NCBI RefSeq assembly: GCF_001412655.1
Contig: NZ_CP012996.1
Coordinates: 2,480,001-2,544,000, forward strand
Direction: 5' to 3'
Length of the DNA stretch: 64,000 nt
Origin: Pedobacter sp. PACM 27299
GTDB taxonomy: Bacteria; Bacteroidota; Bacteroidia; Sphingobacteriales; Sphingobacteriaceae
Shown: positions 1 through 64,000 of the stretch, one piece after another
Position numbering within the stretch: position 1 is the stretch's first letter
How the letters are laid out: each line of letters opens with the position of its first letter
The notes under the pieces: generated by a model
What the model was told of the DNA's origin: nothing
Databases searched by the model: none
What the model saw: the letters and a program-made list of their open reading frames with translations, nothing else
Made by a program: the position numbers and the translations under genes

Positions 1-778
1 TTTTACCGAAGAAGAAGACAATGAACTGGTCTTTCTGGACCAGCAGCAAGTAGCTATACATTTAGTTTCTTTGACAGATCCTGGTACTCCTGCTGATTTT
101 ATCGCACTGCAGACCCAGCAACAGCAGCAAAACCGCTATGTAGTTCATTTATGGGAAGACATCTGGCAAAGCAGACGGGAACAGGTATTGGCGAGGATAG
201 CCTCCATTCTGGGCCTCAACAAAACACTTCATGGCCGTAAAGGCAAAATTATATCTATTAATCAGGCACAGGCCGATGAGTTTCTCTGGCAGCATCACAT
301 ACAAGGATCTGCAAAAACGAAATACAAATTTGGATTAATGATCGGGGAGGAACTTGTAGGAGTTGCTTTATTTAGTGCAGCAAGGCCGATGAAAAGTATT
401 GGCCCTGATTACCGTTCTTATGAATTGGTACGTTTCGCAAGTCAGATGGGCTTTACGGTGACCGGTGGTTTCAGTAAATTACTCAAGCATTTCATAAACC
501 TGGTACAGCCAAATGACCTGATGAGTTATGCCGATAGAGATTGGTCATTAGGTCATGCCTATGACGCTTCCGGTTTTAAAATGGTCAATACGACGGAACC
601 TTTAATGATGTGGCTGGATTTAAAGGACTACAGCAGGAAAACCATGCTTCGCCTTCCTGCAGCGCTGCTCGATTCATTAAAGCCGCTGGATAAGACTAAA
701 CAGCGTCAATTTTTGATAGAAAATAATTATCTTCCTGTATTCAACACAGGCAATTTAAAATACATATTATACTTGTAA
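1..778 (+). CDS. Mom/GNAT-like domain protein, 5'-truncated by the window edge
   Basis: The reading frame is open from base 2, so the gene begins outside the window; the first possible internal start (TTG at 71) is not a convincing one. The C-terminal half contains the pattern EELVGVALFS, then YELVRFAS, VTGGFSKLLKHF and SYADRDWS, followed by a GF and a tryptophan. This order resembles the GNAT-like (Mom-type) domain that accompanies phage GIY-YIG and HNH endonucleases, where GGFSKLL and SYxD are conserved. No nuclease motif is visible in the part present, so activity is unknown. The stop codon is immediately followed by the miaA start (TAAATG), so the two are probably cotranscribed. Function is not claimed beyond the family resemblance. 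Confidence 0.7.
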   Translation, partial: FTEEEDNELVFLDQQQVAIHLVSLTDPGTPADFIALQTQQQQQNRYVVHLWEDIWQSRREQVLARIASILGLNKTLHGRKGKIISINQAQADEFLWQHHIQGSAKTKYKFGLMIGEELVGVALFSAARPMKSIGPDYRSYELVRFASQMGFTVTGGFSKLLKHFINLVQPNDLMSYADRDWSLGHAYDASGFKMVNTTEPLMMWLDLKDYSRKTMLRLPAALLDSLKPLDKTKQRQFLIENNYLPVFNTGNLKYILYL

Positions 779-1711
779 ATGGACCATCACCCACTCCTGG
801 TCGTACTCGGACCTACGGCCTCCGGCAAAACAAAACTTGCAGTAAAGCTGGCCTCCGCACTTCGTGGGGAGATCATCAGCGCGGATAGCAGGCAGGTTTT
901 CAAAAATATGGACATCGGCACCGGAAAGGACCTCCAGGAATACCAGCTCGACGGAAAAAATATTCCCTATCACCTGATCAACATTAAAGAAGCCGGAGAG
1001 AAATACAATGTAAACGAGTTTAAAGATGATTTTTACCGGACTTTTGAGTCGCTTACTTCCAGGAATGTACTGCCAATTCTATGTGGTGGTACAGGAATGT
1101 ATATTCATAGTATTTTGCTGGAGCAGGAATATACCGCCATTCCTATCAATGAAGCGCTAAGGGCGCAGCTATTGCCGAAGGCAATTGCTGAACTAAGAGC
1201 AATGCTCGCGAATTATCCAAAAGAGCAGGTAGGCCATGCCGATCTTTCTTCCCATAAAAGACTGATTCGGGTGATAGAGATTGCAGAGTATTTAAAGCAC
1301 CATGAATTTACTCCGGTAAAAAGGCCGTTTATCACGCCTTTTATAGTCGGTCTGCAAACGGATGTTACCTTGCGTAGAGCAAAGATCCTGACCAGAATGG
1401 AAGCCAGGTTTAAGGAGGGGATGATTGAAGAAGTAAAAATGTTGCTGGAAATGGGAGTAGCTCGGGAAACTTTAATTTTTTACGGATTGGAGTATAAATT
1501 TATCATCGCTTATCTGGATGGGGAATTGGACTATGAAACAATGAAAATCCGCCTGGGGACAGCAATATGCCAGTTTTCAAAGCGTCAGATGACATTTTTC
1601 AGGAAAATGGAAAAGGATGGTTTGAAGTTTCACTGGTTTGATGCCGCTCAAAATGAAGCTGATTTATATGGTCAGGTCATGACTGCTTATCAGCAGGATT
1701 TATCTTTTTAA
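779..1711 (+). CDS. miaA: tRNA dimethylallyltransferase MiaA
   Basis: The enzyme transfers a dimethylallyl group to A37 of tRNAs that read UNN codons. Seen: P-loop GPTASGKT at residues 11-18, SADSRQVFKNMDIGTGKD at about 34-51 (prenyl acceptor and tRNA-binding region), LCGGTGMY at about 100, and the late QFSKRQMTFFRKM segment that matches the family QFAKRQ..WFR motif. The length of 310 residues is normal. The ATG follows the upstream stop with no gap, which supports this start and translational coupling. Bacteroidota genomes often carry two MiaA paralogues, so a second copy elsewhere is possible. Confidence 0.93.
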   Translation: MDHHPLLVVLGPTASGKTKLAVKLASALRGEIISADSRQVFKNMDIGTGKDLQEYQLDGKNIPYHLINIKEAGEKYNVNEFKDDFYRTFESLTSRNVLPILCGGTGMYIHSILLEQEYTAIPINEALRAQLLPKAIAELRAMLANYPKEQVGHADLSSHKRLIRVIEIAEYLKHHEFTPVKRPFITPFIVGLQTDVTLRRAKILTRMEARFKEGMIEEVKMLLEMGVARETLIFYGLEYKFIIAYLDGELDYETMKIRLGTAICQFSKRQMTFFRKMEKDGLKFHWFDAAQNEADLYGQVMTAYQQDLSF

Positions 1712-1775
1712 AGTGTAAATTATTTCCAATGGCATGCATTTTGTATTTGTCCTGGCATATCAACGAAATTACAAA

Positions 1776-2279
1776 ATGAAAAAATCTACCACCTTTATAG
1801 CCTCAGCAGCAGCTGCAGTGGCTTTATTATTTAGTACGAATGTAAATGCGCAGAAACTTGGTGTAGGTGTTAATCTTGGTGTTCCAACCACAGACGGTTA
1901 TAGCTTTGCTATAGGTGCCGATGCAAGAATGCAATTTGATGTTTCAAAACAGGTTTCGATTCCTGTAACTACGGGTTACACGCATTTTACTGGTAAAACC
2001 ATCAATGGTTTTGACATTCCTGATTATGGGTTCATCCCGGTTAAAGCAGGTGTCAAAGTGTTTTTTGATGAAAGTGGATCCGGCTTGTATGGATTAGGAG
2101 AAGTAGGTGCAGCCTTCGGAGTGACTAAAAATTCTGGCACTTCATTTCTTTATTCTCCTGCAATTGGTTATGCCTGGAGCAGTGGTTTAGATTTAGGTGT
2201 GAAATATGAAGGCTTACCAAAGAGCGGTTTGAATACCGGACAGGTAGCTTTACGTATTGCTTATGGCTTTAAATTATAG
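1776..2279 (+). CDS. Small outer-membrane beta-barrel protein
   Basis: The protein has 167 residues when begun at the ATG at 1776, which gives a clean signal peptide (MKKSTTFIASAAAAVALLFS, cleavage after VNAQ or VNA). An upstream in-frame ATG at 1734 would put 14 odd residues before the signal and is rejected. The mature part alternates small polar and aromatic residues, with several glycine-rich strands (KLGVGVNLGVP, LYGLGEVGAAFG, SGLDLGVKYEG) and ends in ...IAYGFKL, typical of a small 8-strand barrel of the outer membrane. No ligand can be inferred. A strong intrinsic terminator follows at 2304-2334, so it is probably monocistronic or the end of the miaA transcript. Confidence 0.8.
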   Translation: MKKSTTFIASAAAAVALLFSTNVNAQKLGVGVNLGVPTTDGYSFAIGADARMQFDVSKQVSIPVTTGYTHFTGKTINGFDIPDYGFIPVKAGVKVFFDESGSGLYGLGEVGAAFGVTKNSGTSFLYSPAIGYAWSSGLDLGVKYEGLPKSGLNTGQVALRIAYGFKL

Positions 2280-2303
2280 GTCTGAAAAAGACTTAATTAC
2301 ACT

Positions 2304-2334
2304 AAGCCCCTGTTTTTTTCAGGGGCTTTTTTAT
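2304..2334 (+). terminator. Rho-independent terminator after the barrel gene
   Basis: A 9-bp perfect stem (AAGCCCCTG / CAGGGGCTT) with a T-rich loop is followed by a T run. It closes the transcript of the outer-membrane barrel gene and insulates the following lipoprotein gene. Confidence 0.85.
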
Positions 2335-2412
2335 TTATTTAAATATAAAACTGTAATTTAACCAAAAAACAGAATATCATAGCTCTGTTATTCATAAAAA
2401 CTAAAACAATAT

Positions 2413-2958
2413 ATGAAAAGATACTTCGCTGTAGCGGCAATTATGGTGGCTACATCTTGTACCAGCAACACGAACCAGAAAGTCGCATTAAGTGCTACTG
2501 ATTCTACGTCTGCTCAGGTCGCTGATGCCGCAGTACCGGCAAGCATTAAATTGAAGGATGCCAATGTCCAGTCCATTTATAATGGCTACATCGCTTTAAA
2601 AGATGCTTTGGTTGGCGCGAAATTTGAAGAGGCTAAAGCAGCAGCTGCCACCTTAAAAACAAGTTTAGCCAGTCAGAAAGGCTGTGAAAGTACTGCAGTA
2701 ACCGCAGACAAAATCGCTGCAGCAAAAGATATCGCTGCTCAAAGAAAAGATTTTACTTCCTTAAGTACAGACCTGATTGCCCTGTTCAAACATGCAGATG
2801 TGGAATCAGGGACTATTTATGTACAGCACTGCCCAATGGCCAATAAAGGTGATGGCGGCGATTGGTTATCCTCAGAAAAGAAAATTCAGAATCCTTATTA
2901 CGGAGATGAAATGATGGAGTGTGGCCGTGTAGTCGAAGAAATTAAATCAGCGAAGTAA
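2413..2958 (+). CDS. DUF3347-type lipoprotein (possible metal-handling)
   Basis: The protein has 181 residues with a lipobox VATSC, the acylated cysteine being residue 16. The body fits the DUF3347 family: an alpha-helical half (YNGYIALKDALVGAKFEEA, then KDIAAQRKDFTSLSTDLIALFK) and a C-terminal signature HCPMA near residue 139, a WLS segment, NPYYGDEMMECG and a short tail. In the family this signature is found in copper/silver efflux periplasmic proteins and stand-alone lipoproteins, where the H-C-P-M and late Cys suggest metal binding. No efflux pump gene lies beside it here, so a metal role is inference from the family only. Confidence 0.82.
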   Translation: MKRYFAVAAIMVATSCTSNTNQKVALSATDSTSAQVADAAVPASIKLKDANVQSIYNGYIALKDALVGAKFEEAKAAAATLKTSLASQKGCESTAVTADKIAAAKDIAAQRKDFTSLSTDLIALFKHADVESGTIYVQHCPMANKGDGGDWLSSEKKIQNPYYGDEMMECGRVVEEIKSAK

Positions 2959-3030
2959 TTTCTCGGATTCTTACTTACCCTTGACTCACATTTAATAATT
3001 ATTTAACAGTTTTGTTAGCGCTGATCAAAT

Positions 3031-3058
3031 GCTATTCAATATGGAATAGCTAATTTTG
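3031..3058 (+). promoter_or_regulatory. gltA promoter: -7 box with adjoining inverted repeat
   Basis: TAATTTTG at 3051-3058 matches the Bacteroidota -7 consensus TAnnTTTG. Directly upstream, at 3031-3050, lies GCTATTC-6 nt-GAATAGC, a perfect 7-bp inverted repeat that occupies the space between -7 and -33. No clear TTG -33 box is present. The placement suggests an operator, but no regulator is identified. Confidence 0.5.
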
Positions 3059-3083
3059 TTTATTATAAATTTAAGATATATAT

Positions 3084-4370
3084 ATGTCAGATATTGCAGA
3101 AATTAAGATTGACGGAAAAGTCTATGAATTTCCCGTTATTACCGGTACCGAAGGGGAGAAGTCTATAGATATTTCTAAACTTAGAGATTTAACCGGTCAC
3201 ATTACCTTAGACTTTGGTTACAAAAACACCGGATCCACTAAAAGTGCAATTACCTTTTTAGACGGAGAAAAAGGGATTTTAAAATACCGCGGTTATTCAA
3301 TTGAAGAACTTGCGGAAAAATCTACCTTCTTAGAAGTAGCATACCTGCTTATATATGGCGATTTACCTACCACTGAGCAATTAACTGATTTCCAGGTTTC
3401 GATCAGCCGTCATACGCTGATTCATGAAGACATGAAGAAGTTTTTAGATGGTTACCCTTCTAAATCTCACCCGATGGCACAACTGGCCTCATTGGTGTGC
3501 TCACTGTCTACTTTCTACCCAGAGTCATTGAATGCAAACTCTTCGCCAGAAACCATGGATCTGACCATGATTAAATTACTGGCTAAGTTCCCAACAATTG
3601 TATCTTTCATTTATAAAAAATCTTTAGGTCACCCACTGATCTATCCAAAAAATAAATACGACTACGTCAGCAATTTCTTAAACATGATCTTCGGTCAGCG
3701 TACAGAAGAAATTGATATTGATCCGGTAGTAGTCAGTGCGATGAATACTTTACTGATCTTACATGCGGATCATGAGCAAAACTGCTCTGCATCGACCGTA
3801 AGAATGGTAGGTTCATCAGACTGTAACCTTTACGCTTCTGTTTCTGCGGGAATCGCTGCTTTATGGGGTCCACTTCATGGTGGTGCCAACCAGGCGGTAA
3901 TTGAAATGCTGGAACGCATTAAAGAAGATGGTGGTGATACCGAAAAATGGATCAACAAAGCAAAAGATAAAAACGATCCTTTCCGTATGATGGGCTTCGG
4001 ACACAGAGTATATAAAAACTTCGATCCAAGAGCAAAAATCATTAAGAAAGCTTGTGATGATATTTTGGAGAAATTAGGTATCAATGATCCAGTATTGGAG
4101 ATTGCCAAGAAATTAGAAGAAGCAGCATTGAGCGATCCTTACTTTGTAGAGCGTAAGCTTTATCCTAACGTAGATTTCTATTCTGGAATCATTTACAGAG
4201 CGCTGGGCTTCCCTACAGATATGTTCACGGTATTGTTCGCTTTAGGACGTCTGCCAGGATGGATTGCACAATGGAAAGAAATGCATGAGAATAAAGAACC
4301 AATCGGTCGCCCACGTCAGGTGTATGTTGGTCATACCAACAGAGAGTTTGTGCCTTTAGACAAGCGCTAA
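3084..4370 (+). CDS. gltA: Citrate synthase
   Basis: Condenses oxaloacetate with acetyl-CoA in the first step of the TCA cycle. The 428-residue length and the N-terminal beta region (IAEIKIDGKVYEFPVITGTEG) are those of the type II, hexameric, bacterial form. Active-site segments are clear: LHGGANQAV near residue 264, MGFGHRVYKNFDPRA near 303, and PNVDFYSGIIYRALG near 360, supplying the catalytic His, His and Asp. The frame begins with an ATG shortly after a TAnnTTTG box. A 22-bp perfect inverted repeat terminates it. It stands alone as a plus-strand unit facing a minus-strand gene. Confidence 0.97.
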   Translation: MSDIAEIKIDGKVYEFPVITGTEGEKSIDISKLRDLTGHITLDFGYKNTGSTKSAITFLDGEKGILKYRGYSIEELAEKSTFLEVAYLLIYGDLPTTEQLTDFQVSISRHTLIHEDMKKFLDGYPSKSHPMAQLASLVCSLSTFYPESLNANSSPETMDLTMIKLLAKFPTIVSFIYKKSLGHPLIYPKNKYDYVSNFLNMIFGQRTEEIDIDPVVVSAMNTLLILHADHEQNCSASTVRMVGSSDCNLYASVSAGIAALWGPLHGGANQAVIEMLERIKEDGGDTEKWINKAKDKNDPFRMMGFGHRVYKNFDPRAKIIKKACDDILEKLGINDPVLEIAKKLEEAALSDPYFVERKLYPNVDFYSGIIYRALGFPTDMFTVLFALGRLPGWIAQWKEMHENKEPIGRPRQVYVGHTNREFVPLDKR

Positions 4371-4381
4371 TTCTGCTTTTA

Positions 4382-4432
4382 AAGCTCATAAAAAAACCGC
4401 TTCCTTAAAAGAAGCGGTTTTTTTATGAGCTT
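4382..4432. terminator. Bidirectional terminator between gltA and the DUF3667 gene
   Basis: A perfect 22-bp inverted repeat (4382-4403 and 4411-4432) with a 7-nt loop has A and T runs placed so that it can terminate transcripts from either side. It lies between two convergent genes. Confidence 0.9.
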
Positions 4433-4452
4433 GTTTTTTATCAGGTCAATTT

Positions 4453-5481
4453 TTATACCATCGCTGCAGATACGCCAAGTCCTATAAGGATGGTGAGTGT
4501 GAGTAGAATGGTATAGCAGATGATCAATAAGAAAAACCTGAATATAGTTGCTCCAACTTTACCTTGATAGAATGTTCTTAAAGACTGGTAGATGTACCAG
4601 ATGATGTAGAAGAAGCTGAGGGTAAAAGTAATGCTGCTAATGTCATAAATATAGCCAGCAGCCCGAGTAATGAAGTTGCTGATCAATACCACTAAAAATA
4701 TAGCGGAGTGTATATGAAAAGAGTAGATCAGATGTTCAAAGTAATATTTTTTCTTATCAATATAAACCAGTTTTAACAGCAATGCGAAAAGCGGGAGTAA
4801 GATGAACATCAATTTCGGAATGTTGTGTAAAAGATTTTCTTCAACTTTCTTATTGGCATCCTTTGAATGACTGAGTATTATCGCTTTTTTACTGAAGTAT
4901 TTTTCTATAAATCCATCTCGCTTATTTTTCGGTAAGGACAGCTGTCTTTTTTCGTAGGCTGCTACAGTGCTGTCTTTAACCTCATCCAGCTGTATGATAT
5001 TTGTCGGACGAGTAGAGTCACTTTTTTGTTTTTCTTCCTCTACCTTTTCGTTAATCTTACCTAAAATATCAAAATTACTAGCCTTAGTTTTTACTTCTGT
5101 TTGTTGCGCTTTGTTTATACTGTCTTTGGACAGACCTGTAGTTTGTCTTTTTTGTTCGGGTTTCTTCTTTTCATTGCCAGATAAATTGACCAGAAAGAAA
5201 ACGATGCTGATGAAGATGTATAGTTTAATAGGGTGTAAATAGGAAGCTCTTTTACCTTCTACATATTTTTGTGTCAACAGGCCCGGCTGCAGTAATAAAG
5301 GTTTGATCGTCCCAAAAAACTTGGATTCAAAATGAAAATAATCGGAAACGGCATGCACTACCATGTGTAGTGCATCTTCCTTAACGACGATATTTTCCTG
5401 GCCGCAGTAGGAGCAGAAATGAGCTTCTACCTGATGACCACAATTTAGGCAGTTCTTTTCTTTACGGTATTTACCAGACAT
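4453..5481 (-). CDS. DUF3667 zinc-ribbon membrane protein
   Basis: The protein has 342 residues. The N-terminus carries a zinc ribbon, CLNCGHQVEAHFCSYCGQE at residues 11-29, followed by the DUF3667 core (HFESKFFGTIKPLLLQPG, GKRASYLHPIKLYIF). A first hydrophobic segment (FISIVFFLVNL) follows, then a charged loop of about 120 residues rich in K, E and Q, then three or four further membrane helices to the C-terminus. The family is widespread in Bacteroidota and has no established function. The gene ends against the shared gltA terminator and its start is 20 bp from the stop of the permease gene upstream, so the two may be cotranscribed. Confidence 0.85.
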   Translation of the reverse strand: MSGKYRKEKNCLNCGHQVEAHFCSYCGQENIVVKEDALHMVVHAVSDYFHFESKFFGTIKPLLLQPGLLTQKYVEGKRASYLHPIKLYIFISIVFFLVNLSGNEKKKPEQKRQTTGLSKDSINKAQQTEVKTKASNFDILGKINEKVEEEKQKSDSTRPTNIIQLDEVKDSTVAAYEKRQLSLPKNKRDGFIEKYFSKKAIILSHSKDANKKVEENLLHNIPKLMFILLPLFALLLKLVYIDKKKYYFEHLIYSFHIHSAIFLVVLISNFITRAAGYIYDISSITFTLSFFYIIWYIYQSLRTFYQGKVGATIFRFFLLIICYTILLTLTILIGLGVSAAMV

Positions 5482-5501
5482 AGTAGAGAGGTTGTGTTTT
5501 T

Positions 5502-6767
5502 TTAGTGATTCATTGCGTTAATCGCATTCAATTCTGCTTTGTTGTGTTTGTATTTGAAGATGAAAGGGAAGGTGATGGCCAATACCAGGGTGTATGCTGC
5601 AAAGGTCAGCCAGATGCCCTGCCAGTCTTTACTTTGATTTGCTCCGGTAAAGAAATGCTCAATGATCATACCGCTGGTAAAACTGCCAAATAAGGCACCA
5701 AAACCGTTTACCATCATCATGAACAAGCCTTGCGCACTTCCCCTGATTTTCTCATCAATCTGAGTCTCTACGAATAATGAACCAGAAATGTTGAAGAAAT
5801 CGAATGCCATACCGTAAACAATACAAGACATGATGATCATCCACAATCCTCCAGCAGGATCGCCAAAGGCGAAAAGACCGAATCTCAATACCCAGGCCAG
5901 CATACTGAATAACATCACGTATTTAATACCAAACTTCCTTAAGAAGAAGGGGATGGCTAAAATAAACAAGGTTTCAGAGATCTGTGAAATCGACATGATG
6001 ATTGCAGGATATTTTACGGCAAGCAGGTTGCTGAATTCAGGAACTTCTTTGAAATCATGTAGATAAGTATCTCCATAGGCATTTGTCAGCTGTAAAGCCG
6101 CACCTAAAAACATGGAGAAAAGAAAGAATACTGCAAATTTCTTTTGTTTGAACAAGGTGAAAGCTCTTAGTCCTAAGGCATCTACAAAAGATTTACTTTC
6201 TACTTTGTTAGACAGTGGGGGGCATTTTGGTAGGGTGAAGGCATAAATACCTAAAGCCAAAGAAACACCTGATGCGATGTAAAACTGATTAGAAGAGGCT
6301 TCATTTCCAGTTAAACTCACTACCCATAAGGCAGCGATAAAACCAATTGTTCCCCAGATTCTAATTGGGGGATAGTCTTTTACGACATCCTGTTTGGCAT
6401 TCTTTAAAGCTGAATAAGCCACGGTAATCGATAAAGACAGCGTGGGCATATAGAAAATCATGTTGAGCAGGATCACCCAGAAAAATGTGCTGGGATTGGT
6501 CACCATTGGGAGGCAAAAAAGCACACATGCCCCAAGAATGTGAAATGTTCCGTATAACTTTTCCGCATTGACAAAACGATCTGAAATAATTCCGGCAAGC
6601 GCAGGCATAAAAATAGAAGAAATCCCCATGGTGGAGAAGATGATTCCGAATTCTGCACCTGACCATCCTTTATTCTGGAACCAATACACGCCAATAGTAA
6701 TAAGCCATGAACCCCAGATAAAGAATTGTAAAAAATTCATCAGAGTTAAGCGTAACTTAACATTCAT
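5502..6767 (-). CDS. Nucleoside permease, MFS NHS (NupG/XapB) type
   Basis: The protein has 421 residues and about 12 predicted membrane helices. The start MNVKLRLTLMNFLQFFIWGSW and the early segment GIISDRFVNAEKLYGTFHILGA match the NHS family of nucleoside:proton symporters, as does IRIWGTIGFIAALW before the central loop. The protein probably imports nucleosides across the inner membrane. It may share a transcript with the DUF3667 gene downstream. Within the family, substrate (purine or pyrimidine nucleoside, xanthosine) cannot be told from sequence alone. Confidence 0.87.
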   Translation of the reverse strand: MNVKLRLTLMNFLQFFIWGSWLITIGVYWFQNKGWSGAEFGIIFSTMGISSIFMPALAGIISDRFVNAEKLYGTFHILGACVLFCLPMVTNPSTFFWVILLNMIFYMPTLSLSITVAYSALKNAKQDVVKDYPPIRIWGTIGFIAALWVVSLTGNEASSNQFYIASGVSLALGIYAFTLPKCPPLSNKVESKSFVDALGLRAFTLFKQKKFAVFFLFSMFLGAALQLTNAYGDTYLHDFKEVPEFSNLLAVKYPAIIMSISQISETLFILAIPFFLRKFGIKYVMLFSMLAWVLRFGLFAFGDPAGGLWMIIMSCIVYGMAFDFFNISGSLFVETQIDEKIRGSAQGLFMMMVNGFGALFGSFTSGMIIEHFFTGANQSKDWQGIWLTFAAYTLVLAITFPFIFKYKHNKAELNAINAMNH

Positions 6768-6871
6768 AATAATAGTTTAGTTGTTTTTTGAATTAATACT
6801 TCAAGATAGAACTATTTTGAATAGATCGTCTAAATTGAGATAAGATATTTAAAATAATAAGTAATAGGGGG

Positions 6872-7486
6872 TTATGCGGAATTTCTTCTGTTTAATTCAT
6901 CACGTATCCTTGCTGCTTTCTCGTACGCTTCTTCGGCAATGGCCTCCTGAAGTTTCTGATTTAATTCTTCTGTGCTGAGTGATTTATAATTGGAGCCAGG
7001 GATGGAAGGGCTCATGTCTTCAGAACTCTGTTCTTTTGAGATGTTATCCATGTTTTCTAAGAACAGGAAGTCATTGCCTTCGATGACAATACCCGCTGAA
7101 GAAAGGATAAATTCGTAAGTATAGATGGTGGCATTGAAACGAACTGCTAATGCAATGGCATCAGATGTTCTGGCATCAATTTCCTGGATGGTTTCGCCAT
7201 CCGTGCAAATCAATTTGGCAAAGAACACACCCTCTACCAGGTTGTAAATCAGTACCTCTGTGATTTGTACATGATAAGTCTGTGCAAAAGTCTTGAACAG
7301 GTCGTGAGTAAGCGGTCTGCTTGGGACCATCTTCTCAATTTCTATGGCAATAGCTTGTGCTTCAAACGCACCGATGATGATCGGTAAGCGTCTTCTGCCA
7401 TTTACTTCACCAAGAACCAGGGCATAAGCACCTGATTGGGTTTGGCTGTAAGACAAACCGATAATTTCGAGTTTTACTTTTTTCAT
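6872..7486 (-). CDS. Bifunctional nuclease (DUF151) family protein with UVR motif
   Basis: The protein has 204 residues. The N-terminal 130 residues form a DUF151/BFN domain (SQTQSGAYALVLGEVNGRR, LPIIIGAFEAQAIAIEIE, then DARTSDAIALAVRFN), the conserved core of the bifunctional nuclease fold. The C-terminal 35 residues (ELNQKLQEAIAEEAYEKAAR and on) form a UvrB/UvrC-type helix pair. This domain order is standard in Bacteroidota. Nuclease activity was shown for a plant member; the bacterial role is unsettled. It lies downstream of etfB-etfA with a 45-bp gap and is probably part of the same transcript. Confidence 0.9.
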   Translation of the reverse strand: MKKVKLEIIGLSYSQTQSGAYALVLGEVNGRRRLPIIIGAFEAQAIAIEIEKMVPSRPLTHDLFKTFAQTYHVQITEVLIYNLVEGVFFAKLICTDGETIQEIDARTSDAIALAVRFNATIYTYEFILSSAGIVIEGNDFLFLENMDNISKEQSSEDMSPSIPGSNYKSLSTEELNQKLQEAIAEEAYEKAARIRDELNRRNSA

Positions 7487-7531
7487 CTTAAGTAATACCC
7501 GGCCAAAACAAGGTTTCAGCCGGATATTTAT

Positions 7532-8503
7532 TTAGCCTTTATGTGCTTTTAATGCTTCTATTAATTGAGGAACAACTTCAAAGGCATCGCCAACGATTCC
7601 GTAATCCGCAACTTTGAAGAAAGGAGCTTCTGGATCTTTGTTGATCACTACGATTACTTTTGAAGAACTTACGCCTGCTAAATGCTGGATCGCTCCAGAA
7701 ATACCAATGGCGATATATAGATTCGGACTGATGGCAATACCAGTTTGTCCAACGTGTTCAGAGTGAGGTCTCCAGTCTGCATCTGAGACTGGTTTAGAGC
7801 AGGCTGTAGCCGCGCCAAGTAGTCCGGCAAGCTCTTCGATCATTCCCCAGTTTTCAGGACCTTTAAGGCCTCGCCCTGCGGAAACTACCAATTCTGCATC
7901 CGGTAAAGATATTTTATCAGTTGCTCTAACGATTTCTTTCACGATGGCAGCTAAATCAGTCGCTTTCAGTTCCGGAGTGAAAGTTTCAATAGCAGCATCA
8001 ACAGCTGATTCTTTTACACCAAAAGCATTTGGGTTTAAAGCAATCACTTTAATCGCTGAAGTCAGTTCAGTAATGGCAAATGCTTTTCCAGAGAAGGCAT
8101 TTTTCTTTACTGAAAACGAAGCACCATTAATGTTAGGCAATTCTACCGCACCGTCTACTAATCCTGCTTCCAATTTCACTGCAACGCGTGGTGCTAAACC
8201 TTTTCCAGTGAAAGAGTTCGACAAGACCACTACATCTGCACCTTCTTTTTTAGCGGCTTCCGCGATCACCGAAGCATAAGCCTGGTTTACGAAGTTCTTT
8301 AATTGGTCGTTGGCTACGTTTAAAACTTTAGAAGCGCCGTATTTACCCAGCTCTTTCAATTCGCTTTCTCCAACATTACCAATAGATATCGCGGTTAAAT
8401 TACTTCCTTGTATATCTGCAATGGCTTTCGCATAAGCTACTGCTTCAAAAACAGATTTCTTAAACTTACCATCGACTTGTTCTACATATACTAAAACTGA
8501 CAT
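7532..8503 (-). CDS. etfA: Electron transfer flavoprotein alpha subunit
   Basis: The protein has 323 residues. The C-terminal FAD domain is clear: SAGRGLKGPENWGMIEELA, then ACSKPVSDADWRPHSEHVGQ, ISPNLYIAIGISGAIQHLAG and INKDPEAPFFKVADYGIVGD. It accepts electrons from acyl-CoA and other dehydrogenases and passes them to ETF-quinone oxidoreductase. It lies directly after etfB in the usual beta-alpha order with a 42-bp gap, forming the heterodimer pair. Confidence 0.96.
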   Translation of the reverse strand: MSVLVYVEQVDGKFKKSVFEAVAYAKAIADIQGSNLTAISIGNVGESELKELGKYGASKVLNVANDQLKNFVNQAYASVIAEAAKKEGADVVVLSNSFTGKGLAPRVAVKLEAGLVDGAVELPNINGASFSVKKNAFSGKAFAITELTSAIKVIALNPNAFGVKESAVDAAIETFTPELKATDLAAIVKEIVRATDKISLPDAELVVSAGRGLKGPENWGMIEELAGLLGAATACSKPVSDADWRPHSEHVGQTGIAISPNLYIAIGISGAIQHLAGVSSSKVIVVINKDPEAPFFKVADYGIVGDAFEVVPQLIEALKAHKG

Positions 8504-8545
8504 AAGATCTTTATTAAATAATTTTAAAAATGAGAATAGAACGGA

Positions 8546-9283
8546 TTAGATCACTTTAGCTTCTGTATGTAAAAGCTCGATTAACTGTGCTGCAGACTCT
8601 GCAGGAATCAGTTTCACGGCACCGCGTGGGGCAGGAGTCTCAAACTTAGTGACTTTACTGATCTGCGCGATTTCTTTAGCTTCCACAACTTGCAGCGGCT
8701 TAGATCTTGCAGACATAATGCCTCTCATGTTTGGAATGGTTGGAACTGCAGTACCTTCTGCACAACTTGCAATAAACTTGCCAGTTACAGATACTACTTC
8801 TTTTCCACCTTCAATTTCACGTTCTATAGTGGCAGTCGTTCCATCAAAGTCTAGCTTTTTGATGATGGAGATCGAAGGGATATCTAAAAATTCGCCTACC
8901 ATTGCAGCTACCTGTGATCCATTGTAGTCAATAGATTCACGTCCGCAAAGGATCATGTCGAAGTCTGTGGTTTTCGCATACTCCGCGATCTGGTACGCTG
9001 TGAAGTAAGCATCTCTAGGTTCAGCGTTGATTCTGACAGCATCATCTGCTCCGATGGCAAGTGCTTTTCTTATGGTTGGGTCTGTGGTACTTTCTCCAAC
9101 ATTGATTACGGTAACGGTTCCTTTACCACCCTCACACAACTCAATTGCTTTAGATAAGGCAATTTCATCATACGGATTTACAATAAATTGTACGCCTGAT
9201 GTATTGAATTGTGTATTATCGTTAGTAAAAGTTATTTTTGTCGTTGTGTCGGGCACATTACTGATACAAACTAATATTTTCAT
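8546..9283 (-). CDS. etfB: Electron transfer flavoprotein beta subunit
   Basis: The protein has 245 residues from the ATG at 9283 (MKILVCISNVPDTTTKI), the normal family start. An in-frame ATG at 9301 would fall inside the likely promoter (TAGATTTG, minus strand, 9299-9306) and is rejected. Seen: FIVNPYDEIALSKAIEL, the adenine-nucleotide region AIGADDAVRINAEPRDAYFTA, LCGRESIDYNGSQVAAMVGE, and the late SARSKPLQVVEA that covers the beta-subunit recognition loop region. It forms a heterodimer with EtfA. Confidence 0.95.
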   Translation of the reverse strand: MKILVCISNVPDTTTKITFTNDNTQFNTSGVQFIVNPYDEIALSKAIELCEGGKGTVTVINVGESTTDPTIRKALAIGADDAVRINAEPRDAYFTAYQIAEYAKTTDFDMILCGRESIDYNGSQVAAMVGEFLDIPSISIIKKLDFDGTTATIEREIEGGKEVVSVTGKFIASCAEGTAVPTIPNMRGIMSARSKPLQVVEAKEIAQISKVTKFETPAPRGAVKLIPAESAAQLIELLHTEAKVI

Positions 9284-9298
9284 AAAATTGTCTTTTTG

Positions 9299-9306
9299 CA
9301 AATCTA
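9299..9306 (-). promoter_or_regulatory. etfBA -7 promoter box
   Basis: TAGATTTG on the minus strand matches TAnnTTTG and lies 15 bp before the chosen etfB start. Its place argues against the longer etfB reading frame. The divergent TPR gene starts on the other side, so the spacer of about 45 bp serves both. Confidence 0.5.
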
Positions 9307-9328
9307 ATTAAAAAAGCAGGGATTTAAA

Positions 9329-9664
9329 ATGCAAAGTACCCGATTAGCAAAGTTATTGGAGTTTTTATCCAATGATCCTCATGATCCATTCGTTCTGTAC
9401 GCTTTAGCTACCGAATACAACAATTCAAATGACGTAGAAAAGGCATTTGAATATTACTTAAAACTGACCAGTGATCACCCGGATTATGTAGGTACTTATT
9501 ACCATTTAGGAAAACTTTATGAGAAAGAAGGGCAGAAAGATACTGCACTGGAAACTTATCAGAAAGGGATGGCAGCTGCCAGAAATAAACGGGATATGCA
9601 CGCTTTTTCTGAATTGCAGGGTGCCTATAATTCTGCTGCAGGTCTGGATTACGAAGACGATTAG
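9329..9664 (+). CDS. Small TPR-repeat protein
   Basis: The protein has 111 residues with about two TPR units: DPFVLYALATEYNNSNDVEKAFEYYLKL and DYVGTYYHLGKLYEKEGQKDTALETYQKGMAA (shown here as positions about 17-45 and 50-82). The C-terminus is acidic (LDYEDD). No signal peptide is present, so it is probably cytoplasmic and acts in protein binding; the partner is unknown. The stop is 8 bp before the chromate transporter start, so the two are cotranscribed. Confidence 0.85.
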   Translation: MQSTRLAKLLEFLSNDPHDPFVLYALATEYNNSNDVEKAFEYYLKLTSDHPDYVGTYYHLGKLYEKEGQKDTALETYQKGMAAARNKRDMHAFSELQGAYNSAAGLDYEDD

Positions 9665-9672
9665 CCCAGGAA

Positions 9673-10875
9673 ATGATGAACAAAAGACAACTGTTGTTTA
9701 TCAGAGACGTTTTCCTCTTCACGTTTACTGCTTTTGGAGGCGCCCAGGCACACCTGGCATTATTGCTTAAATATTTTGTAAAAGATGTCAGGTACATTAC
9801 AGAAGAGGAGTTGCTGGAATTAAATGCGCTATCGCAGGTATTGCCCGGTCCGGCTTCTACTCAAACCCTGGTAGGGATCGGGTATAAAGTAGGGGGGGTA
9901 AAGCTGGCCATCCTTACTTTTCTCATCTGGATCATCCCTTCTGCAGCGCTGATGACCTTTGCCGCCATTAGTTTTGGCAAATGGGGACAGCAGCAGAAGT
10001 TCAACGAAATATTGGAGTACATCCAGCCCATCGCCCTTGGGATTGTTGCTTTTGGAGCGTATAATCTGGCGAAGAGAGTGTTGGTTTCACAGCTGACTAT
10101 CTTTCTGGCCGTCGCTGCAGTGGTGGGAACAATGGTGTTGAGAAATGCCTATGTATTTCCAATTGCCATTTTAATCGGTGGGATGATTTCTTCTGCCATT
10201 GGTACGCCTAAAGAAGAAAGTGAACTGAGGGTGCGCTTGTTTTCTAACATCAATCCGAAAAAACTGATCTACTTTATTGGGGTGTTGCTGATTTTAGCCT
10301 CTTTGGGTGCCATCATCAACCGGACCTCTCTTTTTAGTCTGCCAATCAGGTTATTCGAGAATTTTTACCGGAATGGGATTTTCATTTTCGGCGGCGGACA
10401 GGTTTTAGTACCGTTAATGTTTACCGAGTTTGTGGAAATGAAACATTACCTGACGGGAACGGATTTTCTTTCCGGATTTGCCTTACAACAGGCATTACCA
10501 GGTCCGACCTTTTCATTTACCAGCTATGTAGGTGCACTGAGTATGAAAACTTTTGGCTTTGGATTAACCGGTCAGATATTGGGCGGTTTTGTAGCCGTGA
10601 TGGGAATCAACCTGCCAGGTTTGATTTTGGTCCTGTTTATTGTGCCTTTCTGGGAAGATCTGAAAAAGATTTCCCGCATCAAATACTCTATGGTGGGGAT
10701 CAATGCCGTAAGTGTGGGCTTTATTATTGCCGCTTTTATGCTGCTAGTACAGCCAATGGGCTTAAATCTGATGGCAATAGGAGTAATGGTCTGTACTTTT
10801 CTGGTGCTGAACTTCACAAAAATAAGCCCGCCAATTATTGTATTGGCAGGCATATTATTAGGTTATTTCATCTAA
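9673..10875 (+). CDS. chrA: Chromate transporter, full-length CHR family
   Basis: The protein has 400 residues and is a long-chain two-domain CHR protein. Each half carries its signature: FTAFGGAQAHLALL and LPGPASTQT near the N-terminus, then FIFGGGQVLVPLM and ALPGPTFSFTSYVGA in the second half. About ten to twelve membrane segments are likely. In characterised members the protein exports chromate from the cytoplasm, but many homologues transport other anions, so the substrate is a family inference. Two adjacent ATG codons (9673 and 9676) can both serve as the start. Confidence 0.9.
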   Translation: MMNKRQLLFIRDVFLFTFTAFGGAQAHLALLLKYFVKDVRYITEEELLELNALSQVLPGPASTQTLVGIGYKVGGVKLAILTFLIWIIPSAALMTFAAISFGKWGQQQKFNEILEYIQPIALGIVAFGAYNLAKRVLVSQLTIFLAVAAVVGTMVLRNAYVFPIAILIGGMISSAIGTPKEESELRVRLFSNINPKKLIYFIGVLLILASLGAIINRTSLFSLPIRLFENFYRNGIFIFGGGQVLVPLMFTEFVEMKHYLTGTDFLSGFALQQALPGPTFSFTSYVGALSMKTFGFGLTGQILGGFVAVMGINLPGLILVLFIVPFWEDLKKISRIKYSMVGINAVSVGFIIAAFMLLVQPMGLNLMAIGVMVCTFLVLNFTKISPPIIVLAGILLGYFI

Positions 10876-10885
10876 ATTCTATCGT

Positions 10886-12454
10886 TTAAAAAGGAGCGTC
10901 ATCGTCATGCATATCGTCCATTCTGGATGGCTTGATGATGACGTTTCCTGCTGGGCGGTCAAAATCCTGTGATGGAGCCATACCCGCACTGGTGCTATCC
11001 ATAGAGAAGGAAGTAGGTGCTGCAAAGTTATCCTCCAAATCTGTAAATTTAACGTATTTACCGATGAAGCGTAAGGGAACAATACCGGTTTCACCGTTAC
11101 GGTGCTTCGCGATAATTACCTCTCCAATACCTGCTTGCGAACGTCCTTGCTCATCTTCTGTGATCCCGTAATATTCCGGTCGGTATAGGAAGAGTACCAT
11201 ATCCGCATCCTGCTCAATGGAACCAGATTCACGTAAATCCGATAGCATCGGGCGCTTGCCGTTCTGACCAGGTCTGCTCTCTACCGCACGACTCAGCTGA
11301 GAAAGTGCCAGTACAGGAACGTTTAGTTCTTTAGCTACAGATTTCAGGGCCCTGGAAATACTACCGATCTCCTGCTCCCTGTTTCCACCACCACCTTCAC
11401 CTTTACCATGCATCAGCTGCAAGTAATCGATGATGATCAGTTGTAAGTCGTATTGTGATTTTAACCTTCTGCATTTCGCTCTGAACTCAAAGATGTTCAG
11501 AGCAGGCGTATCGTCAATTAATAAGGGTGCTTCTGTTAAAGTGCCGATTTTACTGTGAAGCTGCTGCCATTCCCATTCTGCCAGGTTTCCTTTTCTGATT
11601 TTCTCCTGTTCGATTTCCGTTTCTCCGGAAATCAAACGATTCACCAACTGTACTGAGGACATCTCCAGGGAGAATACCACTACAGGACGTTTGAAATCTA
11701 CTGCCGCATTTCTAGCGCAGGTCAGTACGAAGGCCGTCTTTCCCATCGCCGGACGTGCCGCGATGATCACTAAATCTGAAGGCTGCCATCCACCGGTAAT
11801 CCGGTCTAAGTCAGTAAATCCGGAAGGTACACCCGTTAAACCGTCGCTTTTTCCGCGAAGCGCTTCTAAAGTAGCTAAAGATTGTTTTACAATCTCATCC
11901 ATTTTCTGGGTATCCCTGCGCAGGTTATTCTGTGCTATGTCAAACAGATTTTTCTCTGCATGATCCAGCAGGTCGAAAATATCTGTCGTATCTTCGTAAG
12001 CATTTTGGATGATCTCAGAAGAGATCCTGATCAGTTCTCTCTGAATGTATTTTTGAGAAATAATCCTCGAATGGTATTCAATGTTTGCTGCAGAAGCAAC
12101 CCTGTTGGTTAAATTGGTGATGTAGTAAGCACCGCCTACCATCTCCAGTAAACCCAGATTCCTCAATTCTGCGGTAACGGTTAAAATATCTACAGGTTTT
12201 GATTTCTGGAATAATAAGGCAATGGCCTCGAAGATCTTTTTATGCGCTTCCGCATAAAATACTTCTGGTTTTAAGATGTCAATTACAGTAGAAAGGGCGT
12301 CCTTTTCTAGCATTAAAGCACCTAAAACAGCTTCTTCAAGGTCTAATGCCTGAGGTGGTATCTTTCCCATGGTATTCATGGAATTGCTGATTCTGGCCTT
12401 TCTGGCAGTGAAGGTAGCTTTATCTTGTCCCTGATTTCCGTTGTCGTTACTCAT
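10886..12454 (-). CDS. dnaB: Replicative DNA helicase DnaB
   Basis: The protein has 522 residues. The N-terminal helical domain begins with GKIPPQALDLEEAVLGALML, the usual DnaB entry. The RecA-like domain has Walker A AARPAMGKTAF near residue 230, Walker B LIIIDYLQLM, QEIGSISRALKSVAKELNVP and LSQLSRAVESR, then SDLRESGSIEQDADMVLFLYRPEYY. It unwinds DNA ahead of the replisome as a hexamer. The C-terminal tail of about 50 residues after KYVKFTDLEDNF is low in conservation and rich in D, S and P, as is common in Bacteroidota. Confidence 0.97.
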   Translation of the reverse strand: MSNDNGNQGQDKATFTARKARISNSMNTMGKIPPQALDLEEAVLGALMLEKDALSTVIDILKPEVFYAEAHKKIFEAIALLFQKSKPVDILTVTAELRNLGLLEMVGGAYYITNLTNRVASAANIEYHSRIISQKYIQRELIRISSEIIQNAYEDTTDIFDLLDHAEKNLFDIAQNNLRRDTQKMDEIVKQSLATLEALRGKSDGLTGVPSGFTDLDRITGGWQPSDLVIIAARPAMGKTAFVLTCARNAAVDFKRPVVVFSLEMSSVQLVNRLISGETEIEQEKIRKGNLAEWEWQQLHSKIGTLTEAPLLIDDTPALNIFEFRAKCRRLKSQYDLQLIIIDYLQLMHGKGEGGGGNREQEIGSISRALKSVAKELNVPVLALSQLSRAVESRPGQNGKRPMLSDLRESGSIEQDADMVLFLYRPEYYGITEDEQGRSQAGIGEVIIAKHRNGETGIVPLRFIGKYVKFTDLEDNFAAPTSFSMDSTSAGMAPSQDFDRPAGNVIIKPSRMDDMHDDDAPF

Positions 12455-12637
12455 GGGTACAAAAATATGGAAAAATTAGGGCCTTTGCTTAATTCTTTTA
12501 TGAACATTTAAAAAGAGTAAATACTGGATTTGCAGTTGTAAATTTAAGGAAGGCCGGTTTTTCTCAAGCGAACTGTGTGGAAAACAGTGATTTAGCGCGC
12601 TCGCAAAATTGGTTTCCTTTAATCGCATTATTTCAGC

Positions 12638-12645
12638 TATTTTTG
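12638..12645 (+). promoter_or_regulatory. rlmB -7 promoter box
   Basis: TATTTTTG fits TAnnTTTG and lies 19 bp before the rlmB start codon. No TTG is seen at the expected -33 distance. The rest of the 210-bp gap to dnaB shows no further gene. Confidence 0.4.
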
Positions 12646-12664
12646 CGCTTCAATTTTAAGAAAG

Positions 12665-13435
12665 ATGGAACATTCGAGGAGACCTGCGAGAGCTAAAGAA
12701 AATAATGAATTCGTATTTGGCATACGAGCTGTAATAGAAGCTATTAAAGCTGGTAAAGATATTGAAAGTATTTATATTCAGCGTGGATTAGGCGGCGATC
12801 TGATCGTGGAGCTGAAAGGATATTTGAAAGATGTGGATGCACCAGTTCATAATGTTCCGGTAGAAAAGCTGAACAGAATGACCTTAAAGAATCACCAGGG
12901 TGTGATTGCGGTGATTTCTGCCATTACTTTCCAGAAAATTGAAGACATTATCCCTGCAGTTTATGAGAAAGGTGAAGTGCCATTGGTATTGATCCTGGAT
13001 GGCATTACCGATGTGCGTAACATGGGGGCAATTGCCAGAACAGCGGCTTGCGCTGGTGCACATGCCATCATTGTACCTACTAAAAACTCCGCACAGATTA
13101 ATGCAGATGCGATTAAAACTTCGGCAGGAGCATTATTCAGCATTCCGGTATGCAGACATCCGAACCTTCATAAAGTAGCTTTGTACTTGCAGGATTGTGG
13201 TTTGCAGATTGTTGCCTGTACAGAAAAAACCAATGATTTGATTTATGCACCTGATTATACTGCACCTACAGCGATTGTAATGGGAGCAGAAGATGAAGGG
13301 ATTTCAAATGACATCATGAGAATGGCAAATCACCTGGCTAAAATCCCAATGATTGGAGAGATCAGCTCACTGAATGTATCCGTTTCGGCAGGTGTAATTC
13401 TTTACGAAGCGATCAGACAGCGTCAGAGCCTATAA
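12665..13435 (+). CDS. rlmB: 23S rRNA (guanosine-2'-O)-methyltransferase RlmB-type
   Basis: The protein has 256 residues. The N-terminal RNA-binding domain starts with FVFGIRAVIEAIKAGKDIES and includes LNRMTLKNHQGVIAVIS. The SpoU/TrmH knot domain has ITDVRNMGAIARTAACAGAH, AIVMGAEDEGIS and IPMIGEISSLNVSVSAGV, the three SAM-binding motifs. RlmB methylates a 23S rRNA guanosine (G2251 in E. coli); other SpoU members act on different sites, so the exact position is inferred from the closest family. A strong terminator follows. Confidence 0.9.
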   Translation: MEHSRRPARAKENNEFVFGIRAVIEAIKAGKDIESIYIQRGLGGDLIVELKGYLKDVDAPVHNVPVEKLNRMTLKNHQGVIAVISAITFQKIEDIIPAVYEKGEVPLVLILDGITDVRNMGAIARTAACAGAHAIIVPTKNSAQINADAIKTSAGALFSIPVCRHPNLHKVALYLQDCGLQIVACTEKTNDLIYAPDYTAPTAIVMGAEDEGISNDIMRMANHLAKIPMIGEISSLNVSVSAGVILYEAIRQRQSL

Positions 13436-13462
13436 TTTTAAGAATTTATATTTTGATATTTT

Positions 13463-13494
13463 GGGAGCCTGCAAAACAGGCTCCCATTTTTTTT
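13463..13494. terminator. Terminator between rlmB and the Hsp70-like gene
   Basis: The stem GGGAGCCTG / CAGGCTCCC with loop CAAAA is followed by an eight-T run on the plus strand. The stop codon of the convergent Hsp70-like gene sits in that T run. Confidence 0.9.
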
Positions 13495-14764
13495 AGGCTT
13501 CTTCAAACAAGTATCCACTATAAGCCAGTCCTTTGGCTACACTGATAAAGTTGTCGCCTGAATTGACCGGTACGCCGGGAAACCTGCTGTTGAACAAATC
13601 TTTTACTGCCGATACCATGGAAGTTCCACCGGTCAGGAATAAACTGTCAATCTCTGCAGGATTGATCTTGTTTTTCGTTAAAAACTCTTCCAGATATAGA
13701 CTGATCTTTCTTAAATCCTTCTGAATAATTTTGTTGTATTGCTCCAGTGTCACCTCCTGATTAATATCGATCTCCATATTGTGGTAGACAAATGGGGCAG
13801 CTTCCTGTTTCGATAAACTCACCTTTGTTTTCTCAATAGATTGAAATACGGAATAACCCAGGTTGTGGTCCGTTAAGGTAATCAGATTTTTGAATTTCGG
13901 ATCCTGTTTAGAGTAATGGTAATAGGTTTGAATGTCGTTCCTCACCTTAATGCCGTTAAAGAAGTTCATTTGCTCCCAGGAACAGATATTACTGAAATAG
14001 GAGTTAGGGACGGTCAGCATTTTACCTGGTGCAGCTTCGTAAAGGGTGTCTTTGCCAAAATGAGGAGTGCCCTGATCCCACATGAAAGAGGAATCAAAAC
14101 TATCTCCGCCAATGTAAATACCACCGGTAGCAAGAATGTCATTCTTACGGTCTTTACTGCCTACTTTTTCAGGATCCAGTTCGAGATAGGTGAAATCTGT
14201 TGTTCCACCGCCAAGATCGGCAACCAGTACTTTCTCTTTTTTAGTGATCGACTGCTCATAAGCAAAAGCCGCCCCAATAGGCTCAAATTGAAAACGGAAG
14301 TCGGTAAAGCCGGCATTCTCGGCCGCTTTGTTTAAGCGTTTTTGAGCCAGTGCATCTTTTGTGGAACTCTCATCGTCAAAGAAAACCGGTCGGCCGATGA
14401 TGGCTTTCTGGCAATCATAGCCGATGATTTTATCTGCTTTCGCCTTCAGGTCTTTTAAGATCAGCGTCACCAGGTCAGAAGCATTATATTTCTTAGTGAA
14501 TACGCGGGTTTCAATGAAACTACTTCTCGGCAGTACTCTTTTAACCGACTTCATGAAACGGCCTTTCATGCCATCATTGATATAGGCGTTTATCGCATCT
14601 TCTCCCACATAATAAGTGATGGAATCTGTTTCAGTAGCCTCATCCTTGAAGTATAGAATGGAAGGAACAGTAATGGTAGCGATGATTTCTTTTTTTTCAT
14701 CGTCATAAATGGATAGGGCAGAATTGGTAGTTCCAAAGTCAATTCCGTATAAGTACTTAGTCAT
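13493..14764 (-). CDS. Hsp70-like ATPase of the YegD type
   Basis: The protein has 423 residues and holds only an Hsp70-type ATPase domain with no substrate-binding domain. Seen: LYGIDFGTTNSALSIYD at the start (phosphate 1 loop), VLVADLGGGTTDFTYLEL (phosphate 2) near residue 180, and SLFLTGGTSMVSAVKDLF (adenosine loop) near residue 380. This layout fits the YegD group of actin-like ATPases, for which no client is established. It faces rlmB across a shared terminator and lies next to manC, which is closed by its own terminator, so it is probably a single-gene unit. Confidence 0.85.
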   Translation of the reverse strand: MTKYLYGIDFGTTNSALSIYDDEKKEIIATITVPSILYFKDEATETDSITYYVGEDAINAYINDGMKGRFMKSVKRVLPRSSFIETRVFTKKYNASDLVTLILKDLKAKADKIIGYDCQKAIIGRPVFFDDESSTKDALAQKRLNKAAENAGFTDFRFQFEPIGAAFAYEQSITKKEKVLVADLGGGTTDFTYLELDPEKVGSKDRKNDILATGGIYIGGDSFDSSFMWDQGTPHFGKDTLYEAAPGKMLTVPNSYFSNICSWEQMNFFNGIKVRNDIQTYYHYSKQDPKFKNLITLTDHNLGYSVFQSIEKTKVSLSKQEAAPFVYHNMEIDINQEVTLEQYNKIIQKDLRKISLYLEEFLTKNKINPAEIDSLFLTGGTSMVSAVKDLFNSRFPGVPVNSGDNFISVAKGLAYSGYLFEEA

Positions 14765-14797
14765 TGTAATGAGAAATTTGGGGCAAGAAAAAATGAT

Positions 14798-14844
14798 AAA
14801 AACAATACATCCGGATTTCGGCTGAAGCTAGAATCCGGATGTAT
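14798..14844 (-). terminator. manC terminator
   Basis: A perfect 13-bp stem (14805-14817 with 14832-14844) is followed on the minus strand by TGTTTTTATC. It lies 24 bp after the manC stop and before the Hsp70-like gene. Confidence 0.8.
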
Positions 14845-14867
14845 CATGAAAAAAGGTAAACGCTTGT

Positions 14868-15959
14868 TTATATATACTTTGTACCGAATTTTGATTTTAC
14901 ATCGGCAACTATCTGTTTAATGTTTTGTTCTTCTGTTCTTGGGCAGATCATCAATGTGTTGTTGGATTCCACTACAATGTAGTCGTGAAGGCCTTGAAGG
15001 ATCACCAATTTGTCTTTTGGTACATTCACCATGCAGTTTGAGGAATCAAACATCATCACTTTTTCTGCTGGTATAACGGCATTTCCTACGTAATCATGTT
15101 CTGCAATTTCATAGATGGACGCCCAGGTACCCAGGTCTGACCAGCCAAAATCTGCAGGAAGGACGTATACATTGTCGGCTTTTTCCATAATCCCAAAATC
15201 TATAGAGATATTGGTGCACTGCTGATAAGCGTCGCTAATGAAGTTTGCCTCCCTTTCAGTGTTGTAGATCGGATTCCCCTGAAGGAAGATCTCATGCATG
15301 TCCGGAAGGTGCTTAGAGAAGGCCTTAGTGATTGACTTGGCCGACCAGATAAATATTCCGGCATTCCATAGGAAATCACCGCTCTGAATAAATGATTTTG
15401 CCAGGTCCAGGTTGGGCTTCTCCGTGAAAATCTTCACCTTGTGAATCTGATCATCCGTAGGAAGGGTGTTTTCTACATATTGAATGTACCCATATCCGGT
15501 GTCCGGTCTGCTTGGTTTGATCCCCAGAGTGATCAGACAATCATTTTCTGAAGCTGCTTTTAAAGATTGTTCAATCGCAGCGATAAATGCGTCCTGATTG
15601 GTAATGGTATGGTCTGAAGGTGCAACCACAATGGTGGCGTCAGGATTCAGGTTAAGGATTTTCATGGAACCATAAGAAACGCATGGAGCCGTGTTTCTCA
15701 TGATGGGCTCGGCAAGTATTTGGTTGACTGCCAGATCTGGCAATTGTTCTTTAACGATATCTGTATAGATCTCATTGGTCACTACAAAAATATTCTCTGG
15801 TGGACAGACTTTTAAAAAACGCTCATAAGTGCTTTGAATGAGTGTCTTTCCAATTCCGAAAAAGTCGATAAACTGCTTAGGGAATTCTGTTCTGCTTACT
15901 GGCCAAAATCTACTGCCAACGCCACCGGCCATTATTAATGCGTAATTATTTTTATTCAT
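14868..15959 (-). CDS. manC: Mannose-1-phosphate guanylyltransferase
   Basis: The protein has 363 residues and makes GDP-mannose from GTP and mannose 1-phosphate. The nucleotide-binding start IMAGGVGSRFWPVSRTEFPKQF (from residue 9) and VAPSDHTITN near 110 are the family signatures, as are FTEKPNLDLAKSF and FLWNAGIFIWS. The length is that of the single-function form; the cupin phosphomannose isomerase domain found in long ManC is absent. It starts 16 bp after the kdsD stop, so the two form an operon for sugar precursors of surface polysaccharide. Confidence 0.94.
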   Translation of the reverse strand: MNKNNYALIMAGGVGSRFWPVSRTEFPKQFIDFFGIGKTLIQSTYERFLKVCPPENIFVVTNEIYTDIVKEQLPDLAVNQILAEPIMRNTAPCVSYGSMKILNLNPDATIVVAPSDHTITNQDAFIAAIEQSLKAASENDCLITLGIKPSRPDTGYGYIQYVENTLPTDDQIHKVKIFTEKPNLDLAKSFIQSGDFLWNAGIFIWSAKSITKAFSKHLPDMHEIFLQGNPIYNTEREANFISDAYQQCTNISIDFGIMEKADNVYVLPADFGWSDLGTWASIYEIAEHDYVGNAVIPAEKVMMFDSSNCMVNVPKDKLVILQGLHDYIVVESNNTLMICPRTEEQNIKQIVADVKSKFGTKYI

Positions 15960-15975
15960 GCTAAATCGAAAGTAT

Positions 15976-16941
15976 TTAAATTATGCCTTCCTGTAGAAGG
16001 TCATGTAAATGGATCATCCCAAAATACGCTCCGCCATCTGTCACTAATAATTGAGTGATGTTATTCTCCTTAATCATTTCCAGTGCATTGATGGCTAAAA
16101 GATCTTTTTCAATAGTTTTAGGATGAGGATTCATGAGATCGCTTGCTTTAATGTCGGCTAAATTAGTATGTTTTTCTAACATTCTCCTGATATCTCCGTC
16201 AGTAATGATCCCTAAAATCGCATCCGCCTCAATAACAACCACTGCACCTAAACGGTTTTGACTAATTTCAATAATCACATCTTTTACGGAAGCCGATGCT
16301 GGAATGCTGGGTTTCTGGTTTTTAACCGCAATATCACCTGATTTTAAATACAGTCTTTTTCCCAAAGCGCCTCCGGGATGGTACCTCCCAAAATCTTCTT
16401 CATTGAAATTTCTTGCATTCAGCAGACAAATCGCCAGGGCATCACCCATTGCCAATTGGGCAGTAGTGCTGGTGGTGGGAGCCAGGTTATGCGGACAAGC
16501 TTCTTTGGCCACGGTGGTATTCAGGATCAGGTCTGCCTGCGCGGCAAGATCTGAATTGAGCTGTCCCACCATTCCGATCATCAGGTTGCCGGATTGCTTC
16601 AATAAGGGCGCAAGAACTTTGATCTCAGGGGTGTTTCCGCTTTTGGAAATACAAATCACAATGTCTTCTTTCTGGATCATTCCAAGGTCGCCATGCACCG
16701 CATCTGCAGCATGCATGAAGCTGGATGGAGTACCCGTAGAATTGAAAGTTGCCACTATTTTTTGGGCAATAATGGCGCTTTTGCCGATTCCGGTCACGAT
16801 AACACGTCCGTTACATTGCAGAATATGGTCGATAATCTGGCAAAAATCATCATTTATATGGTCAATTAGCCCCAAAATGGATTGTGCTTCCAGTTGTAAC
16901 GTGTTGACTGCGTCCTCGATAATCGCTTTTTTACTTTTCAA
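15976..16941 (-). CDS. kdsD: Arabinose-5-phosphate isomerase (KDO pathway)
   Basis: The protein has 321 residues and converts ribulose 5-phosphate to arabinose 5-phosphate, the first step to KDO. The SIS domain (about 30-200) carries VTGIGKSAIIAQKIVATFNS, the SFMHAADAVHGDLG segment and ISKSGNTPEI. Two CBS domains follow, with NRLGAVVVIEADAILGIITDGDIRR at about 230-255 and the last at the C-terminus. The order fits KdsD/KpsF/GutQ. kdsA lies 2.3 kb away beyond recQ, which supports the KDO assignment. A -7 box (TAATTTTG, minus, 16979-16986) precedes it. Confidence 0.94.
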   Translation of the reverse strand: MKSKKAIIEDAVNTLQLEAQSILGLIDHINDDFCQIIDHILQCNGRVIVTGIGKSAIIAQKIVATFNSTGTPSSFMHAADAVHGDLGMIQKEDIVICISKSGNTPEIKVLAPLLKQSGNLMIGMVGQLNSDLAAQADLILNTTVAKEACPHNLAPTTSTTAQLAMGDALAICLLNARNFNEEDFGRYHPGGALGKRLYLKSGDIAVKNQKPSIPASASVKDVIIEISQNRLGAVVVIEADAILGIITDGDIRRMLEKHTNLADIKASDLMNPHPKTIEKDLLAINALEMIKENNITQLLVTDGGAYFGMIHLHDLLQEGII

Positions 16942-16978
16942 ACAGAATTTATTAGTATATTGATGCTTTGAATTAGTG

Positions 16979-16986
16979 CAAAATTA
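16979..16986 (-). promoter_or_regulatory. kdsD-manC -7 promoter box
   Basis: TAATTTTG on the minus strand fits TAnnTTTG and lies 38 bp before the kdsD start. The recQ gene starts divergently from the same 89-bp spacer. Confidence 0.45.
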
Positions 16987-17030
16987 TGTTATTTTGAAGT
17001 AAATATAGCACTGAATATTTTATACGCGTA

Positions 17031-19220
17031 ATGGATGTGAAAAAGTCGTTGTTTGATAACTTGCAAACCTTTTTTGGTTTTGATAATTTTAAAGGTGACC
17101 AGGAGTCTATCATCACCAATGTTCTCGAAGGAAAGAATACGTTTGTGATTATGCCTACAGGTGGAGGGAAGTCCATATGTTACCAGTTACCTGCGCTTAT
17201 GAGCGAGGGAACTGCAATTGTTATATCGCCCCTGATTGCCCTGATGAAAAATCAGGTAGATCAGCTGAGGGCATTTGGTGGAAGCGACAGCATTGCACAC
17301 TTTTTAAACTCTTCTTTAAATAAAGCAGAAATTACCCAGGTAAAAAGTGATCTGCTCAGTGGACAAACCAAATTGCTGTACGTTGCCCCGGAATCATTGT
17401 CTAAACCAGATAATATTGAATTCTTAAAGCTCATCAAGATCTCTTTTGTAGCGGTGGATGAAGCCCACTGTATTTCGGAATGGGGACACGATTTTCGTCC
17501 TGAATACCGAAAAATCAGACAGGTCATCAGCGGACTGGGAGAGGATATTCCAATTATCGCTTTAACGGCTACAGCAACCCCGAAAGTACAGCAGGATATC
17601 ATTAAGAATTTACAGATGTCTGATGCAACCTTGTTTAAATCTTCTTTTAACAGGCCGAACTTATTTTATGAGATTCGCCCGAAAAGAGATGTCATCAAGG
17701 AAATGATCAGGTACATCAAGTACAATACCGGAAAATCTGGAATCATTTACTGTCTGAGCCGTAAAAAGGTGGAAGAAGTAGCGGAAGCACTCAACCTGAA
17801 TGGCATTAAGGCCCTGCCTTATCATGCCGGTCTGGAGCCTAAAGTACGTGCAGATACACAGGATAAATTCCTGATGGAAGATGTAGAGGTGATTGTAGCT
17901 ACCATCGCTTTTGGGATGGGAATCGACAAGCCCGATGTGCGTTTCGTGATCCACCATGATATCCCTAAAAGTATGGAAGGGTATTATCAGGAAACTGGTA
18001 GAGCCGGAAGAGACGGCGGTGAAGGGGTATGTATTGCTTTTTATGCGCAGAAAGATGTAGATAAACTGGCGAAATTCATGAAGGATAAGCCGGTGTCTGA
18101 ACGGGAAATCGGAACACAGATCCTGAAGGAAGTGATCGACTATGCCGAATCAGGCGTTTGCCGTAGAAAACAGATCCTGCATTATTTTGGTGAAAACTTC
18201 AATGAAACAGGCTGTAATTGTATGTGCGACAACTGTAAAAAGCCTAAGAAACTTTTTGAAGCAGAAGATAACCTCTTGGTTCTATTGAAATTAATCCAGC
18301 GTATCGGCGAGAAGTTCGACGATGCGCATATACTGAACATCTTTACCGGATCTGAAACGGCTCAAACCATCGCTTACGAGCATGGCAAGATTCCTGAATT
18401 CGGTTTAGGAATGGTAGAAGGAGAAAACTATTGGAAGTCCTTAATCCGTCAGTCCGTATTGAACAACTTCCTCTCTAAAGATATTGACAATTATGGCCTT
18501 TTAAGGCTGACTAATAACGGTAGAGACTTTATCGAGAATCCATACAGCCTAAAATTTGTACTCAATGAGCCGATAGAAAGTGCGGCTGATGATGATGAAG
18601 ATGATGTGAAACATGGATCCGGAACTTTAGATACCCAGCTGCTGCAGCTGTTAAAGGATCTGAGAAAGAAAATCGCCAAGCAAAAGAATGTACCGCCATT
18701 CGTCGTGTTTCAGGATCCTTCGCTGGAAGAAATGTGTACGCATTATCCGATTGCAATGGATGAGCTGAAACAGATCTCAGGAGTAGGAAATGGAAAGGCC
18801 ATGAAGTTCGGTTCGCCATTCATTGAGCTGATTAAAAAATATGTAGAAGACAATGATATTGAACGCCCGATTGACCTGATCATTAAAACGCAGGCCAACA
18901 AATCGCAGCTGAAAGTATCTATTATTCAAAATGTAGACAGACAAATCAGTTTAGAAGACATTGCTAAATCTAAAGGCATTACTTATTTCGATATTTTGAA
19001 AGAGATTGAAGCCATTGTGAACTCCGGAACAAAGTTAAACCTGAATTATTTTGTAGATGAATTGATTGATGAAGACCGTCAGGATGAAGTATTCGATTAC
19101 TTCCAATCTGCGGAAAATGATTCTATTGATGAAGCATTGAAAGAATTAGGAGAAGCCGATTATTCCCGTGAAGAGATTCAATTGATGCGCATCAAGTTCA
19201 TGTCTGAACTAGGTAATTAA
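17031..19220 (+). CDS. recQ: ATP-dependent DNA helicase RecQ
   Basis: The protein has 729 residues and unwinds DNA 3' to 5' in recombination repair. Seen: motif I MPTGGGKSICYQLPA near residue 41, the DEAH-type VDEAHCISEWGHDFRPEY, LTATATPKVQ, FNRPNLFYEI, the second RecA lobe ending QETGRAGRDG near 325, then the RecQ zinc cysteines (GVCRRKQIL and CNCMCDNCKKPKK). A winged helix follows and an HRDC domain begins near residue 535 (LLKDLRKKIAKQKNVPPFVVF). The extra C-terminal 110 residues end with helical repeats typical of long Bacteroidota RecQ. Confidence 0.96.
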   Translation: MDVKKSLFDNLQTFFGFDNFKGDQESIITNVLEGKNTFVIMPTGGGKSICYQLPALMSEGTAIVISPLIALMKNQVDQLRAFGGSDSIAHFLNSSLNKAEITQVKSDLLSGQTKLLYVAPESLSKPDNIEFLKLIKISFVAVDEAHCISEWGHDFRPEYRKIRQVISGLGEDIPIIALTATATPKVQQDIIKNLQMSDATLFKSSFNRPNLFYEIRPKRDVIKEMIRYIKYNTGKSGIIYCLSRKKVEEVAEALNLNGIKALPYHAGLEPKVRADTQDKFLMEDVEVIVATIAFGMGIDKPDVRFVIHHDIPKSMEGYYQETGRAGRDGGEGVCIAFYAQKDVDKLAKFMKDKPVSEREIGTQILKEVIDYAESGVCRRKQILHYFGENFNETGCNCMCDNCKKPKKLFEAEDNLLVLLKLIQRIGEKFDDAHILNIFTGSETAQTIAYEHGKIPEFGLGMVEGENYWKSLIRQSVLNNFLSKDIDNYGLLRLTNNGRDFIENPYSLKFVLNEPIESAADDDEDDVKHGSGTLDTQLLQLLKDLRKKIAKQKNVPPFVVFQDPSLEEMCTHYPIAMDELKQISGVGNGKAMKFGSPFIELIKKYVEDNDIERPIDLIIKTQANKSQLKVSIIQNVDRQISLEDIAKSKGITYFDILKEIEAIVNSGTKLNLNYFVDELIDEDRQDEVFDYFQSAENDSIDEALKELGEADYSREEIQLMRIKFMSELGN

Positions 19221-19253
19221 CATTCTGTATTAGGTAATTATTACAAATAAACA

Positions 19254-20069
19254 ATGATCAATTTTTCACTAGATAATTTAAAACACCAGGAATCAGGAAA
19301 TTTCTTTTTAATGGCAGGACCATGCGCCATTGAAGGAGAAGAAATCGCTATGCGCATCGCAGAGAAGATCATCACGATTACTGATAAGTTAGAAATTCCC
19401 TTCATTTTTAAAGGTTCCTACCGTAAAGCCAACCGTTCTAAAGGTGGTTCTTTCACCGGAATCGGAGATGAGAAGGCTTTGAAGATTTTAGAAAAGATAG
19501 GTAAGACTTTTAATGTGCCTACGGTAACTGACATTCATGAAAGTGCAGAAGCGGCAATGGCTGCGGCCTATGTGGATGTATTACAGATCCCAGCTTTTCT
19601 TTGTCGCCAAACCGATCTGCTCATCGCTGCTGCGAAAACAGGAAAGGTAGTCAACGTGAAGAAAGGTCAGTTTTTGTCCGCAGGATCTATGAAGTTTGCT
19701 GTAGAAAAGATTGTAGAATCTGGAAACCATAAAGTAATCCTGACAGATCGTGGCAACACTTTCGGTTATCAGGACCTGATTGTGGATTATCGTGGATTAC
19801 CGGAAATGCAAAGCTTCGGAGTGCCGGTAGTAATGGATTGTACACATTCCCTGCAGCAGCCAAACCAGAGTTCTGGCGTAACAGGCGGTAAACCTGAACT
19901 GATTGAAACGATCGCTAAAGCTGCAATTGCAGTAGGCGCAGATGGATTATTCATTGAAACACATCCTGATCCTGCAAATGCAAAATCAGATGGTGCAAAT
20001 ATGTTACACCTGGATTTACTGGAAGATTTACTGGTAAAACTAGTAAGAATTAGAAAAGCGGTTATTTAA
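19254..20069 (+). CDS. kdsA: 3-deoxy-8-phosphooctulonate synthase
   Basis: The protein has 271 residues. It condenses arabinose 5-phosphate with phosphoenolpyruvate to KDO 8-phosphate for lipid A and LPS core. Seen: MAGPCAIEGEE near residue 20, FKGSYRKANRSKGGSFTGIG near 51-70, DVLQIPAFLCRQTDLLIAAA near 110-130, KKGQFLSAGSM and DCTHSLQQPN. The length is normal for the family. It lies 33 bp after recQ and is probably on the same transcript. Its stop codon is in the loop of its terminator. Confidence 0.96.
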   Translation: MINFSLDNLKHQESGNFFLMAGPCAIEGEEIAMRIAEKIITITDKLEIPFIFKGSYRKANRSKGGSFTGIGDEKALKILEKIGKTFNVPTVTDIHESAEAAMAAAYVDVLQIPAFLCRQTDLLIAAAKTGKVVNVKKGQFLSAGSMKFAVEKIVESGNHKVILTDRGNTFGYQDLIVDYRGLPEMQSFGVPVVMDCTHSLQQPNQSSGVTGGKPELIETIAKAAIAVGADGLFIETHPDPANAKSDGANMLHLDLLEDLLVKLVRIRKAVI

Positions 20070-20080
20070 CCGCTTTTTTT
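20054..20080. terminator. Terminator between kdsA and the OmpA-PD40 gene
   Basis: The stem AAAAGCGGTT / AACCGCTTTT with a 4-nt loop and a trailing T run overlaps the kdsA stop codon and lies just before the end of the convergent OmpA gene. Confidence 0.85.
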
Positions 20081-20085
20081 AGGCC

Positions 20086-21984
20086 TTAGATTTTAGTAAT
20101 CAGGAAGGAAGTTCTTCTGTTTTGTTTGCGCTGCGCCTCTGTATCATTACCTGCAATAGGCTTGTTTTCCCCATAGCCTTTAAAGCTCAGCCTGGAAGGA
20201 TCGATCTTTTGAGCGATCAGTTCGTCATAGACAGCTTTAGCACGATTTAAGGACAGCTTTTCGTTCTGTAGTTCATTTCCTACATTGTCTGTATGCCCCT
20301 GGATTTCTATTTCCAGATTAAGGTTGCTTTTTAACAGCTCAATCAGGGTATGCAGTTCGGTCACAGATGCCGGGAGGAGCCGATATTCATTGGTATCAAA
20401 AAAGATATTTTTCAACACCATGTTGTTGCCCACTTTTAAGCGCTCCAGGTTGATCTCCAGGAGAAAGGGCTGCGTCCTGCTTCCCGTACCTAATTCATAA
20501 TTTTCTGAATAGAAGAGGTAGCCATCTGCACTGGCATTGAACGCATAATTACCGCCTATAGGCATGACCGCAAGGAATTCTCCATTTTCTTTATCAGTAT
20601 AGTCGCTGTAAGCCGTATTTTTGCTCAGCAGGTTGACTACCTGTACTTTTGCATCCAGAAATTTCCCGCTTTCTTTATCGCGAACCACTCCTTTTACATA
20701 AGTGATGGGCATAGGCTGCTTATCCAGCGGAAGTTTAAACTGGTAAATGTCCATATCGCCATAACCATCTTTTAAATTCGAAGAGAAAAAAGCGGTGCTA
20801 CCATTCGGACTCACGATCATTCCACTTTCTTCATTGAAGGTATTGATCGGATATCCCATGTTTAATGGAGTACTCCAATGACCATTGTCTTGCATACGAC
20901 TGATGAAAATATCTTTATTGCCCATTCCTGGCCATCCATCTGAAGAGAAGTATAGCGTCTTCCCATCTGCATGTAAAAATGGAGTATTTTCATCATAAGG
21001 GGTGTTAATTTCCGGACCAAGATTGACCGGAGCCGACCAGTCGCCATCTGCGTTGAGGTTTGATTTCCAGATGTCGTAACCGCCAATTCCACCGGGTCTG
21101 TTGCTCACAAAGTAAAGCGTGTTGCCATCCGGACTAATAGCAGGCTGAGATTCCCAATAAGCACTGTTTACTGGGGCACCAAGGTTAAAAGGTTCAGCCC
21201 AGTTATTCCCTTCTTTATGACTCACGTAAATGTCGCATCTGCCCAGGCCATTAGGACGGTTACATCCAGTAAAAAACAGATATAATCCGTCTGGGGAAAT
21301 GGATTGTGCACCTTCATTGAATTGAGGTGTATTGATGTTGCTGCTTAAGGGGAGGGCGTTACCCCATTCATTATTTGTCTTTTTAGAAATGAAGAAATCT
21401 TCGTTTCCATCGATATTTCTACTAAAAATAAGCGTCTCATCGTCGGCGGTAATGGCAGGGAAATAATCCCGGTATACAGTATTGATTTTAGGACCAAGGT
21501 TGAGGGGTTCGTATTGCTGAGGTTTCTTTAGGGCCTCAATAGCAAAGGCACAATCTTTCTGGTATTTCTTTGCCCTGGCGAGAAAAGCAGCATCATTACC
21601 GGTGTATTTACTGATGAATAAGCTGAGGTGTTTTAAGGCATTTTGATAATCACCGCTATAAAGTTCAGATTCTCCTAGTCCATAATAGATTCGTAGTTCT
21701 GAATTTGGATTCAGTTCAAGGGCTTTCCGATAATAAACAGCAGCTTCTTCGTAGGATTTAATTCTTCTATTTAATTCTGCAAGCTGTAGAAGGGCATTTT
21801 GAAAGGAGGGATCAGCCTTAACGGATTCCTTGAGTGCGGAAATGGCTTCAGGATATTGGTTGTCATTTAAAAGGCCCTGCGCTTTGTCGAAGCTGGCCAT
21901 GGCTTTCTTGATGGTGGAAGTCTGGGCTGTAGCACCAAGAACCATCAGGAAAGACAGAAAAAGAGCAACAGATATTTTTTTCAA
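20086..21984 (-). CDS. OmpA-family protein with TPR and PD40 repeats
   Basis: The protein has 632 residues with a signal peptide (MKKISVALFLSFLMVLGATAQ). Residues about 25-150 hold TPR-like repeats (AISALKESVKADPSFQNALL, AAVYYRKALELNPNSELRIYYGL). Residues about 165-410 hold a six-bladed PD40/WD40-like propeller, with repeated blade ends such as ISPDGLYLFFTGCNRP, ISPDGNTLYFVSNRPGG and LHADGKTLYFSSDGWPG. A CarboxypepD_reg-like region follows, and a C-terminal OmpA domain (IEIQGHTDNVGNELQNEKLS, RAKAVYDELI, FKGYGENKPIAGN) binds peptidoglycan. The set matches the outer-membrane OmpA proteins common in Bacteroidota, some of which serve gliding or type IX secretion; no gliding gene is nearby. Confidence 0.93.
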   Translation of the reverse strand: MKKISVALFLSFLMVLGATAQTSTIKKAMASFDKAQGLLNDNQYPEAISALKESVKADPSFQNALLQLAELNRRIKSYEEAAVYYRKALELNPNSELRIYYGLGESELYSGDYQNALKHLSLFISKYTGNDAAFLARAKKYQKDCAFAIEALKKPQQYEPLNLGPKINTVYRDYFPAITADDETLIFSRNIDGNEDFFISKKTNNEWGNALPLSSNINTPQFNEGAQSISPDGLYLFFTGCNRPNGLGRCDIYVSHKEGNNWAEPFNLGAPVNSAYWESQPAISPDGNTLYFVSNRPGGIGGYDIWKSNLNADGDWSAPVNLGPEINTPYDENTPFLHADGKTLYFSSDGWPGMGNKDIFISRMQDNGHWSTPLNMGYPINTFNEESGMIVSPNGSTAFFSSNLKDGYGDMDIYQFKLPLDKQPMPITYVKGVVRDKESGKFLDAKVQVVNLLSKNTAYSDYTDKENGEFLAVMPIGGNYAFNASADGYLFYSENYELGTGSRTQPFLLEINLERLKVGNNMVLKNIFFDTNEYRLLPASVTELHTLIELLKSNLNLEIEIQGHTDNVGNELQNEKLSLNRAKAVYDELIAQKIDPSRLSFKGYGENKPIAGNDTEAQRKQNRRTSFLITKI

Positions 21985-22038
21985 AATGCTATTGTTAATG
22001 GTGTAAAATTAAATATAGCGAAAAATCTGAATTTGCGA

Positions 22039-22662
22039 TTAAGGGATATTTAAATATTTATGTGTTTGTAAAGAAATTTCCCATTTTGGGTTTGCCATCA
22101 CGTAATCAATAATCAATGGCGTAATTTCCTTTGACTTAGACCATTCTGGCTGCAGGTATAATTTGCAGGTATCAGAAACGGTTGCAGCATATTGCTCTGC
22201 CCATTCAAAATCACTCTTGTTGAACACAATCACTTTTAACTCATTGGCGAATGGCGTGATGTCTGGACGAGGGGCTTTAAATTTCTTTGGAGAAAGACAA
22301 ATCCAGTCCCAGGTACCTGAAAGGGGATAAGCTCCGGAAGTTTCAATGAAAGTAAGGATATTTTTCTCCTTTAATTTTTGGGTTAAATAATCCAGATTAT
22401 AAATTAATGGCTCACCACCGGTAATGACCACCGCTTTACCTGGAAAGGTATCTGCTTTGGCCACAATATCATCTGCTGAAGTCAGTGGGTGTAGTTCTGC
22501 ATCCCAGCTTTCTTTCACATCACACCAGTGGCAACCTACATCGCAGCCTCCCAAACGAATAAAATAAGCCGCTTTTCCTGTGTTAAATCCTTCGCCCTGT
22601 ATGGTGTAAAATTCTTCCATTAATGGAAGTAATGTGCCGTCTGCTGGTATATTGTGTGCCAT
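22039..22662 (-). CDS. queE: 7-carboxy-7-deazaguanine synthase
   Basis: The protein has 207 residues. It is a radical-SAM enzyme that forms 7-carboxy-7-deazaguanine, an early step to queuosine. The start MEEFYTIQGEGFNTGKAAYF is the family entry. The iron-sulfur motif is C-x3-C-x2-C in GGCDVGCHWCDVKESW (about residues 38-53), and VITGGEPLIYNLDYL provides the SAM-binding GGEP. The pairing with a queuosine precursor transporter at 29.8 kb means queuosine making and uptake occur in one region. It starts divergently from the Rieske gene. Confidence 0.95.
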   Translation of the reverse strand: MAHNIPADGTLLPLMEEFYTIQGEGFNTGKAAYFIRLGGCDVGCHWCDVKESWDAELHPLTSADDIVAKADTFPGKAVVITGGEPLIYNLDYLTQKLKEKNILTFIETSGAYPLSGTWDWICLSPKKFKAPRPDITPFANELKVIVFNKSDFEWAEQYAATVSDTCKLYLQPEWSKSKEITPLIIDYVMANPKWEISLQTHKYLNIP

Positions 22663-22788
22663 ATATTATTCGGCAAAGGTAAATAAAATATTTACGGGAA
22701 ATGGGATTATATGTATATTGAGCCGATTTATATGACCAATCTGTGAAAAAGGAGGTTCATTTATAATCATTTACCCTAAATACGAGCT

Positions 22789-23121
22789 ATGCTGAAGTGG
22801 TATAAATTGGAAGGCAGCTTCCCGGAGCATGATTTCGTGGAACAGATTAAAGTGAATGGGAAAAAATTATGTCTGGTGAGACATCAGGACCAGACTTTCG
22901 TAGTTCAAAACAGCTGTCCCCATGCAGGAGGAATTCTGAGTGGAGGTACTTGTAAAAATGGTTACCTGATTTGTCCGATACACCGATGGGAATACAACCT
23001 GGAAACGGGAAGAGGGGCAGAGGGACAAGGAGATTATATTGACACTTACCCGGTAGAAACAAGGGTTGATGGAATTTATGTCGGCTTAAAAGAAAGCTGG
23101 ATAAAAAAGCTCTTTAGTTGA
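22789..23121 (+). CDS. Rieske-type [2Fe-2S] ferredoxin
   Basis: The protein has 110 residues and is a small stand-alone Rieske protein. Cluster ligands are visible as CPHAGG and CPIHRWEYNLETG (the C-x-H and C-x2-H pairs, about residues 43-45 and 64-67). No signal peptide or oxygenase domain is present, so it is probably a soluble electron carrier of the NirD/dioxygenase-ferredoxin type. The partner oxidoreductase is not nearby. A 15-bp stem terminator overlaps the stop codon. Confidence 0.9.
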   Translation: MLKWYKLEGSFPEHDFVEQIKVNGKKLCLVRHQDQTFVVQNSCPHAGGILSGGTCKNGYLICPIHRWEYNLETGRGAEGQGDYIDTYPVETRVDGIYVGLKESWIKKLFS

Positions 23122-23142
23122 GTTACTAAAGAGCTTTTTATA
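23103..23142. terminator. Bidirectional terminator between the Rieske gene and folD
   Basis: A 15-bp perfect stem (23104-23118 with 23125-23139) with a 6-nt loop is flanked by A and T runs and lies between two convergent genes. Confidence 0.88.
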
Positions 23143-23148
23143 GCTTAT

Positions 23149-24030
23149 TTAAGAATAGATTTCCTTCTTTGCAGAGGCCAATGTGTTTTTCAACAAGCCT
23201 ACAATAGTCATCAGACCAACACCTCCAGGAACTGGAGTGATCCATGAAGCTTTAGGAGCTACATTTTCAAAGTCTACATCTCCATATAACTTATAACCAG
23301 ATTTGGTTTCTGTAGAAGTTTCTCTATTGATACCCACATCAATGATGATCGCACCTGGCTTCACCATATCTGCAGTTACAAAGTTCTTTTTACCAATTGC
23401 AGCAACGATAATGTCAGCCTGTAAAGCCAGCTCTTTCAAGTTCGCAGTTTTGCTGTGCGTTAAGGTTACGGTACAGTTTCCGGGGTTGGCATTTCTGGCC
23501 ATCAGAATGCTCATCGGACTACCTACAATGTTACTTCTACCCACTACTACGCAATGTTTTCCAGTGGTATCAATCTCGTATGCCTGAAGCATTAACATAA
23601 TGCCATAAGGAGTAGCAGGGATGAAACAAGGAAGGTTCCTCATCATACGTCCCAGATTTACCGGATGAAATCCATCTACATCTTTTCGGTAATCAATAGT
23701 TTCAGTTACTTTTTCAGGATCGATATGCTTAGGAAGTGGCAATTGAACAATCAGTCCATCTACACCAGCATCCTGATTGATCTCTTCTATCTTTTGCAGC
23801 AATTCTGCTTCTGTGACCGAATTGTCGTATCTGATCAGAGAAGATTGAAAACCTACCTTTTCACAGTTTTTCATTTTGCTGGCAACATAGGTTTCGCTGC
23901 CACCATCATTACCTACTAAGATGGCCACTAAATGTGGTTTTCTGCCACTTTCAGCTAAGAAGGAAGCAGCTTCAGCTGCGATTTCCAGTTTTATTTTTTC
24001 TGATGCGAATTTTCCGTCAAGTAACTGCAT
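23149..24030 (-). CDS. folD: Bifunctional methylenetetrahydrofolate dehydrogenase/cyclohydrolase FolD
   Basis: The protein has 293 residues. It interconverts 5,10-methylene-THF, methenyl-THF and 10-formyl-THF. Seen: [21 protein letters not shown] with the catalytic Lys near residue 54, [13 protein letters not shown] near 98-110, the NADP loop [15 protein letters not shown] near 160, and the closing DVGINRE and [11 protein letters not shown]. It lies 23 bp downstream of lepA and is probably cotranscribed. Confidence 0.97.
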
Positions 24031-24053
24031 GTAATCCTTTATGAGGTTATTTA

Positions 24054-25841
24054 TTAATCTAATTTAAGTACGGCCATAAAAGCAGATTGTGGAATTTCCA
24101 CATTACCCACCTGACGCATACGTTTTTTACCAGCCTTTTGCTTTTCAAGAAGCTTACGTTTACGTGAAATATCACCACCATAACATTTAGCGGTCACATC
24201 TTTACGAAGCGCGCTTAGTGTTTCTCTGGCGATAACTTTTGCACCAATAGAGGCCTGGATTTTAATCTCGAATTGCTGACGTGGAATTAATTCCCTTAGT
24301 TTTTCACAGATTTTCTTTCCAAAATCATAAGCATTGCTGCGGTGAATTAAGGAGGATAAAGCATCAACAGGTTCTTCATTCAATAACATATCTAATCTGA
24401 CCAAGTCAGATTTACGGTAACCAATCTGATGATAGTCAAATGAAGCATATCCTTTAGAAATTGTTTTTAGTTTATCATAGAAGTCGAAAACAATCTCTCC
24501 CATAGGCATCTCAAAAACAAGCTCTACACGATCTGAAGTCAGGTAAGACTGGTTGACAATAATTCCCCTCTTCTGGATACATAGTGACATTACCGGGCCC
24601 ACAAAGTCAGCCTTGGTAATGATATTTGCTTTAATAAAAGGTTCTTCTACCGCATCCAATTTACTTGGATCTGGTAAATCTGATGGATTATTTACAGAAA
24701 TCACCTCGCCTTTAGTAGTCTTGGCAATGTAAGATACGTTGGGTACAGTAGTGATCACAGTCATGTTGAACTCACGCTCTAAGCGCTCCTGGATGATCTC
24801 CATGTGTAGCATACCCAGGAATCCGCAACGGAAACCAAAGCCTAATGCTGCAGAACTTTCAGGTTCGAAAACGATAGAGGCATCATTCAGCTGCAATTTA
24901 TGCATAGCTTCACGCAATTCCTCAAACTCATCAGTATCTACCGGATAAATACCAGCGAAAACCATGGGTTTAACCTCTTCGAAACCTTGAATTGAATCTG
25001 TTGAAGGTCTGTCTACGGTAGTGATGGTATCTCCAACTTTTACCTCACGTGCTTCCTTAATTCCAGAGATGATATAACCTACATCACCGGTTTTAACAAC
25101 GCTTCTTGGCGACATATCCAGTTTAAGGATACCTACCTCATCGGCTAAATATTGTTTACCTGTATTGATAAATTTAACTTTATCGCCTTTTTTAATTTGA
25201 CCATTGACTACTTTATAATAGGCAATGATTCCTCTGAATGGATTGAAAACAGAGTCAAAGATCAATGCTTGAAGAGGTGCTTCAGGATCACCAACTGGTG
25301 CTGGAACACGGTCTACAATAGCTTGAATGATATCTGGGATTCCCATTCCAGTTTTACCTGATGCAGGAATAATATCCTCACGTTTACAGCCGATTAAGTC
25401 AATAATCTGATCTTTTACTTCCTCAGGCATAGCCCCAGGTAAATCCATTTTATTTAAAATAGGGATAATTTCAAGATCGTGCTCTAGCGCAAGGTATAAG
25501 TTGGAAATGGTCTGTGCCTGAATTCCCTGAGATGCATCCACAATAAGTAAAGCACCTTCGCAAGCTGCAATGGAACGAGAAACCTCATAAGAGAAATCTA
25601 CGTGACCAGGCGTATCAATCAGGTTGAAATTGTATTCAATATCACCAACCTTATAATTCATCTGAATGGCGTGGCTTTTTATCGTGATCCCACGTTCACG
25701 TTCTAAATCCATATTATCCAGCAATTGAGCCTGAGCCTCACGTTGGGTAATGGTTCCAGTATATTCTAATAGACGGTCAGCTAGTGTGCTTTTACCGTGA
25801 TCAATATGTGCAATTATGCAAAAATTACGTATGTGCTTCAT
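24054..25841 (-). CDS. lepA: Translation elongation factor 4 (LepA)
   Basis: The protein has 595 residues. The GTPase domain has G1 [14 protein letters not shown] (near residue 10), G3 [13 protein letters not shown]4 NKMDLP and G5 SGKTGMG. Domain II, the EF-G-like domains III and V, and the LepA-specific C-terminal domain ([38 protein letters not shown]) are all present. It back-translocates or remodels ribosomes and aids initiation. The length and domain order are standard. Confidence 0.97.
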
Positions 25842-25920
25842 CAGTGGCGCAAATATAGGATTTTGAGTCGATTAATTTATCGTAAATTAATCATAGTATA
25901 TTGTAATGACTGCGGCATTA

Positions 25921-26655
25921 CTAGGAATTGGCCAGTCGGATCAGGTTCTCTACGGTTTGGGTATTGGTCAGGTCGTAGCTGAATTCATCTTCGCTGGTGC
26001 CCATACTTAAGCTCGGATTTCTGAATTCCATAGCGCTTTTTACCGCATATTTGGCAGAAGCATGGAACTCTTTAGCACCGGTAATCCGGATGATTTCTGT
26101 GACGTTGTCTGTATGAATACCTGCACCAGGCATGATGCTGATTCTTCCTGCAGCCTGTTTAATTAAGGCTTTGATCTGTCCAACGCCTGCTAAAGCCGAA
26201 GGAGCAGCACCTGAGGTCAGTACCCTTTCACAGCCCAATTTGATCAGGTCTTCCAGACCTTGTTCCAGGTTATTGCACATGTCAAAGGCCCGATGGAAAG
26301 TGACTTTCATAGGCTTGGCCAGTTCAACTAACTCCGCACAGCGGGCTTTATCGATACTGCCATCTGCATGAAGAATGCCAAACACTACTCCATCACAATT
26401 TAATGATTTACAGATTTTAATGTCTTCCTTCATGATGCTGAATTCTAAATCAGAATACAAAAAATCTCCACCTCTGGGGCGGATGATCGGATACACTAAA
26501 ATGTGCAGTAATTCTTTTGCCAGCTTGAGCTGCCCATAGCTTGGGGTAGTGCCTCCCTCTGGTAAATTGTCGCAAAATTCTACCCTTACTGCGCCGCCTT
26601 CCTGTGCTGCCAAGGCAGAAGAAAGGGAGTTGGCGCATACTTCCATTTGAATCAT
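25921..26655 (-). CDS. cutC: CutC family protein
   Basis: The protein has 244 residues with the CutC TIM barrel: MEVCANSLSSALAAQEGGAVRVEFCDNL (positions 4-31), GGTTPSYG, IIRPRGGDFLYSD near 55, VFGILHADGSID and KVTFHRAFDMC. The family was named for copper tolerance in E. coli, but the direct copper role has been questioned, and the conserved polar barrel looks like an enzyme active site. Here it is the last of four closely packed genes after a glycosylasparaginase. Its stop lies 79 bp before the divergent-side lepA start. Confidence 0.93.
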   Translation of the reverse strand: MIQMEVCANSLSSALAAQEGGAVRVEFCDNLPEGGTTPSYGQLKLAKELLHILVYPIIRPRGGDFLYSDLEFSIMKEDIKICKSLNCDGVVFGILHADGSIDKARCAELVELAKPMKVTFHRAFDMCNNLEQGLEDLIKLGCERVLTSGAAPSALAGVGQIKALIKQAAGRISIMPGAGIHTDNVTEIIRITGAKEFHASAKYAVKSAMEFRNPSLSMGTSEDEFSYDLTNTQTVENLIRLANS

Positions 26656-26675
26656 TCGATACGGTTTATTTCGGG

Positions 26676-27707
26676 TTAGTAATAGCTTTTTCCAGGAATT
26701 AATAAATCGGTTTTGTTCTGGTCACAAACCGCATAGCTGAAGCCTTGCTGAATCGCATAAGCTCCATATTCTCCTTTTTTATTTAAAGCAAGGAAGCCTA
26801 CCTGGATGTTTTTGGCAATTTCAGGTTTCTTTTTAATGATCCTCATGACCGCCTCTTTACAAGCTGCTTCAGGCGTATAACCCTGTCTCATCAGTTCTAC
26901 CACTAAAAAGCTGCCTACATTACGGATTACCTCTTCACCAACGCCGGTAGAAGTAGCACCGCCAACTTCATTGTCTACAAATAAACCAGCACCAATGATT
27001 GGACTGTCACCCACACGTCCATGTAGCTTATAAGCCATGCCGCTGGTGGTACAAGCACCTGAAATGTTTCCTTTAGCGTCTAAAGCCAGCATGCCAATGG
27101 TATCATGGTTGTATTGATTTCCTGGCAATCGGGTAGGAGCGGCTTTATCGTATAATTTATTTTCTATGTTCATTACCGGCGCATACTTTGCCGTTTTTAA
27201 CCATTCTTTCCATGCTTTTTCACTTTCTTTGGTCAGCAGGTTCTCTTTTTTGAAACCGTTTTCCAAAGCAAACTGAAGTGCGCCATCACCTACAAGCATC
27301 ACATGCGGCGTTTTTTCCATCACCATTCTGGCCACAGAAATGGGATGGATGATGTGTTCTAATCCAGCAACGGCACCGCAGTTGCCCAAATCATCCATAA
27401 TACAGGCATCCAGTGTCACATGACCATCTCTGTCTGGCAAGCCGCCATAACCTACGGATTGGTTTTTTGGATCAGCTTCAGGAACATGTACTCCTTGTTC
27501 TACCGCGTCCAGTGCTCTTCCGCCTGCAGATAATACCTTCCATGCCGCCTGATTGGCAGCAATGCCGAAATCCCAGGTAGAGATGACGATTGGTTTTACA
27601 GGTGCATGAGATGGGCTTGGGATCATTGCAGCAGCGCTTGTTCTATCAATGGCTAATAAGGAGGCAGAAAGCGCAGATGCTTTAATGAATTTTCTACGGT
27701 TAAACAT
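26676..27707 (-). CDS. N4-(beta-N-acetylglucosaminyl)-L-asparaginase, exported
   Basis: The protein has 343 residues. The N-terminus has a Tat-like signal (FNRRKFIKASALSASLLA). The body fits the Ntn-hydrolase glycosylasparaginase: DPKNQSVGYGGLPDRDGHVT, DACIMDDLGNCGAVAGLEHI, and the self-cleavage site HDTIGMLALD with the nucleophile Thr near residue 203, then SGACTTSGMAYKLHGRVGDSPIIGAG. It hydrolyses the GlcNAc-Asn bond of glycoasparagine after N-glycoprotein breakdown. It is cotranscribed with the omega-amidase upstream (13-bp gap) and cutC downstream (20-bp gap). Confidence 0.93.
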   Translation of the reverse strand: MFNRRKFIKASALSASLLAIDRTSAAAMIPSPSHAPVKPIVISTWDFGIAANQAAWKVLSAGGRALDAVEQGVHVPEADPKNQSVGYGGLPDRDGHVTLDACIMDDLGNCGAVAGLEHIIHPISVARMVMEKTPHVMLVGDGALQFALENGFKKENLLTKESEKAWKEWLKTAKYAPVMNIENKLYDKAAPTRLPGNQYNHDTIGMLALDAKGNISGACTTSGMAYKLHGRVGDSPIIGAGLFVDNEVGGATSTGVGEEVIRNVGSFLVVELMRQGYTPEAACKEAVMRIIKKKPEIAKNIQVGFLALNKKGEYGAYAIQQGFSYAVCDQNKTDLLIPGKSYY

Positions 27708-27720
27708 GTTTGGTATAGCT

Positions 27721-28524
27721 TTAAATAATTTGAAAGTGATCGGCGTCTTTTAAGAATGGGAAGGCCCTGCGGGTTTTAGCCAGTTCTTCGTAGCCGATAC
27801 TAAAGGTATAAAGATCTTCGTCTTCGGGTTTATAATAAATGGTTTTACCCATTGGATCGATACATTGGGAATGCCCGCTATGATATAGTTCTTTACCATC
27901 ATGACCCACACGATTGGCTGCAATCACATAACTCTGGTTTTCGATGGCACGGGCAGGAATCAGTGCGTTCCAATGAACAGCACGTTTATCAGGCCAGCTG
28001 GCAATCAGCAGTAGAATGTCGTATTCTTCATTCTGATTACGCAGCCATACCGGGAAGCGGAGGTCATAACAGATCGCAAGGCGGATTTTCCAGCCTTTTA
28101 ATGTTACAATGACTTTGTCTTTGCCTGGAGAATAGTTTTTATCTTCTTCACCCAGGCCAAATAAATGTCTTTTATCGTAATGGCTATAGCCGCCATCCGG
28201 AAGCATCCAGATCAGTCGGTTATAATAATGACCGTCTTCTTTGATGATCAGACTGCCAGTAACTACGCATTCATATTTTTGTGCAATCTCCTTCATCCAC
28301 TGCATAGTTTTACCATTCATCTCTTCAGCGAGTGCTGGAGCGTTCATGCTAAAACCGGTGTTAAACATCTCTGGAAGTACAATCAGGTCTGTTTTTTCTT
28401 TAACACCTGAGGACAATCTTAGGGATAGATTCTGCAGGTTTTTGTCAACATTCTCCCAAAATAAATAGGCCTGGAAAATTGTGATTTTCAGGTTTTTAAT
28501 ACTTAGGTAATCTGGACTTTCCAT
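27721..28524 (-). CDS. Nitrilase-superfamily omega-amidase (YafV-like)
   Basis: The protein has 267 residues. The catalytic triad is visible: Glu in VLPEMFNTGFSM, Lys in HYDKRHLFGLGEE, and Cys in RLAICYDLRFPVW. These contexts match the omega-amidase YafV, which hydrolyses alpha-ketoglutaramate and alpha-ketosuccinamate. It sits 24 bp downstream of a methionine/glutamine-type aminotransferase gene, which produces such alpha-ketoamides when it uses glutamine as amino donor, so the two form a coherent pathway. The reading frame start at 28524 leaves a short N-terminal extension before KITIFQAYLFW. Confidence 0.9.
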   Translation of the reverse strand: MESPDYLSIKNLKITIFQAYLFWENVDKNLQNLSLRLSSGVKEKTDLIVLPEMFNTGFSMNAPALAEEMNGKTMQWMKEIAQKYECVVTGSLIIKEDGHYYNRLIWMLPDGGYSHYDKRHLFGLGEEDKNYSPGKDKVIVTLKGWKIRLAICYDLRFPVWLRNQNEEYDILLLIASWPDKRAVHWNALIPARAIENQSYVIAANRVGHDGKELYHSGHSQCIDPMGKTIYYKPEDEDLYTFSIGYEELAKTRRAFPFLKDADHFQII

Positions 28525-28548
28525 TATTGTAATTTAAAGGGATGTAAA

Positions 28549-29694
28549 TTATAATTTAACTAGTCTTTCAACGGCTTTTTCCAATGTTTCTTGTTTTTTT
28601 GCAAAACAAAACCTCAAAACATGGTGATCCGTATTCCTAATGTAGAAGGCTGAAACCGGAATGGAGGCAACTCCATATTCTTTGATTAACCTTTCGGCCA
28701 TGGCGACATCTTTTTCATCGCTGAGGTGCTCATAGCTAACGCATTGGAAATAAGAACCATCGCAAGGTAATAATTTAAACTTAGTTTCGGTAAGGAGCGA
28801 ACGAAACAAATCGCGCTTCTGCTGGAAGAAGGCAGATAAGCCAAGATACGATTGCGGATCTTTCAGGTAACGTGCGATACCCACCTGCATCGGAGTATTT
28901 ACACTGAATACATTGAATTGGTGTATTTTTCTGAACTCCTTCATCATTTGTTCAGGCGCCAGGCAGTACCCCAATTTCCAGCCGGTAGTATGCAGTAATT
29001 TGCCGAAGGAAGCCACAATAAAGCTTCTTTCGCGGAGTTCCGGGTATAAAGCCACACTATGGTGTTGCTTACCATCGAAAATGATATGTTCATACACCTC
29101 ATCACTTAAAATCATGATGTCGGTATTTTTTGTTAATTTGATGAGTGCTTTGATGTCCTTTTCTGATAAAACGCAGCCAGTTGGATTCTGTGGGCTATTC
29201 AAGATGATCATTTTGGTATTGGCGGAGAATAGTTTTTTCACCATTTCCCAGTCGATCTCATATTGAGGAGGGGCAAGCTCATAAGGTTTAACCAGGCCGC
29301 CCAGCAACTTTATCGTAGGGGCATAAGCATCGTAAGCAGGTTCAAAAATAATCACCTCATCACCAGGATGAATATAAGCGCTTAAAGCGGTGAATATAGC
29401 CTGTGTACCTCCGGCAGTAACATTGATCTCCGTTTCCGGATGATAATTTGCGCCATAAAGTTGATTCATCTTTTCGGTAATCACTTCTCGCAGGGCTGCT
29501 AAACCAGTCATGGGGGCATATTGATTAAAGCCCTGGCGCATGGCCTCCGCTACATATTCGATGAGTTTCGGATCACATTCATAATCAGGAAATCCCTGAG
29601 AAAGATTAATGGCCTGATGTTCTTCTGCTAATTTGGACATGACCGAAAATATGTTCGTTCCTGTGCCAGGTAGTTTGGATTGTGTAGCTATCAT
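28549..29694 (-). CDS. ybdL: PLP aminotransferase, methionine/kynurenine type (YbdL-like)
   Basis: The protein has 381 residues and is a fold-type I class I/II aminotransferase. Seen: INLSQGFPDYECDP, INVTAGGTQAIFTALSAYI, NSPQNPTGCVL, LSDEVYEHIIFDG, and the PLP-lysine segment SFGKLLHTTGWKLGYC. The LSQGFP start and VNTPMQ segment are those of the YbdL/kynurenine aminotransferase group, which use methionine, aromatic amino acids and glutamine as donors. It heads the operon of aminotransferase, omega-amidase, glycosylasparaginase and CutC. Confidence 0.92.
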   Translation of the reverse strand: MIATQSKLPGTGTNIFSVMSKLAEEHQAINLSQGFPDYECDPKLIEYVAEAMRQGFNQYAPMTGLAALREVITEKMNQLYGANYHPETEINVTAGGTQAIFTALSAYIHPGDEVIIFEPAYDAYAPTIKLLGGLVKPYELAPPQYEIDWEMVKKLFSANTKMIILNSPQNPTGCVLSEKDIKALIKLTKNTDIMILSDEVYEHIIFDGKQHHSVALYPELRERSFIVASFGKLLHTTGWKLGYCLAPEQMMKEFRKIHQFNVFSVNTPMQVGIARYLKDPQSYLGLSAFFQQKRDLFRSLLTETKFKLLPCDGSYFQCVSYEHLSDEKDVAMAERLIKEYGVASIPVSAFYIRNTDHHVLRFCFAKKQETLEKAVERLVKL

Positions 29695-29761
29695 GTGGCA
29701 ACGAAAATAGAAATAATATTTATCGTCTTATATCAGATTTATTTAATAATTTCATCTTGCT

Positions 29762-30529
29762 ATGACTTTTAAAACAAAAGAAAGCAGATTATTGCTCATT
29801 CTAGGCTCCTTTTTCGTGGCCAATGCGATCCTTTCAGAATTTATAGGTGTAAAAATATTTACGGTGGAAGGCACACTGGGCATCAAACAGTTTGATATCA
29901 ATTTGCTGGGCGTTCCAAACCTCTCCTTTAACATGTCTGCAGGGGTACTTACCTGGCCTTTAATTTTTATCATGACGGATATTATCAACGAATATTTTGG
30001 CGTTCGGCAGGTCCGGTTTTTATCTGTGCTGGCGGCTATTCTGATTTCTTACGCCTTTTTTGTGGTCGCAGCAGCGATGAGACTTTCGCCTTCTGATTTC
30101 TGGGTAAATCAAACCATTGATGGCCATCCGCTCAATATGAATCATGCTTTTGCCGGGATATTCGGACAAGGGATGTGGATCATTGTGGGTTCTGTGATTG
30201 CCTTTTTAGTAGGGCAGATTGCGGATGTGTTTATCTTTCATAAAATTAAAAAAGTAACCGGAGAACGTGCTTTATGGCTTCGTGCCACAGGTTCTACAGT
30301 GATTTCTCAATTTATAGACAGTTTTGTCGTGATCTTTATTGCTTTTTATTTGAATCCTCAATACCACTGGAGCTGGCAAATGGTGACTGCAATCGGTCTG
30401 GTGAATTATACTTATAAATTTGTAGTCGCAATTTTAATGACGCCCTTACTGTATGTGGTGCATCATGTGATTGACCGTTATCTGGGCAAGGATCTTTCGC
30501 AGCGTATGATTAAAATGGCAGGAAGATAG
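29762..30529 (+). CDS. yhhQ: Queuosine precursor transporter (VUT family)
   Basis: The protein has 255 residues with about six or seven hydrophobic helices. Family features: FFVANAILSEFIGVKIF, SAGVLTWPLIFIMTDIINEYFG near residue 60, and RATGSTVISQFIDSFVVIFIAF near 180. The family imports 7-cyano-7-deazaguanine-type precursors or queuine across the inner membrane. A queE gene at 22.0 kb makes a precursor itself, so the cell may both make and import. It starts divergently from the aminotransferase operon. Confidence 0.93.
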   Translation: MTFKTKESRLLLILGSFFVANAILSEFIGVKIFTVEGTLGIKQFDINLLGVPNLSFNMSAGVLTWPLIFIMTDIINEYFGVRQVRFLSVLAAILISYAFFVVAAAMRLSPSDFWVNQTIDGHPLNMNHAFAGIFGQGMWIIVGSVIAFLVGQIADVFIFHKIKKVTGERALWLRATGSTVISQFIDSFVVIFIAFYLNPQYHWSWQMVTAIGLVNYTYKFVVAILMTPLLYVVHHVIDRYLGKDLSQRMIKMAGR

Positions 30530-30550
30530 CGGCAGCCTGGATTTACCAGA

Positions 30551-30999
30551 TTACAGCTTAATTCTTTTGTCGAACACAAATGGCTCAAACTTCAGTAATT
30601 TGATGAACTTGAAATCCGCATGGTTAGGGTTGAGGAGAAAATTTGATTCCGCTGATATAATGGAAGAGGGGACTTTCAATAGGGCCGTTTTTTCATTCCT
30701 GACCCAATTCTCCCCTAATTCCTGTGTATAAGACATGTTTTCAAAGAAAACCAGTTTTCTGGTAATGATTTCAAGGGGATACTGGCAATGGGGAGGTCAT
30801 CCGGAATTTCAATCGTCATGACCTGGAAGGCACTGTTCAGCCCAAATTGACTCCGATGGACTACATTTTCCAGACAAGCCAAAGAACGTGATTCCGCTGT
30901 ATAAATCATGGAAACATCATTCGGATTCCATCTTGCTGCGCGGCCTGAAGCGACTAATGAGCCAGCGTAATTGCTCAAACAAATGCGAAATACCTGCAT
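30551..30999 (-). pseudogene. RES-domain toxin, disrupted by a single-base frameshift
   Basis: Two overlapping frames add up to one RES protein of about 150 residues. The first (30715-30999) has MQVFRICLSNYAGSLVASGR, RWNPNDVSMIYTAESRSLAC and LPENWF, with the Arg, Glu and Ser that name the family. It runs off at CLIHRN. The second (30551-30736) continues with YTQELGENWVRNEKTALL, VPSSIISAESNFLLNP and FDKRIKL. Adding one T to the minus-strand CTTTG run (plus-strand AAA at 30743-30745) restores ...NWFSFENMSYTQELGENW. RES toxins degrade NAD+ by phosphorolysis. The cognate antitoxin precedes it with a 3-bp gap. Real loss or a homopolymer sequence error are both possible. Confidence 0.85.
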
Positions 31000-31002
31000 A
31001 AA

Positions 31003-31473
31003 TTAAGCGAGATCTCCGTGAGCAATTCTAATGAGCTCTTCTTCAATGAGACTGATGCCTGTAAAAGTGTCCATTAAATCAAAGGGAATTTGGTGGCCAA
31101 GCCCATAAGAAGGGGTATTGAGCCATTGGTGAAAAGCCTTTGCCCTGCCAAAGATTTCTATTCCTTTTTCAAATAGAGAAAAAGACTTTAAAAGTTTCTC
31201 GCTGAGGGAAGGATCTAATCTGGATGCATTAGAAGCGTAGTTCTGGATGGTTTTAACATTAGTTTTAAAGGTATCCTGGAACTCTTCCCTGGTAAAACCC
31301 GAAAGACTTAAAAAATCCAGTGCAGCTTTTGCTGATAAGCCTGATTTTGAACTCATGAGCAAGCTGATAGAATCGTTGTACAATGGCTGATAAGGGGCGA
31401 TTAAAGCGGCCTCTGCAACAACAGATAGGGGTGTTTTATCTTTGTAAGGTTTTGAAGTGTTTGCCATAACCAT
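31003..31473 (-). CDS. Xre/MbcA/ParS-type antitoxin of the RES toxin
   Basis: The protein has 156 residues. It has an Xre-like N-terminal helix-turn-helix region (AKAALDFLSLSGFTREEFQD and the following TFKTNVKTIQNYASN) and a C-terminal toxin-binding MbcA/ParS/Xre domain (LFEKGIEIFGRAKAFHQWLN, GHQIPFDLMDTFTGISLIEE). This is the DUF2384 architecture of RES antitoxins, which cover the toxin active site and repress their operon. Starts at 31473 or at the second ATG (31467) are equally possible. The gene is intact while its toxin partner is frameshifted. Confidence 0.9.
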   Translation of the reverse strand: MVMANTSKPYKDKTPLSVVAEAALIAPYQPLYNDSISLLMSSKSGLSAKAALDFLSLSGFTREEFQDTFKTNVKTIQNYASNASRLDPSLSEKLLKSFSLFEKGIEIFGRAKAFHQWLNTPSYGLGHQIPFDLMDTFTGISLIEEELIRIAHGDLA

Positions 31474-31530
31474 AAATTTTATTCAATTCGAATATACGGA
31501 ATTTTTTCCGGTAGCTCTGGAATATTTTCC

Positions 31531-31592
31531 ATAAAAAAACCGCAATCCTGGTTTTGATGACCTTTCAGGTAAAAAATAGGAATGCGGTTTTT
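31531..31592 (-). terminator. Terminator downstream of the Gre-type gene
   Basis: A 15-bp stem with one mismatch (31535-31549 with 31578-31592) closes a 28-nt loop and is followed on the minus strand by a run of seven T. It separates the Gre-type gene from the toxin-antitoxin pair. Confidence 0.75.
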
Positions 31593-31607
31593 GATAAGCA
31601 GGGGAGT

Positions 31608-31988
31608 TTAGCTCATCCTTTTAACTTCCAGGATTTTAAACTCCTGAATGCCGTCAGGCATTTCCCAGTTGATAATGTCGCCTGTTCTGTAGCCAAATAA
31701 AGCAATGCTGATCGGAGCAAAAACAGATACCTTTTGCACCTTGATGTTTGCTTCTTCCGGCATTACAATCTTAAAGCTAAACTCTTTACCGGTTTTTGTA
31801 TTGGCAATTCTAGCTTCAGATTTCAGACATACCACGTCTTCAGGAAGATCCTGATCTGCGTAGATCGTTGCCTCTTTGATCTCTTTTCTTAGTTTTTCTT
31901 TATTATAAGGACTCATGTTTGATTTGTCCAGGTGATCTTTTAATAGTTTTAAATCGCTTTTTGAAAGTGATAATGTTTTTGTTTCCAT
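31608..31988 (-). CDS. GreA/GreB-family (Rnk-like) transcription factor, short form
   Basis: The protein has 126 residues. A short N-terminal helical region of about 45 residues (LSKSDLKLLKDHLDKSNMSP) replaces the long GreA coiled coil. The GreA/GreB C-terminal domain follows, with VCLKSEARIANTKTGKEFSF, VVMPEEANI-like core, VSVFAPISIALFGYRTGD and the end WEMPDGIQEFKILEV. The form resembles Rnk and the short Gre proteins of Bacteroidota, which bind RNA polymerase without the acidic cleavage tip. It has its own terminator and lies alone. Confidence 0.87.
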   Translation of the reverse strand: METKTLSLSKSDLKLLKDHLDKSNMSPYNKEKLRKEIKEATIYADQDLPEDVVCLKSEARIANTKTGKEFSFKIVMPEEANIKVQKVSVFAPISIALFGYRTGDIINWEMPDGIQEFKILEVKRMS

Positions 31989-32166
31989 GTTTAAATGTCT
32001 TAATGTAATGATTGATGATTAATTCCTTAATAAGATACAGGGAGGCAAACTGATGTTTACGAATTATCACACCTTAAGAGGTGTAATTGCTTAATATAAA
32101 AAAGAAAATACACAATCGCTTGCTATTTCCTTAAATTATAAAATAACGAAAATCATCAGAAGAAAA

Positions 32167-32208
32167 ATGCCCCTGAACCGAAGAGTAGAATGAAATGATT
32201 CGGGGCTT
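32167..32208 (-). terminator. Terminator-like hairpin behind the 37-codon frame
   Basis: On the minus strand GCCCCGAA pairs with TTCAGGGGC (one bulged A) across a 23-nt loop and is followed by ATTTTTC. It overlaps the stop of the 37-codon frame, which suggests that a minus-strand transcript ends here. Confidence 0.5.
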
Positions 32209-32320
32209 AGTTAATAAAGTCTTTACTGCTGATTTGATAAGTAAAGCCGAAGGGATAGTTTTCCCTGAAGAACCTTTTGAACAGCGCATAGGCTTGCAGC
32301 TGACTCTTATTATAAGTCAT
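32207..32320 (-). CDS. Possible 37-residue small protein or gene remnant
   Basis: The frame runs from ATG at 32320 to TAA at 32207 and reads MTYNKSQLQAYALFKRFFRE at its start, then NYPFGFTYQISSKDFIN. The composition looks protein-like (amphipathic basic helix then aromatic strand). A terminator-like hairpin follows at once. The frame stays open upstream to an ATG at 32356. No family is recognised. It may be the end of a decayed gene instead of a working one. Confidence 0.3.
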   Translation of the reverse strand: MTYNKSQLQAYALFKRFFRENYPFGFTYQISSKDFIN

Positions 32321-32325
32321 TAAGG

Positions 32326-32538
32326 TTGCCTGATGTATGCCTGTTCTTTGTTTCATTATTGCTAATCTCGGTAGGTTTTTTATTAAATCAAAGGAAAAAT
32401 GGATTTATCTTAGTATTAAGGGCTTTAATTGACATTGGTGTTATTGTTCTAGCTGATTTGCTGAATATTTCTGCAGTTATCCTTCATTATGCTCCCGGAT
32501 GGCTGATGAGTTCTGCAAAACATCTCGAGCAGCCTTAA
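32326..32538 (+). CDS. Possible small two-helix membrane protein
   Basis: The 70-codon frame has only a TTG start. It reads as two hydrophobic segments (LFFVSLLLISVGFLLN and IDIGVIVLADLLNISAVIL) joined by a basic loop NQRKNG, then a short polar end. There is no recognised family and no promoter or terminator, and it overlaps the other small frame on the opposite strand. I keep it as a weak candidate only. Confidence 0.2.
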   Translation: MPDVCLFFVSLLLISVGFLLNQRKNGFILVLRALIDIGVIVLADLLNISAVILHYAPGWLMSSAKHLEQP

Positions 32539-32603
32539 GGATATTTGCTGATTGGCCTGGTAAAACATAGGAATTGGTCTAGCATATACACCGGTTTCCT
32601 GCT

Positions 32604-32643
32604 GAAACATGAGGATGATTCTTGCAAAATATCCTCATGTTTC
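32604..32643. repeat. Perfect 13-bp inverted repeat without a T tract
   Basis: GAAACATGAGGAT at 32604-32616 is repeated inverted at 32631-32643 with a 14-nt spacer. No T run follows on either strand, so it is not an ordinary terminator. It lies 250 bp before the histone-like gene in a region with no confident gene. Confidence 0.55.
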
Positions 32644-32861
32644 TAGTGCAAATTCTGAGGTCTGAAGCTGGAAAAAAAAGCCAGATATTTGGCAGTAGCA
32701 GTGTCGAAATTCAGCGTTACAACACGCTTTTTGGGCGGTTAATAATGTCGGAAAGCCGAATAAATTGGCCCTTATAGGCGCTAATAAGACCGAAAAAAGT
32801 AAGATTTAACAGAAAAAACGCAATAGAATGGAAGTTATGTACGTTTATTTCCAAAATAATA

Positions 32862-32869
32862 TATATTTG
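32862..32869 (+). promoter_or_regulatory. -7 promoter box of the histone-like gene
   Basis: TATATTTG fits TAnnTTTG and lies 23 bp before the ATG of the histone-like gene, a typical distance for a short leader. No clear -33 TTG is visible. Confidence 0.5.
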
Positions 32870-32892
32870 GCCACAAATTAAATATTTAAAAC

Positions 32893-33072
32893 ATGGAAAA
32901 ATTTTCAAAAGTTAAAGAATTATTAGCTTCTATTGAAGCTGACGCTGAGAAGTTTTATAATGCAGGAAACAGTGCTGCAGGAACTAGAGTACGTAAAGCT
33001 ATGCAGGATTTAAAAGTTCTTGCTCAGGAAATTCGTTCTGAAGTAACAGAGAAAAAAAACAGCGAAAAATAA
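32893..33072 (+). CDS. Histone H1-like (Hc1-type) small basic protein
   Basis: The protein has 59 residues, from the ATG at 32893 to TAA at 33070-33072. It begins MEKFSKVKELLASIEADAEK and continues with FYNAGNSAAGTRVRKAMQDL, then LKVLAQEIRSEVTEKKN and a lysine-rich end. This is the Hc1-like family (chlamydial histone-like protein) as found across Bacteroidota, short and helical, where AGTRVRKAMQDLK is the conserved core. It probably binds DNA and helps to compact the nucleoid. It has a TAnnTTTG promoter and an 11-bp stem hairpin after it, so it is a single-gene unit. Confidence 0.88.
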   Translation: MEKFSKVKELLASIEADAEKFYNAGNSAAGTRVRKAMQDLKVLAQEIRSEVTEKKNSEK

Positions 33073-33089
33073 TATCGATTTATTCGAAA

Positions 33090-33122
33090 AGCAGCAGCAC
33101 CATCAACCGTGCTGCTGCTATT
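33090..33122 (+). terminator. Hairpin after the histone-like gene
   Basis: AGCAGCAGCAC pairs with GTGCTGCTGCT (33090-33100 with 33109-33119) over an 8-nt loop and is followed by ATTTTACC. The T run is weak, but it lies 17 bp after the stop. A GTG inside it (33109) opens the long reading frame of the next gene and is not used as its start. Confidence 0.6.
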
Positions 33123-33138
33123 TTACCTCCCCATCATT

Positions 33139-34131
33139 ATGCCCTATACTGCCGCCCCTAACAGATATACTCAAATGCAATACCGCAGATGCGGAAACAG
33201 TGGACTGAAGCTACCAGCCATTTCTCTTGGCTTATGGCATAACTTCGGTCATGTGGATCAGCTGGAAAACTGCAGTGAGATTTTAAAACTGGCTTTCGAC
33301 AATGGAGTTACCCATTTTGACCTTGCTAATAATTACGGTCCGCCTCCAGGATCTGCAGAGGAAAATTTTGGTCGCTTGCTGAAAAGAGATTTCGAAGGAT
33401 ATAGAGATGAAATGATCATTTCTTCTAAGGCAGGATATACAATGTGGGATGGACCTTATGGAGATTGGGGTTCCAAAAAATACCTGGTATCCAGCCTGGA
33501 TCAAAGTCTGAAAAGAATGGGCATGGAGTATGTCGATATTTTTTACCATCACCGTCCGGATCCGCAAACGCCACTAGAGGAAACAATGGCAGCATTAGAC
33601 CTGATCGTACGTCAAGGAAAAGCATTATATGTCGGGATATCTAATTACCAGGCAGAAGAAGCTGCCGAAGCGATGAAAATCTTAAAACGTTTGGGCACAC
33701 CATGTCTGATTCATCAACCTAAATACTCCATGTATGAACGTTGGGTAGAAGGAGGTTTGCTGGATTTACTAGGCAATGAAGGTATAGGATGTATTCCTTT
33801 TTCACCGCTCGCTCAAGGGATGCTGACCAATAAATACCTGAAAGGGATTCCTGAAGATTCTCGTGCAGCAAAGTCGCATGGCGCATTACAGCAAGATCAA
33901 TTGACGCCTGAAAGATTGAAACAGCTGAATGCACTGAATGCAGTTGCGGAAAGCCGTGGACAAAAACTGGCACAAATGGCCTTGTCATGGATTTTAAAAG
34001 ATGAACGCATTACCTCCGTATTGGTGGGCGCCAGTAAAGCTGAACAGCTTGCGGATTCTTTAAAATGTTTGAACAACCTTGATTTCAGCACAGAAGAACT
34101 ACAGAAAATTGAGCAGATTTTAGCCTCTTAG
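33139..34131 (+). CDS. Aldo/keto reductase, L-glyceraldehyde-3-phosphate reductase type
   Basis: The protein has 330 residues from the ATG at 33139 (MPYTAAPNRYTQMQYRRCG), which matches the family start. The AKR tetrad is visible: Asp and Tyr in FDLANNYGPPPGSAEENFG, Lys in ISSKAGYTMWDGPYGDWGS and His in FYHHRPDPQTPLEE. These contexts match YghZ/GpR, an NADPH-dependent reductase that detoxifies methylglyoxal and L-glyceraldehyde 3-phosphate. The NADP-binding end includes ITSVLVGASKAEQLADSL. A terminator follows. Confidence 0.93.
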   Translation: MPYTAAPNRYTQMQYRRCGNSGLKLPAISLGLWHNFGHVDQLENCSEILKLAFDNGVTHFDLANNYGPPPGSAEENFGRLLKRDFEGYRDEMIISSKAGYTMWDGPYGDWGSKKYLVSSLDQSLKRMGMEYVDIFYHHRPDPQTPLEETMAALDLIVRQGKALYVGISNYQAEEAAEAMKILKRLGTPCLIHQPKYSMYERWVEGGLLDLLGNEGIGCIPFSPLAQGMLTNKYLKGIPEDSRAAKSHGALQQDQLTPERLKQLNALNAVAESRGQKLAQMALSWILKDERITSVLVGASKAEQLADSLKCLNNLDFSTEELQKIEQILAS

Positions 34132-34158
34132 TTAGTACGAGGCATAAATCATTAAAAG

Positions 34159-34200
34159 AAGCTGTCTTAAATAGCAATTCAAGACAGCCGCTTTATTTTT
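34159..34200. terminator. Terminator between the aldo/keto reductase and hdc
   Basis: GCTGTCTT (34161-34168) pairs with AAGACAGC (34181-34188) around a 12-nt loop; flanking AAAG and CTTT can add to the stem, and a T-rich run follows on the plus strand. It separates two convergent genes. Confidence 0.7.
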
Positions 34201-35342
34201 TATAGGGTTAGTGCTGCGGTCAATTCTATTTCCGCTTGTAAATCCTGCACAAAATCGTCAATCTGTGCCTTGGTTACCCCAGGCATACAGATCACGTGAC
34301 TATTGCCATCTTCGGTAGCAATCTGCCATTTCTGTCGCAATGCGATAGAAGGCGCTGGGAATACCACCGTTAAGGCAGAGGGATTAGTCCATGCTGGTAC
34401 GCCAATATTATTTAGGCTTTTTACCGTATAGGCTGCGGTTTCCAGACATTCCAAAGCGCGTTGCTTTAATCCTTCTTTTCCCAGTTTTTTAAGCGCATAC
34501 CAGATGAAAATAGGGCTGTGACCATTTCTGCTACCCGTAATCGTAGTGTCTACGGTGCCGATATATGGAATCGCTTTTCCAATCCTGTCTTTATAATTCT
34601 TTTTCACCAATACCAACCCGCAAGGGATAGGAGAGCCGATAAATTTATGTCCGCTGATGGCCATACTGTCGGTCCCATGGTTAAAATCAAAACCTGGTTT
34701 TAAATTCAGTAAAGCACTATAAGTGCCAGCTAAAGCAGCATCACAATGGATATAATGATTTTTAATCGCTTGCCTGCGGAGGATTTGCTGAATTTGCTGC
34801 AAATCATCTTTTGCTTCCATCATCGTGGTGCCAATATTGGCCAGAATGATCACCGGCTGATCCCTGTGCATTTGTACCATCGCATTCAAATCCTCGTAAT
34901 CCATCTCCCCATTTTCTTGAGTTCTGATCACGATGCTGCGCAGATTGAGCAGCTGTATGTTCTTTTGAACACTATAATGTGTGGCTTCAGAATAATAAAC
35001 GATGCCATTAGGATAGAGTTCCCTGGCCACGTAAAGGCCATATAAATTTCCTTCAGAGCCACCATTGGTCACATAACCCCACCAGTTATTTGCTGGTGCA
35101 TGGAACAATTCAGCAAAAAACTCCAATACTTCCAGCTCCAGAGAACGCGAATTCAGATCGTAAGTAGATTCTACCCATGGATCGCCCACATTGTTTAAAG
35201 GCAGTTTTAAAAGTGGATATAATTCTGAATAATCAAAATCTTGTGCAATTGGGTAACCGATGAAGTGCTTGGCACGCTCTTCAGCGAGTTTCATATAAGC
35301 GCTTAAACGCTCATTATCTTTAGTATTTAATGGAGTCTTCAT
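34200..35342 (-). CDS. hdc: PLP-dependent histidine decarboxylase
   Basis: The protein has 380 residues and is a group II decarboxylase. Family segments are clear: NNVGDPWVESTYDLNSRSLE, FFAELFHAPANNWWGYVTNGG, SEGNLYGLYVARELYP, and YYSEATHYSVQKNIQLL. The PLP lysine is in SGHKFIGSPIPCG, and DAALAGTYSALL supplies the Asp and Ala. It converts histidine to histamine and CO2, which can also take up a proton or serve as a siderophore building block. It is divergent from an Lrp-type regulator, with a -7 box and an inverted repeat between them. Confidence 0.92.
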   Translation of the reverse strand: MKTPLNTKDNERLSAYMKLAEERAKHFIGYPIAQDFDYSELYPLLKLPLNNVGDPWVESTYDLNSRSLELEVLEFFAELFHAPANNWWGYVTNGGSEGNLYGLYVARELYPNGIVYYSEATHYSVQKNIQLLNLRSIVIRTQENGEMDYEDLNAMVQMHRDQPVIILANIGTTMMEAKDDLQQIQQILRRQAIKNHYIHCDAALAGTYSALLNLKPGFDFNHGTDSMAISGHKFIGSPIPCGLVLVKKNYKDRIGKAIPYIGTVDTTITGSRNGHSPIFIWYALKKLGKEGLKQRALECLETAAYTVKSLNNIGVPAWTNPSALTVVFPAPSIALRQKWQIATEDGNSHVICMPGVTKAQIDDFVQDLQAEIELTAALTL

Positions 35343-35373
35343 GGGTAGTCATGATATTTGGTTTTTAATCCTT

Positions 35374-35413
35374 CAAAATTAGATAAGTACCATATTATTT
35401 CCTTTGCTTATCT
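35374..35413 (-). promoter_or_regulatory. hdc promoter -7 box with inverted repeat
   Basis: The minus-strand TAATTTTG (35374-35381) fits TAnnTTTG and lies 31 bp before the hdc start. AGATAAG (35381-35387) and CTTATCT (35407-35413) form a perfect 7-bp inverted repeat that starts at the -7 box and spans the -33 zone. It is a candidate site for the adjacent Lrp-type protein. Confidence 0.45.
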
Positions 35414-35503
35414 GATATTCAATAAAAAATACTGTTATGGATACATTATACAGTAAAAACCACCATATTTGTGGCTTGCTGGATCCTATTTCAGCAAAAT
35501 ACT

Positions 35504-35974
35504 ATGATGGAGAATTTAGATAAGCTCGACACCAGGATATTAAACATCCTGCAAAAGGACGCTTCTTTAAGCACAAAAGACATTGCAGGGGAAATCGGCC
35601 TAAGTATTTCCCCCACTCACGAGCGCATTAAACGACTAAAATCAGCAGGATATATAGAGAAATATGTAGCGCTGGTAAACCGGGAAAAGCTTGGAAAACA
35701 CCTGCTGGTGCTTTGTACCGTAACTTTAAAAGAACAATCCATTGCTACCTTAAAAAACTTCGAGGAATCAGTAGTGCAGTTTAAGGAAGTGCTGGAAGTT
35801 TTGTGTATTGCCGGCGGACAAGATTATCTGCTAAAGATTGTAGTAGATGATGTAGACGATTACCATACTTTTGTGGTTACTCATTTATCTTCACTTTCAA
35901 ATATTTCTACGTTAAGCAGTAGTTTTGTGTTAAAAGAGATCAAAAGAGAAACGGCATTCCACCTTATTTTCTAA
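35504..35974 (+). CDS. Lrp/AsnC-family transcriptional regulator
   Basis: The protein has 156 residues from ATG at 35504 (another ATG at 35507). The upstream part of the open frame (from 35471) is not typical and lies in the hdc promoter spacer. The winged HTH is at the start: LDKLDTRILNILQKDASLST, KDIAGEIGLSISPTHERIKR. A RAM ligand domain follows (VTLKEQSIATLKNFEESVVQ, VLCIAGGQDYLLKIVVDDVD). It is probably an amino-acid-responsive regulator of the divergent histidine decarboxylase. The stop is 8 bp before the YceH gene, so it may lead a short operon. Confidence 0.9.
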   Translation: MMENLDKLDTRILNILQKDASLSTKDIAGEIGLSISPTHERIKRLKSAGYIEKYVALVNREKLGKHLLVLCTVTLKEQSIATLKNFEESVVQFKEVLEVLCIAGGQDYLLKIVVDDVDDYHTFVVTHLSSLSNISTLSSSFVLKEIKRETAFHLIF

Positions 35975-35982
35975 CTTTAGGC

Positions 35983-36636
35983 ATGGAATCAATACAAACT
36001 TTGCCCGAATTAAACGCAGAGGAGCTTCGTGTGCTAGGCGTTTTAATGGAGAAATCTAAAACTACCCCTGAATATTACCCAATGACCATTAACAGTCTGA
36101 CAGCAGCCTGTAATCAAAAGACCTCAAGGAAACCTGTGGTTCAGTATGACGAACAGACTGTGGTACTGGCATTGGATACCCTCAAAAGAAAAGGATTGAT
36201 TTCTACGGCTACCGGAGGATCAAGCCGCAGCATTAAATACAAGCATAACTTCGCGATTGTATTCCCGGTAACGCCTCAGGAAGTCGCTATTCTTTGTCTA
36301 TTAATGCTGAGAGGCCCTCAAACTCCAGGAGAGCTAAATACCAATTCCGGTAGATTGTATGAATTCGAATCTTTGGAAGAAGTACAATCCGTATTGGAAC
36401 GTTTAACGGATGCTGAGCCTCCTTACGTCATTCAATTGCCGAGAAAAGCCGGACAAAAAGAAATGCGTTACGCACATTTACTTTCTGGTGCACCTGATTT
36501 AAATGCAGAAGACTCAACAGAAGAAGCCGCTCAAAAAACGAACTCAGATCTGGAAAACCGGGTGCTGAAGCTCGAAACAGAATTGGACGAATTAAAGACC
36601 GCTTTTGCTCAGCTGATGAAGGAACTGATGGGCTAA
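35983..36636 (+). CDS. YceH (DUF480) family protein
   Basis: The protein has 217 residues. The tandem winged-helix core begins NAEELRVLGVLMEKSKTTPE, TINSLTAACNQKTSRKPVV, YDEQTVVLALDTLKRKGLIS, and continues with VAILCLLMLRGPQTPGELNT and RSGRLYEF-like NSGRLYEFESLEEVQ. The C-terminal 45 residues are a coiled coil (NSDLENRVLKLETELDELKT). This is the UPF0502 fold found in E. coli YceH, whose function is unknown. It may be cotranscribed with the Lrp-type regulator. Confidence 0.92.
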   Translation: MESIQTLPELNAEELRVLGVLMEKSKTTPEYYPMTINSLTAACNQKTSRKPVVQYDEQTVVLALDTLKRKGLISTATGGSSRSIKYKHNFAIVFPVTPQEVAILCLLMLRGPQTPGELNTNSGRLYEFESLEEVQSVLERLTDAEPPYVIQLPRKAGQKEMRYAHLLSGAPDLNAEDSTEEAAQKTNSDLENRVLKLETELDELKTAFAQLMKELMG

Positions 36637-36671
36637 AATCCCATTCCGCTAAAACTATCAACAAAACCTGG

Positions 36672-36717
36672 TGTTATCCTTTTATAACATCCATTTCCTA
36701 TTGATCTGTGATGTTAT
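36672..36717 (+). promoter_or_regulatory. Three TGTTAT half-sites upstream of poxB
   Basis: TGTTAT (36672-36677) and ATAACA (36684-36689) form an 18-bp symmetric site, and a further TGTTAT occurs at 36712-36717, 20 bp before the ATG. Their placement in the 100-bp promoter spacer suggests a binding site for a dimeric regulator. No regulator gene adjoins it. Confidence 0.4.
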
Positions 36718-36737
36718 GATCCTAAAAACATCATATT

Positions 36738-38477
36738 ATGTCAAAAAAAGTAGCAGAACAATTGGTGGAAATGCTTGTTGAAGCAGGTATTAAGCGTATT
36801 TATGCCGTAACGGGCGATAGTTTAAATGAGCTAAATGATGCGGTAAGACGCAACGATAACATCCGCTGGATCCATGTGAGGCATGAAGAAGCAGGGGCTT
36901 ATGCTGCCGCTGCAGAAGCAGAATTGCATGGCCTTGCGTGTTGTGCCGGCAGCAGCGGGCCTGGTCATGTGCATTTGATCAATGGCTTATATGATGCCCA
37001 TCGTGCAGGTGCCGCCGTTTTGGCAATAGCCTCTACTTGCGCAACTACTGAATTCGGTTCCGGTTATTTTCAGGAAACCAATACCACCAAGCTTTTTGAT
37101 GATTGCAGTCATTACAATCAAATTGCCACTACTCCCGCTCAGCTGCCGAGAATGACACAGGCAGCTTTGCAGCATGCCTTTCACCATAAAGGGGTGGCCG
37201 TTCTTGGTTTGCCCGGTGATGTGAGCAGTATGGAGGCAGTCGAAAATATGTCCGCAGATAAAACGTATTTTTCTAAAGCAAGTATCTGCCCGGCAGAAGA
37301 GGAGCTGTTAGCACTTTCCCGCCTGATCAATACACATAAAAAGATCGCGATATTCTGTGGAATCGGTGCTGTCGAAGCACATGATGAGGTCGTTAAACTT
37401 GCAGAAATGCTTAAAGCTCCTGTAGGTTACTCTTTCAGGGGTAAAATGGGAATCCAGTATGATAACCCTTATGAAGTAGGGATGACCGGCCTCCTTGGTT
37501 TGCCGTCTGCCTACCATAGCATGCACGAAAGTGACCTGGTGATTTTATTAGGCACAGATTTCCCTTACGTTCCCTTTATCCCACAGGATAAAATTTTAGT
37601 ACAAATCGATAGTAAACCTGAACGCCTGGGTAGGAGAGCCAAGCTGGATATGGGGCTGCATGGAGATATCAAAACCAGTTTAAATGCGCTATTTCCATTA
37701 TTAGATACCAATACCGATGATAGTTTTCTGGCCGCACAATTGAAAGTTTATGAAAAAGTAAAAGAACATTTGAATACTTATGTAGCGGATAAAGGGGAAA
37801 AGGATGCGATTCATCCCGAAGCCGTTGCTTTTGAAATTAATAAACTGGCTGCTCAAGATGCTATTTTTACGGTGGATACCGGAATGTGCTGTGTTTGGGG
37901 TTCCAGATACATTGATGCGACAGGAAAACGTACAATGCTGGGTTCGTTTAATCATGGTTCTATGGCAAATGCGATGCCTCATGCCATCGGTGCTGCTTTA
38001 TCTAGTCCAGAACGACAAGTTGTAGCGATGTGCGGAGACGGTGGGTTGTCGATGATGCTAGGAGATTTAGCTACCATCAAACAATATAACCTACCTATTA
38101 AATTGATCGTTTTCAATAACAGGTCTCTGGGCATGGTAAAATTGGAAATGGAGGTAGCAGGACTTCCGGATTCGGAGACGGATATGGTTAATCCGGATTT
38201 TGCATTAGTAGCTACCGCGATGGGCATTAAAGGGGTGACAATTGATGATCCTAACCAACTGGAAGAAGGGATGAAAGCCGCATTTATGCACGATGGCCCA
38301 GTGTTAGTCAATGTGATGACGGATCCGAACGCAATGGCGATGCCACCAAAAATTGAGTTTAAAATGATGAAAGGAATGGCACTCACCATGACTAAACTGA
38401 TGTTGGGCGGCAAGTTTGATGAAGTACTGGATACGGTGAAATCCAATTACAAACATTTAAAAAGTATCATAGATTAA
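36738..38477 (+). CDS. poxB: Pyruvate dehydrogenase (quinone) / pyruvate oxidase type
   Basis: The protein has 579 residues and is a ThDP flavoprotein. Seen: RIYAVTGDSLNELNDAVRRN, HVRHEEAGAYAAAAEAELHG with the catalytic Glu, SGPGHVHLINGLYDAHR, the FAD region near 215-330, and the ThDP motif CGDGGLSMMLGDLATIKQYN through the IVFNNRSLGMVKLEMEVAG segment. This set matches PoxB, which oxidises pyruvate to acetate and CO2 and feeds electrons to quinone at the inner membrane. A C-terminal membrane-binding helix is not obvious, so the membrane attachment is inferred. Confidence 0.92.
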   Translation: MSKKVAEQLVEMLVEAGIKRIYAVTGDSLNELNDAVRRNDNIRWIHVRHEEAGAYAAAAEAELHGLACCAGSSGPGHVHLINGLYDAHRAGAAVLAIASTCATTEFGSGYFQETNTTKLFDDCSHYNQIATTPAQLPRMTQAALQHAFHHKGVAVLGLPGDVSSMEAVENMSADKTYFSKASICPAEEELLALSRLINTHKKIAIFCGIGAVEAHDEVVKLAEMLKAPVGYSFRGKMGIQYDNPYEVGMTGLLGLPSAYHSMHESDLVILLGTDFPYVPFIPQDKILVQIDSKPERLGRRAKLDMGLHGDIKTSLNALFPLLDTNTDDSFLAAQLKVYEKVKEHLNTYVADKGEKDAIHPEAVAFEINKLAAQDAIFTVDTGMCCVWGSRYIDATGKRTMLGSFNHGSMANAMPHAIGAALSSPERQVVAMCGDGGLSMMLGDLATIKQYNLPIKLIVFNNRSLGMVKLEMEVAGLPDSETDMVNPDFALVATAMGIKGVTIDDPNQLEEGMKAAFMHDGPVLVNVMTDPNAMAMPPKIEFKMMKGMALTMTKLMLGGKFDEVLDTVKSNYKHLKSIID

Positions 38478-38499
38478 AGCTTAAATTTGTGTTCGATTT

Positions 38500-39693
38500 A
38501 TGATCCAAATACACCCAACTACCGCCCTTACCTCTATCCTTGACAATGATTTTTATAAAATCACCATGCAGCAGGGGGTGATCCGTCTGTTTCCGGCAGC
38601 AAAAGCAAGATATAAGTTCATCAACCGTGGAAAACATTCTTTTCCAGAAGCATTTGCGCAGGCTTTAAGAATCGCAGTGGACCAGATGGCTTTATTAAAG
38701 CTGACTAAAGAAGAGAAACGTTTCCTGCAGGTCAGCTGCCCATATCTTGATCCGGTATATCTGGATTTCCTGGAAGGTTACCGTTATCAGCCCGAGGAAG
38801 TACAAATCGAACAGCATGGAGATCAGCTGGAAGTACGCGTAGAAGGATTGTGGTATCGAACGATATTGTGGGAAGTTCCTCTAATGTCCTTGATTTGCGA
38901 ACTGTATTATGTGCTGAATGGCTCGCATAGGATCAGCAATGAAGAAGTGATGCAGCTGACTGCACAAAAAATAGAAAAATATAAGGCGCTTGGCGTAACC
39001 GTAGCCGAATTTGGGACGCGAAGACGGTATTCTTATCAGGTGCACCGTTCGGTTTTACAAGCTTTAAACGAATTTGGCAGCGGATCATTTATTGGAACCA
39101 GCAATGTGCACATGGCAATGCTCTACCAGACCAAGCCAATTGGAACGCATGCTCATGAATGGTTTATGTTTCATGCTGCGAGATATGGGTTTAAAATGGC
39201 CAATGCTATGGGATTGGAACACTGGGTGAACGTATACCGTGGAGATTTAGGGATTGCCCTTTCTGATACCTATACTACAGAGGTGTTTTTTAGTCAGTTC
39301 GACAAGATGTTCTCCAAGTTGTTTGATGGTGTCAGGCACGATAGTGGTGACCCGCTGCTGTTCGCAGATAAAGTTATCAATCACTATCAGAAAATGGGAA
39401 TTGATCCTAGATCCAAGACGATCATTTTTTCTGATGGCCTTAATTACGATAAAGTGGAAAGGATTGCAGCGCATTGTCAGGGAAAAATAGGGATGTCTTT
39501 TGGAATAGGCACCAATTTAACCAATGATGCTGGACCAGCACCCATGAATATCGTGATTAAAATGACTGAAGCACAGCCTAAAGATGGAGAATGGACGGAA
39601 GTGGTGAAGCTGTCTGATGAGCATGGGAAATATACCGGCACAGAAAGAATGATTAATCTCGCGAAAACGATATTGCAGATTGAAGATTTTTAG
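38500..39693 (+). CDS. pncB: Nicotinate phosphoribosyltransferase
   Basis: The protein has 397 residues and forms nicotinate mononucleotide in NAD salvage. Seen: LDNDFYKITMQQGVIRLFP at the start, KFINRGKHSFP, AEFGTRRRYSYQVHRSVLQAL, GSFIGTSNVHMAMLYQTKPIGTHAHEWFM (with the phosphorylatable His region) and DGVRHDSGDPLLFADKVI, then FGIGTNLTNDAGPAPMNIVI. The gene starts 22 bp after poxB, so the two are cotranscribed. A strong terminator follows. Confidence 0.95.
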   Translation: MIQIHPTTALTSILDNDFYKITMQQGVIRLFPAAKARYKFINRGKHSFPEAFAQALRIAVDQMALLKLTKEEKRFLQVSCPYLDPVYLDFLEGYRYQPEEVQIEQHGDQLEVRVEGLWYRTILWEVPLMSLICELYYVLNGSHRISNEEVMQLTAQKIEKYKALGVTVAEFGTRRRYSYQVHRSVLQALNEFGSGSFIGTSNVHMAMLYQTKPIGTHAHEWFMFHAARYGFKMANAMGLEHWVNVYRGDLGIALSDTYTTEVFFSQFDKMFSKLFDGVRHDSGDPLLFADKVINHYQKMGIDPRSKTIIFSDGLNYDKVERIAAHCQGKIGMSFGIGTNLTNDAGPAPMNIVIKMTEAQPKDGEWTEVVKLSDEHGKYTGTERMINLAKTILQIEDF

Positions 39694-39711
39694 CTTCGAT
39701 ATTATTAAAAC

Positions 39712-39748
39712 AAAAGCGCGCTGCAATTATTTTTGCAGCGCGCTTTTT
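39712..39748. terminator. Terminator between pncB and phnA
   Basis: A 15-bp perfect stem (39712-39726 with 39733-39747) with a 6-nt T-rich loop is flanked by an A and a T run and separates convergent genes. Confidence 0.9.
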
Positions 39749-39766
39749 ATTGGAGCTTAAAAAAGC

Positions 39767-40348
39767 TTAAGCACCTTGTTTTCTAGTATATTTTGTTAGG
39801 ATCACAATCACTTGTCCTTCAATTTTTCCTTCAATCTGATCTGTATTGTCTTCTACCAGACGGATATTCTTCACTACCGTACCCATTTTAGCATTTAAAG
39901 TTGAGCCTTTCACATCTAAAGATTTCGTCAACACAATAGAATCACCTACCTGAAGCAGGGCACCATTGCAATCTTTATGAAGTTCAGCAACGGAATCGTT
40001 GTCAAGATCGGCAGCTTTAGCCCAAGCCAGACGGTCTTCCTCAAGATACATCATGTCCAGGTTGTCCATTGCCCAGCTTTCATTGCTTAAACGGTTCAAT
40101 AGGCGCCATGAAACCACCTGTACTCCAGGAACCTCAGACCACATACTGTCGCTTAAACACTGCCAGTGCTTACTGTCTAATTCTTCTCTTTTTTCAATTT
40201 GAGCCAAACATTTATCACAAATCAAGATACAGTTGTCGGCAGTATTTGCAGTTTGAGGAGGAACTTCGTATACTTTAAGCGTTTCCGCGGATTGGCATAG
40301 TTCACATTTGTTTTCGCTTCTACTCAGTAATTGTTCTTCCAGTTTCAT
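39767..40348 (-). CDS. PhnA-type zinc-ribbon protein
   Basis: The protein has 193 residues. The N-terminus has a zinc ribbon with CELCQSAETL near residue 15 and LICDKCLAQIEK near 43. The C-terminal 70 residues are the PhnA KOW-like domain: LHKDCNGALLQVGDSIVLTK, SLDVKGSTLNAKMGTVVKNI and a final basic end. Despite the name, this family is not the phosphonatase that cleaves phosphonoacetate, and its role is unclear. The central part with SKHWQCLSDSMWSEVPGVQV is shared by Bacteroidota members. Confidence 0.88.
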   Translation of the reverse strand: MKLEEQLLSRSENKCELCQSAETLKVYEVPPQTANTADNCILICDKCLAQIEKREELDSKHWQCLSDSMWSEVPGVQVVSWRLLNRLSNESWAMDNLDMMYLEEDRLAWAKAADLDNDSVAELHKDCNGALLQVGDSIVLTKSLDVKGSTLNAKMGTVVKNIRLVEDNTDQIEGKIEGQVIVILTKYTRKQGA

Positions 40349-40436
40349 TGTCCTTATGTTAAAAATGTTCTTGTAATTGACTCAAAGTCGCGAAGATAAT
40401 TAATTTAGACGGCAAACTGGCTTTACAGTATTAATG

Positions 40437-41132
40437 TTAGCTGCTAAGGGCAAAATCTACCGCCGCCTGCGCATGAATCTTCGTGGTGTCGAAAACAGGA
40501 ACAGAAAGATCTTCGGCTTTGATCAGTAAAGGGATTTCGGTACAGCCCAGTATAATACCCTCAGCCCCCTGATCAATTAATTCCTGAATAATCATGAGGT
40601 ATTGTTTTTTGGTCTCTGGGTTTAAAATACCGCTTCCCAACTCATATCTAAGGGTCTCTTCTATGTAATCTCTACGTTCCTGACTTTTTGGAATGATGGG
40701 TTCAATACCATTTGCAATCAGTTTGTCTTTATAGAACCCCAATTCCATGGTGTAAGTGGTACCAATCAGACCTACTTTTCTTAAACCTACCTGATGAATC
40801 GCGTCAGCTACGGCACTGGTGATGTCGATCAGCGGCAGCTGGATCTTTTCAGCAATACGATCTGCAACAATATGTGCGGTGTTGGCGCAGAGCACAATTG
40901 CTGCAGCACCAGCTTTTTTCAGCTCTTCAGCGGCCTCCAGCAATAACTCGTAGGTGGCTTCCCAATCATAATCTGCATTGTATCTTTGGAAATTATCGAA
41001 ATTCACAGAACTAATCAGACATTCCGCAAAGTTCAGCCCACCGAGTTTCTCATTAATGCCTTCATTCAGGTAGCGGTAATAATCCACCGTAGAAGTCCAG
41101 CTGATTCCGCCTACAAGGCCTACTTTTTTCAT
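40437..41132 (-). CDS. Aspartate/glutamate racemase family protein
   Basis: The protein has 231 residues from MKKVGLVGGISW at 41132. Upstream in-frame ATGs at 41144 and 41153 are possible. The two catalytic cysteine loops are present: AIVLCANTAHIVADRI near residue 83 and GIILGCTEIPLLI near 195. They interconvert L- and D-aspartate or glutamate by a two-cysteine proton relay in the family. The YRYLNEGINEKLGGLNFAE segment follows the aspartate racemase group. It is divergent from a MocR regulator, which may control it. Confidence 0.88.
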   Translation of the reverse strand: MKKVGLVGGISWTSTVDYYRYLNEGINEKLGGLNFAECLISSVNFDNFQRYNADYDWEATYELLLEAAEELKKAGAAAIVLCANTAHIVADRIAEKIQLPLIDITSAVADAIHQVGLRKVGLIGTTYTMELGFYKDKLIANGIEPIIPKSQERRDYIEETLRYELGSGILNPETKKQYLMIIQELIDQGAEGIILGCTEIPLLIKAEDLSVPVFDTTKIHAQAAVDFALSS

Positions 41133-41165
41133 CTTACTTTTCATTGTAAACATTTAAAATGAGTA

Positions 41166-41197
41166 TTGATTTTTTTCCATAAAAGTAAATAGCTTTG
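41166..41197 (+). promoter_or_regulatory. mocR promoter (-33 and -7 boxes)
   Basis: TTG (41166-41168) and TAGCTTTG (41190-41197) are separated by 21 bp, close to the Bacteroidota -33/-7 pattern. Downstream of it TAACAGAT occurs twice (41206-41213 and 41236-41243), the second overlapping the start codon of the MocR gene. Confidence 0.5.
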
Positions 41198-41241
41198 TTC
41201 GGCTGTAACAGATACAAAAACTGACTATTTAACTATAACAG

Positions 41242-42660
41242 ATGAAGACCTTTCAATATCTTAGCCTTGCTGAAGAGCTGGAAAACAGGATTAACCAGGG
41301 AGTTTACCCGATTGGAGATCAGCTGCCTTCTTTACGTTTATTGGGTTCTGGTTTTAAGGTCAGCATTGGTACGATGTTAAAAGCCTTGAACCTGTTGATC
41401 GATAAAGGGCTGGTTCTGGGTAAAGAACGCGCCGGTTACGTCGTTTTGAGAAAATCAGTGATTGAAACTCCCTTGGCAAAAGGCCTCCGAAAAGTTGACG
41501 AATTGGATCAAAGTCCGTTCAATATGATCGAATCCATGAGCCCGGTTGGATCGCTGGAACAAAAAGGAGTATCGTTTTTCAATGCGGTATTAGACCTGCA
41601 GTTGCTGCCTTTAAACGCGATCAGAAGAAGTCTTCAGCAGGCCTCCAGAGATTTAACGGGTGCACACCTGCTATATGAACAGCCAAATGGGAATCCATTA
41701 TTGAGGAAAGAAATCGCAAAGCGATCCTTTCGCTGGCATGGAGCGGTTACTGCCGATGAGATTGTCATCACTAACGGTACATTGGAAGCTGTAGGCTTAT
41801 GTTTGCGTGCGGTGACCACAAAAGGTGACAAAGTGGTGGTACAGACGCCATTTTATCATGGAATTCTGCAAACCATAACTGCCATGGGCCTTCAGATTTT
41901 AGAATTGCCAGGTGATACTTTAACAGGAATTGATGTGGAGGAATTAGAAAGAATATCAGCGAATCATCAGGTAGCAGCCTGCGTATTGATCTCAAATTTC
42001 AACAATCCCAATGGAGCGGTCATGCCAGATCAGAAAAAAAGAAATTTGGCCGCATTTGCAGCACGCATGAAAATTCCGGTCATCGATGATGACATTTACG
42101 GGGACCTTCATTTTGAATCGGAAAGGCCTGCAAACATTAAAACCTACGATCAGGAAGGCTGGGTGATGCTCTGTAGTTCTTTCTCTAAATCGGTGGCTCC
42201 GGGTTATCGGATCGGTTGGTGCGCAGTAGGAAGATTTACTGAAAAGGTGATTAAACTGAAAGCATTAACGAATGTCGCTACGGCCAGCGTAGTTCAGCTG
42301 TCTCTATTGCAATTACTAACCAGTGGTGCGTATGATCGTCATTTGAGAAAACTAAGACCTGTTTTACATCGCCAGATGCTGCTGACGGTTCAAGCTATCG
42401 AAAAGTATTTTCCTCAAGGAACGAGATTGAGCAGACCTTTAGGTGGGTTGGTGCTTTGGCTGGAGCTCCCGGAAGGTGTAAATGCGCTTAAACTGCAGCA
42501 GCAAGCTTCCCGGGAGAATATTCAAATTGCCCCCGGCCCCATGTTTTCCAGTAGAGGGGATTATCCCAATTATATCAGGATGAGTTACAGTAATATCTGG
42601 AATGAAAAAGTAGAAACTGCATGGAGAAAACTTGGGGAACTGGTTAAAGCTCAATCATAA
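41242..42660 (+). CDS. MocR-family transcriptional regulator (GntR HTH plus aminotransferase)
   Basis: The protein has 472 residues. Residues about 1-75 are a GntR-type winged helix (YLSLAEELENRINQGVYPIG, GDQLPSLRLLGSGFKVSIGT). From about 90 the rest is a fold-type I aminotransferase domain: SLQQASRDLTGAHLLYEQPNG, VITNGTLEAVGLCLRAVTTK, NFNNPNGAVMP and the PLP lysine in SSFSKSVAPGYRIGW. MocR proteins use PLP or its adducts as an effector. The adjacent divergent racemase and the downstream membrane gene are candidate targets. Confidence 0.93.
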   Translation: MKTFQYLSLAEELENRINQGVYPIGDQLPSLRLLGSGFKVSIGTMLKALNLLIDKGLVLGKERAGYVVLRKSVIETPLAKGLRKVDELDQSPFNMIESMSPVGSLEQKGVSFFNAVLDLQLLPLNAIRRSLQQASRDLTGAHLLYEQPNGNPLLRKEIAKRSFRWHGAVTADEIVITNGTLEAVGLCLRAVTTKGDKVVVQTPFYHGILQTITAMGLQILELPGDTLTGIDVEELERISANHQVAACVLISNFNNPNGAVMPDQKKRNLAAFAARMKIPVIDDDIYGDLHFESERPANIKTYDQEGWVMLCSSFSKSVAPGYRIGWCAVGRFTEKVIKLKALTNVATASVVQLSLLQLLTSGAYDRHLRKLRPVLHRQMLLTVQAIEKYFPQGTRLSRPLGGLVLWLELPEGVNALKLQQQASRENIQIAPGPMFSSRGDYPNYIRMSYSNIWNEKVETAWRKLGELVKAQS

Positions 42661-42689
42661 CCTGCCAAATATTTCTAGCTTTTAAAAGC

Positions 42690-43007
42690 ATGGTCTCTAA
42701 ATATAAACTAAACGTGCTGATCAAAAAGAATAGGATTCCCGTCTGGGTCGTTAAAAGTAAAGCGGGTTTTGTGCTGCCAGAAGATTTACCCAAGAATAGG
42801 TTTATGTTTAAAATGGCTGGGATCAATGGAGCGCTTTCCTTATCTGTCAATGTGCTGGTGATGTTCCTGGTACAGCTCAATGTGCCGGAAGGTTATGGTT
42901 TCGATGGCACCTTACTCTCTCTGATTGTGGGAGTTGTGGCCGCAGTGCTTACGATCTTATCTACGCTCTGGCCGATAAAAAGAGTGAAGGCGATTGGCAT
43001 TTTTTAA
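42690..43007 (+). CDS. Uncharacterised small membrane protein
   Basis: The protein has 105 residues and no recognised family. A basic N-terminus (YKLNVLIKKNRIPVWVVKSK) comes before two hydrophobic helices, INGALSLSVNVLVMFLVQLN and LLSLIVGVVAAVLTILSTLW, with a short basic end. The N-terminus is likely in the cytoplasm. It starts 29 bp after the MocR stop, so the two may be one transcript. The antisense frame at this place is rejected as a shadow. Confidence 0.65.
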   Translation: MVSKYKLNVLIKKNRIPVWVVKSKAGFVLPEDLPKNRFMFKMAGINGALSLSVNVLVMFLVQLNVPEGYGFDGTLLSLIVGVVAAVLTILSTLWPIKRVKAIGIF

Positions 43008-43021
43008 CTTGGTATATGTTG

Positions 43022-43029
43022 TATATTTG
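43022..43029 (+). promoter_or_regulatory. -7 box for the EamA transporter gene
   Basis: TATATTTG fits TAnnTTTG and lies 62 bp before the chosen start at 43092, after the stop of the previous gene, so the transporter can be expressed by itself. It also argues against the upstream start at 43053 needing a longer leader. Confidence 0.4.
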
Positions 43030-43091
43030 CGGGAAAATTCTGTAAATCAGGCTTGAAACTGGTCTGCAGGAATCTTAAAGCAATTGAAAAC

Positions 43092-43976
43092 ATGAAGGTT
43101 AAAGGGTATATGCTGGCCGCCATTTCAGCCATTTCTTACGGGCTAATTCCGTTATTTATTTTGCCTGTAAAAGCGAGTCATTTCTCGCTGGATACTACTT
43201 TGTTTTATCGTTTTTTTATCGCGGCAATGTTCATTTTAGCCTACCTGATTTATAAGAAGGAAAGTTTGAGGGTAAACCGCTCAGAATTTATGATTTTGCT
43301 ATTGCTTGGGCTTTTCTACGCGGTTTCCGCAGAGTTTTTATTTATGGGCTACGATTATTTGTCGCCGGGAATTGCATCCACCATATTATTTGTTTATCCG
43401 GTGATGGTCGCGCTGATCATGACGTTTTTCTTCAAAGAGAAAATTACGGTGCTCACGGTGCTTTCACTGGTCATTACCATTGCCGGAGTCATTGCATTGA
43501 GCGCCAAAGATGGTGCTTTAGCTATCAATTTACCGGGATTGTTGATTACCTTAGGGAGTGCTGCTTTTTATGCCATGTATATTGTGGTGGTTAATAAGGC
43601 TAAAATCAATGCTTCCGGATTTAAGATTACTTTTTACTCCTTGCTATTTTCTTCGGTTTTTTACTGTATAAAAATACTGATCATGAAGGAACCTCTACTG
43701 ATCCCTAATATAGAGCTGTTTTTTAACTTTACGGCATTTGCATTTGTAACAACCGTGCTTTCTATGTCGGCTTTAGTATATGCGATAAAAAGTATTGGAT
43801 CAACGCCGACTTCCATTTTAGGCGCCTTAGAACCAGTGATGGCAGTAGCAGTGAGTGTCGTTTTATTTCATGAAATCCTGACTTCCAGTTTAATGATCGG
43901 AATTGCGCTGATTCTAACTGGCGTAATGATCAATATCATATCAGAAAGTGTAAAGGAAAAGGCAGTTGCTTCCTGA
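43092..43976 (+). CDS. EamA/DMT-family metabolite exporter
   Basis: The protein has 294 residues from the ATG at 43092 (MKVKGYMLAAISAISYGLIP). The in-frame ATG at 43053 adds 13 polar residues before the first helix and is not favoured. About ten hydrophobic helices form two EamA halves; the first ends near LLSLVITIAGVIALSAKDG and the second has AFYAMYIVVVNKAKINASGF and IKSIGSTPTSILGALEPVMAV. The last motif, ...LEPVMAV, is typical of the drug/metabolite group. The substrate is unknown. Confidence 0.88.
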   Translation: MKVKGYMLAAISAISYGLIPLFILPVKASHFSLDTTLFYRFFIAAMFILAYLIYKKESLRVNRSEFMILLLLGLFYAVSAEFLFMGYDYLSPGIASTILFVYPVMVALIMTFFFKEKITVLTVLSLVITIAGVIALSAKDGALAINLPGLLITLGSAAFYAMYIVVVNKAKINASGFKITFYSLLFSSVFYCIKILIMKEPLLIPNIELFFNFTAFAFVTTVLSMSALVYAIKSIGSTPTSILGALEPVMAVAVSVVLFHEILTSSLMIGIALILTGVMINIISESVKEKAVAS

Positions 43977-44139
43977 TTTTATTTTACGGTGCTGACGCTA
44001 GTCAGTGGGGCTGTGATCAGTATTTTTAGGTAATGATTGATCAACAATTAGGCGGTAACTGGGTTGGAAAAGTAAAGTAGGAAGATTTACCTGTCAGGTG
44101 AATGTGGACTGGATTAAGGGGGGTCAATAAAACCCGGAG

Positions 44140-44910
44140 CTAGATTTTAATATGGAAGTATTGCTGAAGCTTCATTTCAAACTCCTGAGGATCGAAAATT
44201 AAGATTTCTTCCTTTCCTTCAGTAGTAATTTTCAGCTGTTGATCTGTTAAAGTAATTCTTCCGTCTTTCCTAAGTATAGAGATCATTCTATTTTTTGTAA
44301 AATGAGAGTCGATGCTGATTTGATGATACCTGCACATGTCCTGGAATTCGTAAAAATCCCTTTTTGTGGTTTTAAATAGATACTGTGGACTTAATACTCC
44401 ATCATTTACCATATTGATGCTAAGGTAGCCGTCCTCCATTTCCTGAAACAAGAATTGCCCAAAATGATCATCCAGGAGCAATTGTTTTTTAATTTCCAGT
44501 GGAGCTAAAGAAAACTTTCCAAAGCCTACATCCACCAGATACTGTCTTTGATCTATAGTGGCAATGATGGCTAAATGATCATATTCCTGTCCGAATTCAC
44601 CATTTTTTGTATGCACTCTTCCAGAAATAAGTTTTACCTCAAAACCCAGCTCTTTAAGTAACTCGTAGAACAAGCCATTTAATTCATAGCAAAATCCACC
44701 TCTGTGGTTTGATATGATCTTTTCAAAAATGGCATCCAGGTCAAGTTTAATCTCTTTTCTATAATGAATATCCAGATTTTCGAAGGGTATACTTAACAAA
44801 TGTGCTTTCTGCAGACTGAAAAGCGTCTCCCGGTTTAGCGCTATGTTTTTATGGAAACTAAGTCTTTTAAGGTACGCTAAGCTAAAGTTTTCTGAGTTTC
44901 TCATGTCCAA
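44140..44910 (-). CDS. Arylamine N-acetyltransferase
   Basis: The protein has 256 residues. The Cys-His-Asp triad is present: Cys in HRGGFCYELNGLFYELL near residue 70, His in YDHLAIIATIDQRQYLVDVG and Asp in LVDVGFG. The N-terminus (AYLKRLSFHKNIALNRETLF) and IPFENLDIHYRKEI match the family. It transfers acetyl groups from acetyl-CoA to arylamines and hydrazines. It diverges from the DUF2461 gene with a 64-bp spacer. Its start at 44910 is the second ATG-like option (MDM or M3). Confidence 0.92.
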   Translation of the reverse strand: MDMRNSENFSLAYLKRLSFHKNIALNRETLFSLQKAHLLSIPFENLDIHYRKEIKLDLDAIFEKIISNHRGGFCYELNGLFYELLKELGFEVKLISGRVHTKNGEFGQEYDHLAIIATIDQRQYLVDVGFGKFSLAPLEIKKQLLLDDHFGQFLFQEMEDGYLSINMVNDGVLSPQYLFKTTKRDFYEFQDMCRYHQISIDSHFTKNRMISILRKDGRITLTDQQLKITTEGKEEILIFDPQEFEMKLQQYFHIKI

Positions 44911-44974
44911 ACTTAAATATTTTATGAACTTTACGCAATCATTATGGTTATCTAAGATCTGAAATTACATCAAT

Positions 44975-45664
44975 ATGAAAATGACAAGCCGAATATTCCC
45001 ATCCAACCTTACTTTTTTAAACAAGCTGAAGAACCACAATGACAGGGATTGGTTCCATGCCAATAAAGAGGAATTTCAAGAAGAGCAGGCGATGGTAACC
45101 GCTTTTGCAGAGGCATTACTTCAGGATCTGAATACTCATGATGTGATTGAAACGCCTTCAGGAGCGAAAAGTGTGTATAGGATTTATAGAGATACGCGTT
45201 TTTCTAAAGATAAAACGCCTTATAAAACACATTGGAGCGGTAGCTTTAAGCGTTCCGGCAAACACCGCAGGGGCGGTTATTATTTCCATATCGAACCCGG
45301 TAACACTTTTATCGGCGGTGGTTTTTGGGGGCCAAATGCGAATGACCTAAAACTGATCAGGGAAGACTTTTCCTTTGATGTTGCGCCGATGAGGAAGATC
45401 TTAAACGATACGGCTTTCATTTCTACCTTCAAAACGCTGCAGGGAGAACAGTTGAAAACCAGTCCAAAAGGATTTGATGCAAATGATGAGGCGATTGATC
45501 TTTTACGTTACAAACAGTTTTTATTGCTGAAGAAATTTTCTGATGAAGAAGTGTTAAGTCCGGATTTTCTAAAAGAGGCTGGCCAAACCTTTAAAAATAT
45601 GCGCCCATTCCTTGATTATATGTCTGAAGTGCTGTGCACCGATATCAATGGTCTGGACGCATAA
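44975..45664 (+). CDS. DUF2461 family protein
   Basis: The protein has 229 residues. Family features: FLNKLKNHNDRDWFHANKEE near residue 15, SVYRIYRDTRFSKDKTPYKT, GGYYFHIEPGNTFIGGGFWG and LLLKKFSDEEVLSPDF. It is a soluble protein common in Bacteroidota with no known function, and the conserved acidic and basic residues hint at an enzyme. The stop is 2 bp from that of the convergent MATE gene, with no terminator visible between them. Confidence 0.92.
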   Translation: MKMTSRIFPSNLTFLNKLKNHNDRDWFHANKEEFQEEQAMVTAFAEALLQDLNTHDVIETPSGAKSVYRIYRDTRFSKDKTPYKTHWSGSFKRSGKHRRGGYYFHIEPGNTFIGGGFWGPNANDLKLIREDFSFDVAPMRKILNDTAFISTFKTLQGEQLKTSPKGFDANDEAIDLLRYKQFLLLKKFSDEEVLSPDFLKEAGQTFKNMRPFLDYMSEVLCTDINGLDA

Positions 45665-45666
45665 GA

Positions 45667-47022
45667 TTAATCAAAGGCAGGAATGCGGCGGTTCAATTTT
45701 CTCCTGCTTTTTCTGATCGTAAAAAGAACGAGCAGGAAAATAAACCAGTCAATCAATGCGCTGGCCCAGTAAATACTGCTCACATCGTAGTAAGCAGGAA
45801 TGATGAGCATGATCGGAAGGTAAAGTGCTGCCTGTCTTAAAATGCTAATCATACTGGCTGGCCTAGCTTCTTTTATGGATGGCAGCCATACCATGGCCAT
45901 GAATATAAATGGCAGCGTAAGGAGCACACTCATGTAAATTCTGAAATCAAGTAGCTGGGTAACTGTAAAAACTTCATCTGGAATCATCACTGAAAGCACA
46001 CCAGAAGGATATAGCATCACCAATATCCAGAATGGCAATAAGATCGCCAGTCCAGTAAAGGAAAATAAAAGATAGGATTTATTGACGCGATCGTATTGTT
46101 CGGCACCATAATTCATACCTGAAACTGGCTGTAAGGCCCTCATCATTCCCCAGATTGGCGTATTGAGTAAGATGTAAAAACGGTTGACGGCTGTGTAAAA
46201 CGTAATGTCGTCCGCTTTCCCATATTTGCTGAGGGCATTAAATACGACTACATTTTGTATCACGATCATGACCATCATGATAAAGGCAGGCATGCCTAAT
46301 GCCAGCGTTTCTTTGATGATTGCTTTATCTGGTATCAGCGACCAGAATTTAGTTTTGAAGGAAGAACGGCCAGTGCTGTAGTACCAAATTCCTAAAAGGG
46401 TATAAACGATCATAGCGGCATTGGTGGCCCAGGCTGCGCCCGATACACTGTTTCCAAATGCTTTGATCAGCACTGGTTTTAAAGCTACATCTACGATTAA
46501 ACCGACAGCAATCATCCAGGCTGCGGTTTTCATTTTACCTTCGGCACGTATCATCATGTTGAGGGATAGGCCATTAATCCAGAAGAAACTTCCCAGTACG
46601 GTCACTTGAAAGTATTCCGTCGCTAGACTGGCAATTTCTCCCCGTCCGCCCATGAGGTAAACCAGTTTATCCGCAAATATATAGGCGGGAATGGTTAGGA
46701 TAATCGCGAAGAGCAGGGAGAGAAAATTGACTGATCCTAAAGCTTTATACAGCTTTCCTAAGTCTTTAGCACCTATCCAGATGCTCAATGCGGCGCCGAG
46801 GCCAGTCCCGATCAAACTGCCAAGACCTTGCGCAAATTGTGCCAGTGGGTAAGCAATGCCGACTGCCGCTAAGGCATTTTTACTAATCATGTGTCCTACA
46901 AAAATGCCATCCAGGAAATTGTTCATGCCATAAAGTACCATGGCTAAGACTGCTGGCCAGGACATCTGCCACATGACTTTAGGAAGATGTCCCTGGAGTA
47001 TAGTTTGCTGCTGCTTATCCAT
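45667..47022 (-). CDS. MATE-family multidrug or metabolite exporter
   Basis: The protein has 451 residues from ATG at 47022 (MDKQQQTILQGHLPKVMWQM). This start overlaps the end of the siderophore-interacting protein gene by 8 bp, a mark of translational coupling, whereas the longer start at 47106 would run 92 bp into it. Twelve hydrophobic helices and the MATE pattern are clear: WPAVLAMVLYGMNNFLDGIF, GLGSLIGTGLGAALSIWIGA and VSGMNYGAEQYDRVNKSYLL. It exports cationic compounds with Na+ or H+. The place next to a SIP gene suggests that it exports a siderophore or related metal chelator; this is inference. Confidence 0.9.
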   Translation of the reverse strand: MDKQQQTILQGHLPKVMWQMSWPAVLAMVLYGMNNFLDGIFVGHMISKNALAAVGIAYPLAQFAQGLGSLIGTGLGAALSIWIGAKDLGKLYKALGSVNFLSLLFAIILTIPAYIFADKLVYLMGGRGEIASLATEYFQVTVLGSFFWINGLSLNMMIRAEGKMKTAAWMIAVGLIVDVALKPVLIKAFGNSVSGAAWATNAAMIVYTLLGIWYYSTGRSSFKTKFWSLIPDKAIIKETLALGMPAFIMMVMIVIQNVVVFNALSKYGKADDITFYTAVNRFYILLNTPIWGMMRALQPVSGMNYGAEQYDRVNKSYLLFSFTGLAILLPFWILVMLYPSGVLSVMIPDEVFTVTQLLDFRIYMSVLLTLPFIFMAMVWLPSIKEARPASMISILRQAALYLPIMLIIPAYYDVSSIYWASALIDWFIFLLVLFTIRKSRRKLNRRIPAFD

Positions 47023-47845
47023 GTGCTGGAATTGAATCTTTCTCCTGGTGTCTTTCTTTGCTGGATTTGTCCTCTGCTGCACCTGCTTTCCAATAGGAGT
47101 AGGCATACAGTTCTTCCTGTTTCCAGTTTTTCTCTTTTCTGAGGTAAGCTCTGATGGCTTTTACAGAAGAGAATTCTGCAGCGACATAACCAAATCTGGA
47201 GTGTTCAGGCAAGGCTTGCTCCCTGATAATTTCCGGTAATTTGCTGCCTTTTTCAGGTGCTGGATTATGCAGCCAGATAAAATCAATTGATGCTTTAGTG
47301 GCTAAAAACTGTTCATCTTGAGGGCCATGTACTTCGATGATGCAGACTCCTTTTGCCGCTGCGGGGAGGTCTTCCAAAATTGCCCCTAAGACAGGGATGG
47401 CTGTGGCATCACCCACTAATAAGTAATGAGCTGCCTGCTGGTAAAGCTCAGATTTTCCATTGTGCATCAATACACCCAATACCGATCCTTCCTTGGCCCT
47501 TATAGCCCAGGCAGAGGCAGGCCCCTCATCCCCATGAACTACAAAATCAATCCATATTTCATTTGCAGTCAGGTTTATACCCCGATGGGTGTAAGTACGA
47601 ATGCTTGGTCTTACTGATTCTTCCGGCTGAATCCATTCCGCTTTCTGGAAATCAAAATCTGGGAAATGGATTTTATGTACATCAGGGGCTGGGATCAGGA
47701 TTTTGTTGTTTACGCCAACAGTGGTATTGCCCAGAAGGGAGATATCCGGACCGGTCAGGTATATTCTGAGATAATGTGGACTCAGATATTCCTTGCGGGT
47801 AACTTTTAATTCTGCTTTTATGGCTTGCAATGCTATTTTACTCAT
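47015..47845 (-). CDS. Siderophore-interacting protein (FAD-binding reductase)
   Basis: The protein has 276 residues. It has an N-terminal FAD domain (YLSPHYLRIYLTGPDISLLG, RPSIRTYTHRGINLTANEIW) and a C-terminal NAD(P)H half that ends in AAEFSSVKAIRAYLRKEKNW and LYAYSYWKAG. This is the SIP family that uses flavin to reduce ferric siderophores and release iron in the cytoplasm. It is followed by MATE and preceded by a divergent AraC-type regulator, so the group looks like an iron-siderophore module. No outer-membrane receptor gene is within view. Confidence 0.93.
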   Translation of the reverse strand: MSKIALQAIKAELKVTRKEYLSPHYLRIYLTGPDISLLGNTTVGVNNKILIPAPDVHKIHFPDFDFQKAEWIQPEESVRPSIRTYTHRGINLTANEIWIDFVVHGDEGPASAWAIRAKEGSVLGVLMHNGKSELYQQAAHYLLVGDATAIPVLGAILEDLPAAAKGVCIIEVHGPQDEQFLATKASIDFIWLHNPAPEKGSKLPEIIREQALPEHSRFGYVAAEFSSVKAIRAYLRKEKNWKQEELYAYSYWKAGAAEDKSSKERHQEKDSIPAHG

Positions 47846-47877
47846 GATATTGATTCGTTTTTTTTATTTATCCAATT

Positions 47878-47938
47878 AGTAATTATTACTTATGTAGATT
47901 CATTCTAAATAATGTTTACCTTTGCGAAGGTATACCTT
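47878..47938. promoter_or_regulatory. Divergent regulatory spacer of the AraC and SIP genes
   Basis: The 161-bp spacer has AGTAATTATTACT (47878-47890, symmetric), TACCTTTG at 47917-47924 (plus-strand -7 box) and AAGGTATACCTT (47927-47938, a perfect 12-bp palindrome) at the expected transcription start. The last is well placed to be an operator for the AraC-type regulator or an iron regulator. No exact Fur box was recognised. Confidence 0.45.
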
Positions 47939-48006
47939 TCCACTGATCCGGAACCTACGTGTAATGGAGTAAAAAAGCCGTGGAAAGGAATAAATGATGA
48001 AAACTT

Positions 48007-48987
48007 ATGACTGTCAGCTTATATGCATCTGATCTTCCTGAAATGATCTTAAAAAGGGAGTATCCTGAGTCTTTTGACTCAAAAGAAGGGGGCTTAACAG
48101 AGCACTGCTTTCATTTAGACAATGCTTTGGGGAAAGGCTTCTATAAAGAAACTTATTTTGAAGGTGTTCACATTGGCTATGGGGATATTTCCCTGGCGAA
48201 AAACACGTTGATTCATTTTAAAAGCGAATTAGAAACCGTAGAAATGCATTTTACTTTGAGTGGACGAACAGCTGCCCATTCAAAAAATGAAAGCGAAAAA
48301 ATCAGTTTTGAGTCCCAGCAGCACAACATTATTTATGTAAATGGGATGGAAGGAAATATGGAATGGTCAGAAAAGGAATTAAAAGTATTTGAAGTCAATT
48401 TATCTCCTTTCTTCTTCAGAAAATACCTGCCTGAGGATTCGCAGCATTTCAGGCAATTTAAAAAAGCAATGGACAAAGGATTTTCCAGTTTGCTGTGTCC
48501 GAGTCATAACCTGATTAATTTACAAATGCACGAGGTCATTAGGGAAATGATCCATTGCGAGCGCAAAGGAGCATTTAAAAAGATGTTTTTGGAAGCTAAA
48601 GTGATTGAGCTGTTGCTCTTGCAGATGGAACAGCTCTCCGCAAGCGATCAGCAGCCTGCAGGACTAAAAAAAACAGATATAGAGAAAATATATGCGGTCA
48701 GGGAGTTGATCCTGACCAATTTAACACAGCCATGTTCGCTGATTGAGCTTTCTCATAAAGTAGGTACCAATGAGTTTTTACTTAAGAAAGGGTTTAAAGC
48801 ACTGTTTGGAACTACTGTTTTTGGCTTCTGGAATGATGCTAAAATGGAAGAAGCCAGAAAAATGCTCCTACATCAGGAAATGAAAATAAATGAAGTTTCG
48901 GATGCTATTGGTTATAAGAATCCACAGCATTTTTCAGCCGCATTTAAACGAAAGTTTGGTGTGGTTCCAAGTAGTCTAATAAAATAG
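48007..48987 (+). CDS. AraC-family transcriptional regulator (PchR-like)
   Basis: The protein has 326 residues. The N-terminal 215 residues are a sensory domain with no recognised cofactor motif (HFTLSGRTAAHSKNESEKIS, VFEVNLSPFFFRKYLPED). The C-terminal AraC HTH has IEKIYAVRELILTNLTQPCS, LIELSHKVGTNEFLLKKGFK, then EARKMLLHQEMKINEVSDAI and GYKNPQHFSAAFKRKFGVVP. The layout resembles PchR-type regulators that sense a siderophore. It is divergent from SIP-MATE, its likely targets. The ATG at 48007 is the first in-frame start after the -7 box. Confidence 0.9.
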   Translation: MTVSLYASDLPEMILKREYPESFDSKEGGLTEHCFHLDNALGKGFYKETYFEGVHIGYGDISLAKNTLIHFKSELETVEMHFTLSGRTAAHSKNESEKISFESQQHNIIYVNGMEGNMEWSEKELKVFEVNLSPFFFRKYLPEDSQHFRQFKKAMDKGFSSLLCPSHNLINLQMHEVIREMIHCERKGAFKKMFLEAKVIELLLLQMEQLSASDQQPAGLKKTDIEKIYAVRELILTNLTQPCSLIELSHKVGTNEFLLKKGFKALFGTTVFGFWNDAKMEEARKMLLHQEMKINEVSDAIGYKNPQHFSAAFKRKFGVVPSSLIK

Positions 48988-49026
48988 GGCAGTAAATGTG
49001 TATAATATTTATATTTGATATTAAAT

Positions 49027-49383
49027 ATGAACATAGAAGAATTACGGGATTATTGCCTGCAGAAGCCGGCAGCTACAGAGGGTTTTCCTTTTGGTGAGGA
49101 TACTTTGGTTTTTAAAGTAGGAGAGAAAATATTTTTACTCTGCAGTTTATCTACAGGCAATCGGTTTAATGCGAAATGTGACCCGGAAAGGGCCATAGAA
49201 TGGCGGGAACAGTATGATGAAGTACTGCCAGGTTACCACATGAATAAAAAACATTGGAACACGGTTTTTATGGATGGTAGATTGACAATGAGACAGCTGC
49301 AGGAATTGATAGACCATTCCTATGATTTGGTACTGAAGAGCTTGCCAAAGAAAATACAGGAAGAAATCAGGGCTTTAGTGTAA
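49027..49383 (+). CDS. MmcQ/YjbR family protein
   Basis: The protein has 118 residues from the ATG at 49027 (MNIEELRDYCLQKPAATEGF). Family motifs are AATEGFPFGEDTLVFKVGEK, then RFNAKCDPERAIEWREQYDE, GYHMNKKHWNTVFMDG. The fold resembles a CyaY/DNA-binding-type alpha-beta domain, but the function is not settled. It ends a few bases before the convergent DIFGN-repeat gene, and the small hairpin at 49388-49410 lies at both ends. Confidence 0.93.
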   Translation: MNIEELRDYCLQKPAATEGFPFGEDTLVFKVGEKIFLLCSLSTGNRFNAKCDPERAIEWREQYDEVLPGYHMNKKHWNTVFMDGRLTMRQLQELIDHSYDLVLKSLPKKIQEEIRALV

Positions 49384-49387
49384 CTAA

Positions 49388-49410
49388 CAGCTGATTTCAG
49401 AAATCAGCTG
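49388..49410. terminator. Hairpin between the MmcQ and DIFGN-repeat genes
   Basis: CAGCTGATTT pairs with AAATCAGCTG (49388-49397 with 49401-49410) on a 3-nt loop. No T run follows on the plus strand, so it may be a weak terminator. It overlaps the last codons of the DIFGN-repeat gene. Confidence 0.45.
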
Positions 49411-50107
49411 AGCCTAATATTAATTTCATCATTAAGTTCTTCGATTGATCGGATTTATCGCTGTTAACTGTGGTATTGGTATTGCCAAAAATGTCATTGA
49501 CTGATTTGATATCGAACAGTTTTTTTCCACTTTCATCAACAACACTTTTCTTTTCATTTCCAAAAATATCGGTATCAGTTTTTATCTTAAGCATGGCTTG
49601 TCCATTGCGGTTTATTACCGTGATGTTTTCATTTCCGAAAATATCGGTAGATCTCTTAATGGAACCTATTTGCTGGCCATTATTATCGGTTACAGTTTTC
49701 GTTTGATTCCCGAAAATATCGTTTGTTTTTTTAACTGAACTGATTTCATTTCCATTTGCCCCGCTGACGTGTTTAGTCTCATTTCCAAAGATATCAGTCG
49801 TCGTTTTTATCGTAGTGGTACTCCGTTCCTGTTCGTCGAAAATTTCTACTTTATCGTTTCCGAAAATGTCTTTAGATTTTTTAATAGATTGAATCCTCTC
49901 TCCATTTGGGCCGGTGATGGTTTTTATCTTGTTTCCAAAAATATCTGTAGAATGCTTGATGATTGCAATGTCCCTTAAAAATTGGTCTTTATGCGTTTCA
50001 ATGGTATCACCAAAGATATTTACAGTTTTAGAAATGCTATAAGTTTGCGCCCTGACGCTAAGAAATCCTGTGATGAAAAACAGGAGGGTAAATAGTGTAA
50101 TTTTCAT
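49397..50107 (-). CDS. Secreted protein with 25-residue DIFGN repeats
   Basis: The protein has 236 residues. An N-terminal signal peptide (MKITLFTLLFFITGFLSV, cleaved near VRAQ) leads into seven full 25-residue units and a partial eighth. Each has the core (T/N/K)DIFGN, then about five polar residues with a V or I, an N-G turn (PNG, NNG, RNG or ESG) and an I-x-S-I-K tail. The first unit is degenerate (NIFGD) and the last runs into a short hydrophilic C-terminus (KNLMMKLILGSADF). The period is constant with no gap. The pattern suggests two short strands per unit, as in YD/RHS-like or beta-solenoid proteins. No known family is recognised. Upstream it faces the CarboxypepD_reg gene. Confidence 0.85.
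   Translation of the reverse strand: MKITLFTLLFFITGFLSVRAQTYSISKTVNIFGDTIETHKDQFLRDIAIIKHSTDIFGNKIKTITGPNGERIQSIKKSKDIFGNDKVEIFDEQERSTTTIKTTTDIFGNETKHVSGANGNEISSVKKTNDIFGNQTKTVTDNNGQQIGSIKRSTDIFGNENITVINRNGQAMLKIKTDTDIFGNEKKSVVDESGKKLFDIKSVNDIFGNTNTTVNSDKSDQSKNLMMKLILGSADF
49470..50032 (-). repeat. 75-bp in-frame repeat array within the DIFGN gene
   Basis: At DNA level the array appears as a 75-bp period in which CCAAAAATATCGGT-like blocks recur (on the plus strand near 49482, 49557, 49632, 49707, 49782, 49857, 49932 and 50007). The blocks have diverged through synonymous change, which argues for long use as protein and against a recent duplication. Confidence 0.8.
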
Positions 50108-50224
50108 ATAGATAGGTCATTTGTGTGTCTCACTAAGATACAATGATTATTAGAAAAATTCAATGGAAAGCAGGCATACTACGTTAACGAATGTTAAATT
50201 TCCAGACTAAGTCCTGAATCTCTG

Positions 50225-50232
50225 TAAATTTG
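50225..50232 (+). promoter_or_regulatory. -7 box of the CarboxypepD_reg gene
   Basis: TAAATTTG fits TAnnTTTG and lies 41 bp before the ATG at 50274. Confidence 0.4.
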
Positions 50233-50273
50233 TTTCTCTCAATCCACAGCAACTGTATCCTTAAATCTACTCC

Positions 50274-51521
50274 ATGCATGTCAATTTCTATATTAAAACT
50301 GGGATGTTCCTGCTTTTTCTGATATTCAGTGGTCCGCTGCTTTCTGCCCAGACCTCAGGGAAAATTACGGGGATTGTTCAGGACGAAGATGGTAAGGGTT
50401 TTCCGGATGTTAGTTTACGGTTGGGTAGGGAAAGCGCCACGATGAGCAATGGTGAGGGTGGTTTTAGCCTCCGGATTCCGGCAGGAAAAGAAGACACGCT
50501 AAAGGTTGCTTATATTGGATATAAAACCCTGCTGATTCCTTTTTTTATGCTGAGGGAGGGAATGGTCATTCCAATGAAACCTAGCATAAATCAGTTGGAA
50601 GAGGTGCGTATTTCCATCCTCAATGGGGAGCAAATCGTTCGAAATGCCATCCAGCACATCCCGGATAACTATCCCCTAAGTCCTTTTGAAGCCAATGGGT
50701 TTTACCGTGAGGTCGGGAAGCTGGATTCGAGTTATCTTTCTTTTGCAGAGGCAGGACTACTGGTCTTTAACCAAGGATACGGACACCGCAAATTAAAGGA
50801 TCAGCTCAGTATTCTGAAAGAAAGAAACTTAAAAAAAGTGGGGGTAAATGCGGTGAAAAATCCTTTCGGCACTGCATTGAAAGGCGTTCCTTATGTGGTA
50901 CTGAACAATGACTTGTTGAAGCATCCTGGAGCAATATTGGGAAAGGATTTCATTAAAAAGTATGATTATACAATTGCCGGCTCAACGATAGTAGAGGAAG
51001 AAGAGGCATACCTGATCAATTTTGATCAAAAGAAAGCAGTAAATGAAGCCCTTTATCAAGGAACAATGGTGATCATCAAGGGCAGTTTTGCTATTGCCTC
51101 GGTAGACTTTAGACTGAGTGAAAAGGGGAAGGTGTATGCGAAGCCAGATATACCACTATTACAAAGGCCAATTTTGAGCTTGCTCGGCTATCATTTTGAG
51201 AAGAAAGAAGAACAGCTTTCTTTGAGGTATTATAAAATCAATGAAAAGTGGTACCCTTATTATTATCACATTGCTACCAGCCATCGGGTTAGGGCACGTA
51301 AGCAAAAAATCAATGCTGAACTGTCTGTTTCCGCGGAGTTGTTTATTTCTAAGGTCAATGGTGCTAACAGATCGGCAACTAATGCATTAAAAGTAATGCC
51401 AGCTGACTACAGCTTTCAGCATTTAGTGGACGATTATCAGGACGATTACTGGAAAACTTTTGATAACATTAAACCTGAGCAGTCGCTGAAGAGACTGATT
51501 GATCAGCAGGCAAAGCTTTAA
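50274..51521 (+). CDS. CarboxypepD_reg-like domain outer-membrane-associated protein
   Basis: The protein has 415 residues with a signal segment (GMFLLFLIFSGPLLSAQ). Residues about 30-105 form a carboxypeptidase regulatory-like beta domain (TSGKITGIVQDEDGKGFPDV, VAYIGYKTLLIPFFML), common at the start of TonB-dependent and related surface proteins. The rest (RNAIQHIPDNYPLSPFEANG, GFYREVG) resembles the DUF5686-like proteins of Bacteroidota. No barrel end is seen. Function is unknown. Confidence 0.82.
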   Translation: MHVNFYIKTGMFLLFLIFSGPLLSAQTSGKITGIVQDEDGKGFPDVSLRLGRESATMSNGEGGFSLRIPAGKEDTLKVAYIGYKTLLIPFFMLREGMVIPMKPSINQLEEVRISILNGEQIVRNAIQHIPDNYPLSPFEANGFYREVGKLDSSYLSFAEAGLLVFNQGYGHRKLKDQLSILKERNLKKVGVNAVKNPFGTALKGVPYVVLNNDLLKHPGAILGKDFIKKYDYTIAGSTIVEEEEAYLINFDQKKAVNEALYQGTMVIIKGSFAIASVDFRLSEKGKVYAKPDIPLLQRPILSLLGYHFEKKEEQLSLRYYKINEKWYPYYYHIATSHRVRARKQKINAELSVSAELFISKVNGANRSATNALKVMPADYSFQHLVDDYQDDYWKTFDNIKPEQSLKRLIDQQAKL

Positions 51522-51608
51522 GCATTGAACTTTTCATAATTCAAAAGTTGCTGCCAGCTGATCAATGGTGTATCCTGTTCAGGAAAACTATAGCTTCTAT
51601 TTAAGAAA

Positions 51609-52085
51609 TTATTCCTGCTGTAAAATAGGACTGGTTTTCCCGGCAGTGGTTTTCAGTAATACCCAGTGTTTTTGATCGTCTTTTTCCAGTTTATATTGCT
51701 GATCTTTCGAGCTGTAGCTATCTTTTTCCGATGCAGTAAGTACGATAGAAGGATTAAATTCGGAGGCAAATACCTCTGCTTGTTTTTGATCTGCCGCAAA
51801 TAACAGGAATCCTGCAAGTGTGCTGTTTGTCAGGTCTTTTAGCTTGGTTGTTAATTCAAAAGGGCGGATACATTCTTGTTTTAGTACCGACCAGCTATAG
51901 CCGGCAGATGCTTTACATCCGTGTTCATCCTGATCTCCGCCAACCCTGTGTTTGGCAGTAGTGTCTGAATGGATCGCTGCCATTGAATCCTGTTTGTCAG
52001 TACTGCTGCTGCTCAATTTTGAGGAGTTGCAGCTGAACAGGGCCAGAGTCATTATTGAAATTCCAAAAGTGTACAATGTTTTCAT
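51609..52085 (-). CDS. Hypothetical lipoprotein
   Basis: The protein has 158 residues when started at the ATG at 52085. A longer frame (52124) adds 13 residues before the signal and is not used. The lipobox is LALFSC, which would put the acylated Cys near residue 19. The mature part is rich in S, T, D and K, with GGDQDEHGCKASAGYSWSVL and a C-terminus that ends LLKTTAGKTSPILQQE. No family is recognised. Confidence 0.75.
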   Translation of the reverse strand: MKTLYTFGISIMTLALFSCNSSKLSSSSTDKQDSMAAIHSDTTAKHRVGGDQDEHGCKASAGYSWSVLKQECIRPFELTTKLKDLTNSTLAGFLLFAADQKQAEVFASEFNPSIVLTASEKDSYSSKDQQYKLEKDDQKHWVLLKTTAGKTSPILQQE

Positions 52086-52156
52086 AAAGCGTTGTTTTTT
52101 AGGGTTGAATAGTTTAGTAAACAACAGTTTTACGACTTTGTTTTGCTGAAGCCTGC

Positions 52157-53365
52157 TTACCTGTGGGCAACACCTTTTAAGCTCAGCTTATAGCCGATGT
52201 AAACCAATGGAATGGTACAGGTCATCACAATGGTAGTCGTTAATAATGCATCTTTTGAAAACAAGGAGACTACTGCACTGGCTAAAAAGCAAATGCCCAA
52301 TTGAATGGTGTTTTGCAGGCCAGCTGCTTTTCCTACGCTATTTGGGAACAATTTTAAAGCTTCTGCAACCACGATTGGATAGCAGGCGCCATTCGTTAAT
52401 GCCATTAAGCAAAACGGGATTAACAAAATGGTTAAAGTTGGTGTAATTGAAATGGTAATTAAATAAAGGAATAGGCAAGAGGCTGAGTATAGGATCAGTA
52501 AATAAGGAAGTAACTTTTTTCCCTCTATTTTGCTGGAGAGGCTTCGATAGCCATACCCACCAATCAAAAAGGCAATGGTTTGAGGGAAAAAGCTAAAGCC
52601 GATTTCACTTTCATTGTAGCCAAGTTCCTTTAAAAAGAAGGGAGAACCCGTTAGCCAGGCAAAAAAAGCGGCGGAGCAAAGGGCGTAAAGCAGTACATTC
52701 CCTAAGTATTTTTTAGATTTCAAAAGAGACCAATAAGTTTGATCAGCTGCAGCACTGGCTGTTTTACTGTTGCTATCAGCCGTTTTTTTCTCCTCTTTTA
52801 TTGTCAACGTATATAAGATGAGCAGCAGGGAGATGAATGCGAGCGCGATAAATATTGATCTCCAGCCAAAGTAATTGAGCAGGAAGGCGCCAATTAGTGG
52901 TGCTAATGCAGGCGATAATGCCACCAGTGGCATAATTGAAGCAAATATTTTGTTCGTTTCTTCTTTAGGATACCTTTCAATCACTAAAGCCTGCCAGCTT
53001 ACGGCGGCGGCACAAACACCAATCGCCTGGACTAATCTGAGCAGGAGTAAAACCGATATACTTGCTGTAAAATAAATGCCTAAAGAGGAAATGGTGAATA
53101 TACCGAGTCCCATAAGGACTGTTTTTCGCTTACCAACTTGATCAGAGATAGGGCCCCATAATAATTGCGCGATACCGTATCCTGCCAGGAATAAACTCAA
53201 TGTGCCACTGATGCTGCTTTTGCTGCTGCCTAAATCTATGCGCATTTTATCAAATGCAGGTAAGTACATGTCTGTGGCTAAAAATCCTATAATGCTTAGT
53301 CCTGCGAGGTAGATAAAAAATAGAAAACTGTTTTTGTGATTTGTAGAGGAAATCTCATTTTTCAT
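52157..53365 (-). CDS. Bcr/CflA-family MFS multidrug exporter
   Basis: The protein has 402 residues from ATG at 53365. The frame upstream to 53386 is less typical. The MFS pattern FLATDMYLPAFDKMRIDLGS, the SISGTLSLFLAGYGIAQLLW loop, GPISDQVGKRKTVLMGLG (motif A) and LRLVQAIGVCAAAVSWQALV are the Bcr/CflA signatures. Twelve helices are expected. In E. coli the relatives export bicyclomycin, chloramphenicol and similar drugs. Substrate here is unknown. Confidence 0.9.
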   Translation of the reverse strand: MKNEISSTNHKNSFLFFIYLAGLSIIGFLATDMYLPAFDKMRIDLGSSKSSISGTLSLFLAGYGIAQLLWGPISDQVGKRKTVLMGLGIFTISSLGIYFTASISVLLLLRLVQAIGVCAAAVSWQALVIERYPKEETNKIFASIMPLVALSPALAPLIGAFLLNYFGWRSIFIALAFISLLLILYTLTIKEEKKTADSNSKTASAAADQTYWSLLKSKKYLGNVLLYALCSAAFFAWLTGSPFFLKELGYNESEIGFSFFPQTIAFLIGGYGYRSLSSKIEGKKLLPYLLILYSASCLFLYLITISITPTLTILLIPFCLMALTNGACYPIVVAEALKLFPNSVGKAAGLQNTIQLGICFLASAVVSLFSKDALLTTTIVMTCTIPLVYIGYKLSLKGVAHR

Positions 53366-53435
53366 GACAGCGCAAAGGTAAGACAAAAGCTAGTCTGGCT
53401 CATGTCATAATTGATCACGGTAATCATGCATTTCA

Positions 53436-54149
53436 TTATAGGAGGAGTCCACCTCCATACTTGTCGAAAAAGTCGTGCTTATAGACTTCTCCGATCGGTA
53501 TTTCGAATTCATCGATATAAATCGTATGGTTGTCAAAGGAATCGATAAAGCTTACGTTCACTACATAAGATTTACTCACTCTCAGGAAAGTACTGGCAGG
53601 AACTTTTTGGTGTATATTTTTTAGGTTCATGGCCGTGATTAACTTTTCCTTTTGCGTGTAAATGACTACATAATCTTTAAGTCCTTCAATAAATCTGATG
53701 TTTTTAAAGTTTATTTTGTGGTATCTCCGTTCTGATTTGATCATCAGAAAATCTTCATTACTTCCTTCAAAGGTGTTCTTTGCACTCTCTGTAAGCAACT
53801 TTTTATAAGTCAGGCTTTTGAGAATTGCTTTTTCGAGCCTCCTCGGCTCAATGGGCTTTAACAGGTAATCTAAAGCATCCAGTTCATAACTTTTTAAAGC
53901 ATATTGTGCATAAGCAGTGGTGAATATGAGGAGCGTTTGACCCGATATCTGAGCGGCAAAGTCCAGCCCATTTAATTTGGGCATTTCAATATCGAGAAAG
54001 ATCAGGTCAACAGTATTGGTTTTCAAAAAATCTAAAGCAGACAGGGCATTTGAAAAAACACCGCTGACTTCCAATTCAGATAATTCCCTGACCATGATCT
54101 GCAATTCCTCCCTGGCTAATGGCTCATCATCTACGATTATACAGTTCAT
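53436..54149 (-). CDS. LytTR-family response regulator
   Basis: The protein has 237 residues. The N-terminal receiver domain has the acidic start NCIIVDDEPLAREELQIMV and phosphoacceptor Asp in DLIFLDIEMPKLNGLDF near residue 54. The C-terminal LytTR DNA-binding domain has DFLMIKSERRYHKINFKNIR, FIEGLKDYVVIYTQKEKL and FLRVSKSYVVNVSFIDSFDN. LytTR proteins bind tandem direct repeats. The gene overlaps the kinase gene by 4 bp (ATGA) and is cotranscribed with it. The repeats upstream of the kinase gene are candidate targets. Confidence 0.93.
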   Translation of the reverse strand: MNCIIVDDEPLAREELQIMVRELSELEVSGVFSNALSALDFLKTNTVDLIFLDIEMPKLNGLDFAAQISGQTLLIFTTAYAQYALKSYELDALDYLLKPIEPRRLEKAILKSLTYKKLLTESAKNTFEGSNEDFLMIKSERRYHKINFKNIRFIEGLKDYVVIYTQKEKLITAMNLKNIHQKVPASTFLRVSKSYVVNVSFIDSFDNHTIYIDEFEIPIGEVYKHDFFDKYGGGLLL

Positions 54150-55222
54150 ACTGGAATGGTTAAATTTACTGAATATTCATGCTCATCAGACGTTTGAGCA
54201 AGGTGATATTGCTGCTGATAAAGCAGTTCCAGCCGTCTTTTAATATTACTCAGCCCTAATCCACTGTATTTTTGATCTGCAATTACTTCATCATTGTTTT
54301 TAGAATTAGTACAGCTGAAATATAAGCTGTTCTGCTGAATATTGATTTCAATATGAATATAGGCCTCCTTTCCACTGATGTCGACGCTATGTTTTACCGC
54401 ATTTTCGACAAATGTGGTAAACAGATTGGGTGGAATAAACACACTTCTGGAAGCTAGCTCGGCAGCCTGGGTATTGATCTGGAAACTGAAATTGTCTCTT
54501 CTGATCTTTTCCAGGTTTAAGAAATTGGAAATGAAACTGATCTCAGAAGTCAAAGCAGTATTTTTCTCATTATTTTCGTAGAGTTGATACCTTAGAAATT
54601 CGGAGAGTTTGAGGATGACTATCGAAGCCTTTTCAGGGTTTGTCCTGATGAGTGCTTTGACATTATTCAGCATGTTAAACAAAAAATGTGGATTAATTTG
54701 GTTCTTCAGTTCGTTCAGTTCCATCTGGAGGGTCAGCTCATTGAGTGCGGAAATCCTATCGTTGTCATTGATCCACCTTTGCAGGAGCTTCACCGTGGTG
54801 GTGAGCAGGATGATGGGGATGGTGATCATCGCACCTTCATAATAACTTTTGGTTCTGTGGTAATTTTTTTGGAGCTGCAGGTTTCGATGTGACTCTATGA
54901 TTTCCAGGATATATCCTGTGCAAAAGAGGCCCGTAAGGACCAGGGCGATCAGCAGTAGCAGGTAGGTAACATATCGGGCTTTAAAGAAAAATATTGGAAC
55001 CAGCACGTACATATTGACATAGAACATCACGATGAAAACCGTGTATATACATATCAAACGTTGATATCTGTAAATTCCTGAGAACTCATTTGAAAAATCA
55101 GAATAATAGAACAGCATAAAAAGTCCGATCAAAAAACCTGCATGACGTAAAAACCGATAGCGGTCTTCAGAGAGGAAATTGATGATCTGTTTGTTCTTGA
55201 GCTCTGGTGTCTGGCAATTCAT
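54146..55222 (-). CDS. LytS-type sensor histidine kinase
   Basis: The protein has 358 residues. The N-terminal third has four hydrophobic helices (FLRHAGFLIGLFMLFYYSDF, VFIVMFYVNMYVLVPIFFF, LLLLIALVLTGLFCTGYILE and AMITIPIILLTTTVKLLQ). The His_kinase domain follows: phosphoacceptor in QINPHFLFNMLNNVKALIR near residue 195, then an ATP domain with FTTFVENAVKHSV (N box) and GLGLSNIKRRLELLYQQQY (G box). It senses at the inner membrane and pairs with the LytTR regulator. The signal is unknown. Confidence 0.93.
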   Translation of the reverse strand: MNCQTPELKNKQIINFLSEDRYRFLRHAGFLIGLFMLFYYSDFSNEFSGIYRYQRLICIYTVFIVMFYVNMYVLVPIFFFKARYVTYLLLLIALVLTGLFCTGYILEIIESHRNLQLQKNYHRTKSYYEGAMITIPIILLTTTVKLLQRWINDNDRISALNELTLQMELNELKNQINPHFLFNMLNNVKALIRTNPEKASIVILKLSEFLRYQLYENNEKNTALTSEISFISNFLNLEKIRRDNFSFQINTQAAELASRSVFIPPNLFTTFVENAVKHSVDISGKEAYIHIEINIQQNSLYFSCTNSKNNDEVIADQKYSGLGLSNIKRRLELLYQQQYHLAQTSDEHEYSVNLTIPV

Positions 55223-55284
55223 TGGCTAAGGATTTTATGTAAATCACAAAGGACAAAAGTAAAGTATATCTGGCTGCCACGAGG

Positions 55285-55371
55285 ATAATTATACCAAACC
55301 GGTTGTTTATTATATCAAATTTTACCGGGCGCTGGGTTTGGTATAATAAACAACCGGTTTGGTATAATAAA
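55285..55371. promoter_or_regulatory. LytTR-type operator: four copies of a 16-bp element
   Basis: On the plus strand GGTTTGGTATAATAAA occurs at 55335-55350 and 55356-55371 (period 21 bp, identical). On the minus strand the same element occurs at 55285-55300 (14 of 16 match) and 55306-55321 (13 of 16), again 21 bp apart. The two pairs point outwards, one to the kinase gene and one to the three-gene operon. Positions 55291-55314 and 55342-55365 are a perfect 24-bp inverted repeat. The tandem spacing suits LytTR dimer binding. Confidence 0.75.
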
Positions 55372-55421
55372 ACAATAGCAATCCAAGTATTTTGTTGCTT
55401 TGCGACTCATTATTCAAATCT

Positions 55422-55867
55422 ATGAGTGTGGAGAAGTTCCAGAATTTAGCCGAACAGATTGTAGCCTGCCCTTGGTTAGGAGCAGATCAGCAGGAAGAAA
55501 AAATAACTCAGATTGCCGACCTGTGCCGCTTTATTTCCAGCTATAAACCATCGATCGATATCGAGGATGCGTTCAGTCATAAAATTAATGTCATCGAGGA
55601 CGAGGGGATCAGAAAGGGCGTCCTTTTTTGTGATTCCAAAGGTTTAACGCTCGGGCATTTGATTTTTCACTCTTTAATGCTGTGGCCTTAAAAGCCTTTA
55701 AAACCAAGGCAAGTATTGAGGAATTATGGATAGTTTTTATTGAGGATAAATGGAGTAGAGCGGAACATCAAGCTACCAATATCCCGGAAAAAAGAAGCGT
55801 TGCTTCCTTTTATGATAAAATATTCTGTTTCGATTTCTTTCAATCTAAAATTCACGCCATAAAATAA
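55422..55867 (+). pseudogene. Uncharacterised gene with a single-base frameshift (LytTR-linked)
   Basis: Two frames together make a protein of about 148 residues. The first (from ATG at 55422) reads SVEKFQNLAEQIVACPWLGA, then INVIEDEGIRKGVLFCDSKG. The second, in another frame, reads NARAFDFSLFNAVALKAFKT and ends SFYDKIFCFDFFQSKIHAIK. One added T in the GGTTTAAC run (about 55643-55645) joins them as ...CDSKGFNARAFDFSLFNAV.... No family is recognised and no signal peptide is present. It is the first gene of the divergent operon that follows the LytTR operator. A true loss or a homopolymer sequence error are both possible. Confidence 0.65.
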
Positions 55868-55871
55868 TTAT

Positions 55872-56837
55872 ATGCCTGTTTATAATAAAGCGACATTAGT
55901 GTTCAGTGTTTTAATCTTATCAAATGTAATCGGCTTTGCTCAGAAAAGAGACAGTATTCCTGAAAAAGCAAAGGCTTTTATTGCCGATAAATTTCCTATG
56001 GCCAGGGCGCTCAATCTGGAATATAATCTGGTTAGCCCATACTGCTATACTTCGAAGTTTTTCGGAACAGCGCAGCCTGAAGGCAAGGTAGAAAGCCTGT
56101 ATCAGCTAAAGGCCAGTGTCAATATCAATTTCATTACGAGTAAACAATGGTCGTTGGGAACGATATTGGGTTATCGTTACGTTTCTGCAAAGTTGGAAAA
56201 TACCCAGGAAAGAAAAGATTTTCATTACCATTCCGAATCACTCAACCTCAGTCGCTACTCCAAACTTTTTGGCAAAACAGCCATTTATACAGCTAGTGCT
56301 GTGGTGGATGGCTCCGAACGGCATTTTGAGAGGCTGAGGGGGGTGCTAACGGCTACTTTGGTACTGAAAGCGACCAGAGCAACACAAATGACATTGGGGT
56401 TGATCGGGTTTGTCGATCCTGGAGCACTGGTTCCTGTTGTACCTTCCTTTAGTTATAAACATCAGTTCAATGGTGGCTGGATTGCAGATGTGATTTTGCC
56501 AAAGGGCCTGCTACTGCGGAAAAATGTGCTGGAGAACGGCCGGGTCTCTGTTGGCACTGAGTTGGAAAATACATTTTTCTACCTGTATGGCCTGGACAAT
56601 ACGGGTAAAACTTACAGTTTGAATCAGATGGAAATCAACTCCGGACTCACCTATGAACATTACCTTGGGAATTCATTTGTAGCCACATTCAGGACAGGGA
56701 TGAAAAATGTGGTTGATGCCAAGATATTTGAAAAAAGTGAGGCGCAGCGCGATTACATTTTTAAGGCAAGTCCTGAACCCTCACTTTACTTTAATGTGGG
56801 ATTATCTTTCAATCCTTTCGGCAAGAAAAAGAAATAA
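55872..56837 (+). CDS. Outer-membrane beta-barrel protein (DUF6268-like)
   Basis: The protein has 321 residues with a signal peptide (LVFSVLILSNVIGFAQ). The mature part has regular alternating strands (MARALNLEYNLVSPYCYTSK, VESLYQLKASVNINFITSKQ, SWSLGTILGYRYVS-type) and ends in ...YFNVGLSFNPFGKKKK with aromatic belts. It fits the DUF6268 group of Bacteroidota outer-membrane barrels; this call rests on pattern only. It starts 4 bp after the preceding frameshifted gene and is followed 22 bp on by the HMA-like gene. It is probably controlled by the LytTR pair. Confidence 0.78.
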   Translation: MPVYNKATLVFSVLILSNVIGFAQKRDSIPEKAKAFIADKFPMARALNLEYNLVSPYCYTSKFFGTAQPEGKVESLYQLKASVNINFITSKQWSLGTILGYRYVSAKLENTQERKDFHYHSESLNLSRYSKLFGKTAIYTASAVVDGSERHFERLRGVLTATLVLKATRATQMTLGLIGFVDPGALVPVVPSFSYKHQFNGGWIADVILPKGLLLRKNVLENGRVSVGTELENTFFYLYGLDNTGKTYSLNQMEINSGLTYEHYLGNSFVATFRTGMKNVVDAKIFEKSEAQRDYIFKASPEPSLYFNVGLSFNPFGKKKK

Positions 56838-56859
56838 TAACTGATCAATAATTTATATA

Positions 56860-57072
56860 ATGGTAACTGTTTTTAAAACAAATGTGCAATGCCCGGATAA
56901 GGCGAGCAGTATCGTAAATGGCCTTTTATGCGAATTTCCAGCTTTCAGAATTAACTTTGATTTAGAAGATTGCGACAATATTTTACGTGTGGAAGGTGGC
57001 AATATCCAAATCAATGAGATCATATTGAGTTTGAAAAAATTAGGGCATTCCTGTGAGGAAATGCCCTTTTAA
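56860..57072 (+). CDS. Small HMA-like protein without the CxxC site
   Basis: The protein has 70 residues and predicted beta-alpha-beta-beta-alpha-beta order: VTVFKTNVQCPDKASSIVNG, LLCEFPAFRINFDLEDC, then ILRVEGGNIQINEIILSLKK and LGHSCEEMPF. This resembles the heavy-metal-associated fold but the metal loop has only one Cys (VQCPDKA) in place of CxxC. It is therefore not a normal copper chaperone. It ends the operon, and its stop lies in the terminator hairpin. Confidence 0.75.
   Translation: MVTVFKTNVQCPDKASSIVNGLLCEFPAFRINFDLEDCDNILRVEGGNIQINEIILSLKKLGHSCEEMPF
57042..57070 (+). terminator. Terminator of the LytTR-linked operon
   Basis: AGGGCATT pairs with AATGCCCT (57042-57049 with 57060-57067), with CCT/AGG extending the stem and one bulged A, followed by TTTT. 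It contains the last codons of the HMA-like gene. Confidence 0.75.
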
Positions 57073-57099
57073 GAGTGCTTGTAAAAAGGATACAGACAA

Positions 57100-60000
57100 T
57101 TAATGAGCAGGTTTTGATAAGACCATGATGGAGTTGCTGTGTGCGGTAATTCCGGGGTTATACAAGCACTGCAGCACTGCGGCGCCGTTTCTAAAAGTTC
57201 CTTCCTGGCTAACGATGACTTCATAACTGAATTCTGATCGGCCTGAGGGTAAAAAGTCAATGAATAATTGCTGTCCGCTGTCTCTGATGGCTTTATAATA
57301 AGGGATGCCAGCTTCATATTGCTGGCCGCTCTTGTTGTTCAATGGTTCAAAAGCACCGGCACGCTTGTCGTCAATTTGCAGAAAACGCAGGGGCTTTTCT
57401 GTTTCTACAGTTAGCAGTACCTTGATTTTATCTCCAACTTTTACTTCAGGAGCAGGGGCGAGTTCCAGCCATTTATCCAATTTAGCATTAAAGGTATATA
57501 GACTTTTAACCAGTTTCAACGCTGGGTTTGGGGCATCCGTATTTGGAGAAGCGCTAAAATAATACCAGGTTATACCACCTACAGCAGGGTGGTTTGCGGA
57601 GATCTGGATTGCTGGTGCATTTTTCGATAAGCTGATGAATTGCTTGCTTTTTCCGCTCATCATGTCGTTGGAAATACTGATGTTTTGATTTTCAACTTTA
57701 GCCCTCACCACATCGGCAGCTGCGCTGATGTTCAATTCCGGAGAGGCCTGAATCATATCAATTGCCGCAGCAGTACCAATGGTGCTTGTCCAGTTATAGT
57801 CCTGTCTGGCAGTCAGCATCCATTTAACCAGGCCATTGCTGACCGACTTATTCCCGGCAAAAGCTTCATAAAGCATGGCGATGGTTTCTTCTTTGGAATG
57901 GTTTAAATCCCCTCCATTTGAAAATTCTTTCCAGCGCAGTCCATGCTTTTCATCGCTGATGGCACGTTCCAGGAGGTATTTTCGCTGGGACTCAATTTTG
58001 GCAGAAAGCGGATCTTCTTTAGTGACATATTTTGAGGCGACCGTAATCCATAATGCCTGAGTGTATAGAGAAGCTTTGTCTATGTTTTCCAGCTGACTGC
58101 GGATTGATTCCTGAATTTTTTTGTAGACCAATGAATCAATTTTATATTGATCTTTCCAATATGACCTGGCATCAGCAGCATACAGGCGGGAATCCGCAGT
58201 GTTTTTTAGGAACTGGAGGTCAGCATAGGCGATCATTTTCTTTAGAAAGGCTTCTTGCTCCTGTGGTTTTGGAGCGATCCAACCTGCTTGCTCCAGCTTC
58301 GCAAATCCGCGGATCAGGTAATTGGAAATCCAGTGGTTACTAAGGCCACCCTCAAACCAGGGTACTCCGCCATCTTCGTTCTGCATTTTGTGTAATTTCT
58401 CTAAAAGGTCGAACATCTTTGGTTTGCTGGCTAGCGTGTCTAACGTCTGGTAAAGCTGTTTTTGCTGTTTTGAAGTATGGTTTGCCAGGTTCAGCCAAGG
58501 CATACTGGCTTCGGTCAGTTCGTCAGGAAGCAGAGAGGTGATACTGCTGTCTGCTGCTAATGCCTGATCTGCTTTAAGGAAAGATGCTGCAATTGCAGCA
58601 TCAGATCTCATTAGCTTTCCTGCGGTTACATAAGCAAATAACTTGTTGAAAGTCTGTTCAGCGCAGTCGTACGGGTAATTTACCAGATAGGGCAGGGCAT
58701 TGACGACTGCTGCTTGCGGTTTAGGATCAATGTAGATACCCAAGCCATATAATTCGGCATCAGCAGGAAAAACAGGCGCTTTTATGATGCTGTCTTTGGT
58801 AGAAAAGACCGTTGGTAATTGCTGGCGCACAAATATCTTTTTTGGGAGAATGGGCAGGGTATGCTCTTCGGCATCAGCGATTCCGGGGCCCGTGGCAGTG
58901 GTTACAATTTTTAAAGGGTTCAATTGACCTTCTGGTATTTTAAAACTGAAACCCTCACTGTCTGTTTGTTTTGCTGGCAGAAGGATTATTTTAGACGATT
59001 GTCCTTTTAACAGTAGCAAGGTCAGATCTTCACCTGTTACCGCATCTTCAATTTTGCAGCTCAGCTTCACATTCATGGCGATACTATCTAAATTACTGAC
59101 CCTGCTTTTCAAAACCAACTCATCACCCTGGTATAATAACCTGGGCATATTAGGCTGTACCATTAAATTTAATCTGGTATTGAGCTTTCGTTCGGCATAA
59201 GCAAATAAGCCTTTTTGGGTATGAGCCAGCATTTTCCAGTGCCATTCGGTAGCAGTTTGCGGCATGGTGAAGCTGAAGGTGTACAGGCCGTTTTGATCAG
59301 CATATATAGCTGGGAAAAAGAAGGCAGTTTCATTAAAATCCTTACGAATGATGGCCTTTGGTTCTTCTGTGGCATTTGGTAAGATAATTTTCCCATTAGT
59401 ACTGATGATGATCAGGCCTCCAGCGGCACGGGAGCCATAAAGAGCAGTCGCTTCGGCGCCTTTTAAGACCATCATCTGAATGGTTGCCGGGTCAAATTTA
59501 TCCATGGATCCAGTGTATTCAACGCCATCTACAATCATGAGGTGTTGATTCTTATCTATTGGACGGCTTAATCCACGAATTTGTATAGAACTAGTCATTT
59601 GCTTGCTCCGCATACCATATCCTGCCACCATAACTTCATCAAGTTGATTACTTTCCTGAAGGCCGCCGCTAATACTCAGGCCTGGTACTCTGCCCTGTAA
59701 AAGATGGTCGATCCGGTAATAGTCATCGATGATAAAGTCGTCATTTCTGAGCTGGAAAAGGTCTAAATTGTTCCACTGCATGTTCGTCACATTGTAGCTC
59801 CAGGATCTGTTAAAATAACCATTGAAATAACTGTTAAAAGGGCTGCCCCAATTGTGGGACTCCAGTTTGTCCAGTGAAGCATCATATAAGACGGTCATGA
59901 GTTGTGCCGCAATATTTTCCTTTGCGGTTTTAATAGAAACGCTGAATGTTTCCCTGGCGCCCGGGGTCATGACTTTTCTATATTTTTCAATAATGAGCTC

Positions 60001-63000
60001 TGGCTGTTCTTTTAAACTGGGTTGTAAATAGATGGATTGCTCATTTTTATACAACTGGTTGTTCAATACATAGGCACTCGTAAAAAGGAGGTTTTCTACC
60101 GCATCTTTAGGGATTTTGATCGGGTAGATTTGTAATCCTTTGTTTTGATACTGGCTATAGTAAAGGGTTTTTATGGACAATCCTTTATTTGTTTTTGCAT
60201 AATATTTCAGGGAATATGTTACATAAGCGTCATCTAGAGCCGCAGTATAGGAAGTTAGCGTATCTCCAGCATTTACGGCATTTGCAGGGAGATATTTGAA
60301 GTCTTCGAGGCGGCCGGGAACTGTTCTTTCCTGACTGTCGAAAATGTTAAATGTCCTGGATGATTGCCCGCTGAGCTGGCCGGATTTCTGCGTACTGGCT
60401 ATGATTTCATAGCTGCCAGTTGGGAACAGGCTTTTATGAAAAACATACTTTGCTGTGCTATCTATATCGATCTCCTGTGTGGATACCAATTGTTTTTCCT
60501 GTTTTGTCTGTTCGTAGAAGTTCAGGTTAGGGAACCAATTTTTCAGGTTTTCTTTGGAGTATAACCATTGGTCAACTTTCTTATTGTTTACGGTATCCGG
60601 AACTTGTTCCAGCTTGTAAATGCTTAAACTGATCCGATCTGGTTGATAACTGCTGACGGTAGATTTGGCAAGAATAGAGAGCGTTGGAAGCGCCTTTCTA
60701 TCGTAGTAGTTTTCTAAAGGGATATCTATTTTTACCGGCCATGAAGAAAGGGAGTATTGATCCTGAAGCTGGATACTTTCGCCGGTAGATTCCGTCGCTA
60801 CCGCGTTCAGCTGATAACTATACAGCTGCTCTTTGTCCGGGGATTTTAAGGCTTCCGGATTAATGACATCTTTTACCCGGATCACCAGTTCACCCTTTGC
60901 ATCAGTATAACCGATACTGTCTAGTAATCTAGGTTTTTTACGGTTGGAATAACCATATTTATAATCATCTTTCTCCAGCTGATAAGTAATCATTACATTT
61001 TTCAAATCTGCTCCACTGAGTGATTTTACCTTGATTTTCAATTCGAATGGTTCTCCCGGCATAGTTCCTTGCTTCGGTTTTTCCATGGTCATTTCGAGGG
61101 TAGGACGTTTATATTCCTCTACTTTGAAATTCCCGCTTTCAGCATCCACGTTTTTGCCGCTGATCTCCCATCTTCCGGGTAATGCATCTTTAGCAAGGAG
61201 AAAGGAGCCGGAGAAACTACCATAAGCATCTGGACTTATCCTGATGGTATCGATTGTTTTATAAGTTGGGTTTTTTAAGATTAAATGGGGATGATAAAGC
61301 GCCAGCCATTTTTTGAAAGCTGGATTGGTTGCATCGCTGAAAACCACAGGTGTTCCGGTAGCTGGGTCTCTGGTGGATAAAATGGCCTTATAGAATACCT
61401 GCTGGCCAGGTCTGTAAATACTTCTGTCTGTATAAATATGGAATTTTGCCTCTTCGTCATAAAAGTCTTCCAGGTCTTCATAATCCTCCTGATTGTAAAT
61501 TCCTTTTGGCAATGGATCTGCATCAGCCGTAAAATGGTGAAGGAGGGTATCTCTGCCTAAAACTAATAAGATCTTATCGGCACTTTTTTTTCCACTGAAT
61601 ACAAATCCCTGCGCATCTGAAATGAAGTCTTGTTTGATGATCTGCTTCGGGATAGCTTTCTTGTTTTTCTCTTTCAGGTAATAGCTGCCGCTTGCCTTAA
61701 CGCCTTTAATTGCTGCGCCGGTCTTTCGATTGAGCACCATAAAACGATCGCCGGTATTTACTGCGGCCAGACTGGAAACCTGGAAATTCAGGTCTCCTAT
61801 AGTGGTTTTTGTCTGATTTTCCCTGATCTTTTCTACGGAAAATAAGATGGAATAGGATCCTGCCGGTAAAGCTTCCAGTTTTAAATAGGCACTATGTTTA
61901 TCATAATCCTCTGGTAAAGCGGGGAGGCTAAAGCTCGAATCCAGGAAAGCCGGCTTTCGGAGCAGCACATTTAACCGATTTATTTTTTCAGTTGGCAGCT
62001 GTTCTTTGACGCCGACTTTTACGATCCTATAAAATAGTTTTTGTGCGTTTCTGTATTTTGCAGTAATTAGAATGGGTTCCTCAGGGATTTGTCTATCCTC
62101 AGTCTGAAACCTTAATTCCTGTGCATTGATCTTTCTCAGCATGGTTTCCAGACTATTCTTATAGCTGGGGAATTGATTTAAAAGGAGTTTATTTTGCTCG
62201 TAAAGATTGACGGCAAGCGCAAGCTGTCCTTTGTATTTATCTTCAAATTGAACGCCATATCTACTTCCATTTCTAAAATGTATCAAAAACAAATGATAGG
62301 TTGCTGCAGCATTTAACTTTTGATATTTAGCATTTAAACTCTCCTGAAGATATTTCTTCCAGGCTTTATCGACCATTTCATTCTCCTGATGCTGTGTATA
62401 CATCAGGTATTTTAAAAGCAACTGAATATATTGTAATTGCTCCGGGTTAGGGATGTGCTGATCCATCCAGCTCAGGTAAGATTCTAATACTTTTGAACCG
62501 GATTTATCCATGGTATGGAGTACCATAATTTGACTTCCGAATTCGGCTGAGCTGGTCGTAATTAGGTCTTTAACCTGATCTGCTGTGAAAGGGAGTACGC
62601 TGTTCTTACCAAACTCGTAGGCAATTCTTTCGGAATGTGCAATGTCCGCCAAATCAGGTTTGAATAGCAGTTGATCTCCTGTAGAGGACAGCCAGTTGAG
62701 GTCTTCCGTAGTTTTCAGATGTGTTCTGCCTGATTTTAAAACTGCATTGAAATGAGATCTGATCAGGCTGTCTCTTTCCTGCTGAGTCAGTGTTCTGTAG
62801 TTATAGGGCTGGCTGACTGGCGGGAAGCGAGAAGTCTTGAACTTAAGGTTTTTAAATTGACTCAATTTTAAGCGTCTAACTTGTAAGATGTGCATTACAT
62901 TTTTAAGGAGAGTAGAACTGCCGGGATTTGTTAAGAGGCTGTCGATGAATGCACTGTTTTTAAAATAAAGACTGTCTTCTGTTTTTAAGTCTTTAATGAG

Positions 63001-63225
63001 CATCTGATAGTAGGCATATCTTGCAAATGCAATGTCATTTCCATTTAACCTGGCCTCAGATTTTCCTTTAGTGACTTTTGCCAAGGTTTCCTGTAGGTTT
63101 TTGCTATTCTTGATGGAGTTTTCAATATCGGTCCAGTTGCTGCTGGGTAAAACTTGAGCTACGGTATTTGAGGCCGTTATTGTCAATACCAATAGTAAAG
63201 CTACTAGGGAAGAGAGGTAATTCAT
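57100..63225 (-). CDS. Alpha-2-macroglobulin family protein with inserted SusC-type plug
   Basis: The protein has 2041 residues with a signal peptide (LLLVLTITASNTVAQ). The N-terminal 550 residues are helical and beta repeats of MG type; the MG2 motif TDRSIYRPGQQVFYKAIL is near residue 598. At about 1165-1275 there is a TonB-receptor plug: LLQGRVPGLSISGG, LDEVMVAGYGMRSKQMTSS, IQIRGLSRP, MIVDGVEYTG and GSRAAGGLIIIST. The A2M domain follows (TAFFFPAIYADQNGLYTFSF, near 1297). The CAEQ thioester has Cys at residue 1521. The C-terminus is the receptor-binding-like end. It is probably a periplasmic protease trap. No beta-barrel follows the plug. Confidence 0.92.
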   Translation of the reverse strand: MNYLSSLVALLLVLTITASNTVAQVLPSSNWTDIENSIKNSKNLQETLAKVTKGKSEARLNGNDIAFARYAYYQMLIKDLKTEDSLYFKNSAFIDSLLTNPGSSTLLKNVMHILQVRRLKLSQFKNLKFKTSRFPPVSQPYNYRTLTQQERDSLIRSHFNAVLKSGRTHLKTTEDLNWLSSTGDQLLFKPDLADIAHSERIAYEFGKNSVLPFTADQVKDLITTSSAEFGSQIMVLHTMDKSGSKVLESYLSWMDQHIPNPEQLQYIQLLLKYLMYTQHQENEMVDKAWKKYLQESLNAKYQKLNAAATYHLFLIHFRNGSRYGVQFEDKYKGQLALAVNLYEQNKLLLNQFPSYKNSLETMLRKINAQELRFQTEDRQIPEEPILITAKYRNAQKLFYRIVKVGVKEQLPTEKINRLNVLLRKPAFLDSSFSLPALPEDYDKHSAYLKLEALPAGSYSILFSVEKIRENQTKTTIGDLNFQVSSLAAVNTGDRFMVLNRKTGAAIKGVKASGSYYLKEKNKKAIPKQIIKQDFISDAQGFVFSGKKSADKILLVLGRDTLLHHFTADADPLPKGIYNQEDYEDLEDFYDEEAKFHIYTDRSIYRPGQQVFYKAILSTRDPATGTPVVFSDATNPAFKKWLALYHPHLILKNPTYKTIDTIRISPDAYGSFSGSFLLAKDALPGRWEISGKNVDAESGNFKVEEYKRPTLEMTMEKPKQGTMPGEPFELKIKVKSLSGADLKNVMITYQLEKDDYKYGYSNRKKPRLLDSIGYTDAKGELVIRVKDVINPEALKSPDKEQLYSYQLNAVATESTGESIQLQDQYSLSSWPVKIDIPLENYYDRKALPTLSILAKSTVSSYQPDRISLSIYKLEQVPDTVNNKKVDQWLYSKENLKNWFPNLNFYEQTKQEKQLVSTQEIDIDSTAKYVFHKSLFPTGSYEIIASTQKSGQLSGQSSRTFNIFDSQERTVPGRLEDFKYLPANAVNAGDTLTSYTAALDDAYVTYSLKYYAKTNKGLSIKTLYYSQYQNKGLQIYPIKIPKDAVENLLFTSAYVLNNQLYKNEQSIYLQPSLKEQPELIIEKYRKVMTPGARETFSVSIKTAKENIAAQLMTVLYDASLDKLESHNWGSPFNSYFNGYFNRSWSYNVTNMQWNNLDLFQLRNDDFIIDDYYRIDHLLQGRVPGLSISGGLQESNQLDEVMVAGYGMRSKQMTSSIQIRGLSRPIDKNQHLMIVDGVEYTGSMDKFDPATIQMMVLKGAEATALYGSRAAGGLIIISTNGKIILPNATEEPKAIIRKDFNETAFFFPAIYADQNGLYTFSFTMPQTATEWHWKMLAHTQKGLFAYAERKLNTRLNLMVQPNMPRLLYQGDELVLKSRVSNLDSIAMNVKLSCKIEDAVTGEDLTLLLLKGQSSKIILLPAKQTDSEGFSFKIPEGQLNPLKIVTTATGPGIADAEEHTLPILPKKIFVRQQLPTVFSTKDSIIKAPVFPADAELYGLGIYIDPKPQAAVVNALPYLVNYPYDCAEQTFNKLFAYVTAGKLMRSDAAIAASFLKADQALAADSSITSLLPDELTEASMPWLNLANHTSKQQKQLYQTLDTLASKPKMFDLLEKLHKMQNEDGGVPWFEGGLSNHWISNYLIRGFAKLEQAGWIAPKPQEQEAFLKKMIAYADLQFLKNTADSRLYAADARSYWKDQYKIDSLVYKKIQESIRSQLENIDKASLYTQALWITVASKYVTKEDPLSAKIESQRKYLLERAISDEKHGLRWKEFSNGGDLNHSKEETIAMLYEAFAGNKSVSNGLVKWMLTARQDYNWTSTIGTAAAIDMIQASPELNISAAADVVRAKVENQNISISNDMMSGKSKQFISLSKNAPAIQISANHPAVGGITWYYFSASPNTDAPNPALKLVKSLYTFNAKLDKWLELAPAPEVKVGDKIKVLLTVETEKPLRFLQIDDKRAGAFEPLNNKSGQQYEAGIPYYKAIRDSGQQLFIDFLPSGRSEFSYEVIVSQEGTFRNGAAVLQCLYNPGITAHSNSIMVLSKPAH

Positions 63226-63275
63226 GGAATATAGTTGAGCGTAATAAACGTGTTGAATATAGGGATTTATTTTCC

Positions 63276-64000
63276 TTATATCAGGTTCATTCTTTCTGCA
63301 ATTCTACAGGCTTCCAGAGAGTTGCTCACCCTTAGTTTTTCTAATATATTCTGACGGTGTCTATTGACCGTATTGATACTTATTGATAATAAATCCGCTA
63401 TTTCTTTGCTCATTTTACCTTTGCGGATCAACATTAAGATCTCCCTTTCACGACTGGATAGGAGTTGACTGGCGGTCTGCTGATCAGGTTTTATACTGAG
63501 GCCGGTCGTAGAATTGAGAATTAGACTGTATGGGACTGATGCGGTAGATGGATCAGTAGAAAGATGATATAGGCAAAGCGCTAACCACAAGCTGCCATTT
63601 ACCGCACTGGATACATAAAACATGCGGTGTTCCACAAATACATAGCTTCCATTTTTGCCCTGCATGCGGATTTTGCTTTTGACTTGATAGTCAGATCTTT
63701 CTTCAAGAGGGAGGTTTTTTATGATATTGAAAAACTGCAGCTCCAGCAGGTGTTTCTCAAAGAGGTCATCTGGATGGATCTTATTAAAAATAGCTTCTTC
63801 CCATATCGAGTTGATCTCTTCTGAACTTTCATTTTCATATAGGCCAAGTGCCGCCGCCGCCTTGCCTTTATAGATATAACTTTTATTGGCATTCATATCA
63901 CTCAATACCGCTATAGCGTTTTCTATCCTGGAATACATCAGGGCCATAAACTGATATTGGCTCAGACGGGTCGGCTGATCCAGCTCTGCGCCAAAGGTCT
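63276..64000 (-). CDS. LuxR-family transcriptional regulator, 5'-truncated by the window edge
   Basis: The frame runs past an ATG at 63947 to the window end in the minus direction (RLSQYQF precedes it), so the true start is probably outside. The visible 240 residues have a PAS-like N-terminal part (NAIAVLSDMNANKSYIYKGK, IHPDDLFEKHLLELQFFN, RMQGKNGSYVFVEHRMFY) and a C-terminal LuxR HTH with LLSSREREILMLIRKGKMSK, EIADLLSISINTVNRHRQNI and LEKLRVSNSLEACRI. It lies 50 bp upstream of the alpha-2-macroglobulin gene on the same strand and may be cotranscribed with it or control it. Confidence 0.9.
   Translation of the reverse strand, partial: TFGAELDQPTRLSQYQFMALMYSRIENAIAVLSDMNANKSYIYKGKAAAALGLYENESSEEINSIWEEAIFNKIHPDDLFEKHLLELQFFNIIKNLPLEERSDYQVKSKIRMQGKNGSYVFVEHRMFYVSSAVNGSLWLALCLYHLSTDPSTASVPYSLILNSTTGLSIKPDQQTASQLLSSREREILMLIRKGKMSKEIADLLSISINTVNRHRQNILEKLRVSNSLEACRIAERMNLI

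Follow-up and report, generated by a model that had tools for sequence, protein, structure and literature searches.

Outward-facing pairs of a short repeat between a LytS/LytTR gene pair and a DUF6268 gene form a predicted bidirectional LytTR operator in Pedobacter sp. PACM 27299

The window (the whole stretch of 64,000 nucleotides that was analysed) contains a LytS-type sensor kinase gene and a LytTR response regulator gene, overlapping by 4 bp, on the minus strand, and a small ORF followed by a gene for a DUF6268 family protein on the plus strand. The intergenic region between the two divergent sets holds four short boxes, arranged within an inverted repeat and flanked on both sides by a predicted -7 box (Table 1). 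The nearest named relatives of the DUF6268 protein are those of Pedobacter gandavensis (73%). The small ORF is split in the window, with the first frame stopping at 55691 and the other frame running to 55867; intact relatives of 148 aa are found in genomes G142 and G081 and among database proteins, and the split is either a strain-specific break or a sequencing or assembly error. The small protein gave no Pfam match above a cut-off. In G142 the small ORF is followed by an alpha-L-fucosidase gene and the four boxes are kept, with no DUF6268 match in the stretch searched.

Table 1. Positions of the genes, boxes and predicted promoter elements in the window.
Feature	Position	Strand	Description
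LytTR response regulator	53436..54149	-	237 aa; PF00072 and PF04397 (9.5e-17); proposed box binder
LytS-type sensor kinase	54146..55222	-	358 aa; His_kinase PF06580 (3.6e-23), HATPase_c_5 PF14501
Predicted -7 box TACTTTTG	55254..55261	-	TAnnTTTG; lytS-lytTR promoter, 26 bp past box 1
Inverted repeat, 32 nt	55288..55368	.	arms 55288-55319 and 55337-55368, 97% complementary, 17-nt gap; holds the four boxes
Box 1 TTTGGTATAAT	55288..55298	-	lytS side, promoter-proximal
Box 2 TTTGATATAAT	55309..55319	-	lytS side, distal, 21 bp off box 1
Box 3 TTTGGTATAAT	55337..55347	+	DUF6268 side, distal
Box 4 TTTGGTATAAT	55358..55368	+	DUF6268 side, proximal, 21 bp off box 3
Predicted -7 box TTGCTTTG	55395..55402	+	divergent promoter, 26 bp past box 4; one mismatch to TAnnTTTG
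Small ORF	55422..55867	+	148 aa in close relatives; two frames in the window
DUF6268 family outer-membrane beta-barrel	55872..56837	+	321 aa; conserved divergent target gene

A mismatch search of the window with GGTTTGGTATAATAAA finds two exact copies on the plus strand (55335-55350 and 55356-55371) and two degenerate copies on the minus strand, one with 2 mismatches (55285-55300) and one with 3 (55306-55321). An earlier note on this DNA had called the feature a four-copy 16-bp element; the four copies are indeed present, but the conserved unit is only 9-11 bp long, TTTNGTATAAT, with a 9-bp core TTNGTATAA and 12 nt between the cores. Within each pair the period is 21 bp, the pairs point outward, and the boxes together span 55288-55368. 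The minus-strand pair points to lytS and the plus-strand pair to the divergent genes, so the arrangement described in the earlier note, two outward-facing tandem pairs of which one faces the LytTR/LytS genes and the other the divergent operon, is confirmed. Its comparison with the spacing of known LytTR sites also holds: according to PMC4847170 such sites consist of two repeats, each 9-11 nt long and set 11-13 nt apart, a range that includes the 9-bp core and 12-nt gap observed here. In repeat length and gap the element thus has the properties of a LytTR operator, and a LytTR-domain gene (PF04397, 9.5e-17) is linked to it.

Searching 145 genomes of the genus for the regulator identified 48 further loci, 18 with 60-82% identity and 30 with 41-54%, and all of them were analysed, a box pair being called at the 21-bp period with up to 2 mismatches per box. 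At the 19 orthologous loci, with the window counted, pairs fill 33 of the 38 strand slots, and all four boxes are present in 15 loci, the remaining 4 missing the four-box call. The 30 distant loci have pairs in 28 of 60 slots and four boxes in 8 cases; the word therefore belongs to one branch of the LytS/LytTR systems and not to this gene alone. In 100 dinucleotide shuffles the mean number of pairs was 0.03 for the 19 loci and 0.02 for the 30 loci, with a maximum of 1 and no four-box arrangement. Of the 19 orthologous loci (window counted), 17 are adjoined by a DUF6268 gene and a further one, L093, by a match of 34 residues; none was found beside the orthologous locus L092, nor beside any of the 30 distant loci.

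In the wider family, 201 genomes were searched and 20 of the 23 new places were analysed (G253, twice, and G313 were left out). Ten orthologues with 57-71% identity show DUF6268 in 9 of 10 stretches; at the genus cut-off the lytS-side pair is found in 7 of them, the other pair in 6, both in 5 and neither in 2. The other ten family loci, at 51-56% identity, gave no DUF6268 match. The lytS-proximal box was compared over 29 orthologous loci by picking the best-scoring pair at each locus, which favours the motif; positions 2, 3 and 5-10 (TT-GTATAA) are the same in 29/29, and positions 1, 4 and 11 vary.

A scan with the DUF6268 alignment, with one genome per species, yielded 130 relatives, and the analysis went on with the best 80. 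The loci of this set come from several families and represent Chryseobacterium (40 of 80), Sphingobacterium, Flavobacterium, Chitinophaga, Pedobacter and others; since the set partly overlaps the genus and family genomes (e.g. L317 and G249), the sets are not independent. Among these best 80 of 130, a divergent kinase or regulator gene is present in 77 loci, a pair towards DUF6268 in 75, a pair towards lytS in 76 and both pairs in 73, with 7 loci missing one or both, and each of the 12 genus-level groups has at least one locus with both pairs. When the spacing was scanned from 12 to 44 bp with at most one mismatch in all, 21 bp was found in 74 and 74 of the 80 loci (best 80 of 130), and the only other spacings over this range were 24 (1 locus), 41 (2) and 42 (1). 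No pairs at 21 bp occurred in 50 mononucleotide shuffles of the 80 loci. Of the best 80 of 130 loci, 52 contain a small-ORF homologue at some position; in the roughly 17 loci for which positions were given, it directly precedes DUF6268. In one Mucilaginibacter, whose L237 and L317 were treated as a single contig on account of their equal length and a common site, the kinase and DUF6268 sides are pulled apart; there is a kinase-side pair (1 mismatch), a DUF6268-side pair (1 mismatch) and a 2-mismatch pair between them.

Bacteroidota promoters have TAnnTTTG as their -7 element. For Bacteroides the -7 box is given as TATCTTTG (Table 3 of PMC6193735). The predicted -7 boxes lie 26-27 bp past the proximal boxes on both sides, in the window and in most relatives, which places the pairs just upstream of a predicted promoter, as for a LytTR operator. 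At the genus orthologues, TAnnTTTG with at most one mismatch occurs 26-29 bp from the lytS-side pair in 17/17 cases and 26-27 bp from the other pair in 13/16. In the best 80 of 130 loci a perfect T[AT]nnTTTG stands exactly 27 bp off the pair in 58 of 75 cases on the DUF6268 side and in 69 of 77 on the lytS side. Elsewhere between 10 and 44 bp in this set it is observed on the lytS side at 26 (1), 28 (3), 29 (1), 32 (8) and 41 (1) bp, and on the DUF6268 side at 32 (2) only; over the whole range of 10-44 bp a perfect -7 box is missing for 17 of the 75 DUF6268-side pairs and for 3 of the 77 on the lytS side. In respect to the -33 element, TTG at a gap of 19-22 before the -7 box was found in 0/73 and 0/74 cases (147 distinct promoter sequences from the best 80 of 130 loci); at gaps of 15-18 the counts are 11/73 and 12/74, and at 23-24 they are 0 and 7. 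With TTG missing at the usual gap, the promoters should depend on an activator. The geometry suggests mirrored, activator-dependent promoters on the two sides, serving lytS-lytTR and the divergent set, respectively.

The single 16-mer is not rare, and the unusual part is the paired arrangement. With up to 3 mismatches the window contains 4 single 16-mers against 1.2 expected, and 3 of 100 shuffles reach 4; with up to 2 mismatches the genome contains 10 (3 at the locus) against 13 for a reversed-pattern control. The pattern TTTGRTATAA-N11-TTTGRTATAA, searched exactly, is found twice in the 6.15-Mb genome, both times at the locus; at 3 mismatches there are 13 further genome matches against a control total of 16, which is the control level. 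A chance origin of the boxes is ruled out by the genome controls and the shuffles. The repeats and their period are conserved at homologous loci, as the proposal of the earlier note had required (33/38 slots in the genus, both pairs in 73 of the best 80 of 130). Its further expectation, that the pattern would be rare elsewhere in the genome, fails for the single 16-mer, which is as frequent as its control, but stands for the 21-bp pair. In the 145 genus genomes the exact pair gives 36 matches against 0 for the reversed control, and 13 of these are at LytS-type loci (two each in G000, the window's genome, and G142). The other 23 comprise 19 inspected loci beside an AraC-type gene and 4 uninspected ones that are AraC-like by sequence.

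The Pedobacter sp. PACM 27299 genome encodes 19 LytTR domains. For the 18 other LytTR loci the start of the operon was guessed from the ORFs, and the 21-bp box pair (at most 3 mismatches per box) is present in 0/18 within 300 bp upstream. The boxes combined with a -7 box at 26 bp, with at most 3 mismatches, match only this locus in the genome (control 0); with the -7 box at 27 bp there is one match here and one at 4219422 (3 mismatches), which was set aside as unconvincing. A wide regulon in this genome was considered and ruled out, further sites being absent at the cut-offs used; on sequence grounds the regulon would consist of this intergenic region alone. One of the other LytTR loci (L205, 950396-950596) carries a different direct repeat with 21-bp spacing (TTCAGCCCAT) about 110 bp upstream of its first gene, and this could be a further LytTR operator that uses a different word.

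We consider it highly probable that the element is a bidirectional LytTR operator, serving autoregulation and the control of the divergent genes. The boxes, their period, the position of the -7 boxes, the conservation and the gene linkage are established by computation; binding, activation and phosphorylation are the steps that we infer. The LytTR regulator (53436-54149), presumably phosphorylated by its LytS partner, would bind each 21-bp-spaced TTTNGTATAAT pair, with one pair serving each promoter. Once bound, the regulator would attract or assist RNA polymerase carrying the housekeeping sigma factor, at a TAnnTTTG box located 26-27 bp downstream. The left promoter would then yield the kinase and the regulator, giving positive feedback, and the right promoter the small ORF and the DUF6268 outer-membrane barrel. 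The suggestion of the earlier note that the boxes are the operator of the regulator encoded next door is therefore supported, as a prediction, by the conservation and by the specificity within the genome, and the fixed position of the -7 box adds a mechanism that was absent from it.

Repression by the LytTR operators, or activation of one side and repression of the other, appears improbable. Some LytTR regulators are described as repressors, PlnD being an example, and the divergent -7 box of the window is TTGCTTTG instead of TAnnTTTG, so that the two promoters may differ in strength; however, the pairs stop equally far upstream of the -7 boxes and leave them uncovered, and the missing TTG at the gap of 19-22 also argues against repressed promoters.

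Binding of the repeats by some other regulator, e.g. of the AraC type, with an incidental LytTR linkage, is less likely again. It is suggested by a conserved AraC locus of the genus (19 loci, including L041, L044 and L045), mostly beside a putative SIP gene, in which the same core occurs twice, 21 bp apart; Pfam searches covered two of the AraC proteins and a single SIP protein, whose match lies just under the cut-off. At these AraC loci an exact second inverted pair within 150 bp is found in 0/19, and the -7 box stands at 20-21 bp in 18/19, in contrast to 27 bp at the LytS loci; for these two reasons the AraC-linked element is taken as separate, and its own regulator could be the AraC protein. 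Moreover, in many genera it is the LytS/LytTR gene pair that accompanies the boxes. The same core, equally spaced, beside AraC genes does mean that the word alone is no proof of LytTR binding, and as the distant LytS/LytTR loci share the word, with several such loci possible per genome, another LytTR protein could bind in place of the neighbouring one.

The 32-nt inverted repeat had not been recognized in the earlier note. That it acts as a hairpin or cruciform, or is the remnant of a mobile element, with the boxes a mere by-product, is hardly credible: as single-stranded DNA it folds far better than shuffles (-30.6 vs -9.1 kcal/mol, z -8.6), but near-identical arm spacers are confined to three genomes whereas the boxes are widely conserved, and the pair has no other copy in the genome. 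An RNA hairpin or attenuator was also rejected, with pairing seen in three genomes only and the repeat lying upstream of both predicted -7 boxes, from which it should for that reason not be transcribed.

The predicted bidirectional LytTR operator has a further property in the subclade of the window. Comparing the 10-nt spacers of the two arms gives 10, 10 and 9 identical positions out of 10 for G000, G142 and G081, respectively; the other 26 loci give 1-5 of 10, one of the pairs being poor in a few. When one arm was set against the other arm of another genome, 812 comparisons gave an agreement of at most 8 of 10. Where the spacers of the three genomes differ from one another, positions 4, 5 and 8 are changed in both arms alike, and position 6 is changed in both arms of G142 and in a single arm of G081. 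The mirrored changes involve the arms of the window (55288-55319 and 55337-55368) together with loci L092 and L093. To judge from these alignments, the arms seem to evolve in concert. Templated repair across the palindrome would explain the mirrored changes, three genomes being few, and selection for equal spacers may also account for them. As a tentative extension, which we regard as possible but rather doubtful, the four boxes may form one coupled switch, in which the LytTR pairs cooperate across the centre and both promoters fire together, the arms of the subclade being kept alike by palindrome-templated repair. If this is true, the two halves of a bidirectional promoter would be undergoing concerted evolution.

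The AgrA box differs in sequence from the box described here, and the agr system and this locus differ as well in promoter type, kinase type and target. The likeness to agr P2/P3 of Staphylococcus aureus concerns the layout only: there a LytTR regulator binds direct repeats that directly precede a pair of divergent promoters, which drive its own operon and an effector RNA, and SarA sites lie between the repeats (as described in PMC4227749); the present locus likewise has pairs for two divergent promoters, of which one is predicted to be autoregulatory. The agrBD peptide-signal genes (the agr P2 transcript is agrBDCA) are absent among the neighbours LytS, LytTR, small ORF and DUF6268, and the locus is not classed as agr.

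The kinase and regulator are of the same type as in YpdA/YpdB and BtsS/BtsR of Escherichia coli. YpdB binds a direct repeat of GGCATTTCAT (according to PMC4847170), and each of the two systems has a corresponding target gene (according to PMC5552118); these targets, yhjX and yjiY, are transporter-type genes, and the box differs from that observed here. Against the BtsR equivalog model (NCBIfam PRK11697.1) the regulator scores 134.8 bits, below the cut-off of 246.

In the LRS-like operons of Bacteroides thetaiotaomicron and B. ovatus, 11-bp direct repeats with 11 bp between them precede LytTR genes and lie upstream of a TATCTTTG -7 box, presumably for autoactivation (as described in PMC6193735). 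The period is 22 bp there and 21 bp here, and the LRS-like -33 element (TGTA/TGTG) stands 19 bp before the -7 box and 11 bp after the repeats; the excerpt of PMC6193735 used here does not describe a divergent second pair. An LRS combines a LytTR regulator with an inhibitory membrane protein. In those operons LytTR is partnered by a membrane protein that carries NfeD-like and DUF2154 domains (PMC6193735), in place of which the present locus encodes a sensor kinase (His_kinase PF06580, 3.6e-23).

A search of open-licence PMC titles and abstracts found neither the motif nor LytTR together with DUF6268, which is no proof of absence. We rate spaced-repeat LytTR sites and the divergent plan as already known; the box, the gene module and the mirrored Bacteroidota geometry appear to be new. 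For a two-component system that occurs in several Bacteroidota families, the analysis predicts the recognition word and the promoter geometry precisely. It also ties the DUF6268 outer-membrane barrel, whose name occurs in one of the papers searched, to a dedicated sensor, and one 97-bp site lets signal, regulator and target be tested.

The box pair was also searched together with the -7 box, with 2 mismatches, in 60 genus genomes, giving 32 matches against 17 in the control, which is too noisy for counts; with the distance fixed at 27, this pattern could not find the site of the window (26). Three of its matches (G102:C58:116679-116745, G032:C4:219729-219795 and G029:C1:917331-917397) comprise box pairs and a -7 box with 1-2 mismatches over the whole pattern. 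These box pairs lie directly downstream of LytTR regulator genes, which suggests further LytTR-driven genes.
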